Below the pieces are notes generated by a model, which had not been told where the DNA came from, ran no database searches, and saw only the letters and a list, made by a program, of their open reading frames with translations. From NCBI RefSeq assembly GCF_018882325.1, contig NZ_JACVOQ010000005.1, positions 124,001 through 188,000 on the forward strand: a DNA stretch of 64,000 nt. Reading direction: 5' to 3'. This DNA is from Polynucleobacter sp. 78F-HAINBA (GTDB lineage: Bacteria > Pseudomonadota > Gammaproteobacteria > Burkholderiales > Burkholderiaceae). Shown here in pieces: positions 1 to 64,000 of this stretch. Within the stretch, counting starts at the first letter, position 1, and each line of letters opens with the position of its first letter. The position numbers were made by a program, and so were the translations under genes.

Positions 1-279
1 CCCAAGGTCACCATGACTGGCTTCAGCAGGATGTACAAAAAAGGCGGGAGAACCAGTAGAAGCAAAGGTAGCTGCAATTTTGCGAGCAATATGACCTGAT
101 TTACCAATTCCAGAAACAACGATGCGGCCTTTGCAGGAGTGCAGCAAATCCACCGCTAAAACGAGGGCATCCGCGTTTGCGCCTTCAAGGCGATCACGCA
201 TTGTGTGCAGTGCAGCAGCCTCAATGGTGAGGGTGTCACGCGCAAGCTTTAGGGTTCGGTCACGAGTCTTAGCTATCAT
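1..279 (-). CDS. kdsD: Arabinose-5-phosphate isomerase, N-terminal part (runs off window)
   Basis: The first 93 codons of a SIS-domain sugar isomerase start at the ATG at 279 and run off the left edge. The segment has the start of a SIS fold: a helical N-terminus, then a strand with VSGIGKSGHIA, then FASTGSPAFFVHPAEASHGDLG. KdsD converts ribulose 5-phosphate to arabinose 5-phosphate, the first step towards the Kdo sugar of LPS. The CBS domains expected at the C-terminus lie outside the window. It is divergent from the antiporter at 291, with only 11 bases between the start codons, so the two promoters must overlap the opposite coding starts. The family call is firm; kdsD over another SIS isomerase is inferred from the motif match. 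Confidence 0.85.
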   Translation of the reverse strand, partial: MIAKTRDRTLKLARDTLTIEAAALHTMRDRLEGANADALVLAVDLLHSCKGRIVVSGIGKSGHIARKIAATFASTGSPAFFVHPAEASHGDLG

Positions 280-290
280 GGGGTGAGTAT

Positions 291-2273
291 ATGCCGTCAG
301 TCCTTCAGTTAACTCTCATCTTGCTGGCCTCCGGAGTGGCCGGGGTAGTTATTTTCCGCTATTTTGGGCTACCCCCTATTTTGGGCTATCTAGCCATCGG
401 CGTCCTTATTGGGCCGCATGCCCTTGGTTTGGCCAATGATTCGGCCACAGTTAAGTATTTGGCTGAATTTGGCGTGGTTTTCTTGATGTTCTCGATTGGC
501 CTGGAATTTAACCTCCACAAACTGCGGGCTATGCGAACCATCGTATTTGGCCTGGGAGGCAGCCAGGTCATTCTGACCATGCTCCTAGCGGTCCCCGCCA
601 GCTTGTTGATGAACTGGATTTACCCCATTTCCTGGCAGGCTGCCATTGCTCTGGGGGGTGCCTTGGCCATGTCCTCAACTGCCATCGTCACCAAACTCAT
701 TTCCGATCGCTCAGAAATAGAAACTGAGCATGGACGCAACATCATCGGTATTTTGCTATTCCAAGATTTGGCAGTGGTATTCCTGTTGATTTTGTTGCCC
801 TCGCTGGGCAAGAATCCCGGAGACCTATTCTTGGCGCTCACGGCAGAATCCATCAAGATCACCGTAGCCCTTGTACTCATTTTTGTAATTGGCCAAACCT
901 TGATGAGTCGTTGGTTTAGTTTGGTTGCGAAGTTACGCTCCCAAGAGCTTTTCATGCTGAACCTCTTACTCATTGTTTTGGGTATGGCAGGTCTGACTGA
1001 GCACTTTGGCTTGTCGCTAGCACTCGGGGCTTTTCTGGCAGGTATGTTGATTGCAGAGACGCCTTATCGTCACCAAGTGGAGGAGGACGTCAAGCCATTT
1101 AGGGATGTACTTCTAGGCCTCTTCTTTATTACAGTTGGCATGCTGCTCGATTTCGAGGTGATCTATCAGCAGTGGATGCTAGTCCTTCTCCTGCTGATTG
1201 GACCTTTGGTCTTTAAGTTTGGGTTGATTGCTTTACTGTCGCGTGCCTTTGGCTCAAGCCCCGGCATCTCTATTCGGACGGGTTTGTGTTTGGCGCAGGC
1301 TGGTGAATTCGGCTTCGTTCTCTTAAACCAAATTGATGGCTTGGATTTAATTGATCCCGCTTTGAGTCAAGCGGTATTGGCAGCGATGTTGCTCTCGATG
1401 TTCGGCGCACCATTCTTGATTCAATATAGTGATCGTATTGCAATGCGCTTCTCGAGTAATGAGTGGTTATTGCAATCACTGGCACTGACGCGTGTTGCCG
1501 CAAAAAGTGTCCGTACAGAAAACCATGTCGTCATTTGTGGGTTTGGTCGCTCAGGCCAAAGCTTAGCTCGCATGCTCGATCAAGAAAAGATCCCCTATAT
1601 TGCTTTAGACATGGACCCAGATCGCGTGAAAGAGGCCGCCGCAGCTGGTGACAACGTGGTCTATGGTGACGCTAGTCGAGAAAATTATTTAGTGGCTGCC
1701 GGCTTATCGAGAGCAAAGGCAGTGGTGATTACTTACGCGGATACACCAGCAACATTAAAAGTATTGCATCAGGTCGAACATCTTCGTCCTGGGATGACGG
1801 TATTGGTGCGCACAAAAGACGATGCAGATTTAGCAAAGCTACAAGCTGCTGGCGCAACTGAGGTGGTGCCAGAGTTAATTGAAGGTAGCCTCATGATGGC
1901 CTCACACGTCTTATTGATGATGGGCGTACCCATGCGCAAGGTGGTACGTCGCATTACAAGTGCACGTGAAGCTCGCTATAGCCTTCTGCGCGGCTACTTC
2001 CGTGGTGTTGCAGATGAGGTCGATTCCAAGGAGTCTTGGCGTTTGCATTCAGTCACTTTGCTGCCTGAGTCTGCCAGTATTGGACAGACTCTTGAAGAGT
2101 TGCATCTTGAAAATGAAGGTGTGAGCGTGCAAGCAGTCAGACGAAAAGTAGGCGGCTCTGACTATGTCAAACTAGAGCTCACCCCAGACTTGCGTCTGCA
2201 AGCTAACGACATTCTAGTACTCTCAGGCAATTCAGAAGCGACTGATTTAGCCGAATCTAAATTGCTCGGATGA
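291..2273 (+). CDS. CPA2-family K+/H+ antiporter with TrkA-N and TrkA-C domains (KefB type)
   Basis: A 660-residue inner-membrane monovalent cation:proton antiporter. About 12 hydrophobic segments occupy residues 1-385. A Rossmann-type TrkA-N domain begins near residue 413 with CGFGRSGQSLA and may sense nucleotides. A TrkA-C-like ligand domain lies at about 575-655. The layout matches KefB/KefC and YbaL. The ATG at 291 has no Shine-Dalgarno sequence. A -10-like TATCAT lies at 274-279, inside the opposite kdsD start, so the leader would be only a few bases. Ion preference and glutathione control cannot be told from sequence, so no symbol is given. Confidence 0.88.
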   Translation: MPSVLQLTLILLASGVAGVVIFRYFGLPPILGYLAIGVLIGPHALGLANDSATVKYLAEFGVVFLMFSIGLEFNLHKLRAMRTIVFGLGGSQVILTMLLAVPASLLMNWIYPISWQAAIALGGALAMSSTAIVTKLISDRSEIETEHGRNIIGILLFQDLAVVFLLILLPSLGKNPGDLFLALTAESIKITVALVLIFVIGQTLMSRWFSLVAKLRSQELFMLNLLLIVLGMAGLTEHFGLSLALGAFLAGMLIAETPYRHQVEEDVKPFRDVLLGLFFITVGMLLDFEVIYQQWMLVLLLLIGPLVFKFGLIALLSRAFGSSPGISIRTGLCLAQAGEFGFVLLNQIDGLDLIDPALSQAVLAAMLLSMFGAPFLIQYSDRIAMRFSSNEWLLQSLALTRVAAKSVRTENHVVICGFGRSGQSLARMLDQEKIPYIALDMDPDRVKEAAAAGDNVVYGDASRENYLVAAGLSRAKAVVITYADTPATLKVLHQVEHLRPGMTVLVRTKDDADLAKLQAAGATEVVPELIEGSLMMASHVLLMMGVPMRKVVRRITSAREARYSLLRGYFRGVADEVDSKESWRLHSVTLLPESASIGQTLEELHLENEGVSVQAVRRKVGGSDYVKLELTPDLRLQANDILVLSGNSEATDLAESKLLG

Positions 2274-2298
2274 TGTAATTCAACGGATTTAGTTTGAG

Positions 2299-5187
2299 TT
2301 ACTTTTTCTTTTTGGCGGCTGCTGGCTTACGAACTAGTAGTGGCGCTAAGTAGTGTCCGGTAAAGCTGGCTTCGTTCTTAGCAACTTCTTCTGGTGTGCC
2401 AGTGGCAATAATCTGTCCACCGCCAGCGCCACCTTTAGGACCCAAGTCAATAATCCAATCGGCAGTTTTGATCACATCTAAGTTGTGCTCAATGATGACG
2501 ATCGTATTGCCTTGTTTCTTCAGTGTCTGAAGAACGGTCAGCAACAATTGAATGTCATGGAAATGTAAGCCCGTAGTTGGCTCATCCAAGATGTAGAGGG
2601 TTCTACCGGTATCACGTTTAGAAAGCTCTAACGAGAGTTTGACGCGTTGCGCTTCACCGCCAGATAAGGTTGTAGCGCTTTGACCTAGCTTGACGTAGCC
2701 TAAGCCAACATCGAGCAAGGTTTTGAGTTTGCGTTTGACGATCGGAACTGCTTCAAAGAATTCATGAGCTTGCTCGATAGTCATCGAGAGTACTTCATGA
2801 ATATTCTTACCTTTGTAGCGAATATCTAATGTCTCACGGTTATAACGTTTGCCGTGACAGACGTCGCAGGGCACATAGACATCAGGTAAGAAATGCATTT
2901 CGACTTTGATAACGCCATCACCTTCACAGGCATCGCAACGGCCACCTTTGACGTTGAAAGAAAAACGCCCAGCTTCATAGCCACGCTCGCGTGCAGCAGG
3001 TACGCCGCAAAAGAGTTCTCTGATTGGTGTAAATAATCCAGTGTAAGTAGCAGGGTTAGAGCGGGGTGTTCTACCAATTGGAGATTGGTCAACGCTGATG
3101 ACTTTGTCAAAATTCTCTAAGCCTTTGATTGCGTCATGTGCTGCCGGCTCTGCATTAGAGCCGTAGATATGCTGTGCAACTGCGTGGTGCAGAGTGTCGT
3201 TAATCAGTGTTGATTTGCCAGAACCGGATACGCCAGTGACACAAGTTAATAGGCCGACTGGAATCTTGGCGTGAACGGATTGCAAGTTGTTTCCACGTGC
3301 GCCGATGATTTCTAAAAACTTATCATTTACTGGAATACGTTTTTCCGGAACAGCGATCCACTCGCGACCAGATAAGTAGGCGCCAGTTAAGGACTTTGGA
3401 TTAGCCTCTACTTCAGCAGGAGTGCCTTCAGCAACGACTTCACCGCCATGTACGCCAGCGCCAGGACCAATGTCAATGACATAGTCAGAGGCGCGAATCA
3501 TATCTTCATCATGTTCAACTACTAGGACACTGTTACCCAAATCACGCAAATGCTTCAGGGTGCCGATGAGTCTATCGTTATCACGTTGATGCAAACCAAT
3601 TGACGGTTCATCCAATACATACATGACACCAGTCAGGCCAGAGCCAATCTGTGATGCCAGACGAATGCGCTGTGCTTCACCGCCGGAGAGGGTATCGGCA
3701 CTACGTTCTAGTGAGAGATAGTCTAGGCCAACGTCATTGAGGAAGCGTAGACGTGAACCAATCTCCTTCACAATCTTGTCGGCGATTTCTCGTTTAGCAC
3801 CTTTGAGTTCCAAAGACTCAAAATAGTCTTTAGCTTCTTTTAAAGGCAGGGCGCTGATTTCATAAATGGCGCGTGATTGCTTGCCATCACCCACTTTGAC
3901 AAAGCGAGCCTCTTTGCGCAAACGGCTGCCATTGCATGATGGACAGGTTTGTACATTTTGATAGCGTGACAATTCTTCACGAACTGTTGCTGAATCAGTC
4001 TCACGATAGCGACGTTCAAAGTTGGCAACAATGCCTTCAAAAGCATGCTCACGAATACTGTTCTTGCCGCGCTCATTAATGTATTCAAATGGAATGGTGA
4101 CATCACCTGAGCCCAGCAAAATGAGATCTTGTTGTTTCTTATTCAGAGTCTCAAAAGGCTTCTCGACATCAAAACCACCATGCTTAGCGAGTGTCTGCAA
4201 GAGTTTGAAATAAAACTGATTACGACGATCCCAGCCTTTGATGGCGCCAGATGCTAGCGATAAATCGGGGTGAGCAACAATCCGTTTTGGATCGAAGAAA
4301 GATTGATGGCCCAAGCCATCACAGGATGGGCATGCGCCCATCGGGTTATTAAATGAGAAGAGGCGTGGCTCAAGTTCTTGTAAGGAATATGAACAAATTG
4401 GGCAGGCAAATTTGCTAGAGAAAATCATCTCTTTGCCTGTGTCCATATTGACGATCATGGCTTTGCCGTCAGCAAGACGCAATGCAGTCTCAAAGGATTC
4501 CGCTAAACGTTGCTGAATATCCGGGCGCACTTTAATGCGATCAACAACGACTTCAATCGAGTGTTTATCGTTCTTCTTCAGGGCTGGCAGTTGATCCACT
4601 TCAAAGATCTCTGCTTTAGCAGTATTGGTTGTACCGCCACCAGAGCGCACACGAAAGCGCACAAAACCTTGCGCTTGCAGGTCTTGGAATAAATCAACGA
4701 ATTCACCTTTACGCTCGCTGACTACTGGAGCCAAGATCATCAGTTTTGTATCTTCAGGCATAGCCAAAACGGTATCCACCATTTGAGAAACGCTTTGCGC
4801 TTCTAGCGGCAGATCGTGTTCAGGGCAATGTGGTGTTCCAGCACGCGCAAACAATAAACGCAGGTAATCATGAATTTCAGTAACCGTACCTACGGTTGAG
4901 CGAGGATTGTGGCTAGTGGCTTTTTGCTCAATCGAGATCGCTGGAGAGAGACCTTCAATTGTGTCGACATCGGGCTTTTCCATCAACTGTAGGAATTGGC
5001 GGGCATAAGCAGATAGTGACTCTACATAGCGACGTTGACCTTCGGCATACAGGGTGTCAAAAGCCAAGGAGCTTTTGCCAGAGCCAGACAGGCCAGTCAA
5101 AACGACCAATTTCTCTCTAGGGATATCTAGATTGATGTTTTTGAGGTTGTGCGTGCGCGCACCGCGGATCTTAATTTCGTTATTCAT
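2299..5187 (-). CDS. uvrA: Excinuclease ABC subunit A
   Basis: A 962-residue damage-recognition ATPase of nucleotide excision repair, acting with UvrB. It has two ABC ATPase halves: Walker A GLSGSGKS at residues 32-39 and GVSGSGKST near 650, each with an LSGGEAQR signature. Zinc-finger cysteine pairs appear as CPIC/CPSC near 261 and CDAC/CDVC near 740. Length is close to the E. coli protein (940). The C-terminus ends in a lysine-rich tail after RKPAAA. It is divergent from the MFS gene at 5225. In E. coli uvrA is next to ssb; here the MFS gene lies between them. I saw no clear LexA box in the 37-bp spacer. Confidence 0.98.
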
Positions 5188-5224
5188 GATTTTTTAGCGT
5201 AACTTGTTAATATAGCCCTTTCCC

Positions 5225-6409
5225 ATGAATCCTTCTGAACTTCGCTCCACTCTGGCCTTAGCAGGCATATTTGGCCTCCGTATGCTGGGCCTATTCCTGC
5301 TTTTGCCGGTTTTCAGTATTCATGCGCGGGGCTTGCCTGGTGGCGAGCATGCCCTTTGGGTTGGATTAACCCTGGGAATCTTCAATATTGTTCAGGCCTG
5401 CTTCTACATCCCCTTAGGCCGCCTTTCTGACCGCATCGGTCGAAAACCAGTCGTTTTATGGGGGCTCTCTTTATTTGTGGCGGGCGCCTTAATCTGCGCC
5501 GCTCAAGACGATCTTCTCTGGATTGCTATCGGTCGCGGGGTAATGGGCGCCGGTGCAGTTTCAGCTGCGATCTCCGCCTGGGTTGCTGATTTAACGCGTG
5601 AGCAGGTTCGTACTCGTGCCATGGCCTTAGTGGGTGGCAGTATTGCACTTTCATTTGCACTGTCGCTTGTGATTGCTGCGCCAATCTATCGCTTAATTAG
5701 TTTGAGTGGAATTTTTGTAGTACTTGCAGTGTTGGGTATTGGGGCGATGTTTGTTGCCTACTATGTTCTACCAAGCACTAAGCCTGAGGCTAAGCTGCAG
5801 CAAGCGAGTCTGAAAGAAGTATTTTTACGCCCTGAGTTGATGCGTCTCAATGCGGGCGTGTTTGTATTGCATGCAACTCAAGTAGCGATGTTCTTGGTGG
5901 TGCCGCGTTTATTAGTGCAAGCAGGGCTGCCATTAGCATCTCATTGGCAGGTTTATCTCCCAGTTGTTTTGCTATCTTTTTTCTTGATGGCACCAATTTT
6001 AATTTTTGGTGAAAAGAAGCAGCAGCTAAGAACCATCCTATTAGTAGCAATTGTTTTGCTTTTGATTGCTGAAGTGTTGTTTACAAATACCGCTTCGATT
6101 ACATCTATCGCAATTGCTTTATTGGTTTACTTTGTGGGCTTTAACTTACTTGAAGCTCTGCAACCCTCATTAGTATCTCGCTTTGCCAAAGAATCCAAAG
6201 GTACTGCATTGGGTGTTTACAACACCACTCAATCGATTGGCCTCTTTACAGGCGCTGTAATTGGGGGTTATTTGATGGATAGCCATGGTGATTTATCGGT
6301 CTTTGTGATGGGCTCAGTGCTACTTTTATGCTGGCTTATAATTGCTTGGTCGATGGGTTCGATGCCAACAAGGGCTTCAGAATCAAAGGATGTAGCGACA
6401 AGTACATAA
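5225..6409 (+). CDS. Major facilitator superfamily transporter
   Basis: A 394-residue inner-membrane protein with about 12 hydrophobic segments. The MFS signature after TM2 reads GRLSDRIGRKPV, near residue 70. Similarity in style is to drug/metabolite efflux MFS proteins of the YajR/Bcr type, but the substrate cannot be read from sequence. No Shine-Dalgarno precedes the ATG; the bases before it are pyrimidine-rich (ccctttccc). A -10-like TAATAT lies at 5208-5213, so the mRNA may have almost no leader. It lies between divergent uvrA and downstream ssb. Confidence 0.88.
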   Translation: MNPSELRSTLALAGIFGLRMLGLFLLLPVFSIHARGLPGGEHALWVGLTLGIFNIVQACFYIPLGRLSDRIGRKPVVLWGLSLFVAGALICAAQDDLLWIAIGRGVMGAGAVSAAISAWVADLTREQVRTRAMALVGGSIALSFALSLVIAAPIYRLISLSGIFVVLAVLGIGAMFVAYYVLPSTKPEAKLQQASLKEVFLRPELMRLNAGVFVLHATQVAMFLVVPRLLVQAGLPLASHWQVYLPVVLLSFFLMAPILIFGEKKQQLRTILLVAIVLLLIAEVLFTNTASITSIAIALLVYFVGFNLLEALQPSLVSRFAKESKGTALGVYNTTQSIGLFTGAVIGGYLMDSHGDLSVFVMGSVLLLCWLIIAWSMGSMPTRASESKDVATST

Positions 6410-6489
6410 CCGTAGCTTCATTGGTTTAATTTAAGCGAGCAGTTTATTTTTAGTGGTAATAACAGCAGTATTTTTCTTCGGGAGACAAC

Positions 6490-6945
6490 ATGGCTTCGGT
6501 AAATAAGGTCATCATCGTAGGTAACGTAGGGCGTGACCCAGAAACACGTTACATGCCAAGCGGCGACGCTGTAACAAACATTTCAGTAGCGACATCAGAT
6601 CGTTACAAAGATAAGCAGTCTGGCGAAATGAAAGAAACCACAGAATGGCACCGCGTTGCATTCTTTGGAAAGCTTGCAGAGATCGCTGGTCAATATCTCA
6701 AAAAAGGTTCACAGGTTTATGTAGAAGGTCGTTTACGTACACGTAAATGGACTGATGCTAGTGGCCAGGAAAAATATTCCACTGAGATCGTTGCAGAAAC
6801 AATGCAAATGCTTGGTGGTAAGCCAGTAGGTGGCAGTGGTGATGGTGGTGAAAGCTATAGCCGCTCAAAGCCGGCTGAGCAATCTGCTCCAGCATCTTCA
6901 AATGCTGCATCCCTTGGTGCAATGGATGACGATATTCCGTTTTAA
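6490..6945 (+). CDS. ssb: Single-stranded DNA-binding protein
   Basis: A 151-residue SSB. The OB fold covers about residues 1-110, beginning [19 protein letters not shown] glycine/serine-rich linker follows, and the protein ends in the acidic tip MDDDIPF that recruits replication and repair partners. The start is supported by a strong Shine-Dalgarno (gggag, 6480-6484). The 80-bp gap after the MFS gene is AT-rich and probably holds its own promoter. A rho-independent terminator follows. Confidence 0.98.
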
Positions 6946-6981
6946 TTGGTACGTAAGCAGTCATTTGACTGCGTAGAGATC

Positions 6982-7019
6982 AACCCCAGCAAGCGCAGGC
7001 TTCCTGGGGTTTTCTTTTT
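6982..7019 (+). terminator. Rho-independent terminator of ssb
   Basis: An 8-bp stem aaccccag/ctggggtt (6982-6989 with 7004-7011) encloses a 14-base loop and is followed by a T-rich tract. It lies 37 bp after the ssb stop. Confidence 0.85.
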
Positions 7020-7060
7020 GATACGGGCGCATGCAAATGCTTGATTTGTCGTATTCACCT

Positions 7061-7066
7061 TAAAAT
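7061..7066 (+). promoter_or_regulatory. Candidate -10 element (TAAAAT) abutting the start at 7073
   Basis: TAAAAT sits six bases before the ATG at 7073. Transcription would then begin at about the start codon. A TTGATT at 7041-7046 is only 14 bases upstream, shorter than ideal, so the call is weak. Confidence 0.4.
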
Positions 7067-7072
7067 GAATCC

Positions 7073-7996
7073 ATGAATCTCCCAGGGATAATCAAATCTC
7101 CACTTTTGGCATGTGTAGCCATTTGCGTTGCTGCTTTACCTCAGTCAACCTTAGCAGCCTCGTTTTTCTTTCCAGATATGAATCCTTCTTTTGTTAAAGG
7201 GGATCCTCCTGATTGGTTACATGATGGGCGGGGTAATGATGGATACCTCACGATTAGCTCTGAAGTGATTCCTGTGAGTAGTTGCACCCAAATGGCTAGC
7301 CGAAGTTTTTGGGGATCCGATAAAACCCAACTCGTGTTATCAGTTGTGACTCAGGGCTTCAAAGGGAAGCTCGATAAGCTAGAAATCCCTATTGCCACCT
7401 TTGATGGCAGGGAGGGCGGCTCTGAGTGCGCCTCACTGAGCACCACGCCTTTATCCATCGTTCCCATGACGGTGCTTGGAACCTATTCCATATTCAACCC
7501 AGGAGCGCTCTCCTTGGTATTGAATGTCAGAAGTTCAAGCGACTCTAATCAGGATTTCATTGGGTCTGCCAAATTGCTATTGGGGGCTGCTGCAATAGTG
7601 GCAACTGGTGGTTCAGCAGCTGCGATTGGCGGAATTTCAGCGACAGTTGGAAATTCGGTGGTGGGTGAGACCCAAAAGAAAGCCAATAGCCTTTTGCAGG
7701 GAATGGTTGATGCCAAAGTTCCTGTTACTTTTAGCTGGTCAGAATTACGCAAAGGTATTCGAGCAGTTGAAATCCAGGTTTATAAAGCTGATCAAAGTGT
7801 TGGCAGTCTCACTGATAAGCAAATTCTGCAATTACAAAAAGATCCTAAATCAGAAAAGCAATTGCTGTTTACTGTGAAGTTGGAGTTTCAATTTTTCCGT
7901 AGTGTGTTTTATCCAACGGTGTCCAATATTGAAGGATTGGCAAGTCGAGAAAATCTCTCATCTGAATATATTTTGAACTTCCAAATGCCTGGTTAG
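7073..7996 (+). CDS. Hypothetical exported protein, family not recognised
   Basis: A 307-residue protein I cannot assign. It has a clear Sec signal peptide: GIIKSP, then a hydrophobic core, with cleavage likely after STLA near residue 28. The mature part has two cysteines (71 and 119) that could form a disulfide in the periplasm. A glycine/alanine-rich hydrophobic stretch at about 166-193 (GAAAIVATGGSAAAIGG) resembles a membrane-inserting or glycine-zipper segment. The C-terminal third looks like beta-strand (LLFTVKLEFQFF). It follows the ssb terminator, so it starts a new transcription unit, and the 99-residue gene at 8009 follows after 12 bp. No Shine-Dalgarno is visible. Confidence 0.75.
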   Translation: MNLPGIIKSPLLACVAICVAALPQSTLAASFFFPDMNPSFVKGDPPDWLHDGRGNDGYLTISSEVIPVSSCTQMASRSFWGSDKTQLVLSVVTQGFKGKLDKLEIPIATFDGREGGSECASLSTTPLSIVPMTVLGTYSIFNPGALSLVLNVRSSSDSNQDFIGSAKLLLGAAAIVATGGSAAAIGGISATVGNSVVGETQKKANSLLQGMVDAKVPVTFSWSELRKGIRAVEIQVYKADQSVGSLTDKQILQLQKDPKSEKQLLFTVKLEFQFFRSVFYPTVSNIEGLASRENLSSEYILNFQMPG

Positions 7997-8008
7997 GGCC
8001 AAAATTTT

Positions 8009-8308
8009 ATGCAGATCTTAAATAGTTCCGCCCCTAGTCTGCTACAGCGTATTTCCAAGGCAGAAGGCCCTGATTTGGCAAAAGCTTGCTCTTCAGGATT
8101 TACAAAACTGAAGGCTGCTGGGCTTGATGATGTTGATAGCGCCATCGTTATGAAATCATTTATTGATGAGGCTAAGGGTAGCGATGCTTGGTATGCAAAC
8201 CCAGTATTAGTTAAAAACTGTTTCTCACAAGTGCCGAGTATTCAAAAAAATCTTGAACTGATTTATGGTCCCAGCGTAGCACCATCAAAACAGGTGCTCG
8301 AGCCTTAG
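8009..8308 (+). CDS. Small hypothetical protein
   Basis: A 99-residue protein without signal peptide or membrane segment, predicted mainly helical. Two cysteines are present (CSSGF near residue 27, NCFSQ near 71). I do not recognise the family. It starts 12 bp after the preceding exported-protein gene, so the two are probably co-transcribed. The Shine-Dalgarno is poor, which may mean translational coupling. Its stop codon directly abuts the convergent queF stop with no bases between. Lack of overlap and ordinary codon use support it as real. Confidence 0.6.
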   Translation: MQILNSSAPSLLQRISKAEGPDLAKACSSGFTKLKAAGLDDVDSAIVMKSFIDEAKGSDAWYANPVLVKNCFSQVPSIQKNLELIYGPSVAPSKQVLEP

Positions 8309-9136
8309 TTATTGCCTAGCGTGGCGGGTATTGTCTGGCCAAGGCGCATTGTGATCGGTGCGGAAAGGGTTGATATCAAGTCCACCACGCCGTGTGTAAC
8401 GCGCATAGACAGAAAGTTTCTCCGGCTTGCACTGGCGCTTGATATCGCAGAAGATAGTTTCGACACAATGCTCATGAAACTCACCTTTTTGCCTGAATCC
8501 GATCAGGTAGCGGAGTAGGCCTTCTTCCAAAATTGGACGACCCTGATAGCGAATCTGCACGCTTGCCCAATCTGGTTGCCCGGTCACCGGACAATTCGAT
8601 TTGAGTAGATGGGAAACCAAGCATTGCTCAATCGGTCCAAAAGATTCATTTACCTCTAGCAAGCTAGGATCAGCAGATAGACTCGGATCGATCTCAATAT
8701 CTAGGCGATCCATAAGAACGCCACTCATTTCCTGCATACCTTTTTTGGCAATCAGTTCAGTTGGATTGATGCGGGTGGCAATTTTGCTTCCAGCTACTGC
8801 GGATAAATCCGTAATCAATCTTTCGCGCACTTCGGCCTCATCTTCAAAGCGGGCGCTATTCAGGCTATTGAGGTAGAGCTTGAATGACTTAGATTCAATC
8901 ATGTTGGGCGAATCCGCCGGTATCTGAAACTCTGCCAAAGCGATCTGGGGCTTCCCTTTTTTATTGAGCCAGCCAAGCTCAAAGGCATTCCAAATATCAA
9001 CGCCTACAAACGGTAAAGCTTGATTGGGTTTGATGTTTAGCTTGAGGCGATTCTCAGAGCGCGGAATAGGAAAGAGCAGGCTCGGATCATATTGATCAGG
9101 ATATTGTGTTGCCTGGCCAAGCGGGATTGTGGACAT
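8309..9136 (-). CDS. queF: NADPH-dependent 7-cyano-7-deazaguanine reductase, long form
   Basis: A 275-residue enzyme that reduces preQ0 to preQ1 in queuosine synthesis for tRNA wobble position 34. It is the long bimodular type, like the 282-residue E. coli protein. The catalytic cysteine is C182 in SNCPVTGQPDW, with the conserved aspartate D189. The substrate-pocket motif FHEHCVE is near 220, and LSVYARYTRRGGLDINP lies near the C-terminus. Its start overlaps the stop of the upstream nucleotidase by one base (TAATG), so the two are co-transcribed. No other queuosine genes are in the window. Confidence 0.97.
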   Translation of the reverse strand: MSTIPLGQATQYPDQYDPSLLFPIPRSENRLKLNIKPNQALPFVGVDIWNAFELGWLNKKGKPQIALAEFQIPADSPNMIESKSFKLYLNSLNSARFEDEAEVRERLITDLSAVAGSKIATRINPTELIAKKGMQEMSGVLMDRLDIEIDPSLSADPSLLEVNESFGPIEQCLVSHLLKSNCPVTGQPDWASVQIRYQGRPILEEGLLRYLIGFRQKGEFHEHCVETIFCDIKRQCKPEKLSVYARYTRRGGLDINPFRTDHNAPWPDNTRHARQ

Positions 9137-10044
9137 TAGCTTTTTGGTTTATTAGAAACGCCAGATACAACGTGACCAGTAGGTGCTACTGATGCAGCGG
9201 ATTGGCAGTGACCTGTTTGGTCATCAAAGAAAAAGTCTGGTTCAAACTCGCGGAGGAATTCGCTTTTGGAAAGTCCGCCGAGGAACATGGCTTCATCAAC
9301 ATCGATACCCCAAGCCATCAACGTGCGAATAGCGCGCTCATGTGCAGGCGCAGAGCGAGCGGTAACTAAGGCAGTGCGAATACGCATACCTTTTTCACTG
9401 GTGCTACGTTGCAAGCGATGTAGCGCTTCTAGCAATGGCTTGAATGGACCTGGCGGTAAAGGGATCGCAGCTTTCTTGCTTTCATGATCCACAAAGGCTA
9501 CCAAGCCTTCACTCTGAAATACTTGCTCCGCTTCATCGGAAAAAAGAACGGCATCTCCGTCAAATGCGATGCGGATTTCATTTGGATGAGACTCTGCAGT
9601 TTTGCTAGATTCTGGATAAACGCGCGCCGCAGGAAAGCCTGCATCAATCGTAGCGCGCACATCATCTTCATTGGCCGAGAGGAATAAGTTGGCATGTAGC
9701 GAGCGCAGGTAGTGATAGGGTGGACGCCCTCTAGTAAATACGCCACGCTCTAAATGCAGGCCATGGTGCTCGGCTGAGCGGAATACGCGTAAGCCGCTAA
9801 CTGGGTCATTGCGAGAGAGAATCACCACTTCAACACGCTGCTCACCTTCCTCATTAAAAGCAAGTAACTTCTTTACCAAAGGAAAAGCAACGCCTGTTTG
9901 CGCAGCCTTAGACAGGCGCTCTAATTGCAGTTTCATGTAAGCGCTGTCATCAGTGGATTCAAAGATGCGATTCTCTTCTTCGAAATCAAACAAAGCGCGC
10001 GATGAAATCGCAACGACGAGTTTCCCGGTGAGTGTGTATGACAT
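9136..10044 (-). CDS. 5'-nucleotidase, cN-I type
   Basis: A 302-residue protein resembling the cytosolic 5'-nucleotidase I family, which dephosphorylates nucleoside monophosphates. Visible motifs are the HAD-like IAFDGDAVLFSDE near residue 158 and the acidic FEPDFFFDDQTGHC near 270. The N-terminal LVVAISSRALFDFEEEN also fits. It is 14 bp downstream of ilvA and overlaps queF by one base, forming a probable ilvA-nucleotidase-queF unit. The physiological substrate is not shown by sequence. Confidence 0.82.
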   Translation of the reverse strand: MSYTLTGKLVVAISSRALFDFEEENRIFESTDDSAYMKLQLERLSKAAQTGVAFPLVKKLLAFNEEGEQRVEVVILSRNDPVSGLRVFRSAEHHGLHLERGVFTRGRPPYHYLRSLHANLFLSANEDDVRATIDAGFPAARVYPESSKTAESHPNEIRIAFDGDAVLFSDEAEQVFQSEGLVAFVDHESKKAAIPLPPGPFKPLLEALHRLQRSTSEKGMRIRTALVTARSAPAHERAIRTLMAWGIDVDEAMFLGGLSKSEFLREFEPDFFFDDQTGHCQSAASVAPTGHVVSGVSNKPKS

Positions 10045-10057
10045 TACGAGTTACATC

Positions 10058-11578
10058 TCATTTGAGGAACAAACGATAAGCTGGGTTATCAGTTTCATTC
10101 CAGTGAGGATATCCAAGTGAGGCCAAGAAAGTTTGGAATTTCTTCTGCTCATTCTTGGGAACCTGAAGGCCTACCAAGATACGACCGTAGTCTGCACCGT
10201 GATTGCGGTAATGGAAAAGACTGATATTCCAATTGGGCGCCATGCTGGTGAGGAACTTCATCAGTGCGCCTGGGCGCTCTGGAAATTCAAAGCGGTATAG
10301 GAGTTCATCCTTTGCAAGAGTAGAGCGGCCGCCCACCATGTGGCGCAGGTGTGACTTCGCTAGTTCATCATGCGTTAGATCAATCGTTGCAAATTTTGCT
10401 TTACGAAAATGCTTAGCAATGGTGGTGCTATCGGTCGCCTTCTGTGTGCCGATACCCACAAAAATATGTGCTTCACTTTGATCGGCGATGCGATAGTTAA
10501 ATTCAGTAACATTGCGATTGCCAAGCAATTCACAGAAGCGCTTGAAGGAGCCGCGCTCCTCTGGGATAGTCACGGCAAAAACAGCTTCACGAAATTCACC
10601 AACGTCAGCGCGCTCAGCCACAAAGCGCAAGCGACTGAAGTTCATGTTGGCACCGCAAGCAATCGCCACCAATGTTTTCTTTTTCAGGCGGTGCTTCTCT
10701 ACATACTTCTTCATGCCGGCAATGGCTAAAGCACCAGCGGGCTCCAGAATGCTGCGGGTATCTGTGAAGACATCGTTGATGGCAGCGCAGATCTCATCGG
10801 TATCGACAGTGATGATGTCATCTACTACGCGTTTACAGATGCGGAAAGTTTCCTTGCCAACTAGCTTGACTGCAGTGCCATCCGAAAAAAGACCTACATC
10901 TTTCATCTCAATGCGCTTGTTGGCTTCGAGCGAACGTCTCATGGCATCTGAGTCTACTGACTGAACACCAATCACTTTGGTTTTTGGGCTGACAGCTTTG
11001 ACGTATTCGCCAATGCCGGCAATGAGGCCTCCACCACCGATAGCAACAAAAATGGCATCAATCGGCTCTTGATATTGCTGAAATATTTCTTGGGCAATCG
11101 TTCCCTGTCCAGCGATGACATCGGGGTCATCAAAAGGGTGAACAAAGGTCAAACCCCGTTTTTTCTCTAAAAGCTCAGAGTATTTAAAAGCATCGCTATA
11201 GGATTCGCCATGCAAAATTACCTCAACCCAAGACCCGCCTCGAGCCTTGACTGCGTCAATTTTGACGCTAGGAGTGGTGAGGGGCATCACGATGACTGCT
11301 TTGCACTTCATTTTTGCTGCCGCTAGGGCTACGCCCTGGGCGTGATTGCCTGCTGAGGCTGCAATTACCCCCCTTTTTAGGGCTTCTGGGGGTAGATGGG
11401 CCATTTTGTTATAGGCGCCACGCAATTTAAAGGAGAAAACCGGCTGGTTATCCTCTCTTTTCAGTAAAACTTGGTTACCTAAGCGCTTTGTGAGTTCGGG
11501 GGCTACTTGGAGCTCTGTTTCCCTGGCCACATCGTAGACTCGGGCCGATAAAATTTTCTTTAAATAGTTCGTTGCCAT
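10058..11578 (-). CDS. ilvA: Threonine ammonia-lyase, biosynthetic
   Basis: A 506-residue PLP enzyme converting threonine to 2-oxobutanoate, the first committed step to isoleucine. The PLP lysine is K51 in FSFKLRGAYNKM. The phosphate-binding glycine loop reads GGGGLIAG near residue 188. Two ACT-like regulatory repeats occupy about 330-506, as in the long, isoleucine-feedback-controlled form. It is divergent from the large oxidoreductase gene starting at 11714, leaving a shared regulatory region of about 135 bp. Confidence 0.97.
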   Translation of the reverse strand: MATNYLKKILSARVYDVARETELQVAPELTKRLGNQVLLKREDNQPVFSFKLRGAYNKMAHLPPEALKRGVIAASAGNHAQGVALAAAKMKCKAVIVMPLTTPSVKIDAVKARGGSWVEVILHGESYSDAFKYSELLEKKRGLTFVHPFDDPDVIAGQGTIAQEIFQQYQEPIDAIFVAIGGGGLIAGIGEYVKAVSPKTKVIGVQSVDSDAMRRSLEANKRIEMKDVGLFSDGTAVKLVGKETFRICKRVVDDIITVDTDEICAAINDVFTDTRSILEPAGALAIAGMKKYVEKHRLKKKTLVAIACGANMNFSRLRFVAERADVGEFREAVFAVTIPEERGSFKRFCELLGNRNVTEFNYRIADQSEAHIFVGIGTQKATDSTTIAKHFRKAKFATIDLTHDELAKSHLRHMVGGRSTLAKDELLYRFEFPERPGALMKFLTSMAPNWNISLFHYRNHGADYGRILVGLQVPKNEQKKFQTFLASLGYPHWNETDNPAYRLFLK

Positions 11579-11684
11579 GCGATGAGCGTACCATGAATGG
11601 GCTCTAAGCCCTTAGATTTGCAAGGGTTTATCGCCTTAGGCCAACATCTTTCTTGGTTTCCTGCCAATATCAAGATCCCTCAAT

Positions 11685-11690
11685 TAAAAT
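11685..11690 (+). promoter_or_regulatory. Candidate -10 element for the DUF3683 gene
   Basis: TAAAAT lies 23 bases before the ATG at 11714. Transcription from it would start near 11697, downstream of an earlier in-frame ATG at 11597, which favours 11714 as the true start. No clear -35 is visible. Confidence 0.45.
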
Positions 11691-11713
11691 GCAAATTTAT
11701 CAAATATGACGCT

Positions 11714-14700
11714 ATGAACGCTCCATTAGCTTTGAACCAGTTGCTGGATGCCGAAGCGGGCTCACCCCGCCTCCGCGAAATCCCCTACAACTACACCTCC
11801 TTTTCTGATCGTGAAATCGTTATCCGCTTATTGGGCGAGGAGTCTTGGCGCGTTCTGAATGATTTGCGTGGGGTTCGCCGCACCGGCCGCTCAGCTCGCA
11901 TGTTGTTCGAAGTCTTGGGTGATATTTGGGTGGTTCAACGTAACCCCTTCTTACAAGATGACTTATTGGATAACGCCAATCGCCGTCAATTATTGATTGA
12001 CGCTCTATGGCATCGCCTTGGCGAAGTAAAGAAAAGATCTAGCGGCGAATCCGCTGAGCAAGTTCAGATTTTGTTGAAAGCCGCACATCGCGCGGTTGAG
12101 AATTTTGAGCAGGGCTTTAAGGAAGTTACGGAGATTCGTAAACGCGCTCGCAAAGAGCTTGGCCGCATCACAGCTTCAGACAACATTTGTTTTGATGGTG
12201 TCTCACGTGCAGCACACGTAACCGATGCAACCGACTGGCGTGTTGAGTTTCCGCTGGTAGTTTTGAAGCCAGATTACGAATCTGAAATCCCCGGCTTAGT
12301 GAAAGCTTGTGTTGAATTGGGTTTAACAATTATTCCTCGTGGAGGTGGTACTGGTTATACCGGTGGCGCTATTCCTCTCTACGCTATGTCGGCAGTGATT
12401 AATACCGAGAAGCTTGAGCAAATCGATGCAGTCAAACTCAAGCGTTTGCCAGGTGTAGATCACGAAGTGTCTACGATCTTTACTGGTGCTGGCGTTGTAA
12501 CTCGCAGAGTCTCAGATGCTGCAGAGCGCTCTGGGCTTGTGTTTGCAGTCGATCCGACTTCAGCGGATGCGAGTTGTATTGGTGGCAATATTGCCATGAA
12601 TGCCGGCGGCAAGAAGGCAGTCTTGTGGGGCACCGCACTTGATAACTTAGCCAGCTGGCGCATGGTGGATCCAGAGGGTAATTGGCTTGATGTCGAGCGC
12701 CTTGAACACAATCTGGGAAAAATTCACGTTGCAGAAAAAGTACGCTTTCAGCTGACTTGGTCTGATGGCTTGAGTGAGCCAGGCGAACGCATTCTCAAAA
12801 CAGAAATTTTAGAAGTAGAAGGCAAGCGCTTCCGTAAAGAAGGTTTAGGTAAGGATGTGACTGATAAGTTTTTATCAGGCTTACCTGGCGTTCAAAAAGA
12901 AGGTTGCGACGGATTAATTACGAGCGCTACTTGGATTTTGCATCGCATGCCTAAATTCATGCGCACTGTTTGCTTGGAGTTTTTTGGTCAAGCGCAAGAA
13001 GCGATTCCGAGTATTGTAGAAATCAAAGCTTATCTTGATGGCTTGAGTAAGGATGGCGGACCAATCCTTGCTGGCCTAGAACATTTGGATGATCGCTACT
13101 TGAGAGCGGTGGGTTACTCGACTAAATCCAAGCGCAATGCTTTACCTAAGATGGTATTGATTGGTGATATTGCTGGTGATGATGAAGAGGCTGTAGCGGC
13201 AGCAACCAGTGAAGTCGTTCGCATGGCCAACAACCGGGTAGGCGAAGGCTTTGTGGCGGTTAGTGCTGAAGCACGTAAGAAGTTTTGGTTGGATCGCGCA
13301 CGTACTGCTGCGATTGCTCGTCACACCAATGCTTTTAAGATCAATGAAGATGTGGTCATTCCATTGCCACGTATGGGTGAGTACACCAATGGTATTGAGC
13401 GGATCAATATCGAGCTTTCCCTCAAAAATAAATTACAAGTTTTAGATGGTCTCGAAGCATTCCTGAAAAAGAGCGCCTTGCCGCTCGGCAAGAATGATGA
13501 AGATTATGAAATCCCTAGCGCTGAAATCTTGGGTGATCGTGTACAGCAAGCCCTTGAACTGATTGCTAGAGTGCGTGCAAATTGGTCTGTGTGGCTTAAG
13601 GAGATGGATACCTATTTCCCAGGCTTACAGAATTACAGCCTCCGCGCCTCCTGGAAGACGGAAGTTCGTGCTGAGCTCAGAATCATTTTTGGCGGCTTAG
13701 CATTTGAGCCTATCCTCAATGAACTAGAAGCTATCCATAAAAATATCTTGCGTAAGCGTGTGTTCGTAGCACTGCATATGCATGCTGGTGACGGTAATGT
13801 ACACACCAATATTCCAGTGAATTCGGATGACTATGAGATGTTGCAAGATGCACATCGCGCTGTCGATCGGATTATGAAATTGGCTCGCTCATTAGATGGC
13901 GTGATTTCTGGTGAGCATGGTATTGGTATTACAAAGCTCGAGTATTTGACTGAAGAAGAGCTTAAAGATTTCCGCGCTTACAAGAAGCGTGTAGATCCTG
14001 AAGGTCGCTTCAACAAAGGCAAGTTAATGCCGCATGCTGATCTCAGCATTGCATACACTCCGAGTTTTGGTTTGATGGGTCATGAGTCCATCATCATGCA
14101 GCAGAGTGATATTGGCGCAATTGCTGATAGTGTGAAAGATTGTTTACGTTGCGGTAAGTGCAAACCAGTCTGCTCTACACATGTACCACGTGCTAATTTG
14201 CTGTACAGCCCGCGCGACAAAATTTTGGCAACTTCTTTATTGATCGAAGCTTTCTTATATGAAGAGCAAACGCGTCGTGGTGTATCGATTCGTCATTGGG
14301 AAATGTTTGATGACGTTGCAGCACATTGCACCGTTTGCCATAAGTGTTTAACGCCATGCCCAGTCAAAATTGACTTTGGCGATGTAACCATGAATATGCG
14401 TAACTTGTTGCGCAAGATGGGTCAGCAGCGTTTTAATCCTGGAACAGCAGCATCCATGCTCTTCCTGAACGCTACCGATCCAGACACAATTAAGTTGGCT
14501 CGTAAGACCATGATTGGTTGGGGTTATAAGCTCCAGCGTTTGGGTAACGATGTTTTCCGTAAATTGGCGCGCAAGCAAACTGCGCATCCTCCAGCGACGG
14601 TCACAAAGCCCAATATAAAAGAGCAGGTCATTTTCTTTGTAAATAAGAAGATGCCAGGCAACTTGCCCAAGAAAACGGCTCGCGCACTCCTGGATATTGA

Positions 14701-15553
14701 AGATGCGAACTACGTTCCTATTATTCGTGATCCAAAAACAACTTCTGCAGATACAGAGGCCGTGTTTTATTTCCCGGGTTGTGGTTCTGAGCGTTTGTTC
14801 TCGCAAGTGGGTTTAGCTACACAGGCAATGTTGTGGAATGTCGGCGTGCAGACTGTTTTGCCTCCGGGTTACCTCTGTTGCGGTTACCCACAGCGCGGTA
14901 ATGGCGACTTTGATAAAGCAGAGAAGATGATTACGGACAATCGTGTTCTTTTCCATCGCGTAGCCAATACCTTAAATTACTTGGATATCAAGACCGTCGT
15001 AGTTTCATGTGGCACTTGTTATGACCAGTTGGCGGGTTATCAGTTTGAACAAATCTTCCCAGGTTGTCGCATTATTGATATCCATGAGTACTTGCTTGAA
15101 AAGGGCGTCAAACTTTCGAACGTGACTGGTGTGAAATATATGTATCACGATCCATGCCACTCGCCAATGAAATTACAAGATCCATTGAAGACGGTAAATG
15201 AGTTGATTCAGCAAGAAGACGGTAAAGCGATTCAGAAGAATGATCGTTGCTGTGGTGAGTCCGGAACTCTTGCTGTGACGCGCCCTGATATCTCAACTCA
15301 AGTGCGTTTCCGTAAGCAGATTGAAATGGAGAAGGGCGCTAATGAATTGCGCAAAGATGATTTCACTGGTGACGTCAAAGTACTCACCAGTTGCCCATCT
15401 TGCCTGCAAGGCCTCACTCGCTTTGATGCGGATAGTGATACGACAGCTGACTACATCGTCGTTGAAATGGCGCAAAAATTATTAGGCCCTGATTGGATGC
15501 AAGATTATGTTTCCAAGGCAAACCAAGGTGGTATCGAGAGGGTATTGGTTTAA
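11714..15553 (+). CDS. DUF3683-type FAD-linked oxidase fused to Fe-S and CCG domains
   Basis: A 1279-residue cytoplasmic oxidoreductase. Domains in order are an N-terminal DUF3683 region (about 1-150), an FAD-binding PCMH domain with [11 protein letters not shown] near 209, and an FAD-oxidase C-terminal domain with [10 protein letters not shown] near 690 and SGEHGIG near 735. Then come two 4Fe-4S motifs ([11 protein letters not shown] near 809, [11 protein letters not shown] near 871) and two CCG half-domains (CCGYPQRG near 1055, CCGESGTL near 1179). This combines in one chain what D-lactate or glycolate dehydrogenases carry on separate subunits. The substrate is probably a 2-hydroxyacid, by inference only. 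I chose 11714 rather than the in-frame ATG at 11597 because [11 protein letters not shown] gives a normal N-terminus and a -10 element lies between the two. Confidence 0.9.
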
Positions 15554-15942
15554 TGATTCCAACTAATGTTGTGGTGCATCAGCAGTCAAAAGTACTAGAG
15601 CTCAGTTATGAGAATGGCAATACATATCGTCTTCCATTTGAGTTCTTAAGGGTGGTGTCTCCTTCAGCTGAGGTGCAAGGACATGGACCTGGGCAAGAGA
15701 CTTTGCAAACCGGTAAGCGTGAGGTACTCATCGCCAATATTGAGCCGGTAGGCCATTACGCGCTGAAGCCTTCATTTTCAGATGGGCATGATTCCGGTTT
15801 GTATTCTTGGGACTACTTGCAATTTTTATGCGAGAACCATGATGCCCTCTGGAAAGAGCACTTGGATAAATTAGCTGCTGCTGGTCTGGATCGCGATACT
15901 CCAATGAGTGTTGCTGGTGGCAAGTCTTGCGGTAGTCATTGA
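15553..15942 (+). CDS. DUF971 (GBBH-like N-terminal) domain protein
   Basis: A 129-residue protein of the DUF971 type, the small domain also found at the N-terminus of gamma-butyrobetaine hydroxylase. Visible features are LELSYENGNTYRLPFEFLRV at the start and GLYSWDYLQFLCENHDALW near 80-100. The family is often linked to Fe-S handling, which is inference here. The chosen start is the ATG at 15553, which overlaps the stop of the preceding oxidoreductase (TAATG) and so implies translational coupling. It lies directly upstream of ubiE, as seen in other Burkholderiales. Confidence 0.88.
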   Translation: MIPTNVVVHQQSKVLELSYENGNTYRLPFEFLRVVSPSAEVQGHGPGQETLQTGKREVLIANIEPVGHYALKPSFSDGHDSGLYSWDYLQFLCENHDALWKEHLDKLAAAGLDRDTPMSVAGGKSCGSH

Positions 15943-15968
15943 GCATTTAAATAAATAGAGCGAAGAAT

Positions 15969-16712
15969 ATGAGTAAGACTCACTTTGGATACCAAAGCGT
16001 TGATGAAGCTGAAAAAGCGGGCAAGGTCGCAGAGGTGTTTCATTCTGTAGCTAGCAAATACGATGTTATGAATGACTTGATGTCATTTGGCCTTCATCGC
16101 TTATGGAAGAAAGTCACGATTGCTCGTGCGCAAGTTCGTCCTGGGCAAAAGGTATTGGATATCGCTGGTGGTACCGGTGACCTAGCCGCCGCCTTTGCGC
16201 GTGCAGCAGCTTGGGGGCATAACCCGGAAGCTCAAGTATGGTTAAGCGACATTAACGCTTCTATGTTGGGTGTCGGTCGCGATCGTCTTTTAGATAAAGG
16301 TTTGGCTTTGCCTTGCGTTCAGTTTGACGCAGAGAAAATCCCTTTTCCAAATGCTCACTTTGATGTGGTGACGGTAGCCTTTGGTCTGCGCAATATGACT
16401 CATAAGGATGTAGCCTTGAAAGAGATGTTGCGCGTGATTAAGCCGGGTGGCCGAGTATTGGTGCTGGAGTTCTCCAAGCCAGATGCTTTTTTGCAGCCGG
16501 TTTATGACACTTATTCTTTCAAGGTATTGCCTTGGTTGGGTGAAAAAATTGCCCAGGATTCTGAGAGCTATCGTTATTTAGCTGAATCCATTCGTATGCA
16601 TCCTGACGCTGAAGCCCTTAAAGACATCATGCTAGGGGTCGGTTTTGATGAGGTTGATACCCATAGGATGACTGGGGGTATCGTTGCGCTGCATATTGGT
16701 ATTAAATACTAG
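15969..16712 (+). CDS. ubiE: Ubiquinone/menaquinone biosynthesis C-methyltransferase
   Basis: A 247-residue class I SAM methyltransferase that adds the C-methyl group of the ubiquinone ring. The SAM motif is [13 protein letters not shown] near residue 62. The family signatures [18 protein letters not shown] near 33 and [12 protein letters not shown] near 137 are intact. A Shine-Dalgarno-like gagcgaag precedes the ATG. It heads a group with ubiJ and ubiB, matching the E. coli ubiE-ubiJ-ubiB order, except that a Tim44-like gene is inserted. Confidence 0.97.
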
Positions 16713-16769
16713 TGAATTTGTAGTTTTTAGCAGTCAAGAATTAAAGTAGTTTTATAGGGGATAAAAAAT

Positions 16770-17681
16770 ATGAACAAGCATTTTTTCAAGGCAGTTCTAT
16801 TAAGCATCAGCTTAATATTTGCTACCGTTGGTCATGCTGATGCTGCCCGCTTAGGTGGCGGAAGAAGTATTGGTAAGGCGCCAAGTGCACCAATGCAAAA
16901 GCAAGCCGCTCCTGTGCAAAAACCAGCTCAACAAGCTCAACCAGCGACACCGGCTGCAGCTCCTCAGGCCCCAGCACCAAGCCGCTTTGGCGGGATGGGT
17001 GGCATCTTAGGAGGTCTTGCTGCTGGACTTGGCATTGGATACCTTTTATCTCACTTTGGTTTGGGTGAGGCCGCATCTTCATTAATTACTGGATTGTTGA
17101 TTGCCGTTTTAGCAGGCTTTGTCATCATGTTCATAATGAGAAGATTGATGCCGGCTTTATCTGGTGCTAATAAGGGTCCTCAGGTCACATCGCAAGGAAT
17201 GCAGCGTGCCAATCTAGATCAAACACCTAGGCAGGAGCCTGCATTTACGCCAGCTGCAAATGCATTTGGTGGTGTTGCAGCTGAGCCTGCGCCATTCCAA
17301 TCCACTTTGCCGCCAGGATTTGATGAATACGCATTTTTAGATAATGCAAAGCAATATTTTTCAGGCCTGCAAAAGGCGTGGGATCAGGGTGACCTTGCTG
17401 CCTTGCGTGAGTACACCACTCCAGAGATGTTCGCCACAATTGAGCAGGATCTTGCGGGTCGTGCTGATAGCGCCAATCAAACCGATGTCGTTACGCTCAA
17501 TGCGCAACTCATCGGAATTGAGACAACCGACAGTACTTATTACTGTAGCGTGCAGTTCACGGGCATGATTCGTGAGCAAGTAGGTGCACAGGCGAATAAT
17601 TTTTCTGAAATTTGGAATTTAAGTAAGCCAGTAAACGGCCCTGGAGGCTGGGTACTAGCGGGTATTTCTCAGTTGGTTTAA
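16770..17681 (+). CDS. Tim44-like domain membrane protein
   Basis: A 303-residue envelope protein. A signal peptide or N-terminal anchor occupies residues 1-25 (cleavage possible after HADA). A proline/alanine/glutamine-rich linker follows (about 35-70), then a glycine-rich segment and hydrophobic helices at about 74-126 (IGYLLSHFGLGEAASSLITG and a following helix ending MRRLM). The C-terminal Tim44-like domain spans about 185-300 and contains AKQYFSGLQKAWDQGDLAALREY. Bacterial members often sit near ubi genes; the role is not settled. A strong Shine-Dalgarno (agggga) precedes the start, and a terminator follows the stop by about 25 bp. Confidence 0.85.
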   Translation: MNKHFFKAVLLSISLIFATVGHADAARLGGGRSIGKAPSAPMQKQAAPVQKPAQQAQPATPAAAPQAPAPSRFGGMGGILGGLAAGLGIGYLLSHFGLGEAASSLITGLLIAVLAGFVIMFIMRRLMPALSGANKGPQVTSQGMQRANLDQTPRQEPAFTPAANAFGGVAAEPAPFQSTLPPGFDEYAFLDNAKQYFSGLQKAWDQGDLAALREYTTPEMFATIEQDLAGRADSANQTDVVTLNAQLIGIETTDSTYYCSVQFTGMIREQVGAQANNFSEIWNLSKPVNGPGGWVLAGISQLV

Positions 17682-17705
17682 GCTTGAGGTACTTTCCATT
17701 GAAAG

Positions 17706-17727
17706 CCCGCACTTGTGCGGGTTTTTT
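17706..17727 (+). terminator. Rho-independent terminator between the Tim44-like gene and ubiJ
   Basis: Perfect 7-bp stem cccgcac/gtgcggg (17706-17712 with 17715-17721), a two-base loop and six T residues. It ends seven bases before the ubiJ ATG, so any ubiJ message from upstream must read through it. Confidence 0.85.
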
Positions 17728-17733
17728 ACACTT

Positions 17734-18351
17734 ATGACCACCGCATCTCCTGCTACCCACCATATCGCAGCTTCTGCCGCTTGCCGAGGGATCAATCATG
17801 TCCTGAAGGCTGAGCCATGGGCTATGGCAGAGTTAGCCCGTCATGCCGGCAAAGTGATTTTGCTGAGCCTGCCAATTGGCAAGCTCTGTTTTGAATTGAC
17901 ACCCGAGGGCTCATTAGCCTCTTTAACAAATATTGATAGCCCCTCTCTAGAATTAGAGGTTTCTCCCGAGGCGCTGAGTGCTTTGGCTAGTGGACCTGGT
18001 AATTTGCGAGAGCAGGCAATGAAGTCGGTCAAGATTACTGGTGACGCTGATTTAGCCCAACTCTTGGGTCGCTTAGCAGGTCAGATTCGGTGGGAGTATG
18101 AAGAGGATTTGGCGCGTTTCATCGGAGACGCTCCTGCTAACTTTGCTGTTCGTCAAGGTAAGAAATTTATTTCTGCTGGGAAGTCCGCTGCGACTGATCT
18201 ACTTGAAAACGTAGTGGAGTATGTGAGTGAAGAGAGAAAAGTACTTTTGAATAAACGAGATTTTATGATTCGCAAAAATGAGTTAAATGCATTGCGTGAT
18301 GCAGTTGATCGTATAGAAAAGCGCATCCAACTTTTAGAGCGAAAAGGTTAA
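17734..18351 (+). CDS. ubiJ: Ubiquinone biosynthesis accessory factor UbiJ (SCP2 domain)
   Basis: A 205-residue SCP2-like lipid-binding protein that assists the late steps of ubiquinone synthesis with UbiB and UbiK. The N-terminal helix INHVLKAEPWAMAELARHAGK and the SCP2 core match E. coli UbiJ in order. The C-terminus is a charged coiled coil (about 160-205, DAVDRIEKRIQLLERKG). The ATG at 17734 is chosen because the upstream in-frame TTG lies inside the terminator hairpin. No Shine-Dalgarno is present: the bases before the ATG are the terminator T-run. It is followed by ubiB after 6 bp. Confidence 0.9.
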   Translation: MTTASPATHHIAASAACRGINHVLKAEPWAMAELARHAGKVILLSLPIGKLCFELTPEGSLASLTNIDSPSLELEVSPEALSALASGPGNLREQAMKSVKITGDADLAQLLGRLAGQIRWEYEEDLARFIGDAPANFAVRQGKKFISAGKSAATDLLENVVEYVSEERKVLLNKRDFMIRKNELNALRDAVDRIEKRIQLLERKG

Positions 18352-18357
18352 TTCATT

Positions 18358-19944
18358 GTGCGTCGTTTAGCTCGTCTTTCTTTCATTTTCTTCACTGCAT
18401 GGCGTTATGGCTTATTGCCATTGCTACGCGATATTCTGAAGCCCGGTATTCGTCGTGGTCTGTTAACTATTCTTTGTTGGACTTCTCCAGGCCAGTCTCT
18501 GCCCAGAGGTGAGCGCATTCGTTTAACTTTAGAAGCGCTAGGTCCAATCTTCGTGAAGTTTGGACAGGTGCTTTCTACTCGACGTGATTTATTGCCGGAA
18601 GATATTGCTAATGAGTTGGCGAAGTTGCAAGATCAAGTCCCACCATTTTCTAATGCTGAATCTTGTCGCTTAATTGAACAGGCGCTTGGGCAATCCATCG
18701 AAGAAGTATTTATTAGTTTTGATGCAACCCCCGTGGCTAGTGCCTCTGTAGCCCAGGTGCACTTTGGCATATTGCGCGGCACCGAGAAGCATCCAGAGTG
18801 GGAAGGTCGTGCAGTAGCGGTTAAAGTTCTCCGCCCTGGCATTTTGCCAATCATTGATGGCGATCTTGCTTTACTCTATGACTTAGCAAAAATCATCGAG
18901 AGACTTTCTGAGGATGGTCGTCGCCTAAAGCCACGTGAGAATGTTGCAGAGTTTGATACCTATTTGCATGATGAATTAGATCTCATGCGTGAGGCGGCAA
19001 ATGCAAGTCAATTGCGTCGCTATTTTGTTGACTCTAAAAAGTTAATGATTCCTGAGATGTATTGGGATTTATGTCACACCAATGTCATCGTGATGGAAAA
19101 AATGGATGGCATTTCGATTGGACGAACAGCAGAGTTGCGCGCTGCTGGTGTTGACTTTAAAAAGCTTGCCGCTGATGGCGTAGAAATATTTTTCACGCAA
19201 GTATTTGAGCATGGCTTCTTTCATGCCGACATGCACCCTGGCAACATCATGATCAGTCTTGAGCCAGAAACATTTGGTCGATTTATTTCTTTGGATTTCG
19301 GGATTGTTGGTGCACTTAGTCAGTCTGACAAAAGTTATCTGGCATTAAATTTCTTAGCCTTCTTTAATCGCGATTACCGTCGTGTTGCTGAATTGCATAT
19401 TGAGTCTGGCTGGGTTCCAGCTAATACGCGCGTTGAAGAGCTTGAAGGTGCAATACGCTCCGTTTGCGAACCTTACTTTGATCGTCCTTTAAAGGAAATC
19501 TCCCTAGGGATCGTGCTGATGCGTTTATTCCAGACCTCTCGCCGTTTCAAGGTGGAAATTCAGCCGCAGCTCACTTTGCTCCAGAAGACTTTGCTCAATG
19601 TCGAAGGCCTTGCTCGCCAGCTTGATCCAGATATGGATCTTTGGAAGACTGCTAAGCCAATTTTGGAAAAATGGGTCAGTCAGCAGTTGGGTTGGCGGGC
19701 TTTGGTGGATGGCATTAAGGCCGAGGCGCCTAGTTGGGCGCAAATTTTGCCAACCTTGCCACGCCTGATTGCCGAAAGTTTGGCTCAAGCGCGAATCCCT
19801 CGAAAGGATCAAAACGCTGAATTAGAGGTCTTAAAAGGCCTTTTATTGCAGGAAAGACGCACTCACCGCCTCTTGGTGGGGGCTTTGCTGTTTGCAGGCG
19901 GCTTTTTGGCTGGGATTCTGATAATCAGTCTTGGTCTTTACTAG
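18358..19944 (+). CDS. ubiB: Ubiquinone biosynthesis atypical kinase/ATPase UbiB
   Basis: A 528-residue ABC1/ADCK (UbiB) family protein supporting ubiquinone synthesis at the membrane. The family KxGQ motif reads [15 protein letters not shown] near residue 65. The kinase core has AVKVLRPG near 157, the [10 protein letters not shown] loop near 287 and LDFGIVG near 311. Two C-terminal hydrophobic helices (about 500-528) provide the anchor. The start is a GTG at 18358, supported by the ubiJ stop 6 bp upstream and the normal N-terminus RRLARLSFI. Confidence 0.97.
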
Positions 19945-20008
19945 ACTGTCCCCAGCCGTCGCTTAAACCGCTAAAATGCCAGGTTAGGCAAGGCGTAAGC
20001 ATAGGCAA

Positions 20009-20662
20009 ATGAAAAAATACTTTATTGCAGGCATTCTGGTGTGGGCACCGATGTCAATCACCATTTGGGTGATTGCATGGGGTCTAGGCCTGCTCGACGG
20101 TGTTTTTGGCTCTGTGATGCATGCCATTATTGCTGTATTCCCCAGTCAGTTTGCCGCTGATCTACAGCACTTCCGTGAGTTGCCGGGTGTTGGTATTTTG
20201 ATTGTTGTTTCAGTCATCATGGCTACCGGCTTGATTGCGATTAGTTTTGCTGGTCAGTGGTGGATCAAGATGTGGAATAAGCAGATGAATCGCATTCCAA
20301 TTGTGCGATCGATCTATTCCAGCGTTCAGCAAGTGTCCTCCACTTTGTTTTCTGGCAGTGGCCAAGCTTTTAGCAAAGCATTATTAATTCGTTACCCGCA
20401 TGCAGATTCTTGGGCGATTGCGTTCCAGACTGGTATGCCAGCAAAAGAAGTTGCCGCCAAGTTGGGCGAGGACTACGTCAATGTATTTCTGCCAACTACG
20501 CCAAATCCAACCTCCGGATTTTTTATGATCGTCCCACGTGCGCACACCATTGAATTAGAGATGAGTGTCGAAGAGGCGCTCAAACATATTGTTTCAATGG
20601 GATCCGTTCCCCCCACCAGTTCAACTGGTTTGACCGCTATTGGGTCAAACCATCATCTTTGA
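20009..20662 (+). CDS. DUF502 family membrane protein
   Basis: A 217-residue inner-membrane protein of DUF502. Hydrophobic helices lie at about 5-32 and 62-85. The conserved segment RIPIVRSIYSSVQQVSSTLF is near 103, and VNVFLPTTPNPTSGFFMIVP near 160 is typical of the family. The function is unknown. It is the common upstream neighbour of aspS in betaproteobacteria. It starts 64 bp after ubiB and ends 16 bp before aspS, so it is probably co-transcribed with aspS. Confidence 0.88.
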   Translation: MKKYFIAGILVWAPMSITIWVIAWGLGLLDGVFGSVMHAIIAVFPSQFAADLQHFRELPGVGILIVVSVIMATGLIAISFAGQWWIKMWNKQMNRIPIVRSIYSSVQQVSSTLFSGSGQAFSKALLIRYPHADSWAIAFQTGMPAKEVAAKLGEDYVNVFLPTTPNPTSGFFMIVPRAHTIELEMSVEEALKHIVSMGSVPPTSSTGLTAIGSNHHL

Positions 20663-20678
20663 TTTATAGGAAATTGTT

Positions 20679-22478
20679 ATGTCGATGCGAAGCCATACCT
20701 GCGGTCAGGTAACTGAATCACTCATTGGTCAAGAAATTACTCTCTCAGGTTGGGTGAATCGTCGCCGTGACCATGGTGGTGTGATCTTTATTGACTTGCG
20801 TGATCACCAAGGTTTTGTTCAGGTAGTTTGCGACCCAGATCGCCCGGAGATGTTTGCATTGGCTGAGCAGGTTCGTAATGAGTTCTGCATTCAGATCAAA
20901 GGCTTGGTGCGTGCACGTCCTGCCGGCACTGAAAACAATGATTTAGTGAGTGGAAAGATTGAAGTGCTTTGCCATAGCTTAGTCATTCTCAATGCATCTA
21001 TTACTCCTCCATTCCAATTGGAAGATGAGAATTTATCTGAGACCACTCGCTTAACCCATCGCGTACTTGATTTGCGTCGTCCGCAAATGCAGAAAAATTT
21101 ACGTTTGCGTTACAACGTTGCCATGGAATGCCGTCGCTACTTAGATGCCGCTGGTTTCATTGATATTGAAACGCCGATGTTGACGAAGAGCACTCCTGAA
21201 GGTGCGCGCGACTATTTAGTTCCTTCACGCGTTCATGATGGCCAGTTCTTTGCACTTCCGCAGTCTCCTCAGTTGTTTAAACAGCTGTTGATGGTGGCTG
21301 GCTTTGATCGCTACTACCAGATTACGAAGTGTTTCCGCGACGAAGATTTGCGTGCTGACCGTCAGCCTGAGTTTACTCAGATCGACTGTGAAACAGCCTT
21401 CTTAGACGAATTAGAAATCCGTGAGTTATTTGAAAACATGATCCGTCATATTTTCAAAACCACGATGAATGTTGAGTTGCCTAATCCATTCCCAACCATG
21501 CCTTACTCAGAAGGTATGGCGCGCTTCGGTTCAGATAAGCCAGATCTGCGTGTGAATTTTGAGTTCACAGAATTGACTGACTTGATGAAAGATGTGGATT
21601 TCAAGGTGTTCTCTGGCGCAGCAAATCAAGAGGGTGGGCGCGTAGTTGGCTTGTGCGTACCTGGCGGTGCTGAAATTAGCCGTAGTGAAATTGATGACTA
21701 CACACAATTTGTAGCAATCTATGGCGCTAAAGGTTTGGCATGGATCAAGGTGAACTCTGTTGCTGAAGGTCGCAATGGTTTGCAGTCACCAATCGTGAAG
21801 AACTTGCATGATGCTGCGATTGAAGGCATCTTGAAGCGTACCGGCGCTAAAGATGGTGACATTATTTTCTTCGGTGCTGATAAAGAAAAAGTAGTGAATG
21901 ATGCTATCGGTGGCTTGCGTTTGAAGATTGGTCATTCTGCTTGGGGTAAAGAGAATGGCCTGTCTACTGAAGGTTGGAAGCCATTGTGGGTAGTTGATTT
22001 CCCAATGTTTGAATACGATGAAGACAATGCCCGCTGGGTTGCATGTCACCATCCATTCACAAGCCCTAAAGATGAGCACATGCAGTACCTTGAATCAAAT
22101 CCTGGTAAGTGCTTAGCTAAAGCCTATGACATGGTTTTGAACGGTAGTGAGATTGGTGGCGGATCAGTCCGTATTCACCAAGAGGTAGTTCAGAGTCAGG
22201 TCTTCCGTGCATTGAAGATCGGCGCTGAAGAAGCGCAGGCCAAGTTTGGTTTCTTGTTAGATGCCTTGCAATATGGCGCGCCTCCACATGGTGGTATTGC
22301 GTTCGGCTTGGATCGTATCGTCACCATGATGACTGGTGCTGAGTCTATTCGTGATGTGATCGCTTTCCCTAAAACGCAACGTGCACAGTGCTTATTGACA
22401 CAAGCTCCTAGCCCAGTGGATGAGCGTCAGTTAAAAGAGTTGCATATTCGTTTGCGCCAAGCTGCACCAGCTGCTTAA
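20679..22478 (+). CDS. aspS: Aspartate--tRNA ligase
   Basis: A 599-residue class II aminoacyl-tRNA synthetase of the bacterial type. It has an N-terminal OB anticodon-binding fold ([21 protein letters not shown]), motif 2 [18 protein letters not shown] near 222, the bacterial GAD insertion at about 290-420, and motif 3 [10 protein letters not shown] near 545. A good Shine-Dalgarno (aggaaa) precedes the ATG. Whether it also charges tRNA-Asn cannot be judged here because no asnS or gatCAB is in view. Confidence 0.98.
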
Positions 22479-22493
22479 GGCATCAACAGTATC

Positions 22494-22937
22494 TTGAAAA
22501 TCCCCATTTCGGTTTTAGTAGTTATTTACAAATCGAATGGGGAGGTCTTGCTGATAGAGCGGGCCGATAAAGCCAATTTCTGGCAATCCGTTACTGGTAG
22601 TGTCGATTCCCTCGATGAGGATCTCCGGATTGCCGCTGCACGCGAAGTGCTTGAAGAGACGGGAATTGATGTTGATGCTCTTCCGGCGGGCTCCTTGCAA
22701 GATATGCACCATCAGATCGAGTACGAGATCTATCCGCAGTGGCGTCACCGCTACGCTCCTGGGGTTACTAGAAATACTGAGCATTGGTTTTCATTATTAG
22801 TGGTAGACGACACTCAAGTGCAATTGGCCCCTAGGGAGCATGTAGCTTATCAGTGGTTGCCATTTTCGGAGGCTGCTAGAAAATGTTTTTCACGCAGTAA
22901 TGGTGAAGCAATTTTGCAGCTATTCTCTGCGCGCTAG
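22494..22937 (+). CDS. nudB: Dihydroneopterin triphosphate diphosphatase (Nudix)
   Basis: A 147-residue Nudix hydrolase that removes pyrophosphate from dihydroneopterin triphosphate in folate synthesis. The N-terminus KIPISVLVVIYKSNGEVLLIER and the Nudix box GSVDSLDEDLRIAAAREVLEETGI fit NudB. The start must be the TTG at 22494: the gene is in the same frame as aspS, whose stop is only 15 bases upstream, and no ATG or GTG lies between. The aagg at 22477 is a rather distant Shine-Dalgarno. It is co-transcribed with aspS. Confidence 0.88.
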   Translation: MKIPISVLVVIYKSNGEVLLIERADKANFWQSVTGSVDSLDEDLRIAAAREVLEETGIDVDALPAGSLQDMHHQIEYEIYPQWRHRYAPGVTRNTEHWFSLLVVDDTQVQLAPREHVAYQWLPFSEAARKCFSRSNGEAILQLFSAR

Positions 22938-22961
22938 AGTGGAAGTGACTAAGATAGAGTG

Positions 22962-24785
22962 ATGAGACATTCATCAGGGCATCACCATTCAGCAGGAAAT
23001 CCAAAGCCATCATCGGGAAACGACTGGAAAGTCATTCGTGATTTACTTCCCTATTTATTGGAATACAAATTTAGAGTTGCAATTGCGCTGACTTGTTTGG
23101 TGGCCGCTAAGGTTGCCAACCTTGGTATCCCAATTTTGATGAAGCAATTGATTGATGCCCTCAATATCAAAGCTGATTCTCCTCAAGCATTGTTGGTGGT
23201 CCCGGCCGGATTGATATTGGCCTATGGACTCTTAAGAATCTCTGCCTCCTTATTTACCGAGTTGCGCGAATCTCTCTTTGCGCGTGTCACTCAAAACGCA
23301 GTACGCAAAGTGGCCCTACAAGTTTTCGAGCATTTACATGCTCTGGCACTCAGCTTTCATTTGGCTCGTCAGACCGGTGGGGTTAGTCGAGATATTGAGC
23401 GCGGTACACGCGGTATTCAGTCGCTGATTTCTTATTCGCTTTACAGCATCCTGCCGACCTTGATTGAGTTTTGTTTGGTGCTCGGCTACTTTGCTTACGC
23501 ATACGATATTTGGTTTGCTGCAATTACCCTGGTTGCCTTAGTGCTTTATATCGGCTTTACGGTTGTGGTGACAGAATGGCGCACCCATTTCCGCCGCACT
23601 ATGAATGACATGGATTCCAAGGCCAATCAGAAGGCGATTGATTCCCTGTTGAATTTTGAGACCGTAAAGTATTTTGGTAATGAGGCATTTGAAGCTAGTC
23701 GCTATGATCAAAATTTGGTGCGTTATCAAGCTGCTGCCGTTAAATCTCAGAAATCTTTAGCGCTCCTCAATTTTGGTCAGCAAACGATTATTGCGGTCGG
23801 CTTGGTTCTCATACTTTGGCGTGCGACCTTAGGTGTGATCGACGGATCTATGACTTTAGGTGATTTGGTTTTGGTTAACACCCTAATGATTCAGTTGTAC
23901 ATTCCATTGAATTTCTTAGGGGTGATCTATCGCGAGATCAAGCAGGCTTTGACTGATATGGATCGCATGTTCTCTCTTCTTAATACTGAGAAAGAGATTG
24001 CGGATGCGCCTAATGCCCAGTCTTTGCAAATTGCAAATCAAGGTTGCGGCCCGGATGTTCGTTTTGAGAATGTCTCCTTTCATTACGATGCTAAGCGTGA
24101 AATTCTCAAAGATGTGAGTTTTAATATTCCGGCAGGAACGATTACTGCAGTCGTAGGGCAGAGTGGTGCGGGTAAAAGCACTTTAGCTCGCCTACTGTTT
24201 CGTTTTTATGACGTTCAGTCAGGCAAGATTCTGATTGATGATCAAAATATTGTGGATGTTACTCAATCTAGCTTGCGCAAGGCGATTGGTATCGTTCCGC
24301 AAGATACCGTTTTATTTAATGACACAATTGGTTACAACATTGCTTATGGCAATCCTAATGCTTCAATTGAAGAAGTTCATGAGGCTGCAAGAGCTGCGCA
24401 GATCGATCGTTTTATTCAACATCTTCCAGATGGCTATGACACTCAAGTGGGTGAGCGTGGTCTGAAGTTGTCGGGTGGTGAGAAACAGCGTGTTGCGATT
24501 GCGCGCACCCTTTTAAAGAAGCCAGCGATGCTCATTTTTGATGAGGCGACTTCAGCCCTGGATTCCAAGACGGAGAGAGCATTTCAGGAGGAGCTGCTTG
24601 GCTTGGCTAAAAACCGTACGACTTTGATCATTGCCCACAGACTCTCCACGATTGTTCACGCTGATCAAATATTGGTAATGGATCATGGCCAGATTGTGGA
24701 GCGTGGAACACATGCCGAGCTTTTAGCTGCCAATGGTCGATATGCTGAGATGTGGCAAATGCAAGAGCGCACTGCCCTTGATTAG
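22962..24785 (+). CDS. Atm1/HMT1-type ABC exporter (transmembrane + ATPase)
   Basis: A 607-residue half-transporter. A histidine-rich N-terminus (HSSGHHHSAG) precedes six hydrophobic segments over about 25-320. The C-terminal ATPase has Walker A GQSGAGKST near 402, LSGGEKQR near 504 and Walker B LIFDEATSALDS near 525. The Atm1 family exports glutathione-linked species, including metals and Fe-S precursors; that role is inferred. A GTG three bases earlier (22959) is the alternative start. It follows nudB by 24 bp. Confidence 0.9.
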   Translation: MRHSSGHHHSAGNPKPSSGNDWKVIRDLLPYLLEYKFRVAIALTCLVAAKVANLGIPILMKQLIDALNIKADSPQALLVVPAGLILAYGLLRISASLFTELRESLFARVTQNAVRKVALQVFEHLHALALSFHLARQTGGVSRDIERGTRGIQSLISYSLYSILPTLIEFCLVLGYFAYAYDIWFAAITLVALVLYIGFTVVVTEWRTHFRRTMNDMDSKANQKAIDSLLNFETVKYFGNEAFEASRYDQNLVRYQAAAVKSQKSLALLNFGQQTIIAVGLVLILWRATLGVIDGSMTLGDLVLVNTLMIQLYIPLNFLGVIYREIKQALTDMDRMFSLLNTEKEIADAPNAQSLQIANQGCGPDVRFENVSFHYDAKREILKDVSFNIPAGTITAVVGQSGAGKSTLARLLFRFYDVQSGKILIDDQNIVDVTQSSLRKAIGIVPQDTVLFNDTIGYNIAYGNPNASIEEVHEAARAAQIDRFIQHLPDGYDTQVGERGLKLSGGEKQRVAIARTLLKKPAMLIFDEATSALDSKTERAFQEELLGLAKNRTTLIIAHRLSTIVHADQILVMDHGQIVERGTHAELLAANGRYAEMWQMQERTALD

Positions 24786-24794
24786 AATATCTGC

Positions 24795-26117
24795 ATGAGC
24801 CAGCAAGAAACTATTCTCAAAAATGCCTTTGCAGCCGCTTTAGCAGTTGCTGACCCCAAGAAAATCGTTCCTGAATATCTTGGGAAGATCTTTCCTTCTG
24901 GCTCAGAGCCCAAAGGAAGATGTTTGGTGGTTGGTGCAGGCAAGGCGAGTGCATCTATGGCAACAGCTCTAGAGTCCCATGCGAATAATCATTGGCCCAA
25001 TGCAATTCTTGAGGGCGTCGTGTTGACTAGATACGGGCACCACTCTCCAACTAACCATATCCAAATTATTGAAGCGGGGCATCCTGTGCCCGATCAGGCT
25101 GGCATGGATGGCGCTCAAGAAATCTACCGCTTAGTCAGTGAGTTGAATCAAGGCGACATTCTAATTGCCTTGATCTCTGGCGGTGGCTCCAGTCTGCTCA
25201 CTTTGCCACAGGCCGGCATCAGCATCGAAGATATGCGCAAGACGACTGAAGCGCTATTGCGTTCTGGCGCACCGATCGAGGAGATGAATGTTGTTCGTAA
25301 ACACTTGTCAGCGATTCAGGGCGGCAATTTAGCAAGGTTGGCGATTGCAAGAGGGGCTCGAGTTGAAGCTTTGCTGATTTCTGATGTCACAGGAGATGCC
25401 CCGGCAGATATTGCCAGTGGCCCTTGTGCACCAGATTACTCAAGCTATCAAGATGCTCTCAATATCCTGGATAAACATCACTTAGGTCCTAACTCAATTC
25501 CACCATCTGTTTTATCTCACTTACAGCGTGGTGTTGCTGGCGAAGTTCCAGAGACCTTAAAAGAAGCGGACCTGCAAAACACTGCAGTTAGTAACCATGT
25601 GATTGCTACTGCTTATAAGAGTCTTGAGGCAGCAGCAGATTATGTTCGTACACAAGGTTACGAGCCTGTCATTTTGGGTGACACTATTACTGGTGAAGCG
25701 CAGGATGTGGGCGTCGAACAAGCTGCTTTGGCGCGTCAGCATTCGCTTGCTGAGAGTAGTAAGCGAATCGCCCTCATCTCTGGTGGTGAGTGTACCGTCA
25801 CCATTCCTGATGGGGTTAAAGGTCGCGGAGGCCGCTGTAGCGAATATTTACTTTCACTTTTTGCAGCTTCTAAAGATATTCCTAGTATTTCTGCTCTAGC
25901 TGCGGACACCGATGGTATCGATGGCAGTGAAAAGAATGCCGGTGCGTGGTTTACCCCTGAGATTCGCCAAGCTGCCAATAAGCAAGGCGTGATCCCATCG
26001 CAGTATCTAGATCAGCACGATTGCTATGGTTTTTTTGCGCAATTAGATGCTTTGGTGGAAACTGGCCCTACACTGACGAATGTGAATGATTTCCGCATCA
26101 TCTTGCTAGATAAATAA
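24795..26117 (+). CDS. Glycerate kinase, DUF4147/MOFRL type
   Basis: A 440-residue type-2 glycerate kinase, producing 2-phosphoglycerate from glycerate. The N-terminal DUF4147 part has [12 protein letters not shown] near 45, [13 protein letters not shown] near 128 and [18 protein letters not shown] near 160. The C-terminal MOFRL domain has LISGGECTV near 330 and [10 protein letters not shown] near 370. Older annotations call this family hydroxypyruvate reductase (TtuD). It sits 9 bp after the exporter and 2 bp before pyrC. A TAGAAT six bases before the ATG overlaps the exporter stop and could be chance. Confidence 0.9.
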
Positions 26118-26119
26118 CT

Positions 26120-27178
26120 ATGACTAATACCTCAACCCAAATTCAACTGATTCAGCCGGATGATTGGCATTTGCATATTCGTGATGGTGAAGTCATGAAA
26201 GATGTATTAGCAGATACTGCGCGCCAGTTTGCACGCGCTATCATCATGCCGAATTTGAAGCCACCAGTAACTACGGTTGATCTGGCAAATGCCTATCGCA
26301 CTCGAATTGAAGCGAGTCTTCAATCATTGGGTGTGACTAGCTTTACCCCCTTGATGACTTTATATCTCACGGACAACACTTCGGCGGATGAAGTGCGCAA
26401 AGCAAAAGCTGCTGGAATTGTTGGGTTTAAGTTGTATCCCGCTGGAGCGACAACGAATAGTGATGCTGGTGTCAGCGATATCAAACGTTGCCATGCTGCA
26501 CTCGAAGCGATGCAGGCTGTTGGTATGCCTTTGCTGGTCCATGGTGAAGTGACTAGTGCTGAGATTGATATCTTTGATCGCGAGGCAGTATTTATTGATC
26601 AAGTGCTCGAGCCTTTGCGCAAAGATTTTCCTGAGCTCAAGATTGTGTTTGAGCACATTACTACCAAGCAGGCTGCGCACTATGTACGTGATGCACAGAC
26701 CGCTGGAAAAAATACTTTAGCTGCCACCATCACACCACAACATTTACTGATGAATCGCAATGCGATTTTTGCTGGCGGTATTCGTCCTCACAATTATTGC
26801 TTGCCAGTGCTCAAGCGTGAAGAGCACCGCCTTGCCTTGCTTGAAGCCGCAACGAGTGGCAGCCCTAGATTTTTCTTGGGCACTGATAGTGCGCCACATT
26901 CCAAGGGTGCCAAAGAGGCTGCTTGTGGTTGTGCTGGTTGTTACAGCGCTTTCAATGCGATGGGTTTATATGCTGAGGCATTTGAGGGTGTTGGCAAGTT
27001 AGATAAGCTTGAGGGCTTCGCCAGTTTCTTTGGGCCTGACTTTTATTCATTACCCCGCAATACCAAGAAAATTACTTTGTTGAGGCAGGCGCAAAGCATT
27101 CCAGCAGAACTTCCTTTGGGTGATGCCACGATTGTTCCGCTGCGCGCTGGCGAGACTATCGCCTGGACTTTGGCTTAA
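26120..27178 (+). CDS. pyrC: Dihydroorotase
   Basis: A 352-residue class II dihydroorotase, catalysing the third step of pyrimidine synthesis. The zinc ligands are HLHIRDGE near residue 16, the lysine expected to be carboxylated in [12 protein letters not shown] near 102, and histidines in LLVHGEV and FEHITT. The catalytic aspartate is in [10 protein letters not shown] near 255. It is the last gene of the run that begins at DUF502 or aspS. rnpB begins 66 bp downstream. Confidence 0.97.
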
Positions 27179-27243
27179 GCCAATCTTTATTCCCCATATT
27201 GTGTTTTTAAGATAATTTTCTGCGACTGCGTTAGACTGCAGGC

Positions 27244-27550
27244 GCAGAGTCAATTGGGCAATCGCCGCCTCTTTATTGAGGGGGAGGAAAGTCCGGACTC
27301 CATAGGGAAGGGTGATGGCTAACGGCCATCCACGGTGACGTGAGGAATAGGGCCACAGAGACGAGCGTATTTAGTTACGGTGAAACGCGGTAACCTCCAC
27401 CTGGAGCAATCCCAAGTAAGCAGGCGATGAGGCGTCCCGCTGAGTCTGCGGGTAGGGAGCTTGAGCCGTCAGGTAACTGCCGGCCTAGAGGAATGATTGC
27501 CCCTAGATGCAAATCTAGGCGACAGAATCCGGCTTATCGATTGACTCTGC
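27244..27550 (+). ncRNA. rnpB: RNase P RNA, bacterial type A
   Basis: The catalytic RNA of RNase P, which trims tRNA 5' ends. The conserved core is evident: gaggaaagtccggactcc near 27283, the ccacagagac segment near 27351, and the 3' core with cgacagaatccggctt near 27520. The ends are set by the terminal P1 pairing gcagagtcaa (27244-27253) with ttgactctgc (27541-27550). A TAGACT at 27232-27237 is a candidate -10. No terminator hairpin is visible after it; the convergent OsmC gene stops 14 bp later. This fills the 385-bp gap between pyrC and the OsmC gene. Confidence 0.96.
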
Positions 27551-27563
27551 ACTTTCTAAATAC

Positions 27564-27989
27564 TTATTCGTCGTTTTGGATTTCAATGGAATAGGTGATT
27601 TCCGCTGTTTTGGCGAGCATAGTTGTCGCTGAGCAGTACTTTTCGTGAGATAACTTCACTGCACGTTCAACCTTGGCTAAATCCAGGTTTTTGCCTTTAA
27701 CCGTGAAATGCAGGTTAATTTTTGTAAATACCTTGGGTTCAGTCTCCGCCCTGTCTGCTGTTAGCTTGACGTCACAGGCGCTAATCTCTTGTCTGGCTCT
27801 TTGTAGGATTAAAACCACGTCAAAGGCGGAGCAGCCCCCAGTTCCCGCCAAAATCAGCTCCATAGGCCTTGGGGCACTATTTTTACCCCCAGCTTCAGGT
27901 GGGCCATCCATGGTGACTTGGTGACCGCTGCCCGTTTCCGCTGAAAAGGCCATTCCGCCATTGCCCAACCAAGTTACTCGACATTCCAT
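27564..27989 (-). CDS. OsmC family protein (YhfA-like)
   Basis: A 141-residue OsmC/Ohr-fold protein. Both redox cysteines expected of the family are present: GGCSAFDV near 53 and KYCSATTML near 117. E. coli YhfA is the closest type by layout and length. OsmC proteins reduce organic hydroperoxides; the YhfA branch is less well characterised, so no substrate is claimed. It is convergent with rnpB and divergent from the rplM operon across 421 bp. Confidence 0.88.
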   Translation of the reverse strand: MECRVTWLGNGGMAFSAETGSGHQVTMDGPPEAGGKNSAPRPMELILAGTGGCSAFDVVLILQRARQEISACDVKLTADRAETEPKVFTKINLHFTVKGKNLDLAKVERAVKLSHEKYCSATTMLAKTAEITYSIEIQNDE

Positions 27990-28111
27990 GTTAGTGACCC
28001 CTAAATTACAAAATTTATCAATATTATCAATAGTTTACCAATAATATTGAACTTCAGTTGCTAGTCCAATTTGGCAAAAAAGCATCAAAAACTTGATTTT
28101 GGTCAATTTTC

Positions 28112-28141
28112 TTGCGTCGCACCATATATCTTGTGTAGAAT
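28112..28141 (+). promoter_or_regulatory. Candidate sigma-70 promoter of the small RNA
   Basis: TTGCGT (28112-28117), an 18-base spacer and TAGAAT (28136-28141). AT-rich sequence lies upstream. The predicted start is near 28148, at the base of the first RNA hairpin. Confidence 0.55.
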
Positions 28142-28147
28142 AACCAT

Positions 28148-28250
28148 ATTGGTAGTCAGTCTTATACAAGACTGCGACTTACCTCCCAGTGTCTCCTCCA
28201 CTTAAAACATAGGTGGATTCCAACCCAGGACTCGTTCCTGGGTTTTTTTT
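28148..28250 (+). ncRNA. Candidate small RNA (or terminated leader) upstream of rplM
   Basis: A promoter and a strong terminator define a transcript of about 103 nt. It would fold into three hairpins. The first (28151-28183) pairs cagtctt with aagactg around a 4-base loop, extended by outer pairs of ggta with tacc across small bulges. The second (28197-28217) pairs tccac with gtgga. The third is the terminator. The linker 28184-28196 is unpaired and CU-rich, and with the flanking bases carries cctccc and ctcctcc, which are complementary to Shine-Dalgarno sequences. I do not recognise an Rfam family. An attenuated rplM leader is the alternative. Confidence 0.5.
28222..28250 (+). terminator. 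Strong rho-independent terminator ending the candidate small RNA
   Basis: Perfect 9-bp stem aacccagga/tcctgggtt (28222-28230 with 28236-28244), a 5-base loop and a run of eight T residues to 28250. It lies 160 bp before rplM, with no protein gene upstream on this strand, so it must end some non-coding transcript. Confidence 0.88.
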
Positions 28251-28410
28251 AGGTTACAATTCAAGGCTTTACTGGATTACCGAGCCGGTCAGCGGTAATT
28301 TGTTGTACCAGTTAAATTGCAGAATCTGCGAGCTTGCAAACATAAGCAGGGCCAAGGTGGACGTAATTTGGTTGGGGTAATTTTTTTTGACCATAACAAT
28401 TTGAGAAATC

Positions 28411-28839
28411 ATGAAAACTTTTTCTGCAAAATCCCATGAGGTAGTGCATGAATGGTTCGTGATTGACGCTACGGACAAAGTCCTCGGTCGTGTCGCCAGT
28501 GAAGTGGCACTCCGTCTACGCGGCAAGCACAAGCCTGAATACACCCCACACGTTGATACCGGCGACTTCATTGTTGTCATCAACTCTTCTAAGCTGCGTG
28601 TCACAGGCACAAAAGGCTTGAACAAAATTTATTACCGTCACAGCGGATACCCAGGTGGTATTAGCTCGACTAACTTCGACAAGATGCAAGACCGTTTCCC
28701 AGGTCGTGCCTTAGAGAAGGCTGTGAAAGGTATGTTGCCAAAAGGCCCACTAGGTTATGCCATGATTAAGAAATTAAAAGTCTACGGCGACGCCAGTCAT
28801 CCGCATGCGGCTCAACAGCCAAAAGCGTTAGAGATTTAA
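28411..28839 (+). CDS. rplM: 50S ribosomal protein L13
   Basis: A 142-residue L13, full length for the family, an early assembly protein of the large subunit. The N-terminus [20 protein letters not shown] and the conserved [16 protein letters not shown] and [20 protein letters not shown] are intact. It is followed after 9 bp by rpsI, the near-universal pair. The leader of about 160 bp downstream of the terminator is long enough for regulatory structure. Confidence 0.99.
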
Positions 28840-28848
28840 GGAAACCAA

Positions 28849-29250
28849 ATGGCTATTAATTACGGAAATTGGAATTACGGTACAGGACGTCGCAAGAGCT
28901 CTGTAGCACGTGTATTCATTAAATCTGGCAAAGGTGAGATTACTGTTAACGGTAAACCTATCGATGCTTACTTTGCTCGCGAAACATCACGCATGATCGC
29001 TCGTCAGCCTTTGGCTCTCACAGCCCACCTAACAACCTTTGATATCAAAGTAAACGTTAGCGGTGGCGGTGAAACTGGCCAAGCTGGTGCAGTTCGTCAC
29101 GGTGTTACTCGTGCATTGATTGACTACGACAACGCATTGAAGCCAACCCTGTCTAAAGCAGGTTTGGTAACTCGCGATGCTCGTGAAGTTGAGCGTAAAA
29201 AAGTTGGTCTGCATGGCGCGCGTCGTCGTAAGCAGTTCAGCAAGCGCTAA
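28849..29250 (+). CDS. rpsI: 30S ribosomal protein S9
   Basis: A 133-residue S9 with the [26 protein letters not shown]-terminal signature split by its usual turns, and the basic C-terminal tail [12 protein letters not shown] that reaches the P-site tRNA. A clear Shine-Dalgarno (aaggaa) lies between the rplM stop and the ATG. A terminator follows 26 bp after the stop. Confidence 0.99.
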
Positions 29251-29276
29251 TTCTTTCAGTCGCTTAAGTTTTATCG

Positions 29277-29303
29277 AAAGGGTCGCGCAAGCGGCCCTTT
29301 TTG
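29277..29303 (+). terminator. Rho-independent terminator of the rplM-rpsI operon
   Basis: Stem aaagggtcgc/gcggcccttt with a gcaa tetraloop (one T:G pair), followed by T residues. Confidence 0.85.
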
Positions 29304-29384
29304 TTTCTACAATTAAGAAAACTGTAAGAATCAAGTATTAAGCTCTATACGATAATTTAGATATAGCGCATTTTGGAGAATGGC

Positions 29385-30443
29385 ATGATTAAAGTTGGCA
29401 TCGTAGGTGGCACTGGATATACCGGAGTGGAATTGTTGCGTTTATTGGCGCAACACCCCGAAGTAAAAATTCAGGCAATTACTTCTCGTACAGAAGCTGG
29501 CATGCCAGTAGCTGAGATGTTTCCATCTTTACGTGGCCGCATTGATCTGAAATTCACGACACCAGATGAAGCTAAGTTAAATGAATGCGACGTGGTGTTC
29601 TTTGCAACGCCACATGGCGTAGCAATGGCACAAGCCAAAGAGTTGCTTGCTAATAATGTGAAGATTTTGGATCTTGCTGCTGACTTCCGTTTGCAAGATG
29701 TTAAAGAATTTACTAAGTGGTATGGGATGGAGCATGGCTGCCCAGAAATCTTGTCAGAGGCAGTTTATGGTTTGGCAGAGATCAATCGTGAAGCAATTAA
29801 AAAAGCGCGCGTAGTAGGTTTGGCGGGTTGCTACCCAACTTCTGTGCAGCTTGGGCTTGCTCCATTGCTCTCACCAAAGTCTACTGGTGGCAAACAACTG
29901 ATTGATGGCACACATATTATTTCTGACTCTAAGTCAGGTACATCTGGTGCTGGCCGTAAGGCGGAGATCGGTACTTTGCTATCGGAGTCTAGCGATAACT
30001 TCAAAGCCTATGCTGTTAAAGGTCATCGCCATCTTCCTGAAATCGTTCAGGGCTTAAAGGCAATCGCTGGTCACGATCAGATTGGTCTGACATTTGTGCC
30101 GCATTTGACGCCAATGATTAGAGGTATTCATTCAACCTTGTATGTGCGCTTGACTGAGACTGGCATGAAGGTGGATTTCCAAAAGCTGTATGAGGATTTC
30201 TACAAAGGTGAGCCTTTTGTAGATGTGATGCCGGCTGGTAGTCACCCTGAAACACGCTCTGTACGGGGCAGTAACGGCTTGCGGATCGCTATTCATCGTC
30301 CTGGCGATGGTGATACTTTGGTTATTTTGGTGGTTGAGGATAACTTGGTGAAGGGTGCCTCAGGACAGGGTGTTCAGTGTATGAACCTCATGTTTGGCTT
30401 ACCTGAGACCACTGGATTAACGCAGATTGCTGTTTCACCATAA
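29385..30443 (+). CDS. argC: N-acetyl-gamma-glutamyl-phosphate reductase
   Basis: A 352-residue NADPH-dependent enzyme of arginine synthesis, reducing N-acetylglutamyl phosphate to the semialdehyde. The nucleotide-binding [17 protein letters not shown] opens the protein, and the catalytic cysteine is in [14 protein letters not shown] near residue 150. The start is the ATG at 29385, preceded by ggaga at 29375-29379; an in-frame TTG at 29373 overlaps that Shine-Dalgarno and is rejected. No other arginine genes are adjacent. Confidence 0.97.
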
Positions 30444-30526
30444 TCAGGCGTGCTGGAAAGACCCTTCAGCACACTTGGAATTAAAAGCCTAAAATAGATT
30501 ATTGCCTTTTGAATTAGGAGTACATC

Positions 30527-30901
30527 ATGACTGAACTAGCGACACAACCAGCACAAGACTTAGCCGAGCCACCAACTCCATTGGTGTTTACGGATAGCGC
30601 TGCTGCAAAAGTAGCTGACTTGATTGCTGAAGAAGGCAATCCTGAATTAAAACTGCGTGTGTTTGTTCAAGGCGGTGGTTGCTCAGGATTTCAATACGGT
30701 TTCACATTTGATGATGCTGTGAATGAAGATGACACACTCTTTGAAAAGAACGGTGTAACTTTATTGGTAGATTCAATGAGCTTCCAATATTTAGTTGGCG
30801 CAGAGATTGATTACAAAGAAGATATCAATGGTTCACAGTTCGTAATCAAAAATCCAAATGCGCAAACTACTTGTGGTTGCGGATCTTCTTTCTCCGCTTA
30901 A
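30527..30901 (+). CDS. erpA: Iron-sulfur cluster insertion protein ErpA
   Basis: A 124-residue A-type Fe-S carrier with an acidic N-terminal extension of about 20 residues. The three cluster cysteines are in GGGCSGFQY near 56 and TTCGCGSSF near 117. It delivers Fe-S clusters to apo-enzymes. A good Shine-Dalgarno (taggag) precedes the ATG. The argC-erpA gap has a short inverted repeat (gtgctg/cagcac, 30450-30472) without a T-run. Confidence 0.95.
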
Positions 30902-30919
30902 AGAGGGAAAGCAATTTAA

Positions 30920-32050
30920 TTACGCAGGATAGCAAGCGCCTAGAATTCTAGGACCCTTCGCTCCCGTAACGGCTGGCAAATTTGCTGGCCGTTTTTCTTT
31001 ATGAGCCCAAGCAAGCCATGCGAACGCGAGCCCTTCTACGAGTTGTGGGTCAATGCCAAGCGCATCACTGGTAACAATCTCCAGTGAGTTTTTAAATAAG
31101 TCTTCAGCTCTGGATTTAAATAAATCTAATAAGGCAATATTGCGCGCACCGCCACCGCAGATAACCAGCGTCTGGGTTTGCGGGGCATAGCCCTCTAAAG
31201 CTTGCAAGGCTGAGTCCACAGTTAATTGCAATAGTGTGGCCTGTACATCTTCGGCATTGATGTTGTCTGAATCAATTTGCTTTTGCAGCCACTCTAGATG
31301 AAAGTCATCACGCCCCGTGCTCTTTGGTGGCGCTTTTGCGAAAAATGAATCTGTCAGCATTCTTGATAACAGCGCTTGATTGACTTTGCCTTGTGATGCC
31401 CAAGTACCGTTCTCATCAAAGGAGTGTCCTTGCTGATCCGCAATCCAAGCATCCATCAACATATTGCCGGGCCCGCAATCAAATCCTTTTACTTCGCCCT
31501 CTTTGGGTAATAGCGTCAGGTTAGCAATGCCACCAAGGTTGAGCACGGCGATATTTTTATCTGTAGCAAACTGTTGCGCATGAAAGGCTGGCACTAGAGG
31601 TGCACCATGACCACCTGCTGCTAAATCCCGACTTCTAAAGTCAGCAATGACATCAATCCCAGTCAACTCTGCCAGAAGCGCTGGATTGAGAGTTTGATGG
31701 GTATAGGCAAGGTGATGAGCCAGATCAGCCTGGTGACGAATAGTCTGGCCGTGAGCGCCAATCGCGCTGATATCTGCCGGAGAAAGCTTAGCCTGACCAA
31801 GTAATTGCTTGACTGCATCCGCATAGGCTACGGCTAAGGCATTGCCGGCTTGATTTTCCCGGTGAATCTCGTTTGGCCCGGGGGTCTGGAGATCTAGTAG
31901 GGCTTTACGTAATTCGGGGCTAAAGGCAATGCTTACGGAGTCTAGAAGGGATGCCTCCCCGGAGGCTTCAATCTTTGCCAGCACGGCATCTATCCCATCT
32001 AGGCTAGTGCCAGACATCAGGCCAATATAGAGGGATTGAGGCTTATTCAT
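30920..32050 (-). CDS. anmK: Anhydro-N-acetylmuramic acid kinase
   Basis: A 376-residue sugar kinase that hydrolyses and phosphorylates anhMurNAc from recycled peptidoglycan to MurNAc-6-phosphate. The ATP-loop GLMSGTSLDGIDAV is at residues 11-24. AHGQTIRHQ near 99, NLGGIANLT near 172 and FDCGPGNMLMDAW near 194 are family signatures. It is divergent from tyrS across 101 bp. Together with amgK and murU at 41220-42950 it suggests the Pseudomonas-type recycling route. Confidence 0.95.
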   Translation of the reverse strand: MNKPQSLYIGLMSGTSLDGIDAVLAKIEASGEASLLDSVSIAFSPELRKALLDLQTPGPNEIHRENQAGNALAVAYADAVKQLLGQAKLSPADISAIGAHGQTIRHQADLAHHLAYTHQTLNPALLAELTGIDVIADFRSRDLAAGGHGAPLVPAFHAQQFATDKNIAVLNLGGIANLTLLPKEGEVKGFDCGPGNMLMDAWIADQQGHSFDENGTWASQGKVNQALLSRMLTDSFFAKAPPKSTGRDDFHLEWLQKQIDSDNINAEDVQATLLQLTVDSALQALEGYAPQTQTLVICGGGARNIALLDLFKSRAEDLFKNSLEIVTSDALGIDPQLVEGLAFAWLAWAHKEKRPANLPAVTGAKGPRILGACYPA

Positions 32051-32151
32051 GCAGTATCAGGGCTTTGTTCTCAGGAATGCGACAATTATGCTTTAGCAAT
32101 CTAAATACTAATTTAACCGACTAAGTAAGTCACTAAGCTAACCCAATCAGC

Positions 32152-33384
32152 ATGACGGCTAAACCAGAACAAAAATACCCACTGACCCCTGAAGTTTTTG
32201 CAGCCCTTGAAGTAACTAAAAGAGGTTGTGATGAGCTATTGGTTGAGGCTGATTGGATTCAAAAGTTGGCTAAGAGCCAGGCAACAGGTACGCCTTTGCG
32301 TATTAAGTTGGGTTTAGATCCAACTGCGCCTGATATTCACTTGGGTCATACGGTTGTTTTGAACAAGTTACGTCAGTTACAAGATTTGGGTCATACGGTC
32401 ATTTTCTTGATTGGTGACTTCACCAGCATGATTGGCGATCCTTCCGGACGCAATGCAACACGTCCCCCACTGACCGCCGAAGAAATTGCTGTCAATGCGC
32501 AGACCTACTATCGTCAAGCGAGTATGGTGCTTGATCCTGCTAAAACGGAAGTCCGTTACAACAGCGAGTGGTGCGATCCCCTGGGTGCACGCGGCATGAT
32601 TCAGTTGGCGGCCCGATATACCGTTGCACAAATGTTGGAGCGCGATGACTTTACTAAGCGCTACCGTAGTGGCGTACCGATCTCTGTACATGAGTTCTTA
32701 TACCCATTGATGCAGGGTTACGACTCAGTTGCTTTGAAGAGTGATCTAGAGCTTGGTGGTACTGATCAGAAATTTAATCTCTTGGTTGGACGTGAGCTCC
32801 AGCGTGAGTATGGCCAAGAGCCACAATGTATTTTGACTATGCCTCTCCTCGTTGGTTTGGATGGCGTAGACAAGATGAGTAAGTCCAAAGGTAATTACAT
32901 TGGCATCAGCGAGCCTGCTGGTGAAATGTTCGGTAAGCTCTTGAGCATCTCCGATGAATTGATGTGGGATTACTTCACATTATTGTCATTCCGCCCTATG
33001 GCTGAAATTGATTTAATGAAACAAGAAGTTACTGCCGGCAGAAATCCTAAAGACTGCAAAGTACTACTCGCACAAGAAATCGTTGCACGCTTTCATTCGC
33101 AAGCTGCTGCAGAAAAAGCGTTAGAAGACTTTAACCATCGTGCAAAAGGTGGAATCCCAGATGACATTCCAGAAGTAAATCTTTCTGGTGCGCCTATGGG
33201 AATCGCCAGTCTTTTGAAGGCTGCGGGCCTTGCTCCATCAACATCAGAAGCTATGCGCAATATTGAGCAAAACGGCGTGAAGATTGATGGCGCCACAGTT
33301 GCTGATAAACAGTTAAAGGTTGAAGCTGGCACTTACGTAGTGCAGGTAGGTAAGCGTAAGTTCGCTAAGGTAACTCTAAATTAA
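32152..33384 (+). CDS. tyrS: Tyrosine--tRNA ligase
   Basis: A 410-residue class I synthetase. The HIGH motif is HLGHT near residue 63, the KMSKS motif is KMSKSKGN near 243, and an S4 RNA-binding domain lies at about 345-405 ([22 protein letters not shown] split across its turns). No Shine-Dalgarno is apparent before the ATG. It is convergent with ruvB, only 3 bp between the stops. Confidence 0.97.
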
Positions 33385-33387
33385 GTC

Positions 33388-34455
33388 TTAAGACTCTATT
33401 GCAGAGTTGCTTGGTGGCGTGAGGCCAAAGTGCTCATAAGCCTGACGCGTCGCCACTCTCCCTCTAGAGGTTCTTTGTAGATAGCCTTGTTGAATTAGGT
33501 AGGGCTCCAATACATCCTCAATGGTGTCGCGCTCTTCGCCAATTGCCGCAGCCAAGTTATCAATGCCTACCGGACCACCATCAAACTTATGCAAGATGGC
33601 TTCTAGTAATTTTCTGTCCATTACATCAAAACCACTTGGGTCGACATCAAGCATCTTCAATGCTGCGTCCGCCATTTCTTTAGTAATGGTGCCGGTACCT
33701 TTGACCTCGGCATAATCGCGCACTCGACGTAATAGGCGATTAGCAATACGTGGGGTGCCTCTAGCGCGCTTCGCAATCTCAATTGATCCCTCTGGGTCAA
33801 TATCGGCTTTGAGTAGGCTGGCAGAGCGCGTAATGATTTTGGTGAGCTCTTCAGTGGTGTAGAACTCCAGTCTTGCCACAATGCCAAAGCGATCGCGCAG
33901 TGGATTGGTCAGCATGCCGGCACGCGTGGTTGCGCCAATCAAAGTAAATGGCTTGAGATCAATCTTGACACTACGTGCTGCAGGACCTTCGCCAATCATG
34001 ATGTCTAGGCTGTAATCCTCTAGTGCTGGATACAGAATTTCTTCGACTACAGGAGAGAGGCGATGAATCTCATCAATAAAGAGCACATCGTTTGCTTCTA
34101 AATTAGTCAGTAAAGCCGCGAGGTCACCAGGTCTATCGAGAACGGGGCCGCTAGTTTGGCGTAAGTTCACGCCAAGCTCTCTTGCAATGATGTGGGCTAA
34201 GGTGGTTTTACCAAGACCTGGAGGGCCAAACAAGAGAACGTGATCTAGAGCTTCTTGACGAGCTCGAGTTGCAGTAATAAAGATTTCTAATTGGGCTCGA
34301 GCCTTCGTTTGGCCAACGTACTCATCAAGTTGCTTTGGGCGCAAGGCTCTTTCAAAGATGGCCTCTGAGTTGCCGGCTGAACCGCTAACGATGCGGTCAT
34401 TACCTTCCGGTAAGTCTTCTGGAATTGAGCTGAGATCTTCTGTGTGGATTGCCAT
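33388..34455 (-). CDS. ruvB: Holliday junction branch migration ATPase RuvB
   Basis: A 355-residue AAA+ motor that drives branch migration with RuvA. Walker A is [11 protein letters not shown] near 75, Walker B is [13 protein letters not shown] near 121, and sensor and arginine finger segments ([18 protein letters not shown]) lie near 172. The C-terminal winged helix is complete. It is 31 bp downstream of ruvA. The ATG has no strong Shine-Dalgarno; a TACACT lies six bases upstream. Confidence 0.98.
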
Positions 34456-34486
34456 ACTGCAAGTGTAGTGGTGTTTAGGTGACTAG

Positions 34487-35071
34487 TTATGAAGACTTCG
34501 AGAGGTATTTCAGGCCCATGCGGATGCCGTCTGAAACTGTGGTGTCAGGCGGTATTTGTTTGAGGGCAAGATGCGCTTCTTTTTCTGAATAACCCAGCGC
34601 CAAGAGAGCCTGCAATACTTCGCTGCTTGCTTCAATCGCCTGGGGTTTGCCACCCACAATTCCTAAATCTGGGGCCAACTTTCCTTTGAGCTCAAGGCAA
34701 AGGCGTTCAGCAGTCTTTTTACCAATGCCGGGGACTTGAGTAAGGCGTCCTGCTTCTTGCATGGCAATTGCCTGGGCCAATTCGTTAACGCTCATACCAG
34801 AAAGTACGGCAAGGGCAGTGCGTGAACCGACGCCGCTAATCTTGATCAGTTGTCTAAATGCTTCACGCTCTATTTCAGTGGCAAAGCCGAAGAGCTGTTG
34901 CGCATCTTCACGAACTTGAAAGTGCGTGAGAAGCGTAATTTTTTGATTAGTCTCTGGGAGTTGATACAGGGTGCTCATTGGTACATCGATCTCATAGCCA
35001 ACGCCTTGGCAATCTACCAAGAGGCGAGGGGGGTGAACTGAAACGAGAATGCCTTGTATGCGACCAATCAT
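34487..35071 (-). CDS. ruvA: Holliday junction DNA helicase subunit RuvA
   Basis: A 194-residue junction-binding protein. It has an N-terminal OB fold ([23 protein letters not shown] in two strands), two helix-hairpin-helix motifs near 70-125 ([13 protein letters not shown] and [15 protein letters not shown]), and the C-terminal domain III at about 145-194 that contacts RuvB. It is 26 bp downstream of ruvC, in ruvC-ruvA-ruvB order. Confidence 0.98.
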
Positions 35072-35097
35072 GTAAAGATCTTAACCTGTTTGCATTG

Positions 35098-35619
35098 TTA
35101 TTTCTTGCTAGTCTTTTTGGGTGCAAGAGCAGCAGTAATTGCTTTCGGAATTTGGGCATGATGCGCAGCGCAAATCGCCACTCCCAAAGCATCGGCCGCA
35201 TCCGTTCCAGGGGCGCGACTTAGACGCAGCAAGCGCTTCACCATTTCTTGAACTTGGGGCTTAGTAGCTCTACCGGTTCCTACGATGGACTGCTTTACTC
35301 TGAGTGCGCTGAACTCTGCAACCGGGAGTTTGTCGGACACTAGGGCTGCAATCACTGCGCCTCGGGCCTGACCTAGCATCAGGGTAGAGCGAGGATTGAC
35401 GTTTAGGAATACTTCCTCAATAGCTGCTTGTTCTGGGTGGTAGGTCTCCAGAACTTCTTTAATGCCGGCGTACAAGATCCCCAATCTCACAGGAAGGCCT
35501 TGGTCTGGATCACCACTTTCAATCGTTCCAGAGGCTACGTAACTCAGTTTTTGGCCATCAACATCAATGACACCAAAACCGGTTGTTCGTAGACCTGGGT
35601 CGATTCCTATCCAGCGCAT
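35098..35619 (-). CDS. ruvC: Crossover junction endodeoxyribonuclease RuvC
   Basis: A 173-residue Holliday junction resolvase. The metal-binding acidic residues are in [14 protein letters not shown] (D7), AAIEEVF near 68 and [17 protein letters not shown] near 137-144. The lysine-rich C-terminus (APKKTSKK) is typical. It begins 6 bp after purH and heads the ruv genes. Confidence 0.98.
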
Positions 35620-35625
35620 AGGTGC

Positions 35626-37206
35626 TTAGTGACGGAAGTGACGTGTGCCAGTAAAGATCATGGCAATGCCGTGCTCATCAGCTGCTGCAATGATTTCATC
35701 ATCACGCATGCTGCCACCAGGCTGGATAGCGCAGCTTGCGCCACCATTTACAACGACATCCAAGCCATCGCGGAATGGGAAGAAGGCATCACTTGCCACT
35801 GCAGAACCTTTGAGGCTTAAGCCTGCGTTCTCGGCCTTAATGCTTGCCATGCGCGCAGAGTCTACGCGGCTCATTTGGCCAGCACCAATGCCGAGAGTCA
35901 TACCGTTAGCGCAATACACAATCGCGTTGGATTTGACGAACTTCGCAACACGCCATGCAAACATCATGTCGTGCATTTCGCTTGGGGTTGGTAGGCGCTT
36001 GCTCACAACGCGCATTTCGTTTTCAAGGACGTTCTTCGCATCTGGAGACTGAACGAGCAAGCCACCGCCAACGCGTTTGAAGTCAAAAGTATTAAATGCG
36101 GTGCCTAGAGGAATTTCTAAGAGACGCACGTTTTGCTTGGCAGCAAAAATCGCTTTGGCTTCAGCGCTAAAGCTTGGTGCAATCAATACCTCTACAAACT
36201 GCTTAGAAATCGCTTCGGCTGCAGCGCCATCACATGGCACATTGAAGGCAATAATGCCGCCAAAGGCTGAGCTTGGATCTGTTTTGAATGCCTTTTGATA
36301 CGCCTCGAGGGCGTTGGCAGCAACCGCTACGCCGCAAGGGTTGGCATGCTTGATGATGACGCACGCTGCAGCACCGCCAGCATTGCCGGTGAAGCTTTTG
36401 ACACATTCCCAGGCAGAGTCAGCATCAGCAATGTTGTTGTAGGAGAGCTCTTTACCTTGCAATTGTTTGTAGTTGGCAAGCGCGCCATCGACTGGGTAGA
36501 TATCTTTGTAGAAAGCTGCCGATTGGTGTGGGTTCTCGCCATAACGCATCTCTTGTACTTTTTCAAAGGCAAGGTGCAGCGTTTCTGGATAGGCGGAACG
36601 TTTCTTGTGATCGAGGTCATCGCCTAACGCAGATAAATAATTTGCAATCGCGCCATCGTATTGGGCGGTATGAGCAAATACTTTCTTGGCCAGACCCAAA
36701 TTGGTCTTATAAGAAACTACGTTCTTATTGGTTTTCATTTCTTCGAGTACGGGCGCGTAATCTTCTGGAGAAATGAGTACGGTCACATCTTGGTGATTCT
36801 TGGCAGCTGCACGCAACATCGCTGGACCACCAATATCAATGTTCTCAACGGCATCTTCAAATGAGCAATCCGATTTAGCAACTGTCTCATTAAATGGGTA
36901 GAGGTTGATCACGAGCATATCAATCGTATCGATACCATGCTCTTTCAAAGCTGCCATATGCTCAGGAAAATCCCTGCGAGCCAATAAACCGCCATGCACC
37001 ATGGGGTGCAATGTCTTTACACGACCATCCAGCATCTCTGGAAACTTAGTGAGTGAAGACACCTCCACTACAGGCAAATTGTTTTCAGCTAAGAGTTTTG
37101 CGGTACCGCCAGTAGAGATCAGCTTGACGCCTTGCTCATGAAGGGATTTGGCAAACGGCACAATGCCATTTTTATCGGAAACAGAGAGTAGGGCTGTACG
37201 GATCAT
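35626..37206 (-). CDS. purH: Bifunctional AICAR transformylase / IMP cyclohydrolase
   Basis: A 526-residue enzyme for the last two steps of IMP synthesis. The N-terminal MGS-like cyclohydrolase domain (about 1-145) has [11 protein letters not shown], and the transformylase domain has the catalytic KHANPCGVA near 268. The C-terminus ending in [14 protein letters not shown] is family-typical. It lies between fis and ruvC in a dusB-fis-purH-ruvCAB run, so nucleotide synthesis and recombination genes share a transcript. Confidence 0.98.
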
Positions 37207-37254
37207 ATTTTTCAGAAGGATTAATTAATAAAGAATTTGCAAATAGGGTCTGGC

Positions 37255-37494
37255 TTATTTCAGGAGCTGGTGTTCAGCTAATTTCTTGTGCAGCGTATTA
37301 CGGTTGATACCAAGGTACTGGGCAGCCAATGATTGATTTTGCTTTGCGTGCTGCATCACCAATTCGAGCATCGGCTTTTCGACTACTGCGAGAACCATTT
37401 GGTACAGGTCAGATGGGGGTGTTCCTTTGAGATCATCCAAATAACGTTGGAGTTGGGTCTCAATACATTCAGTGATAGGGTGCTTATTGGTCAT
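37255..37494 (-). CDS. fis: Fis family DNA-binding protein
   Basis: A 79-residue Fis homologue. The C-terminal helix-turn-helix (about 45-79) reads MQHAKQNQSLAAQYLGINRNTLHKKL, split here by its helices, and the N-terminus is shorter than the 98-residue E. coli Fis. It is a nucleoid protein and global regulator. It follows dusB by 27 bp, the same dusB-fis order as in enterobacteria, and precedes purH by 48 bp. Confidence 0.95.
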   Translation of the reverse strand: MTNKHPITECIETQLQRYLDDLKGTPPSDLYQMVLAVVEKPMLELVMQHAKQNQSLAAQYLGINRNTLHKKLAEHQLLK

Positions 37495-37521
37495 GGATAA
37501 ATTAAATAACTAAAACTAAAT

Positions 37522-38538
37522 TTAGGCTGCTTCTAAAAATAACAAACGATCAGAGTGGGATTTCATTTCATTGAAAAAATCATTCACCATCTGTAATTGG
37601 GTTTTGCAATCATCGGCAGTATTCATTCTTTGGCAGAAGGCATGGGAGTCACGCAAGCCTTTGCAATACCAACCGATATGCTTACGCGCTGTGCGCAAGC
37701 CGACATATTCGCCATAGAACTCATAGTGATCAATCAGATGGGCGTTCATGATCTCTTGAATCTCATCAATCTGCGGTGTCGGTAATTTGCCACCCGTTTC
37801 CAGAAAGTGATTGATCTCACGAAAGATCCAAGGGCGTCCTTGAGCGGCACGGCCAATCATGATGGCATCGGCACCAGTTTCTTTTAAAACAAATTCTGCT
37901 TTTTCTGGAGTGGTGATATCACCGTTAGCAACCACCGGAATGGCAACGCTATTTTTTACTGCTGTAATAGTTTCATATTCCGCTTCGCCGTGATACAGGT
38001 CAGCTCGCGTGCGACCGTGAACCGTCAACATGGAGATGCCAGATTTTTCAGCGAGACGTGCAATGTCAATCGCATTTTTATGTTCGCGATCCCAGCCTGT
38101 CCGAATCTTTAATGTCACCGGAACTGCATCAGGTCCTACACCTACAGCCTGAACTACAGCTTCTAAAATTTGTTGCACTAAAGGCTCGTCTCTCAATAGC
38201 GCAGAACCAGCTGCAACATTACAAACCTTTTTGGCTGGGCAACCCATATTGATATCAATGATTTGTGCGCCATGATCGACATTCAGTTTGGCTGCAGCAG
38301 CCATCATCTTCGGATCGGCGCCAGCGATTTGGACTGCGATTGGCTTAAATTCACCTTGATGATTAGCGCGACGCTGGGTTTTTTCACTCTTCCACAGCAA
38401 TGCGTTTGAGGCAATCATTTCAGATACGGCATAACCGGCACCAAGCTTTTTGCAAAGCTGGCGAAATGGACGATCCGTTACCCCAGCCATCGGGGCAACA
38501 AATAATCTATTTGCGAGCAGGTGTGGGCCAATTTTCAT
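37522..38538 (-). CDS. dusB: tRNA-dihydrouridine synthase B
   Basis: A 338-residue FMN-dependent enzyme that reduces uridine in the tRNA D-loop. The N-terminal LFVAPMAGVTDRPFRQLC, the active-site NMGCPAKKVCNVAAGSALL (catalytic cysteine near residue 100) and the FMN-phosphate motif DAIMIGRAAQGRPWIF near 225 are intact. It heads the dusB-fis pair. Confidence 0.96.
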   Translation of the reverse strand: MKIGPHLLANRLFVAPMAGVTDRPFRQLCKKLGAGYAVSEMIASNALLWKSEKTQRRANHQGEFKPIAVQIAGADPKMMAAAAKLNVDHGAQIIDINMGCPAKKVCNVAAGSALLRDEPLVQQILEAVVQAVGVGPDAVPVTLKIRTGWDREHKNAIDIARLAEKSGISMLTVHGRTRADLYHGEAEYETITAVKNSVAIPVVANGDITTPEKAEFVLKETGADAIMIGRAAQGRPWIFREINHFLETGGKLPTPQIDEIQEIMNAHLIDHYEFYGEYVGLRTARKHIGWYCKGLRDSHAFCQRMNTADDCKTQLQMVNDFFNEMKSHSDRLLFLEAA

Positions 38539-38609
38539 CTGTTTCGGACTGGGTTCTGGAGGGCTTCAAGCGCTTGGGAAAGGGTGTCACTTTAGCACAA
38601 GTCAGCCCA

Positions 38610-38634
38610 AATCTGCCTAAAAAATAGGCAGATT
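38610..38634. repeat. Perfect 10-bp inverted repeat with A5 loop upstream of dusB
   Basis: aatctgccta (38610-38619), aaaaa, taggcagatt (38625-38634). No T-run follows on either strand, so it is not a standard terminator. It lies in the 150-bp gap between the ubiH-type gene and dusB, both minus-strand. Confidence 0.8.
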
Positions 38635-38636
38635 CC

Positions 38637-38650
38637 GTGATTTAGATCAA
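38637..38650. promoter_or_regulatory. FNR/CRP-like box in the ubiH-dusB gap
   Basis: gtgat-ttag-atcaa matches the FNR consensus TTGAT-N4-ATCAA at 9 of 10 positions. It lies about 100 bp upstream of the dusB start, just after the UbiH-type gene. A chance match is possible. Confidence 0.35.
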
Positions 38651-38688
38651 ACGACTAATGCTTGGATTTGGGGGGCTCTTTAAGCCTC

Positions 38689-39846
38689 TTAGCGCCTGCC
38701 AAACATCATCTGGCGAGCTAAGGCTGTTTTAACTGATGGGAGCCATTGGAGGGCCGATAAAGCCAATCCACGACCGATCACGATGGGCAGTAGATTGGAA
38801 GTGAAGATTCTGGCCATGAAGTCGGTTAAGCCAATGGTGGCAGACCGGTCGGCCTTACGGCTTTGAGCGTAGTCCTGCAGGGTATTTTCAATGGCTAGAG
38901 GCGTTTTTTGATCTTCAGGCTTCGAGAATAAGGCACTCAGTTTTTCGGCCAAGAGATAGGCATCCCTTAATCCAAGGTTGAGGCCCTGTCCTGCAACGGG
39001 ATGCAAAGTCTGTGCAGCATTGCCGATCCAAACTTCATTTCCCTGAGTAATTTCCTTGCGGTAATTAAGCCCCAACTCATAGAGGCGGCGGTCTTGGATT
39101 TTGAGGAACTGTCCAATTCGTGAGCCGAACTCGGCTTGCAGACTTTTCAGAAATTCAGCATCACTTAAAGCGAGACGTGCTTGTGAGGAACTTGGGGTTC
39201 CACACCAAACCAGATTCAGGATGTTGGAACCATAGTGACTTGGCAAAACTGCCAAAGGTCCTTCAGAGGTAAATCGCTCCCATGCTTGATAGGGCGCAGC
39301 ATTCTCGACCTCAACTAAGCCAACCAAAGCGGATTGCTCGTAGTCTCGACCAGACTCTACCCAATCCTGAGTTTTAAATAAACCACCTTCAGCATGAACT
39401 ACACATTTGGCTTGAATGTTTGATGTGTCTGCTTGTGCATCGATATGCTGCCAAACAAAATTCGGACTTTTTTTTTGGATGGCTCTTAAAGCTTTGCGCA
39501 ATGTCAGGTGAATATCGCGATAGCGAATGATGTGACCTAAAGCATCTTGTCCAAGCTCCTCGCGAGTCATGAGGGCGCGGCCAAAGCGACCCGCTTGTGA
39601 CACATGGACTCGATGAATATCGGCACATTCGGTAGGCCATGCATTAATGGTGTCGAGCAAGAGTTTGCTACCGTGCGATAAAGCAATGCCTCTGCTGTCG
39701 GCGGCAGCTAAATCGGCATCATCAACAGGGTTGCGATCGAGTAACGCAATCTTGGCTTCTGGAAACTTTTGTAAGCACCATGCTGCGCAGGCTAAACCAA
39801 CTGGCCCGCCACCCTGAATCGCAATATCAAAAATTTTTGCTGACAT
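38689..39846 (-). CDS. UbiH/UbiI/VisC-type FAD-dependent monooxygenase
   Basis: A 385-residue flavoprotein hydroxylase of the ubiquinone-pathway family. The FAD-binding GGGPVGLACAAWCL is near residue 10, and the second FAD motif WIGNAAQTLHPVAGQGLNLGLRDA near 270 (in two parts) carries the family signature. It probably hydroxylates a ubiquinone ring position; UbiH, UbiI and UbiF cannot be told apart by eye. The ATG at 39846 is chosen over an in-frame TTG at 39855. It is downstream of pepP, as E. coli ubiH is (pepP-ubiH). Confidence 0.88.
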   Translation of the reverse strand: MSAKIFDIAIQGGGPVGLACAAWCLQKFPEAKIALLDRNPVDDADLAAADSRGIALSHGSKLLLDTINAWPTECADIHRVHVSQAGRFGRALMTREELGQDALGHIIRYRDIHLTLRKALRAIQKKSPNFVWQHIDAQADTSNIQAKCVVHAEGGLFKTQDWVESGRDYEQSALVGLVEVENAAPYQAWERFTSEGPLAVLPSHYGSNILNLVWCGTPSSSQARLALSDAEFLKSLQAEFGSRIGQFLKIQDRRLYELGLNYRKEITQGNEVWIGNAAQTLHPVAGQGLNLGLRDAYLLAEKLSALFSKPEDQKTPLAIENTLQDYAQSRKADRSATIGLTDFMARIFTSNLLPIVIGRGLALSALQWLPSVKTALARQMMFGRR

Positions 39847-39856
39847 GCTTGGCAAT

Positions 39857-41236
39857 TTAATTATTTTTCATCAGCGCTTCGATTTCATCGGCTTTGACTG
39901 GTACGCCGCGAGAAATCAATTCACATCCAGAGTCGTTGACAACGGCATCATCCTCAATGCGAATGCCGATATTCCAAAAGCGTTCATCCACATCATCTGC
40001 CGGACGGACATACAAGCCTGGCTCAATAGTGAGGACCATGCCTGGCTTGAGAAGGCGCCATGGTTTTTCTGAAGAGTCTGTTGATGTGCTTAGGGGTTCA
40101 CGATAGGAGCCAACATCATGTACATCCATACCTAACCAGTGTGAGGTACGGTGCATATAGAAACGACGGTAAGCGCCAGTCTCAATCGCATTATCTAGCG
40201 AGCCTAATTCAGATAGCTTGAGAAGCTTCTCATCAAGCAATCCTTGTGTTAGCACCTTGAGTGCAGCTTCATGTGGCTGCATAAATGTATTGCCAGGCTT
40301 AGTTGCTGCAATAGCTGCTTCTTGCGAAGCTAGCGTGATGTCGTAGAGCGCGCGTTGCGCCCCTGTGAACTTGCCATTCACTGGGAATGTACGAGTAATG
40401 TCGGAAGCATAGCCATCTAGTTCGCAGCCTGCATCTATTAAACAGAGTTCGCCGCTACGAAGTTCAGTATCACCGGCACGGTAATGCAGAATGCAGGAGT
40501 TAGCACCACCAGCAACAATGCTGTTGTATGCAACGCTTTGTGCACCGCTATAGCGGAACTCATGAAGAAGTTCGGCTTCGAGATGATATTCACGCATACC
40601 AGGTTTGCAGGCTTGCATTGCACGAATGTGGGCGCGCGCAGAAATTTGGGCAGCACGACGCATGATGTCAATTTCATGTGCATCTTTAAAGAGACGCATT
40701 TCATGAATCAAACTCTCTACATCATGAAACTCTGAAGGTGGGTTAACCCCGGCACGGGCCTGAGCTCGCACTTGCTTCATCCAATGACGTAGGCGACGAT
40801 CTGTCTCTGCACTTTCTGAGAGGCGAATATAGACAGCATCTTGATCCGCCAATAATTCACCCAGCTTCTTATCTAATTCATGATTGCTATGCGCATACTC
40901 CACACCTAAGATTGAAGGTGCTGCATCTGGCCCTAAACGAATGCCATCCCAAATTTCACGCTCCGCATCTTTGGGTCTGCAAAAAAGATGGGATTCCAGT
41001 TGAGCTTGCGATGCTGATCCAGCAATCTTGAGTACCAGTGTTGCACCCGGTTCCTCAAAGCCAGTGAGGTAGAAAAAATCACTATCGTGACGATAAGGAA
41101 ATTCACTGTCCCTATTGCGGGAAGTCTCTGGCGCCGTAGTAATGATGGCGATGCCTCCACCAGTTTTGGCGCAGATCAGTTTTGCTAATTCAATCCGACG
41201 TTGTTGGTAAATATTGGACTTATTCATGCGCTGCAT
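39857..41236 (-). CDS. pepP: Xaa-Pro aminopeptidase (aminopeptidase P)
   Basis: A 459-residue metallopeptidase that removes N-terminal residues before proline. The N-terminal AMP_N domain (about 1-150) precedes the pita-bread fold, with metal ligands in CLIDAGCELDGYASDITRTFP (two aspartates near 275), HRTSHWLGMDVHDVG near 365 and LTIEPGLYV near 410. The start is either 41236 or 41227; both overlap the murU end, and 41236 has a better-spaced aagag. It is co-transcribed with the upstream murU. Confidence 0.95.
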   Translation of the reverse strand: MQRMNKSNIYQQRRIELAKLICAKTGGGIAIITTAPETSRNRDSEFPYRHDSDFFYLTGFEEPGATLVLKIAGSASQAQLESHLFCRPKDAEREIWDGIRLGPDAAPSILGVEYAHSNHELDKKLGELLADQDAVYIRLSESAETDRRLRHWMKQVRAQARAGVNPPSEFHDVESLIHEMRLFKDAHEIDIMRRAAQISARAHIRAMQACKPGMREYHLEAELLHEFRYSGAQSVAYNSIVAGGANSCILHYRAGDTELRSGELCLIDAGCELDGYASDITRTFPVNGKFTGAQRALYDITLASQEAAIAATKPGNTFMQPHEAALKVLTQGLLDEKLLKLSELGSLDNAIETGAYRRFYMHRTSHWLGMDVHDVGSYREPLSTSTDSSEKPWRLLKPGMVLTIEPGLYVRPADDVDERFWNIGIRIEDDAVVNDSGCELISRGVPVKADEIEALMKNN

Positions 41237-41936
41237 TGAGCTCTTGTAATCGTTGGGGCGTACCTACATCGTGCCACGGACCGGTATATTTTTCACCGGA
41301 CACTCTATTGTCGGCCATCGCCCTTCTCAGGAGTGGGGCTAACTTAGTGGGTACATCCAACTCTACATCTTGGAAAAGATCTCGGTGATATAGCCCAATA
41401 CCGGAAAAAGTGAGTTTTTCAGCGCCATCCAGCGGTTCATTAGTCACTTTGGAGCCCTTCAGATAAAAGTCCCCCTCAAGGTGCTGAACCGGGTTGGGAA
41501 CCATCAAAAGATGTGCCAAAGGCTGATTTGGCATGCCTCGCAAACTGGAGATTTGCTCCAAAAGCTGCTCAATCGGTAGATTTGGGCTAAATACATCCCC
41601 GTTAATGACCAGGAAATAATCGCTCGGGTTGAGCAAAGGCAGTGCCTTACGAATCCCACCTGCCGTTTCTAGGGCGCTAGTTTCTGGGGAGTAGGTGATG
41701 TTGAGATCGAATTCGCTGCCGTTGCCCAAAGCCTTCTCAATCTTGTGGCCAAGCCAGGCATGGTTAATTACAACTTCTTTAATGCCGGCCGCACTCAAGG
41801 CTTCTAAATGCCAGGCTAATAAAGATTTATTTTTGATGGTTAGGAGCGGCTTAGGCAATTCATCCGTTAGTGGACGCATGCGCTCGCCTCGACCAGCGGC
41901 CAGTAAAAAGCATGGAATGAGATTGCGCTTATTCAT
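41220..41936 (-). CDS. murU: N-acetylmuramate-1-phosphate uridylyltransferase-like nucleotidyltransferase
   Basis: A 238-residue sugar-phosphate nucleotidyltransferase. The Rossmann signature LLAAGRGERMRPLTDELPKPLL is near residue 12 (glycine loop and lysine), and the metal aspartate is in FLVINGDVFSP near 110. MurU makes UDP-MurNAc from MurNAc-1-phosphate in cell-wall recycling. Assignment to MurU over other nucleotidyltransferases rests on adjacency to amgK and lptD, the same order as in Pseudomonas putida. Confidence 0.85.
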   Translation of the reverse strand: MNKRNLIPCFLLAAGRGERMRPLTDELPKPLLTIKNKSLLAWHLEALSAAGIKEVVINHAWLGHKIEKALGNGSEFDLNITYSPETSALETAGGIRKALPLLNPSDYFLVINGDVFSPNLPIEQLLEQISSLRGMPNQPLAHLLMVPNPVQHLEGDFYLKGSKVTNEPLDGAEKLTFSGIGLYHRDLFQDVELDVPTKLAPLLRRAMADNRVSGEKYTGPWHDVGTPQRLQELNAAHE

Positions 41937-41948
41937 GACAGTTTGCCG

Positions 41949-42950
41949 TTATTCCTGAGTGGGGCGCGTCGACTCTAATATGCGTGCCAAGGGTTTTAAT
42001 TCGATATAGCGATTTGCAGTGGCAATCGCATACTCAAGTACCAATGGGATATCTTTGAGGTAGCCATCTTTGCCATCGCGATGAAACAGTCTTGCAAAAA
42101 TACCTAAGACTTTCAGATGGCGTTGTAAACCCATCCACTCAAAGTCACGATAGAACTGACCAAAATCAGTTGGCATAGGTAAACCAGCTTGACGACCTTC
42201 TTCCCAAAATTTAATCACCCAATCAATTACGCGCTCTTCCGGCCATGCAATATAGGCATCACGCCAGAGTGAAGCTGCGTCGTAAGTGATGGGGCCATAA
42301 ACCGCATCTTGAAAATCGATCACCCCAGGATTATTGTTTTCAGTCACCATCAAGTTGCGTGAGTGGTAGTCACGATGAACATAGACTTTTGCTTGTGCAA
42401 GATTGTTTTGAATAATGAGTTCAAATGCTTGCTTGATTTGAGTATGTTGAAGCTCGGATAACTCGATATGCAAATGCTTCTTTAAATACCACTCAGGAAA
42501 TAAATCTAACTCGCGTTGTAAGAGTGCTTCATCATAGTTTGGCAGCACTTCCGGTTTGCTTGCTAATTGCATTTGAACTAAGGCATGAGTTGCATCTTTG
42601 TATAGATGATCAGCGTTCTCATTATTGAGTTCAGCCAGGTAGGTTTTATTGCCTAAATCATTGAGTAAAAGAAAGCCTTCGGCCACATTTTTTTCTAAAA
42701 TTTTCGGAACGTTTAGGCCGGCATTTTCGAGCAATAAATCGACCTGAATGAAGGCATCCAAGGGTTCATGTTGGGGCGGGGCATCCATCACGATCAAAGT
42801 TGGAAAATCCGGGTTTTTGGACTCAATCCGGAAATACCGTCGAAAGCTGGCGTCTGCCGAGGCGGGGGCCAAAGTGGGGAGATCTAATTGCCAACTAGGT
42901 TCAAGGCCTTTTAGCCAGTTACGGAGGGTATTTAAGCGAGAGTCAGTCAT
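41949..42950 (-). CDS. amgK: N-acetylmuramate/N-acetylglucosamine kinase, AmgK-like
   Basis: A 333-residue aminoglycoside-phosphotransferase-fold kinase. The catalytic loop is VYVHRDYHSRNLM near 210 and the metal aspartate is in PGVIDFQDAVYGP near 228. AmgK phosphorylates MurNAc at C1 for MurU. The ATG at 42950 is chosen; an in-frame ATG at 42992 would put 14 extra residues over the lptD start and promoter. It is divergent from lptD and 12 bp upstream of murU. Confidence 0.87.
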   Translation of the reverse strand: MTDSRLNTLRNWLKGLEPSWQLDLPTLAPASADASFRRYFRIESKNPDFPTLIVMDAPPQHEPLDAFIQVDLLLENAGLNVPKILEKNVAEGFLLLNDLGNKTYLAELNNENADHLYKDATHALVQMQLASKPEVLPNYDEALLQRELDLFPEWYLKKHLHIELSELQHTQIKQAFELIIQNNLAQAKVYVHRDYHSRNLMVTENNNPGVIDFQDAVYGPITYDAASLWRDAYIAWPEERVIDWVIKFWEEGRQAGLPMPTDFGQFYRDFEWMGLQRHLKVLGIFARLFHRDGKDGYLKDIPLVLEYAIATANRYIELKPLARILESTRPTQE

Positions 42951-42960
42951 GGTCGATTCG

Positions 42961-42966
42961 TATAAT
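42961..42966 (+). promoter_or_regulatory. Candidate -10 of lptD
   Basis: A perfect TATAAT lies 17 bases before the lptD ATG. No good -35 is seen. The reverse strand also gives a TATTAT-like hexamer, so it may serve divergent amgK as well. Confidence 0.5.
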
Positions 42967-42983
42967 AAGGCGGGTCTGGATCT

Positions 42984-45530
42984 ATGAGTCATTATCGCCG
43001 TCGCGCCGGCCTTTGCGCCCCTCTTTTTTTAACTGTCACCCTGCGCGTAATGATGGGGGTTGGATTGTCGCAATTTCCGCTTCCAAGTGTTGCCCAAGCG
43101 CCCGCACCTTTACCCCCTACTGCGCAGTCCTTAGGTAGCTCCGCCAACTCCGTTTTAATTCCTGATCGTGGCGATGTCACCGTCTTAAAGTTGGATGATC
43201 AATTGCGGGTTGGTAAACCTATCGCTGACGGCAATGCTTTGACGTTTACCTCTAGTGATTCGATTGATGGAATCGTCGATCGTGAAATGCGCTTAAAAGG
43301 ACGTGCACAAATTCGTCGCAATGGCGCCGTGATTAAAGCGGATGAAATTAAATACGACCCTGATTCTGATGTGGCGAATTTATCAGGCAATACTGAGTTT
43401 TCAAAAGGCAACGCATCCTTTAAGGGGCCGAAGGCGCGCTTCAGGGTCGATGCCCGTGAAGGCGAAATGGAAGCTCCGAATTACGAACTGCGCGATAACC
43501 GAGCTAGTGGTAATGCAAAAAAATTAACAATCGAAACTTCAGATGTATTTGTATTTGATACCGCAACCTACACAACCTGTACTCCTGAAAATTTAGATTG
43601 GTATTTCACGGCAAGCACACTCGAGATTGATAACGAGCAAAAAGAGATGGTGGGTACGCATGGTGTCATGCGATTCTTTGATGTGCCCATTGCTTACGTC
43701 CCTTACTTTACTGCGCCAACATCAAATCAACGCCGCTCTGGAATATTAGCCCCTGTAGCAGGTTACAACTCCAACAATGGTATTGATGTAACACAGCCTT
43801 ACTACGTCAATATCGCTCCGAATCGCGATTTATTGTTGATACCGCGAGTGATGGGCCAGCGGGGTGTTCAGCTGGGCGCTAAATATCAATTTTTGGATCA
43901 GCAATACGCTGGTAGTTTGGGTGGAGATTATCTTCCTTATGACCGTAAAACTGGAACTGATCGCTGGCGCTACGACTGGCAGCAGAGGCAGAACTTTAGT
44001 GGCGCTTTGCTGGGAATGGGTGGGATTCCAATTGCGGGCGCTTGGACAGGCTATGCCAATATGTCACGGGTTTCAGACAGCTTGTACCCCACAGACTTTT
44101 CTCAGAGTATTGCGGGGGCTGTAACTAATCAGTTTCGTCAGGAAGTTGGAACAACCAAGAATTTAACTGGAAGTTTGAGTAACTGGATTGTTTCCGCAAA
44201 GGCGGTGACTTTTCAAACCTTGCAGCCAGACCTGACTGCACCGGTTCAGTCGCCGTACAACGTATTGCCAAATATCAATGCGTCGTATACCAATCGATTA
44301 ACCCCAACGGTTTCAGACGCTAGTGGTAGGTACTTGGCATTACCCTCAGGGCCAGTCACGACCTTCTCGACGGATTACACCCGCTTTGCTTACAACGTAA
44401 ATAGCAACCTTGCTTATGCTCCAGCAGGCTATCTCTATAGCCAGGCGGATCGTACTGTAATTAAAGGCGCGATGTCTTTGCCACAGGTTACTCCTGGCTA
44501 TTACATCACCCCTAAGGTGAGCTTCCAGTCCAATACCTACGCCGCCACTGCGGCAGTGACCAGCAGTAATCCCTTGGGTGCCGCCCCTCCAGTACAGGGG
44601 TTCACTATCCCCACTTTTAGCCTTGATTCAGGCCTTGCCTTTGAAAGAGACGCAGCAGAATTAAAAGGTTTCTTTGGGCGCGACATGCTCCTCACCATGG
44701 AGCCAAGAGCCTACTATGTCTACACCCCGTATCAAAACCAATCATTGACACCCCTCTTTGATACGGCTGATGCAGGCTTTGGTGTAACTCAAATCTTTAG
44801 TGAAAATACGTTTATTGGTAATGACCGCATTGCCGATAACAATAAATTAACTGGGGGTCTGACTAGCCGCATGATTGAGGCGGGTACTGGTGCTGAGCGT
44901 GCAAATGTAACGCTTGCCCAGCGCCAATCTTTTACAGGGCAAAAAGTAGGCCTTAATGGCAATATTGCTAACCCCACAACCTACTCAGATACTTTGGGAT
45001 CAGCCTCGGTCCGTCTGCTTGGCAACTTTAGTGCAGATATGTTTGGCCAGTACAACACGCAGTTAAATAAATTTGTTCAGACAACAGTTGGCGGCAGTTG
45101 GCGCCCTACACCAGGTAGAAGCCTGAATTTTGGATATCGAAACGTTTGGTCTCCGCCAACACAAGCTTTTGGTCCTACTCCAGCAACCTTGGCGCAGACG
45201 ACAACTGACCAATACAACGTCTCAGGCCAGTGGCCACTTACGCGTGAGGTTTCAGTCTTGGGTCGTTGGGGTTATGACGCATTAACCACTAAAACACTCA
45301 ATACTCTGGTGGCCTTGGAGTGGATGCGGGATTGCTGGACTTTTAGAGGGGCCTACACACAAATGCTCAATACCTCACAAATAACCACCACCCAGGTTTT
45401 ATTCCAAATAGAATTTAGGGGCTTTGGTAGTGCTGGTAGTAATCCAGTTGATATCATGAAGCTTAATGTTCCCGGATATATGCCTACTTCCAAGCCTATA
45501 CCACCTTCAATATATGAGAACTATCAATGA
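42984..45530 (+). CDS. lptD: LPS-assembly outer membrane protein LptD
   Basis: An 848-residue outer-membrane protein that inserts LPS into the outer leaflet with LptE. A long signal peptide ends near residue 38 (SVAQA). The periplasmic OstA/beta-jellyroll domain covers about 70-210 (MRLKGRAQIRRNGAVIKADEI across two strands). A beta-barrel of alternating strands fills about 250-848. Cysteines appear in YTTCTPENLDWY and MRDCWTF, fitting the long-range disulfide pair. It heads lptD-surA-pdxA-rsmA. Confidence 0.96.
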   Translation: MSHYRRRAGLCAPLFLTVTLRVMMGVGLSQFPLPSVAQAPAPLPPTAQSLGSSANSVLIPDRGDVTVLKLDDQLRVGKPIADGNALTFTSSDSIDGIVDREMRLKGRAQIRRNGAVIKADEIKYDPDSDVANLSGNTEFSKGNASFKGPKARFRVDAREGEMEAPNYELRDNRASGNAKKLTIETSDVFVFDTATYTTCTPENLDWYFTASTLEIDNEQKEMVGTHGVMRFFDVPIAYVPYFTAPTSNQRRSGILAPVAGYNSNNGIDVTQPYYVNIAPNRDLLLIPRVMGQRGVQLGAKYQFLDQQYAGSLGGDYLPYDRKTGTDRWRYDWQQRQNFSGALLGMGGIPIAGAWTGYANMSRVSDSLYPTDFSQSIAGAVTNQFRQEVGTTKNLTGSLSNWIVSAKAVTFQTLQPDLTAPVQSPYNVLPNINASYTNRLTPTVSDASGRYLALPSGPVTTFSTDYTRFAYNVNSNLAYAPAGYLYSQADRTVIKGAMSLPQVTPGYYITPKVSFQSNTYAATAAVTSSNPLGAAPPVQGFTIPTFSLDSGLAFERDAAELKGFFGRDMLLTMEPRAYYVYTPYQNQSLTPLFDTADAGFGVTQIFSENTFIGNDRIADNNKLTGGLTSRMIEAGTGAERANVTLAQRQSFTGQKVGLNGNIANPTTYSDTLGSASVRLLGNFSADMFGQYNTQLNKFVQTTVGGSWRPTPGRSLNFGYRNVWSPPTQAFGPTPATLAQTTTDQYNVSGQWPLTREVSVLGRWGYDALTTKTLNTLVALEWMRDCWTFRGAYTQMLNTSQITTTQVLFQIEFRGFGSAGSNPVDIMKLNVPGYMPTSKPIPPSIYENYQ

Positions 45531-46975
45531 TGCGTAGGAATCGATTTAACCAAGCCCTTGCAGCCATGATTTTGGCTGGCGCTGCTTTTATGTCTCCATC
45601 TGCATTTGCGCAAGATAGTTCAAAGACTGCGGGTGATAGCAAAATTCGCAATATTGATGGTGTTGCTGCAGTTGTAAATACCGGATATGTGACACGTAAA
45701 GAAATTGATGATCGTATCGCTGCCTTACAGAAGCAGGGGACGAAACTCCCTGATGCGGCGACCCTACGCAAGACGGTGCTTGAACGTCTCATTGTCGAAA
45801 AGATCCAGCTGCAAAATGCTGAGCAAGAAGGCGTTACGGTTAGCAATAAAGAGCTCGACAAGATTATTGGCGATATTGCGGCCAAAAATAAATTAACAGT
45901 TGCTGAGTTGAAGGTAAAAATTTCCGCTACAGGCAGTACTTATGAGCGCTATCGCCAAATGTTGCGAGATGATGTGATTATTAGCCGCTATCGTGAGCGC
46001 GAAGTAGAGGGTAAGTTAAAAATTTCTGATGCAGAAATTGATAACTTCATCGCGGATCGGAATCGTGCGGTAGCTGGTGGAGGAAAACCAGTGCGCTCAA
46101 CTCCAGCTGCAAAAGGTGAACCAGAAGAAATCGATGTTGCACAGATTTTTATTCCTGCCGATGCGGGTGCAGGTGCGGGAGCCCAAGCTGACGCAAAGAA
46201 AAAAGCAGAATCCTTGTTACGTGAAGCTCGCGGCGATGTTGATTTCTTGCAATTGGGTGCAATGGCTGCAAAAGACAATCCAAAAATTAAGTTCCAAGAG
46301 TTGGGTTACCGCACTCCCGATCGTTTGCCGCAATTATTTTACGAGGCCGTTAGAAATACTGGTAGCGGACAGCTCGCTGGCGCAGTTGTTAAAAGTCCTG
46401 CTGGTTACCACGTACTGAAGGTGCTCGACAGGCGTGCGCTAGTGGCTGGAGCACCTGAGCCACAGCAAGCTGTAGCTCAAGAGTCTGCCTCTACCCCACA
46501 AAATATTATGGTGACGCAAACTTTGTCACGCCACATTTTGTTACGTAGCCGTGCAGGTTTAACGGACCAGGATGCCGAGAGACGCCTCGCGGGTTACCGT
46601 GATCAGGTTCGCGCCAAGACAGCTGATTTCGGTGAGTTGGCTAAAAAATATTCTGAGGATGGGTCAGCTGCGAACGGTGGCAACCTAGGTTGGATGGGTC
46701 CTGGTGACCTGGTTCCTGAATTTGATCAAGCCATGAACCGCTTACAAATTGGCGAGGTCAGCAATCCAGTCAAGACTGAATTTGGTTGGCATTTAATTCA
46801 GGTGCTTGAGCGTCGTGAGGCTCAGTTAACTCTAGAGAAGCAACGTCAATTTGCTCGCGCAGCAATTCGTGAGCGCAAGTTTGAGCAGGCTTATCAAGAT
46901 TGGTTACGTGAGCTACGCGACACTGCTACGGTGAAGATCATTAACGCAGATGATCCAGCAGCCAGCCCCCGTTAA
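45527..46975 (+). CDS. surA: Periplasmic chaperone and peptidyl-prolyl isomerase SurA
   Basis: A 482-residue outer-membrane protein chaperone. The signal peptide ends near residue 28 (SAFAQ). A SurA_N helical domain follows (about 40-170), then two parvulin domains: a first near 200-300 that is degenerate-looking (IDVAQIFIPAD) with an alanine/glycine-rich stretch, and a second at about 335-440 with LSRHILLRS and GGNLGWMGPGDLVPEF. It overlaps lptD by 4 bases (ATGA), so the chaperone and its main client are translationally coupled. Confidence 0.96.
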   Translation: MMRRNRFNQALAAMILAGAAFMSPSAFAQDSSKTAGDSKIRNIDGVAAVVNTGYVTRKEIDDRIAALQKQGTKLPDAATLRKTVLERLIVEKIQLQNAEQEGVTVSNKELDKIIGDIAAKNKLTVAELKVKISATGSTYERYRQMLRDDVIISRYREREVEGKLKISDAEIDNFIADRNRAVAGGGKPVRSTPAAKGEPEEIDVAQIFIPADAGAGAGAQADAKKKAESLLREARGDVDFLQLGAMAAKDNPKIKFQELGYRTPDRLPQLFYEAVRNTGSGQLAGAVVKSPAGYHVLKVLDRRALVAGAPEPQQAVAQESASTPQNIMVTQTLSRHILLRSRAGLTDQDAERRLAGYRDQVRAKTADFGELAKKYSEDGSAANGGNLGWMGPGDLVPEFDQAMNRLQIGEVSNPVKTEFGWHLIQVLERREAQLTLEKQRQFARAAIRERKFEQAYQDWLRELRDTATVKIINADDPAASPR

Positions 46976-47978
46976 CTTAGTCATTAGCTCTGGAGAGCCT
47001 GCAGGGGTCGGTCCAGAGGTCTCTACTGCAGCTGCACTCGCTTTTTTGCAGGAGCAGCCTGCAAGTACGATTACCTTGCTTGGTGATCCCAGTGTATTTC
47101 CAGCGCTTGATATTCCCAAAGAATTATCAGCTCGATTGAAAGTGGAATCGATACCACTTTCTTCCCCAGCTGTTGCTGGTCAGCTCAATCCCGCTAATGC
47201 GCAGTATGTTCTCAATATTTTGGGTAACGCTGTTCAGGGATGTCTAGATGGTCGTTTTGACGCGATGGTAACTGCACCAATACAAAAGAGTGTTATCAAC
47301 GAGGGATCTGCCTCAAGCGATAGCGTGTTTACTGGCCATACTGAATACCTAGCGAAGCTTTGCCATCAAGAGCATGTTGTCATGATGTTGTGCGCAGCAT
47401 TACCAGCAGGCTTTTTAGGTCTACAGAAAGGTCGTGATCTTCGGGTGGCATTGGTAACAACACATCTGCCTTTAAGTGCAGTTCCAGGGGCGCTCAATTA
47501 TCAGCATATTCTGGAAACCATTCAGATTGTCGATCAGGACTTACAGGCAAAATTTGGTATTGCTAAGCCAGTAATTCGGGTGGCAGGCCTCAATCCTCAT
47601 GCGGGTGAATCGGGTTATCTTGGGCGCGAAGAAATCGAGGTGATTGCGCCAGCTATCAAAGCAGCAAAAAATTTAGGTGTTCAGGTAAGTGGACCCTATC
47701 CAGGTGACACAATGTTTGATGCCAAGGCTTTGGGTAGTGTAGATGCGTTCATTGCGATGTATCACGATCAAGGTCTGGCGCCATTCAAGTTTGTGAGCTT
47801 TGGTGGGGGCGTCAATGTCACCTTAGGGTTGCCGATTATTCGTACCTCGGTAGATCATGGCACTGCGCTAGATATTGCAGGTAAAGGCCTTGCTGATCCA
47901 GGCAGCATGTTAGAGGCTTTGCGACTGGCTTATCAATTAGCAGTAAATATCAAGAACGTAAAGAGCCTCAAGACATGA
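46950..47978 (+). CDS. pdxA: 4-hydroxythreonine-4-phosphate dehydrogenase
   Basis: A 342-residue NAD-dependent enzyme of vitamin B6 (PLP) synthesis. SSGEPAGVGPEV opens the fold, TAPIQKSVINEG near 110 and FTGHTEYLA near 130 are family motifs, and the metal ligands are in GLNPHAGESGYLG near 213 and AMYHDQGLAPFK near 270. It overlaps surA by 26 bases, which keeps the E. coli surA-pdxA-rsmA order. Confidence 0.97.
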   Translation: MIQQPAPVNLVISSGEPAGVGPEVSTAAALAFLQEQPASTITLLGDPSVFPALDIPKELSARLKVESIPLSSPAVAGQLNPANAQYVLNILGNAVQGCLDGRFDAMVTAPIQKSVINEGSASSDSVFTGHTEYLAKLCHQEHVVMMLCAALPAGFLGLQKGRDLRVALVTTHLPLSAVPGALNYQHILETIQIVDQDLQAKFGIAKPVIRVAGLNPHAGESGYLGREEIEVIAPAIKAAKNLGVQVSGPYPGDTMFDAKALGSVDAFIAMYHDQGLAPFKFVSFGGGVNVTLGLPIIRTSVDHGTALDIAGKGLADPGSMLEALRLAYQLAVNIKNVKSLKT

Positions 47979-48754
47979 CGCATCGCGCCCGTAAACGATT
48001 TGGCCAAAACTTTTTGCAAGACTCTGGAGTAATTTATTCCATCGTTGCGGCCATCAATCCTAGTGAAAATATGCACGTGATTGAAATTGGGCCCGGACTT
48101 GGCGCTCTAACAAGACCTTTATTAAGTAATTTGGACCATCTCGATCTTTTGGAAATTGATCGAGATTTAGTGGCGTATTGGAATCAAGAAAATCTCAAGG
48201 GTCTGAATGTTATAGAAGGTGATGCCCTCAAGTTTGATTTCTTAGAATGGGCAAATGCACGCCCAACTAACAGCGGTCTTTGTAAGGTGGTTGGTAACTT
48301 GCCTTACAACATCTCCTCGCCATTACTCTTCCATCTCGTTTCGGCTGCCCATGCAATTGATGAGCAGGTATTTATGCTCCAGGCTGAAGTCGTCGAGCGC
48401 ATGGTCTCCAAGGCTGGTGGTTCTGAATTCAGCAGACTTTCAGTCATGCTGCAGGCTCGCTACGACATGGAGCAAGTTTTAGAAGTTCCGCCTGAAGCTT
48501 TTGATCCGCAGCCTAAAGTTAATTCCGCTGTAGTGCGTATGATTCCGCGACGAGATTTCAATTTAAGTGATGCGCAGTGGCATGCTTTGGAAAAAGTAGT
48601 GGCAGCAGCGTTTTCTCAAAGAAGAAAAATGCTGCGCACTAACTTATCAGCCTTTGCTGATCGATTGTCTTTATCTGAATCAGAATTAAAAGCGCGCGCT
48701 CAGGATATTCCGGTGGAGCGCTATATTGAGTGGGCCAAAACTTTAGCCCAGTAA
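47975..48754 (+). CDS. rsmA: 16S rRNA (adenine1518/1519-N6)-dimethyltransferase
   Basis: A 259-residue KsgA/RsmA methyltransferase. RKRFGQNFLQD opens the protein, the SAM motif is IEIGPGLGALTRPLL near 36, and the catalytic NLPYNISSPLLFHL is near 108. It dimethylates two adenines in helix 45 late in 30S assembly. It overlaps pdxA by 4 bases (ATGA). It is convergent with plsC; no T-run terminator is visible in the 10-bp gap. Confidence 0.98.
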   Translation: MTHRARKRFGQNFLQDSGVIYSIVAAINPSENMHVIEIGPGLGALTRPLLSNLDHLDLLEIDRDLVAYWNQENLKGLNVIEGDALKFDFLEWANARPTNSGLCKVVGNLPYNISSPLLFHLVSAAHAIDEQVFMLQAEVVERMVSKAGGSEFSRLSVMLQARYDMEQVLEVPPEAFDPQPKVNSAVVRMIPRRDFNLSDAQWHALEKVVAAAFSQRRKMLRTNLSAFADRLSLSESELKARAQDIPVERYIEWAKTLAQ

Positions 48755-48764
48755 GCCTGCGGGT

Positions 48765-49499
48765 CTACTGGTAGGCAGTAGGATCAATCACTCGCATTTC
48801 AGCTTCAATCCACTTTTCCACTTCTTGATGCAGTTGCCCGCCAGTTTTTCCGGCAGAGGTAATGGCAGGGCCGATTGAGAAGATGACTGTTCCAGGTTGC
48901 TTTAGAAAGCTGTTCTTAGGCCAGCAACGACCCGCGTTGTGGGCAATTGGGATAACGAGTGCTTCAGTAGCGCTCGCAAGCCTAGCGCCACCTTTGCTGT
49001 AAGGCTGATGTGATCCCGTGGGGGTTCTGGTGCCTTCCGGAAACAACAAAATCCATTTACCTTCACTTAAGCGCTTTTTGCCTTGTCCGACCACTGAGAG
49101 TGCGGCGGTTTCTTTGCTATTGCGATTGATGTGAATCATCTTGAGTAAGGCTAAAGCCCAGCCAAAGAAAGGAATCCAGAGCAATTCTCTTTTGAAAACA
49201 AAGCAGACTTGCTTAGGAAGCTTGGCAATATAAAAAATGGTTTCGTAAGCAGATTGATGTTTACTCAGCACAACAACGGGTTTATCCAAAACCGCCATCA
49301 TGTTTTCCATCCCACGAATTTCGTAACGAATTCCACAGAGTGGCTGCAAGATCCAGATTACAACCTTATTCCAGAGTCCAATAAAGCGATAGCGATTCTC
49401 GGGGTTGAGGAATGGAAAAACGAGGATGCAGAGTATTGACCAGATCGGTGTAAATATCAGCAAGAAGAGGGTAAATAGAGCTGAGCGAATAAAAGTCAT
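48765..49499 (-). CDS. plsC: 1-acyl-sn-glycerol-3-phosphate acyltransferase
   Basis: A 244-residue membrane acyltransferase making phosphatidic acid. A hydrophobic N-terminus (about 1-30) anchors it. The catalytic block is SKHQSAYE near 80, an HX4E variant of the usual HX4D, and the second block is LLFPEGTRTP near 155. The ATG at 49499 is chosen because an earlier ATG at 49538 would overlap gmhB and add a hydrophilic stretch. It follows gmhB by 7 bp. Confidence 0.92.
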   Translation of the reverse strand: MTFIRSALFTLFLLIFTPIWSILCILVFPFLNPENRYRFIGLWNKVVIWILQPLCGIRYEIRGMENMMAVLDKPVVVLSKHQSAYETIFYIAKLPKQVCFVFKRELLWIPFFGWALALLKMIHINRNSKETAALSVVGQGKKRLSEGKWILLFPEGTRTPTGSHQPYSKGGARLASATEALVIPIAHNAGRCWPKNSFLKQPGTVIFSIGPAITSAGKTGGQLHQEVEKWIEAEMRVIDPTAYQ

Positions 49500-49506
49500 A
49501 TTTGCA

Positions 49507-50079
49507 TTAAACCTTATCTTGTAAGAGTGCATTCGCAAATGCCATCAAATCCGCATGAATCTGGGTGCCTTCCGGGAGGTCGCCTTTATCTAAAGTTTTA
49601 CTGCCTTTGCCAGTTAATACTAAATGCGGGCTAGCGCCAAGAGCAACACCTGCTTGCAGGTCACGTAAGGAGTCGCCCACAATTGGCACCCCCAATAACG
49701 GTGTGGCGCTCTGATTCTTTTTGTAGCGTAGGGCAATCTCTTTCATCATCCCTGGCAACGGCTTGCGGCAATCGCATGCATTGGCATCGGTATGCGGACA
49801 GAAGAAAATGCTGTCTATGTGACCACCCAAAGGCTTGAGTAGTTTATCCATCTTGCCATGCATAGCATGGAGATCGTTGATATTGAAATAGCCCCGCGCC
49901 AAACCAGACTGGTTAGTTGCTATGGCAATTTGATAGCCCGCTTGATTGAGTAGTGCAATTGCTTCAAGGCTGCCGGGTAGCGGAATCCACTCATCACTCG
50001 ACTTCACATAATCATCTCGATCTTCATTGATCACGCCATCGCGATCAAGAATGATTAGTTTAGAAGAGCTGATGCTCAT
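49507..50079 (-). CDS. gmhB: D-glycero-beta-D-manno-heptose 1,7-bisphosphate 7-phosphatase
   Basis: A 190-residue HAD phosphatase of ADP-heptose synthesis for the LPS inner core. The nucleophile motif is LDRDGVINEDRDDY near 11. The zinc-binding loop FFCPHTDANACDCRKP near 98 is the GmhB hallmark, and GVPIVGDSLRDLQAG near 135 holds the last HAD motif. It overlaps glyS by 4 bases (ATGA). plsC follows, giving the glyQ-glyS-gmhB-plsC order common in Burkholderiales. Confidence 0.95.
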   Translation of the reverse strand: MSISSSKLIILDRDGVINEDRDDYVKSSDEWIPLPGSLEAIALLNQAGYQIAIATNQSGLARGYFNINDLHAMHGKMDKLLKPLGGHIDSIFFCPHTDANACDCRKPLPGMMKEIALRYKKNQSATPLLGVPIVGDSLRDLQAGVALGASPHLVLTGKGSKTLDKGDLPEGTQIHADLMAFANALLQDKV

Positions 50080-52214
50080 GCTAATTTGCCGAGGTCGGCA
50101 ATGAGATTCATTTTCTGGTGAAGTTGTTGCAGGAGAGCCAGGCGGTTATCGCGCAACTCTGGATTTGGATCCATCACCATGACATCGGCAAAGAACTGAT
50201 CAATTGGGGCGCTGAGAGCAACGAGTGCTTTCAATAGTTCCACGAACTGACGTTTTTCGTAAGCCGCTGTCAGTGTTGGAGTCAGTTTCTCAAGCGCTTG
50301 ATGCAGTGCGATTTCGGCAGGAAGCTGCAAAAGCGTGCTTGAGCAATTCACCGGAATAGCAGTAGCATTCTTTTTCAAGATATTGCTGATGCGTTTATTG
50401 GCGGCAGCTAACTGGGCAGCTTCTGCCAAGGCATTAAATTCACGTAAGGCAGTTAAGCGATCAATTAAGTCATTGAGCTGGGCTGGTGACTGACTTAATA
50501 CGGCATCAATCTCTTCAGTAGTAAACGGCTTACCTGCAACGGCTTGGTCGCGTAAGTAAGCGCGGAGACGATCAATGATGAAGGCGTAAATATCTTCTGC
50601 TTTAGCTTTTTCTTGAACGTCTTTTTGCGGAAATTGTTTGCGTGCTAGTTCAATTAATTCTGGCAGGCTTAGGCTAAGGTTCTTTTCTAGCAAGAGACGG
50701 CAGATTCCGAGAGCATGACGACGTAGAGCATAGGGGTCTTTATCACCAGTAGGCGCAAGACCAACACCCCAAATACCGACGAGAGTCTCAAGCTTGTCTG
50801 CAATCGCTAGGATGGTACCAGTTTGACTTTGAGGCAAAGCATCACCAGCAAAGCGTGGCATGTAATGTTCGCTGCAAGCAGATGCTACTTCGGCATTTTC
50901 GCCATCATGCGTTGCATAGTAGCGACCCATGATCCCCTGAAGCTCTGGGAACTCGCCAACCATATCGGTTAACAAATCAGTTTTAGCAATTTCAGCAGCA
51001 CGGCTAGCTAGCGCCTCATCAGCTGATAGAGCTTTGGCAATACCTACGGCAATTCCTTGAACACGCTTGGTGCGGTCCAGTTGATTGCCGAGCTGATTGT
51101 GATAAACCACTTTTCCAAGATCAGCTACGCGGGATGCCAGTGGGCGTTTTTGATCTTGCTGAAAGAAGAAACGTGCATCAGATAGACGTGGGCGAACTAC
51201 GCGCTCGTTACCGGAAATAATTGCTTCTGGCTTATCAGTTTCAATATTAGAAACAATGAGGAAACGATTGCGTAACTTACCTTGCCTGTCAGTCAAAGCA
51301 AAGTATTTTTGATTAGTCTGCATTGTCAGAATCAAGCATTCTTGTGGAACCTCTAAGAATTCTTGATCAAAATGACACTCATAGATTGCTGGCCACTCAA
51401 CTAAAGCGGTCACTTCATCTAACAGACTCTCAGGCATCAACACTAAATCAGTGCCAGCAGCTTTTGATAGGGCGGACTCGATAAATTCACGACGCTTGTT
51501 AAAGCTTGGCAATACTTTTGCTTTAGTGCTGAGATCAGATTCATATTGATCTGCAGAGGCAATCGTAATAACGCCAGGAGCTAAAAAGCGATGACCTTCT
51601 GTTTGGTTTTCTGCGTCAATGCCCAGTGCGCTGATATGTAATTTTTGCTTGCCATGCAGAGCGATGATGCGGTGTGCAGGACGTGCAAATTCAACATCTG
51701 CTAATTCACCATTTTTCTGCAGTACTTGGTAGTGCATCATTTTGGCAATGGGCAATTTACTCAGCGTCTGCTCGAGAGCTTGTTGTGCAGTTTGTTCTAA
51801 TGCTGCGCCTTTGGCGATGACATTGAGATACAGTGCTTCATTTTTTCCTTCACCGGATTTTTCTAAGGTGGAGAGGTCGATATCAGCGTAACCCAGGGAA
51901 GCCAATTTCTTTTGTAGTGGGGCAGTCGGCTTTCCATCAGCATCAAAAGCAATGCTGGTCGGTAGTAGTTTTTCACGAACTGGATAGTCTGGAGCTTGAC
52001 TTAAGACATTAGTTACCTGAACGGCAAGGCGACGCGGTGTAGCAAAGCTTGCAGCAACGGAGTTTTCGCTTAAGAGGCCAGCGGTCTGCAGTGTGGAAAA
52101 AATACCCTCACTAAAAGCATCGCCTAAGCGACGCAAAGATTTCGGTGGAAGCTCTTCGGTAAATACTTCAATCAGAAGATTGTCTGATTGAGAGAGGGAA
52201 TTCGGTGTACTCAT
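50076..52214 (-). CDS. glyS: Glycine--tRNA ligase beta subunit
   Basis: A 712-residue beta chain of the alpha2beta2 glycyl-tRNA synthetase, carrying the tRNA-binding parts. NLLIEVFTEELPPKSLRRL opens it, FATPRRLAVQV is near 60, MQTNQKYFAL is near 300, and an HD-like region and anticodon-binding DALR-type domain fill the C-terminus (GLAPTGDKDPYALRRHALG near 488). It is 16 bp after glyQ. Confidence 0.97.
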   Translation of the reverse strand: MSTPNSLSQSDNLLIEVFTEELPPKSLRRLGDAFSEGIFSTLQTAGLLSENSVAASFATPRRLAVQVTNVLSQAPDYPVREKLLPTSIAFDADGKPTAPLQKKLASLGYADIDLSTLEKSGEGKNEALYLNVIAKGAALEQTAQQALEQTLSKLPIAKMMHYQVLQKNGELADVEFARPAHRIIALHGKQKLHISALGIDAENQTEGHRFLAPGVITIASADQYESDLSTKAKVLPSFNKRREFIESALSKAAGTDLVLMPESLLDEVTALVEWPAIYECHFDQEFLEVPQECLILTMQTNQKYFALTDRQGKLRNRFLIVSNIETDKPEAIISGNERVVRPRLSDARFFFQQDQKRPLASRVADLGKVVYHNQLGNQLDRTKRVQGIAVGIAKALSADEALASRAAEIAKTDLLTDMVGEFPELQGIMGRYYATHDGENAEVASACSEHYMPRFAGDALPQSQTGTILAIADKLETLVGIWGVGLAPTGDKDPYALRRHALGICRLLLEKNLSLSLPELIELARKQFPQKDVQEKAKAEDIYAFIIDRLRAYLRDQAVAGKPFTTEEIDAVLSQSPAQLNDLIDRLTALREFNALAEAAQLAAANKRISNILKKNATAIPVNCSSTLLQLPAEIALHQALEKLTPTLTAAYEKRQFVELLKALVALSAPIDQFFADVMVMDPNPELRDNRLALLQQLHQKMNLIADLGKLA

Positions 52215-52230
52215 AATTAGATCGAGCTAC

Positions 52231-53115
52231 TTAGGCTTTGGATTGACGTTGGCACATCGGGAATCCCAACTTCTCACGAGACTCAAAGTAAGCCTGTGCT
52301 ACCGCGCGAGACAGATTTCGGATACGACCAATATAGGCGGCGCGCTCGGTCACTGAGATGGCGCCACGGGCATCCAGTAAATTAAAAGTATGTCCAGCCT
52401 TGAGTACCATTTCATAGGCAGGCAATGCTAATGGCACTTCCATCAAACGTTTGGCTTCACTTTCGTAATTAGTGAAGTTTGCAAACAATAGGTCAGTATT
52501 GGAGTGTTCAAAGTTGTAGCAAGACTGCTCCACTTCATTCTGGTGATACACATCACCATAAGAGATGCCATCGGCCCAAACAAGGTCGTATACGTTGGAG
52601 CAATTTTGGATGTACATCGCTAGGCGTTCGATACCGTAAGTGATCTCACCCAGAACAGGTTTGCAGTCAATGCCGCCAACTTGCTGGAAATAGGTGAACT
52701 GCGTTACTTCCATGCCGTTAAGCCAGACTTCCCAGCCTAAGCCCCATGCGCCCAAGGTTGGGTTTTCCCAGTCGTCCTCAACAAAACGCACATCGTTCTT
52801 TTGGAGATCGAGACCTAAGGCGGCAAGTGAGCCTAAGTAAAGCTCAAGAATGTTTTCTGGTGCAGGCTTAAGCACTACCTGGTACTGGTAGTAGTGCTGC
52901 AAACGATTTGGGTTCTCTCCATAGCGACCGTCTTTTGGTCTACGCGAAGGTTGGACGTAAGCGGCTTTCCATGGCTCAGGGCCAATGGCCCTCAAGAAAG
53001 TAGCTGTATGAGATGTACCGGCACCGACCTCAAGGTCAATAGGTTGCAAAAGGGCGCAACCTTGTTGGTCCCAGTAATCTTGGAGTTTGAGAATAATTTG
53101 CTGAAAAGTAAGCAT
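52231..53115 (-). CDS. glyQ: Glycine--tRNA ligase alpha subunit
   Basis: A 294-residue catalytic class II alpha chain. [26 protein letters not shown]-type N-terminus, [20 protein letters not shown] near 55 and [19 protein letters not shown] near 127 are signatures. A candidate -10 (TAAAAT) lies in the 60-bp gap after lnt, suggesting a promoter for glyQ-glyS-gmhB-plsC. Confidence 0.98.
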
Positions 53116-53175
53116 GATTTACCTGGCTAAGCCTTTGATTTTACATGGCTAAGCTAGTGAACCATGAAATAGCGA

Positions 53176-54699
53176 TTAGATTCGTTTTTGGCGAATCAGA
53201 CCCAAGATAAGCAAGAGACAAGAAAGGCTCAAAATAGGCGCATTTCCCCAAATCACATAAGGGGTTGTGCCTGAGTAGGCTTGAATCTTGAGGCTAAGTA
53301 CACCTTGGGTAAATTCGCCTAACTGAGACAAGATCTTGCCGTCTGGCCCAAGCGCTGCCGTAATACCCGTATTTGTGGCGCGTAGAGCTGGCAGTCCAGT
53401 CTCCAGGGAGCGCAGCTGCGATAGACGTAATTGTTGCGCTGGTGCTTGGGAATCCCCAAACCAGGCCAAATTAGTCATATTAATCAACAGGTTGACGGGT
53501 TTAGTGCTTCGATGAATTCGGGAGGCCAATTCCCCGCCAAAGACATCTTCATAGCAAATAGTGATCGCCGCCTGAATAGCATCTTTACCTGGGCGAACAA
53601 TACTGAAAGGGGCTTGATCTAATCTGCCACGGGCAAAGTCACTCATGGGGACATGGAAGGCATTCACAAACCAATGAAATCCAGGTGGAATAAATTCCCC
53701 AAAAGGCACCAAGTGAGACTTGTCATATTGATAACTTGGCGTACCGGGAGAAAGTCCAAGGGCGCGGTTGGTGTATTTCACTTCGGTGGAGTCGTGCGAC
53801 TCCCCAATGACACCAAGCAATACATTGCTGGAGGTATTCGTGGAAAACTGTTGGAGAGATCCCAGTAAACCATTGGGAAGATTGCTCTGGGGCCAAGGGT
53901 AAGCAGTCTCTGGAGTAATGATGAGATCGGCCGATTGGCTCTCAATGGCATTGGTATAAAAACTAAATTGTTCTTCAATAGCTTTGGGGTTGAACTTCAG
54001 GCTTTGCTCAAAATTCCCCTGAATTAAACGAACGCTGAGTGGCTCGCCAATCGGTTTTGTGAAAGTCCAAAAGCCCGCGAGTTGCGCAAGTACGACAGCG
54101 GAAATAATGCAGGCAGAACTAAAGACAATATTTTTTCTTAGCTGCGTAATCTCCCAAGAAATCCACACCGCTAAAAATGTGCAGGCTAGGCCCCCGAAGA
54201 ATGGTGCCGCTGGTGCGAATGGACCATTGAATTGCGCTTCAGCAAATCCCATCCAAGGAAAGCCAGTGAGTACTACGCTACGGAGGTATTCAATGAGCAC
54301 CCAAGAGGCTGCTAGCACTAGACCTGTTAGATATTTTCGTCTACGCAGGCAAAGGGAAAGTGAGGCGCTAGAGAAAAATAAAGCCATACCAGCGGCTAGT
54401 AAAAATACCGCTAAGCAAGAAACCACAGCATGCATTCCACCTATGTCATGCAGGCTAATGTAGATCCACCATAGACCCAGAACGAAGTAACCTAGGCCAA
54501 ATGCCATTCCAGAAATAAATTGATTTTTAATGGAGGGAATGGATTGCCGACCCATTCGCCACCAAATTAAACTCAAGATGGGGATTTGTATCCAGCCACC
54601 ATGGGGTAGTTCTGCAGCAGCAGCCAGCAATGCCCCTAGAAAAAATAGCGCCAATAAATTGACGCCATTGCTTAGTCTTGTTGATTGCCGATCAATCAA
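53176..54699 (-). CDS. lnt: Apolipoprotein N-acyltransferase
   Basis: A 507-residue inner-membrane enzyme adding the third acyl chain to lipoproteins. About seven hydrophobic segments occupy 1-215 and the C-terminus. The nitrilase domain carries the triad: glutamate in IITPETAYPWP near 262, lysine in DKSHLVPFGEF near 330 and cysteine in ITICYEDVFGGE near 386. The start is a TTG at 54699; no ATG precedes the first membrane segment and gagaa lies at the corC stop. It is 8 bp after corC. Confidence 0.95.
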   Translation of the reverse strand: MIDRQSTRLSNGVNLLALFFLGALLAAAAELPHGGWIQIPILSLIWWRMGRQSIPSIKNQFISGMAFGLGYFVLGLWWIYISLHDIGGMHAVVSCLAVFLLAAGMALFFSSASLSLCLRRRKYLTGLVLAASWVLIEYLRSVVLTGFPWMGFAEAQFNGPFAPAAPFFGGLACTFLAVWISWEITQLRKNIVFSSACIISAVVLAQLAGFWTFTKPIGEPLSVRLIQGNFEQSLKFNPKAIEEQFSFYTNAIESQSADLIITPETAYPWPQSNLPNGLLGSLQQFSTNTSSNVLLGVIGESHDSTEVKYTNRALGLSPGTPSYQYDKSHLVPFGEFIPPGFHWFVNAFHVPMSDFARGRLDQAPFSIVRPGKDAIQAAITICYEDVFGGELASRIHRSTKPVNLLINMTNLAWFGDSQAPAQQLRLSQLRSLETGLPALRATNTGITAALGPDGKILSQLGEFTQGVLSLKIQAYSGTTPYVIWGNAPILSLSCLLLILGLIRQKRI

Positions 54700-54707
54700 A
54701 GTAATTC

Positions 54708-55547
54708 TCAGGAAGATTTTTTCGGGAGTTGTCGCGCAAGCAGGATGTGAATCTGTCTTGGGTCAGCACGCTGAACCTCAAATTCAATTCCGTTGATCTC
54801 AATTAACTCACCCATCTTTGGCACTCGGCCAAGATGCTGAATGACTAAGCCTGCAACCGTTTCAATATCGTCATCATGGAATTGGGTGCCTAGCGTCTCG
54901 TTAAATTGCTCGAGCTCAGTGATGCCTTTAACCCGGATATCACCATTGTCTAAAGAGATGAGGTTATCTGCCTCTTCATCAATATCATGCTCATCTTCAA
55001 TATCGCCAACAATTTGTTCTAGTACATCTTCAATCGTAATTACACCTGCAACGCCGCTGTATTCATCTACAACAATCGCTAAGTGATTGCGGTTGTCTTT
55101 GAAGTCACGCAGCAAAACGCTTAAACGTTTAGATTCTGGAATAAATACTGCGGGGCGAAGCCAGTCACGCACTTGAAAATCTTTTTCAGTCGAGTGGCGC
55201 AATAAATCTTTTGCTAGCAAGGTGCCAATGACGTTGTCACGGCTACCCTCAAATACAGGAAAGCGGGAGTGAGCGGCAGTAATCACGCTCTTGATAATTT
55301 CTGACAGGGGTTGATTGATATCAATCCAGTCAATCTGGGCTCTAGGAATCAAAATATCACGAGCAGACAATTGACCCACTTGGAATACGCCCTCAATCAT
55401 GGAGAGGGCATCTGCATCAATTAAGCCTTCTGTTTGGGCTTCTCTGAGGGTATCAATCAGTTCTTGACGACGCTCTGTTGGGCTGGTTGGCTGTGGCGTT
55501 AAAAAATCGGCCAAGCGTTCTAAAAGGGATTTATTGGGGTCAGGCAT
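54708..55547 (-). CDS. corC: CorC/YbeX-type CBS-domain protein
   Basis: A 279-residue cytoplasmic protein of the CorC/HlyC family, linked to Mg2+/Co2+ efflux. Two CBS domains lie at about 65-185 (ARDILIPRAQIDWID and HLAIVVDEYSGVAGVITIEDVLEQIVG split by its turns). The CorC_HlyC C-terminal domain (about 200-279) follows. It lies between ybeY and lnt, as ybeX does in E. coli. Confidence 0.93.
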   Translation of the reverse strand: MPDPNKSLLERLADFLTPQPTSPTERRQELIDTLREAQTEGLIDADALSMIEGVFQVGQLSARDILIPRAQIDWIDINQPLSEIIKSVITAAHSRFPVFEGSRDNVIGTLLAKDLLRHSTEKDFQVRDWLRPAVFIPESKRLSVLLRDFKDNRNHLAIVVDEYSGVAGVITIEDVLEQIVGDIEDEHDIDEEADNLISLDNGDIRVKGITELEQFNETLGTQFHDDDIETVAGLVIQHLGRVPKMGELIEINGIEFEVQRADPRQIHILLARQLPKKSS

Positions 55548-55603
55548 ATAGCAAGAATATCGTAGAAATAAGTAAATTCAATGAAGGAAGTCGTAAAGAT
55601 GCT

Positions 55604-56080
55604 TTAAATAGGTGCGTAGGGATTGGCAAATCCTAAAGATTTCAGGAGGATGATTTCCTTGCCTTCCATCTTTTTTGCATCTTTATCGTTCTCATGGTCA
55701 AGGCCTTGAGCATGCAGGCAGCCATGAATAATCAGGTGAGCCAAATGGGCCTTAACAGCTTTGCTTTGGTCGAATGCCTCTTTTTGAATTACAGGAAGAC
55801 AAAAAATAATATCGGCAGCTAAAGTTTTTTTGCTGAGTTCGTATGGGAAGGTGAGCACATTAGTCGCATAGTCTTTACTGCGAAAAGCAAAGTTCAGTTT
55901 TTTACCTTCAGCCGCATTAACAAAGCGCAGAGTGATGAGCCCGTTCAATTGAACTGCTGATTTCACCCATTTTTTAATTACTCCTAAAGATGCAATCGCA
56001 AGAACTTTATCTTCAATAGCGGCGCTAGCAAATTGAATATCGATCTCTAATTTAGAGGGGGGTGCTTGCTTAGTTGTCAT
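55604..56080 (-). CDS. ybeY: Endoribonuclease / rRNA maturation factor YbeY
   Basis: A 158-residue metalloprotein for 16S rRNA 3'-end maturation and ribosome quality control. The zinc motif HLIIHGCLHAQGLDHEND supplies three histidines near residue 122. NVLTFPYE near 75 is also conserved. The start is uncertain: the ATG at 56080 lies one base after the miaB stop; ATGs at 56092 and 56110 would overlap miaB. phoH (ybeZ), which usually lies between miaB and ybeY, is absent here. Confidence 0.9.
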   Translation of the reverse strand: MTTKQAPPSKLEIDIQFASAAIEDKVLAIASLGVIKKWVKSAVQLNGLITLRFVNAAEGKKLNFAFRSKDYATNVLTFPYELSKKTLAADIIFCLPVIQKEAFDQSKAVKAHLAHLIIHGCLHAQGLDHENDKDAKKMEGKEIILLKSLGFANPYAPI

Positions 56081-56081
56081 C

Positions 56082-57440
56082 TTAATGGGCATGAGTGAGG
56101 GTGGATTCACTAATCAGATCACCTCGAAGGGTGTAGTTCAGTACTTCGGTAATGCGGATATCTACCATTTGGCCGATGAGTAATTCAATATCGTGATCTG
56201 GCGCAGTAAAGTGAATTACGCGATTGTTGGCGGCGCGACCTTGTAAGTTCACGCCATCCTTTGCAAGCCCTTCAACAAGTACTCGCTCGGTATTGCCCAG
56301 CATATTTTTGCTAATCTGATTTGCTTGTGATTCCACTAGAGCAAGCAGTGTTTGCAGGCGCTTGAGTTTGACCTCATAAGGAGTGTCATCACTCAGATTC
56401 GCCGCGGGAGTGCCAGGCCGTGCGCTGAAGATAAAGCAAAAGCTGTTATCAAAATTGAGCTCTTCAACCATCTTGAGTAACTTTGCAAAGTCTTCAGCGG
56501 TCTCGCCCGGAAACCCAACAATAAAGTCACTAGACAGCGTCAGATCGGGTCTCACAGCACGCATCTTACGGATAATGCTTTTGTATTCTAGGGCGGTATA
56601 GCCGCGTTTCATTGCGGATAAAACAGAGTCTGATGCATGCTGCACTGGCAAATGCAAATGACTTACTAGCTTAGGAACTTTTGCATAGACATCAATTAAG
56701 CGCTGGGTAAATTCTTTTGGGTGACTAGTAGTAAAGCGAATTCTTTCTACACCGGGGATTTCGGCGATGTATTCGATGAGCAAAGCAAAGTCTGCGATCT
56801 CTTCTGTATCACCCATCTTGCCAAGGTAAGCATTCACATTCTGACCAAGCAAGACAATTTCTTTGACGCCTTGAGCTGCAAGACCAGCCACTTCGGTCAA
56901 AACATCATCAAAAGGGCGCGACACTTCTTCGCCCCGAGTGTAAGGAACTACGCAGTAGCTGCAGTACTTTGAGCAGCCTTCCATGATGGAGACGTAAGCA
57001 GAGCCTCGAGTTTGACGAGAGGCAGGGAGGTGATCAAACTTTTCAATTTCTGGAAAAGAGATGTCTACCTGAGATCGGCCGGTCTCGCGACGTTGTGCAA
57101 TGAGGTCAGATAGGCGATGTAAGGTTTGCGGTCCGAAGACAACATCGACATACGGTGCTCTACTGATAATTTGTTGACCCTCTTGGCTGGCAACGCAGCC
57201 ACCCACGCCAATCAATAAATTGGGTTTGGTTTTCTTAAGCTCGCGTAAGCGACCTAAGTCAGAGAACACCTTGTCTTCTGCCTTTTCACGAATAGAGCAG
57301 GTGTTCAACAGAACCACATCTGCATCTTCGGGGGTGTCAGTCATGACCATGCCTTCATCGGCATGTAAGAGGTCGGCCATCTTGCCCGAGTCGTACTCGT
57401 TCATTTGACAGCCAAAGGTTTTGATATAGAGCTTTTTCAT
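56082..57440 (-). CDS. miaB: tRNA-2-methylthio-N6-dimethylallyladenosine synthase
   Basis: A 452-residue radical-SAM methylthiotransferase modifying A37 of tRNAs. The N-terminal UPF0004 domain carries cysteines in [14 protein letters not shown] near 10, [12 protein letters not shown] near 46 and GGCVASQEG near 80. The radical SAM triad is [15 protein letters not shown] near 154. A C-terminal TRAM domain lies at about 380-445. Confidence 0.97.
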
Positions 57441-57497
57441 ATGCCGTTCTCAGGTTTATAGCTGGGGGCGAAGCTCAGATTTTACGGGATAAGGCGT

Positions 57498-58760
57498 TTA
57501 GAGCAGACGTAGAGCCAGAATCGCAACAATGGTGGGTGGAATAGCGGCTAAAAACAGCAATCCTGCAGAAACTGCTGCATTGGGGAAGTAGCTGCGCAAA
57601 ATAGCTAGTCCAGCGGGGTTGGGGGCATTGGCAATCACGGTTAAACCGCCGCCTGCCACTGCTCCACCCACTAAAGCCAGCTTAAATTCTGGTGAAGTGC
57701 CTTGTACTAGTGATCCCAGATACGTGAGCGCCGCATTGTCGGTAATTGCTGTTAGGGCCAGACTGCCATAGAAAACTGCAGTAGGGCTCATGGTTTCGAG
57801 GATTGGTTGTAGCCACCAGCCTTGCAGTCCGCCTAGCACTACGAGTCCAGCTAAGAAGAATCCCACTAGCAAAGCTTCGCGCAAAATGAGTGGGCTTTGA
57901 TGTTTTGGGTAAGCAGTTGTATAGCCAATGAAAAATAGCAAGAGCCACATGAAGATCACTGGGTCGTGCGCGAAGGCCACAATGCCCAATAAAAAGAGTA
58001 AATGAATTGCTGTAATAGCTAGCGGAATGCGAACCTGATCAGATTTGCTTGTAGGTTCAATGAGTTGCTTATGAAAGAGCAGCGTTGCAATCGTTGCATT
58101 AATAAAAATAGCAATAGTTGCTTCATGCCCAAAGTTGGCAAACATGAATGCGCTATCCCAACCCCAGGTTGAGGCCACCATCAGCACCGGTGGTGCAGCG
58201 AAATTAGTTAGCGTGCCACCAATCGAGATGTTGACGAACAACACACCTAGGGTGCCAAACAAAAGTGGGGTGGAGCATTTATGGCGATAGACCAGGTCTC
58301 GCAATAAGAATGCCGCCAGTGTCATTGCTGCAGGCTCAGTAATGAGTGAGCCTAGCAAGGGGGTGATGCTGAGGGTTAGGAAATACAGTGTTGGAGCTTG
58401 CTTAGTGCGCAATACCAATTGCAATCCTTGGCCCAGCTTGTGAAGAATTTGCATAGCGAAATGCAAAATAGGTTTGCTACCCGCTACAACCATAATGGCA
58501 AAAACAAATAGCGGTTCTGTGAAGTTGCGCTTGTTCGCGTACTCTTTTGCTGTGGCGAGATCATTGGCAAGCCACATAAAAATAATCAGTATTGCCGCCC
58601 AAAATCCAAAGACGATTTCTACCTCACCCAGTAGGTGCCACAAACCAGCATGTCTCGGAGATTTTTTAGCAAGCGTTTCAAAATACGCAGTGCAAAAAGT
58701 ATGCAGCACTGCTATGGCAAAAATAATACTTGCACCAAGCTCTGTAGGGGTAAAGTTCAT
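57498..58760 (-). CDS. Putative Na+/H+ antiporter
   Basis: A 420-residue inner-membrane protein with about 11-12 hydrophobic segments. The long HAGLWHLLGEVEIVFGFWA near 37, a GSLITEPAAMTL block near 153 and GGTLTNFAAPPVLM near 200 resemble the ion-transporter fold of the putative Na+/H+ antiporter family (Pfam Na_H_antiport_3), a relative of NhaD. Ion specificity is inferred. It is divergent from the rhodanese gene and 57 bp upstream of miaB. Confidence 0.82.
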   Translation of the reverse strand: MNFTPTELGASIIFAIAVLHTFCTAYFETLAKKSPRHAGLWHLLGEVEIVFGFWAAILIIFMWLANDLATAKEYANKRNFTEPLFVFAIMVVAGSKPILHFAMQILHKLGQGLQLVLRTKQAPTLYFLTLSITPLLGSLITEPAAMTLAAFLLRDLVYRHKCSTPLLFGTLGVLFVNISIGGTLTNFAAPPVLMVASTWGWDSAFMFANFGHEATIAIFINATIATLLFHKQLIEPTSKSDQVRIPLAITAIHLLFLLGIVAFAHDPVIFMWLLLFFIGYTTAYPKHQSPLILREALLVGFFLAGLVVLGGLQGWWLQPILETMSPTAVFYGSLALTAITDNAALTYLGSLVQGTSPEFKLALVGGAVAGGGLTVIANAPNPAGLAILRSYFPNAAVSAGLLFLAAIPPTIVAILALRLL

Positions 58761-58841
58761 GCAGACATATTATCAGGACAAGCCTGCCAGAATAGGCATA
58801 AAGCTAATTTGGTAGAAGTGTTAGTAATTTAGGAGATTTTG

Positions 58842-59252
58842 ATGAAATTGAAATTAGGCTATCAAGAGTTAATTGCAAATGCGATGGCGCAAATTGAGAC
58901 CGTTCCATTGGAGCAAGCGCAAAAACTCCTAGATGATGAAAACACGATTTTCGTGGATATTCGGGATGTGAGGGAGTTGGAGCGTGATGGCATGATTCCC
59001 AATGCAATTCATGCGCCTCGTGGCATGCTGGAGTTTTGGGTTGATCCAGATAGCCCTTATTACAAGCCGGTTTTCGGAGAGGGTAAGCGTTTAGTGCTCT
59101 ATTGCGCATCCGCTTGGCGCTCCGCTCTAGCAACAGAAACCCTACAAAAGATGGGGGTTCCGGGGATTTGTCATCTAGAGGGCGGCTTTAGTGCTTGGAA
59201 AAAGGCTGAATTGCCCGTAGCGGAGAAGCATTCAAAGCCACACCCTGGATAA
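58842..59252 (+). CDS. Rhodanese-like domain protein
   Basis: A 136-residue single-domain sulfurtransferase. Active-site cysteine lies in LYCASAWRSALA near 87, on a six-residue loop of the kind seen in sulfur-transferring rhodaneses. FVDIRDVRELERDG near 37 and HLEGGFSAWKKA near 112 complete the fold. A strong Shine-Dalgarno (aggaga) sets the ATG at 58842 over a TTG three bases earlier. It is upstream of htpG, which has its own promoter. Confidence 0.9.
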   Translation: MKLKLGYQELIANAMAQIETVPLEQAQKLLDDENTIFVDIRDVRELERDGMIPNAIHAPRGMLEFWVDPDSPYYKPVFGEGKRLVLYCASAWRSALATETLQKMGVPGICHLEGGFSAWKKAELPVAEKHSKPHPG

Positions 59253-59270
59253 ATTTCAGACTACATAGAT

Positions 59271-59298
59271 CTTGAAATACATTAAATAGCCCCCAATT
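59271..59298 (+). promoter_or_regulatory. Heat-shock (sigma-32/RpoH) promoter of htpG
   Basis: cttgaaa (59271-59277), 13-base spacer, then ccccaatt (59291-59298), close to the RpoH consensus CTTGAAA-N11-16-CCCCATNT (one -10 mismatch). The start would fall near 59305, giving a leader of about 38 bases with the htpG Shine-Dalgarno. Confidence 0.75.
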
Positions 59299-59342
59299 AC
59301 TGGGGGTTATGTTCATTCATTAAGAGGGAAGAGGGAATACGC

Positions 59343-61244
59343 ATGTCTGTAGCCAGTAAGGAAACATTAGGCTTTCAAGCCGAGGTAAAGCAACTTTTAC
59401 AACTGATGATTCATTCCTTGTATTCCAACAAGGAAATCTTTCTCCGTGAGTTGATCTCTAATGCGTCTGATGCTTCAGACAAACTCCGTTTTGAGGGAAT
59501 CGAGCATCCTGATTGGTATGGCGATGATCCTGATCTGAAGATCAAAGTCAGTTTTGATAAGGATGCGAGAACCGTCACTATTTCCGATAATGGCATTGGT
59601 ATGAGTCGTGAAGAAGTGATTTCCAACCTAGGAACTATCGCTCGCTCTGGTACAAAAGAATTTTTCTCCAAACTATCCGGCGATCAACAAAAAGACGCCG
59701 CATTGATTGGCCAGTTTGGCGTAGGCTTTTATTCAGCCTTTATCGTAGCTGACCGTATTACCGTTGAGACCCGCCGAGCTGGCCTGCCAGCGACAGATGG
59801 CGTGCGTTGGGAGTCTGATGGCTCTGGCGAATTTACGGTGGAAAGTATTGATCGTCCACAGCGCGGGACTTCGATCACGATGCATCTTCGCGAAGGTGAG
59901 GATGATTTCCTCTCAACCCACAAACTCAAATCAATTATTCGCAAATATTCTGACCACATTTCTTTACCTATTCAGATGAATAAAGAAGAGTGGGATGCGG
60001 ATAAAAAAGAGCAAGCCATCAAAGATGAGCTCGAGAGTATTAATCAGTCGAGCGCTTTGTGGGCTCGCTCTAAGTCTGAAATCACTGAAGAGCAGTACGA
60101 CGAGTTTTATAAACACTTGTCACATGACTATGAAAATCCTCTTTGCTACTCGCTAAATCGAGTTGAGGGTCGTAGTGAGTTTACGCAACTGTTATATGTG
60201 CCGGCACGTGCACCATTTGATTTATGGGATCGCAATAAGCGGGGTGGCATCAAGTTGTATGTGAAGCGGGTATTCATCATGGATGATGCCGAGCAATTAA
60301 TGCCAATGTATTTGCGTTTTGTTACTGGCGTGATTGATTCAACGGATCTACCTCTAAACGTCTCCCGTGAAATCCTGCAGGAATCACGCGATGTCAAAAT
60401 CATCCGTGAAAGCTCTACTAAGCGTGTGCTGAGCATGTTGGAGGAGCTGGCGAATAGTGATGATGAGGCCAAAAAAGAAAAATACCGCACCTTCTGGACT
60501 CAGTTTGGGCAGGTGCTTAAAGAGGGTGTTGGCGAGGATCAGGCAAATCAAGAGCGCATCTTAAAGCTCTTGCGTTTTGCAAGTACGCACACTGACTCTG
60601 CGGATCAAACCGCTTCCTTGGCTGAATATGTTTCTCGCATGAAAGAAGGTCAGGATAAGATTTACTACGTGACTGGCGATACTTTTAATGCCGCTAAAAA
60701 TAGCCCGCATTTAGAAATCTTCCGTAAGAAGGGTGTTGAAGTCTTATTACTGTCAGATCGAGTGGATGAGTGGATGCTCTCCTTCTTTACCGAGTTTGAT
60801 GGCAAGCATATGACCTCGGTGGCAAAGGGCGGACTTGATCTTGGCAATCTCAGTGATGAGAAAGAAAAGAAAGAGCATGAAGAAACTGAGAAGAATTTCA
60901 AGGATTTGCTCGATCGCATGAAAACGGCACTAGAGGATAAGGTTAAAGAGGTGCGCGTGACCTTCCGCTTGACGGATTCCCCGGCATGTTTGGTTTCCGA
61001 TGAGAATGAGCTCTCTGGAAATTTATTGCGCATGCTCAAGGCTGCGGGTCAACAAGCGCCTGATACCAAGCCTATCTTGGAAATCAATCCCGAGCACCCT
61101 TTGCTGCAAAAATTGAAGTCAGACGATCAGCATTTTAATGAGTGGGCTCAAGTCTTATTTGATCAAGCCCTCTTGGCTGAGGGTGGTCAATTGAATGATC
61201 CAGCTGCTTATGTGAAGCGCATTAATCAGCTTTTGCTTTCTTAA
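59343..61244 (+). CDS. htpG: Molecular chaperone HtpG (Hsp90)
   Basis: A 633-residue cytoplasmic Hsp90. The GHKL ATPase domain (about 1-225) has [15 protein letters not shown] near 36, DNGIGMS near 81 and [11 protein letters not shown] near 122. The middle domain has [14 protein letters not shown] near 340. A dimerisation domain (about 515-633) ends in RINQLLLS. A purine-rich Shine-Dalgarno (gagggaagaggga) precedes the ATG. An RpoH-type promoter lies upstream and a bidirectional terminator downstream. Confidence 0.98.
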
Positions 61245-61262
61245 TCTTTCAGAGCCTAAAAG

Positions 61263-61300
61263 AAAACCCCGACCTGTGTTATGCAAGTCGGGGTTTTTGT
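61263..61300. terminator. Bidirectional rho-independent terminator between htpG and the lipoprotein gene
   Basis: Stem aaaaccccgac/gtcggggtttt (61263-61273 with 61287-61297). T-runs follow on both strands, so it can end htpG (plus) and the glycine-zipper gene (minus). Confidence 0.88.
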
Positions 61301-61346
61301 TTTGCTGTAACTAGAACTAAGTCTAGTTTATAAAGCTATCCAGAAA

Positions 61347-61634
61347 TTACTGAGGAGCTTTAGCTGGTTGGTTATTTTTTCCAGCGTTGTAACCAGAGTT
61401 GTACTCAGAAGCCTGCTCTTTTTTGTAAGCGTCGTATACATAACCAGATGCTGCACCAACTGCTGCGCCACCAACTGCACCCCAGATTGGGTTGCCGTGG
61501 AAAATGGCTGTGCCAACTGCACCAGCGGCTGCGCCGATACCGGCACCAGATAAAGTGCGCTGTTCTGTATTGCTCATGTTGGAGCAACCTGCGATTGCTA
61601 GGGTTGCAGCGGTAATAGCGATAATTTTTTTCAT
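61347..61634 (-). CDS. Glycine-zipper lipoprotein
   Basis: A 95-residue lipoprotein. The lipobox LAIAGC places the lipidated cysteine at residue 17. A glycine-zipper region follows at about 29-66 (GAGIGAAAGAVG, then GGAAVGAASG). A polar tail with an EYNSGYNAGK stretch closes it. Such proteins are common in the outer membrane and some have stress roles; none is shown here. A Shine-Dalgarno (aaaggaa) precedes the ATG. It lies 50 bp downstream of the Rap1a-like gene on the same strand. Confidence 0.85.
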   Translation of the reverse strand: MKKIIAITAATLAIAGCSNMSNTEQRTLSGAGIGAAAGAVGTAIFHGNPIWGAVGGAAVGAASGYVYDAYKKEQASEYNSGYNAGKNNQPAKAPQ

Positions 61635-61684
61635 ATCAACTGTTCCTTTTGTCTTTAAATATTGAATTGGCTAAGTGTCTTTGA

Positions 61685-62047
61685 TTATTTTCTGGCGCAA
61701 GGAAAGCGTGCTGCCAAGAAGCCCAAGAAAACACCTGCTGCTGGTTTGTCAGCAGTCTGTTGATTAGATTGGCCAAACTTTACAAACTCAGCAATCACTT
61801 CATCACGTGACGGCGCTGGTTGCTTGACACAAATGTAAGGCTTAGCGCGCTGTGGATGGCGTGTAGCTAAATAAGTATCGTAAATAGCTGTTGTGTAGCC
61901 TACACAAAAGCTACGGGATTCTGGGCTTGAGGGAAATTTACAGACATTTACAAGCTCTTGCGTGCTGAGTACTTGAACTTTCTCTTGTGCCTGTACTAAG
62001 CCAGAAAATGCGCCTAAAGCGGCCAATAGAACTAAAACTTTTTTCAT
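61685..62047 (-). CDS. Rap1a/Tai-like periplasmic protein
   Basis: A 120-residue exported protein. The signal peptide ends near residue 20 (LVQA). Four cysteines (36, 48, 73, 117) could form two disulfides. LVNVCKF, RSFCVGYTTAIYD and a terminal ARFPC match the layout of the Rap1a/Tai immunity-protein family. Family members include T6SS immunity proteins, but many are orphans. No effector or T6SS gene is in the window, so an immunity role is not claimed. A strong Shine-Dalgarno (aagggaga) precedes the start. Confidence 0.75.
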   Translation of the reverse strand: MKKVLVLLAALGAFSGLVQAQEKVQVLSTQELVNVCKFPSSPESRSFCVGYTTAIYDTYLATRHPQRAKPYICVKQPAPSRDEVIAEFVKFGQSNQQTADKPAAGVFLGFLAARFPCARK

Positions 62048-62104
62048 GGGTTCTCCCTTGGGTGTATGTAAATTTGATGATAAACCATATCAAGCGCATT
62101 AAAT

Positions 62105-62121
62105 TGCACTAAATGAGTGCA
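62105..62121. promoter_or_regulatory. NtrC-like operator upstream of amt
   Basis: tgcact-N5-agtgca is a perfect 6-bp dyad and fits the NtrC site form TGCACY-N5-RGTGCA. It lies 64 bp before the amt GTG. No sigma-54 GG-N10-GC element was found between it and the gene, which weakens the call. Confidence 0.45.
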
Positions 62122-62171
62122 TTTATGCCCAAATTCGGTCTTTGCATTCCCCATAATGATGCAAAAAACAT

Positions 62172-62177
62172 AGGGGG
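62172..62177 (+). promoter_or_regulatory. Ribosome binding site that sets the amt start
   Basis: agggggt lies seven bases before the GTG at 62185. The earlier in-frame ATG at 62113 has no such site and lies beside the NtrC-like dyad. Confidence 0.75.
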
Positions 62178-62184
62178 TATTTCA

Positions 62185-63387
62185 GTGGAAACTTTGAAAT
62201 CAGGCAGCGACGCCTTATTTATTTTGCTCGGCGCCATCATGGTTCTAGCAATGCATGCGGGGTTTGCATTTTTAGAGCTTGGCACTGTTCGCAAAAAGAA
62301 CCAAGTCAACGCTTTGGTCAAAATTTTGGTCGACTTTGCAGTGTCAACTATCGCTTATTTCTTTATTGGCTACAGCATTGCCTACGGCGTCGATTTTTTC
62401 TCTGGCGCTGAGCTATTAGCCGAGAAAAATGGCTATGAGTTGGTCAAATTCTTTTTCTTGCTGACTTTTGCTGCTGCTATTCCGGCCATCATCTCTGGTG
62501 GTATTGCTGAGCGCGCCAAATTCAACCCTCAGTTAATTGCTACTTTTATTCTGGTCGGCTTCATCTACCCCTTCTTCGAGGGTATTGCCTGGAATCAGCA
62601 TTACGGTATCCAAGCATGGATCAAATCGCTTACTGGTGAAGAGTTTCATGACTTCGCGGGATCCGTTGTAGTGCACGCGGTTGGTGGTTGGATCGCATTG
62701 CCTGCAGTCATTCTTTTGGGTGCGCGTCGTGGTCGCTATACGAAAGATGGCAACGTTGCCGCTCATCCACCATCAAGCATTCCGTTCTTGGCGTTGGGTG
62801 CTTGGATTTTGGCGGTAGGTTGGTTTGGATTTAACGTCATGAGTGCGCAGACTATCGATAAGGTCAGCGGCTTGGTGGCGATGAATTCTTTGATGGCGAT
62901 GGTTGGCGGCACTTTGGCTGCCTGGGTCATCGGTCGCAACGATCCGGGCTTTACCTATAACGGCCCTTTAGCTGGCTTGGTTGCGGTTTGTGCGGGGTCA
63001 GATTTAATGCACCCTATGGGCGCCTTAGCGGTTGGCTTAATTGCTGGCGCTCTCTTTGTGTATATGTTTACCTTGGTGCAAAACCGCTGGAAGATTGATG
63101 ATGTATTGGGTGTGTGGCCTTTGCATGGTCTATGCGGTTTATGGGGTGGACTGGCTGCGGGTATCTTTGGTACCAAGGCGCTCGGCGGTATTGGTGGCGT
63201 AACTTTCTTGGGTCAGTTAATTGGAAGTGGCTTGGGAGTTGCTATCGCGCTTGTTAGTGGCTTTGTGGTCTATGGATTGCTTAAGGCTGTTTTAGGTATC
63301 CGCATGTCACAAGAGGAAGAGTTTGAAGGTGCTGATTTGAGTATTCACCGGATTTCCTCTACTCCTGATCGTGAGCCTAACTGGTAG
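62185..63387 (+). CDS. amt: Ammonium transporter
   Basis: A 400-residue Amt-family channel with 11 hydrophobic segments. The early HAGFAFLELG near 27, VVVHAVGGW near 160 and WPLHGLCGLWGG near 312 supply the twin-histidine pore region and conserved helices. I place the start at the GTG at 62185, giving METLKSGSDALF, because a strong Shine-Dalgarno precedes it; the upstream in-frame ATG at 62113 would add 24 polar residues. No glnK is adjacent. Nitrogen control is hinted at by the upstream dyad. Confidence 0.95.
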   Translation: METLKSGSDALFILLGAIMVLAMHAGFAFLELGTVRKKNQVNALVKILVDFAVSTIAYFFIGYSIAYGVDFFSGAELLAEKNGYELVKFFFLLTFAAAIPAIISGGIAERAKFNPQLIATFILVGFIYPFFEGIAWNQHYGIQAWIKSLTGEEFHDFAGSVVVHAVGGWIALPAVILLGARRGRYTKDGNVAAHPPSSIPFLALGAWILAVGWFGFNVMSAQTIDKVSGLVAMNSLMAMVGGTLAAWVIGRNDPGFTYNGPLAGLVAVCAGSDLMHPMGALAVGLIAGALFVYMFTLVQNRWKIDDVLGVWPLHGLCGLWGGLAAGIFGTKALGGIGGVTFLGQLIGSGLGVAIALVSGFVVYGLLKAVLGIRMSQEEEFEGADLSIHRISSTPDREPNW

Positions 63388-63389
63388 GC

Positions 63390-63417
63390 TTTATTAAATA
63401 TAGCCATTACCTATAAT
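63390..63417 (+). promoter_or_regulatory. Promoter of the gamma-carbonic anhydrase gene, probably leaderless
   Basis: A perfect TATAAT (63412-63417) ends five bases before the ATG at 63423, with a TTTATT -35-like hexamer (63390-63395) at 16 bp. Transcription would begin at or within one base of the start codon. No Shine-Dalgarno exists. Confidence 0.65.
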
Positions 63418-63422
63418 GGGTC

Positions 63423-63947
63423 ATGGCTATATTTGAACTAGATGGAAATGCGCCCCGCTTAGATGAGGGTGCCTGGGTTGCCGATAGCGCAGAAGTTATC
63501 GGCAGGGTCGAGCTACATAAAAATGCGAGCGTATGGCCCAAGGTAGTTATCCGTGGCGATAACGATCTGATTCAAATTGGCGAGGGCAGTAATGTGCAAG
63601 ACGCTTCAATTTTGCACACAGACCCTGGCTACCCACTCATCATTGGCAAGAATGTCACCGTTGGTCACCAAGTCATGCTGCATGGTTGTCATGTCGGCGA
63701 TGGCAGCTTGATTGGTATTGGCGCTGTAATTTTGAATGGCGCCAAAATCGGCAAGAACTGTTTAGTAGGTGCTGGCGCATTAGTTACCGAGGGTAAAGAA
63801 TTTCCAGATGGATCCATGATTTTGGGTTCACCTGCCAAGGCAGTGAAGACGCTAAGCCCAGAGCAGATTGCTGGCATTGAAGATATTGCCGGTCGCTATG
63901 TCAAAAATGCACAGCGCTACCAGCAGACTCTGAAGAAAATTGCTTGA
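63423..63947 (+). CDS. Gamma-carbonic anhydrase family protein
   Basis: A 174-residue left-handed beta-helix protein (YrdA/CaiE type). Hexapeptide repeats run from about 20 to 140 ([43 protein letters not shown]). Zinc-site histidines are expected in ILHTDPG near 64 and [12 protein letters not shown] near 81-86. Catalytic activity of this branch is often unproven. It follows amt after 35 bp but has its own promoter. Confidence 0.9.
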
Positions 63948-64000
63948 TCTAAAAAAGCGCCCCTAAATTGTTCTACGTCTTCAATGTTGTCTTTCCAGTA
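63917..64000 (-). CDS. Possible 3' end of a minus-strand gene (runs off window)
   Basis: The only minus-strand frame open at the right edge runs from 64000 to a TAG at 63917-63919, overlapping the carbonic anhydrase end by about 30 bases. Its residues ([18 protein letters not shown]) look protein-like, but 27 codons are too few to assign a family. Confidence 0.25.

Follow-up and report, generated by a model that had tools for sequence, protein, structure and literature searches.

RF02278 (Betaproteobacteria_toxic_sRNA) is a family of small RNAs attributed to Kimelman et al. 2012. In Burkholderia cenocepacia, ncS03, ncS05, ncS27 and ncS62 have been presented as homologous 'double-hairpin RNAs', among which ncS27 is described as an RNA of 92 nt with a processing site that leads to the double-hairpin form; its overexpression was reported to slow planktonic growth, with no significant effect on biofilms, and its predicted pairing often covered ribosome-binding sites (PMC4603805, PMC5688073). 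NcS27 has since been summarised as a regulator of metabolic shutdown (2024 review, PMC10987360), and four family members were reported from Herbaspirillum (PMC7011215). The related S17 of Bordetella pertussis was described as a 190-nt RNA that RNase E processes to 67 nt; the ribosome-binding site or its vicinity was complementary to it in 70 of the 92 genes affected, many of which encode transporters, while S17S overexpressed in E. coli was stated to cause mild inhibition only (PMC11722255). For Polynucleobacter, one paper on small RNAs (PMC8632094) describes other motifs.

Two matches were obtained when the window (the whole 64,000-nucleotide stretch of DNA analysed, from Polynucleobacter sp. 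78F-HAINBA) was scanned with Rfam, one to RNase P RNA and the other to RF02278, 'Betaproteobacteria toxic small RNA', at 28190-28251 on the plus strand (51.3 bits, E 2.2e-07). The latter match spanned model positions 1-64, that is, all 64 positions of the model, and exceeded the gathering cut-off of 50 bits, although the narrowness of this difference (51.3 versus 50) counts against the family assignment. The matched region comprised two hairpins, the second being a Rho-independent terminator, with changes on both sides of the stem in 2/8 and 4/9 pairs, respectively; 5' of them lies a CU-rich segment, unpaired in the predicted fold, that is complementary to ribosome-binding sites. An earlier suggestion of cuckoo RNAs (Rhodobacter) as the family was not borne out, as none was listed by the Rfam scan, though Rfam may hold no cuckoo model; judged from the sequence, the actual family is the betaproteobacterial 'toxic' or double-hairpin sRNA. 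Cuckoo RNAs of Rhodobacter presumably likewise have a CU-rich single strand. The locus very probably encodes a family sRNA of the RF02278 type that pairs with ribosome-binding sites, and the sRNA gene is probably conserved and functional, as predicted from its sequence. The first-pass annotation had called for an Infernal search against Rfam, which placed the candidate above the gathering cut-off, and had proposed an sRNA that stands alone, acts in trans and has an unpaired anti-Shine-Dalgarno stretch; this class appears to be right, given the RF02278 match and the action reported for characterised relatives (PMC5688073, PMC11722255). The kind of RNA is already known, the family having been described in Betaproteobacteria, and the locus confirms it rather than revealing a new kind.

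A primary transcript of about 103 nt was predicted at 28148-28250 (plus strand), with its start placed from the -10 box. The promoter-like TTGCGT-N18-TAGAAT proposed earlier was found in place, with the -35 box TTGCGT at 28112-28117 and, 18 nt further on, the -10 box TAGAAT at 28136-28141 (both on the plus strand). Per-base agreement of 57 orthologues with the window was 0.98, 0.98, 0.42, 0.98, 0.98 and 1.00 across the -10 box, and CTTGC-N18-22-TANAAT was present in 42 of the 57 orthologous upstream regions, compared to a rate of 0.0006 in mononucleotide shuffles. Although the TTGCGT/TAGAAT promoter was not reported by a generic sigma-70 scan of the window, this conservation supports it. Sigma-54 promoters have a GG-GC distance of 10; a sigma-54 promoter was rejected at this locus, where GG and GC are 11 nt apart and the GG is not conserved. 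Upstream of the promoter, an FNR-like inverted repeat, TTGATTTTGGTCAA (28093-28106), constitutes a candidate regulator site, resembling the FNR site, TTGAT-N4-ATCAA. TTGA-N6-TCAA was found in 36/57 orthologous upstream regions (0.0058 in mononucleotide shuffles), and the genome encodes a Crp/Fnr-family protein (226.5 bits, against a cut-off of 228 for the Fnr subfamily model). The centre of the repeat lies approximately 48 nt upstream of the predicted transcription start, which is not known as a standard activating position.

The predicted transcript (28148-28250) folded with a z score of -4.47, its stability being above that of all 200 dinucleotide shuffles, and the 61-nt 3' part alone gave a z score of -4.12. 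In the minimum-energy fold, the two hairpins previously annotated were recovered at 28151-28183 (the 5' hairpin, the sequence of which is unconserved while its fold is kept in many lineages) and at 28197-28217 (hairpin 2 of the core), both on the plus strand. The Rho-independent terminator and its U-run (28222-28250, plus strand), which matched in the terminator scan, contained the perfect 9-bp stem claimed (28222-28230/28236-28244) as well as the eight T (28243-28250), but two of these eight T fall inside the stem. This terminator was one of 7 terminator-like sites in the window, where shuffles gave 3.7. The RF02278 double-hairpin core extends over 28190-28251 (plus strand), with a predicted processed form at 28190-28250. 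No protein gene of useful size precedes the terminator on the plus strand, as had been pointed out, the OsmC gene being on the minus strand; the sole plus-strand frame of at least 40 aa ending just before the terminator has 44 aa (28071-28205). Promoter-like and terminator sequences were both conserved among the orthologues, and the intergenic gene may be transcribed independently.

Covariation was analysed in an alignment of 47 distinct sequences (the 57 orthologues minus 10 identical rows). Both-side changes occurred in 19 of 30 pairs, compared to 14.5 in shuffles and 9-14 in slid versions, and the covariation score was 0.254, versus 0.134 in shuffles and 0.047-0.144 with partners slid; overall, 85.1% of cells were paired in the proposed structure (47 sequences). 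For helix 1 (the 5' hairpin), 72.5% of cells were paired and all 13 pairs had some both-side changes, counts that are soft because alignment of the 5' leaders is poor between distant clades. Helix 2 (28197-28217) was paired in 89.6% of cells, with both-side changes in 2/8 pairs, including a C-G/U-G/U-A exchange at one; its U-A pair in columns 63/71 was non-standard in 35 of the 47 sequences. The terminator stem was paired in 99.5% of cells and had both-side changes in 4/9 pairs. The compensatory changes sought in the OsmC-rplM gap of relatives were present in the core stems, and the proposed check for conservation of hairpins and promoter in close relatives found the core stems kept and the promoter motif in 42/57. 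Among the distinct 5' leaders of the genus, 29 of 41 stood out as unusually stable (z below -1), as did 8 of 16 from other genera; that stability was not unusual in the other 12/41 and 8/16, respectively, weighs against the reading given here.

The CU-rich linker had been put forward as a possible Shine-Dalgarno pairing site, and one of its two runs proved invariant. While the first, CCUCCC (28182-28187, plus strand), was intact in 28/57 orthologues and is not invariant, the second, UGUCUCCUCC (28190-28199, plus strand), was found in 57/57 genus orthologues, in 16/16 loci linked to rplM in other genera and in each of the 30 top-scoring family loci that were fetched, and is therefore likely to be the functional one. 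This seed is complementary to ribosome-binding sites GGAGGAGACA, and UGUCUCC was unpaired in the predicted fold.

Candidate targets were looked for in the same genome, which also encodes Hfq. GGAGACA-N0-8-ATG occurred at 24 places, compared to 13 for the reversed control; at 19 of these an open frame of at least 60 aa begins, though some of the frames (such as L160 and L153) look internal to larger genes, and six of the frames were, by our reading, periplasmic substrate-binding proteins. A test class was made up of all listed 13 TctC (PF03401) and 4 Peripla_BP_6 (PF13458) genes (n = 17), and a comparison set, widened from a 46-gene control, of 243 open frames of at least 150 aa from the window and 12 further stretches. 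GGAGAC was present at most 25 nt upstream of 9/17 TctC/Peripla_BP_6 genes and 1/243 others (p = 1.8e-11), and, among GGAG-carrying genes, at 9/14 binding-protein genes and 1/27 others (p = 5e-5), p-values that overstate independence, as the class was chosen post hoc, after pattern matches had been seen, and the 13 TctC genes are paralogues. Seed pairing was stronger at binding-protein genes (p = 3e-8; p = 0.006 within GGAG genes), and pairing with the 16S tail was also stronger there, though less so (p = 2e-4). In a genome of another genus (G239, 35 stretches), GGAGAC was found at 1/4 binding-protein and 11/447 other genes (p = 0.1, with four genes only in the class), and the corresponding values for seed and 16S pairing were p = 0.05 and p = 0.66 (4 binding-protein genes in 451).

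One binding-protein gene carries GGAGGAGACA two bases before an ATG. This gene was present in 10 of the 31 genomes searched (all of the genus, own genome included), the encoded proteins being 88-100% identical, and the site was kept in 9/10 while the upstream DNA varies. An in-frame ATG lies just upstream of GGAGGAGACA in 9/10 loci, so that the site could be coding and the true start is uncertain. Another strong site, AGTGGAGGAGACG, precedes the ATG of a gene that resembles the molybdenum hydroxylase FAD subunit, albeit with scores short of every equivalog cut-off. Separately, the 12 bases of GTGGAGGAGACA (L149, around position 1500) complement the sRNA seed region perfectly; they lie approximately 100 nt ahead of the start of a TctC gene, possibly in its 5' UTR. 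The concentration of seed sites at binding-protein genes, together with the published relatives, suggests translational repression of uptake genes; taken alone, uptake genes as the target class stand at about an even chance.

An RNA with this seed, which includes CCUCC, might instead be a decoy that imitates the anti-Shine-Dalgarno tail of the 16S rRNA and lowers translation in general. The invariant part of the seed, however, extends to UGU, which is not known to be part of the 16S tail. Compared to GGAG sites of other kinds, GGAGAC was also overrepresented at the binding-protein genes (9/14 versus 1/27, in a post-hoc class containing paralogues), and we regard such general interference as highly improbable, even though overexpression of ncS27 slows growth (PMC5688073).

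With regard to distribution, the genome itself gave one RF02278 match at E ≤ 0.001. It contains 24 exact GTCTCCTC sites, 7 of which are followed by five consecutive T at a distance of up to about 90 nt; as candidates for further copies these were rejected, the site in the window alone being outside frames of at least 100 codons. In the genus, 86 of 101 genomes matched RF02278 at E ≤ 0.01 (63 over the cut-off), and in the family 137 of 150 (133 over the cut-off; 15 of the 150 genomes from the genus); in the family's other genera, a genome could have as many as 10 matches (E ≤ 0.01). The 14 control genomes produced one match, in Caulobacter vibrioides, which was below the cut-off. A total of 71 genus loci were fetched, own included (L001-L031, L062-L101), of which 57, from 57 of the 86 matching genus genomes, were kept as orthologues. 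The 14 left out comprised 13 loci of divergent weak classes (L066, L068-L079) and L067, a contig end with a truncated sRNA copy, where the adjoining sequence is presumably sequencing adapter.

Eight of the divergent loci (L066, L068, L072, L074-L078) had weak RF02278 matches 59-60 nt past the stop of a like-ending gene, which proved to be a phasin gene (PF09361) in L066, the one locus tested. These matches have the seed UGUCUCCUC in common and hairpins different from those of the locus, which suggests that an sRNA bearing this seed derives from the 3' UTR. A second divergent short double-hairpin class, with AGUCUCCUCCAU and a terminator, was seen in four genus genomes (L069, L070, L071, L073), with no rplM in the fetched stretch.

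Among the 57 orthologues, rplM (ribosomal protein L13, PF00572; 28411-28839 on the plus strand in the window) was downstream on the same strand in 56, at 142-161 nt from the match, the exception being a contig end (L007), and the OsmC-like protein gene (PF02566; 27564-27989, minus strand) was divergent upstream in 55, the exceptions being L081 and L084. Farther upstream on the plus strand are the class A RNase P RNA gene (27246-27552, Rfam scan) and an amidohydrolase-family gene (named pyrC in this analysis). The rplM loci of other genera came from 24 genomes representing 23 genera of the family, and 20 of the 24 were scanned with Rfam (L122-L125 were left out, L122 and L123 being without exact GTCTCCTC). 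Among the scanned loci, 16/20 had RF02278 on the strand of rplM and upstream of that gene (15 over the cut-off), at a distance of 167-669 nt, indicating that the sRNA at the rplM position is old in the family. RNase P RNA was also observed in 11 of these 16 sRNA-carrying loci, some of the matches being partial. A sequence pattern drawn from locus g20 matched Paraburkholderia metrosideri alone, so the genus in question is probably Paraburkholderia. When the 30 family loci with the best scores (L032-L061) were searched by tblastn, no OsmC, rplM, rpsI or pyrC was detected out to about 1.5 kb.

The same-strand linkage to rplM in 56/57 genus loci and in 16/20 loci of other genera would fit the alternative offered in the first-pass annotation, an attenuated 5' leader of rplM-rpsI in which conditional read-through of the terminator controls L13/S9 synthesis in cis. 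Such a tie is contradicted by the many genomes of related genera with several matches, by the 30 best-scoring family loci, which lack all four neighbours, by the variable spacing to rplM in other genera (167-669 nt) and by the 4/20 scanned rplM loci from which the sRNA is absent, and a terminator stem paired in 99.5% of cells argues in the same direction. Moreover, a TACAAT box (within TTACAAT; 28255-28260, plus strand) directly follows the sRNA terminator, with positions 28255, 28256, 28258, 28259 and 28260 identical in 57/57 rows and 28257 in 0.86; no good -35 box was seen for it, and it is possibly the -10 box of a separate rplM promoter. Because of the extra copies elsewhere in related genera, the variable distance to rplM and the conserved TTACAAT box, an rplM attenuator is very unlikely. 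Hardly any weight can be given to a decayed family member, present as a single copy barely over the threshold and with its function lost, since the seed is retained in 57/57 orthologues while the adjoining DNA changes and both core stems are maintained by compensatory changes, even if the score is just over the cut-off, which 63/101 genus genomes pass.

In favour of a pairing sRNA of the RF02278 type, the analysis placed the locus in the family by covariance model and found its position, promoter, fold and terminator to be conserved, its seed to be invariant, and seed-complementary sites to be concentrated at binding-protein genes of the genome. The single-copy, trans-encoded sRNA would be transcribed from its own promoter as an RNA of about 103 nt ending at the Rho-independent terminator. 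Trimming inside the CU-rich linker, or immediately ahead of it, would probably yield a double-hairpin form of about 61 nt starting near UGUCUCC. Together with Hfq, on which it may depend, UGUCUCCUCC is predicted to pair with ribosome-binding sites of the type GGAGACA or GGAGGAGACA, and the pairing would block translation; the proteins affected would chiefly be periplasmic substrate-binding proteins with organic and amino acids as ligands, and a brake on nutrient uptake would be the putative net effect. A specific and checkable target class is in this way indicated, namely substrate-binding-protein genes whose start codon is preceded by GGAGACA. A more speculative and rather doubtful extension gives the sRNA, through its single GGAGACA-reading seed and the FNR-type site, the role of a master brake that is linked to oxygen or redox state and acts on many periplasmic substrate-binding proteins; in this extension, the same nine-base seed is also used on a different scaffold in the phasin-gene 3' UTR of other species of the genus. 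If this joint reading were true, one RNA code would serve both uptake and carbon storage.

Compared to described systems, the locus resembles the NmsR sibling sRNAs of Neisseria meningitidis, in which CU-rich unpaired stretches are complementary to ribosome-binding-site regions (PMC5688073), but the siblings form a tandem pair with TCA-cycle targets as described, and the likeness is drawn from their published description. It resembles ncS27 in that a divergent upstream neighbour, BCAL3349, is tabulated for the latter (PMC4603805, PMC5688073), and in that several rplM-linked copies of other genera can be read as a core preceded by a promoter and a short 5' stem, with a length like that of ncS27; in contrast, the downstream neighbour listed for ncS27, BCAL3348a, is convergent, and so not in the rplM orientation. 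The transcript at the locus was predicted at about 103 nt, and ncS27 may be its orthologue, as judged from the published description of that RNA. With S17, the locus would have in common pairing at ribosome-binding sites and transporter targets, and positions 2-28 of S17S, which include both target sites, are reported to be 100% conserved in various Betaproteobacteria (PMC11722255); S17 differs, according to its description, in its 190-nt precursor, its position between a glycosyltransferase gene and coq7, and its higher level in virulence mode. Relative to the RF02278 family as a whole, the UGUCUCCUCC seed, the two hairpins and the terminator are alike, whereas the locus has an extra 5' hairpin, of about 40 nt, upstream of the model, and its genome contains one match, compared to up to 10 in other genera. 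The locus is probably a single-copy regulatory RNA gene in a small-genome relative, rather than one of several copies as elsewhere, and this single copy would permit a clean deletion test of what a widespread betaproteobacterial family does.
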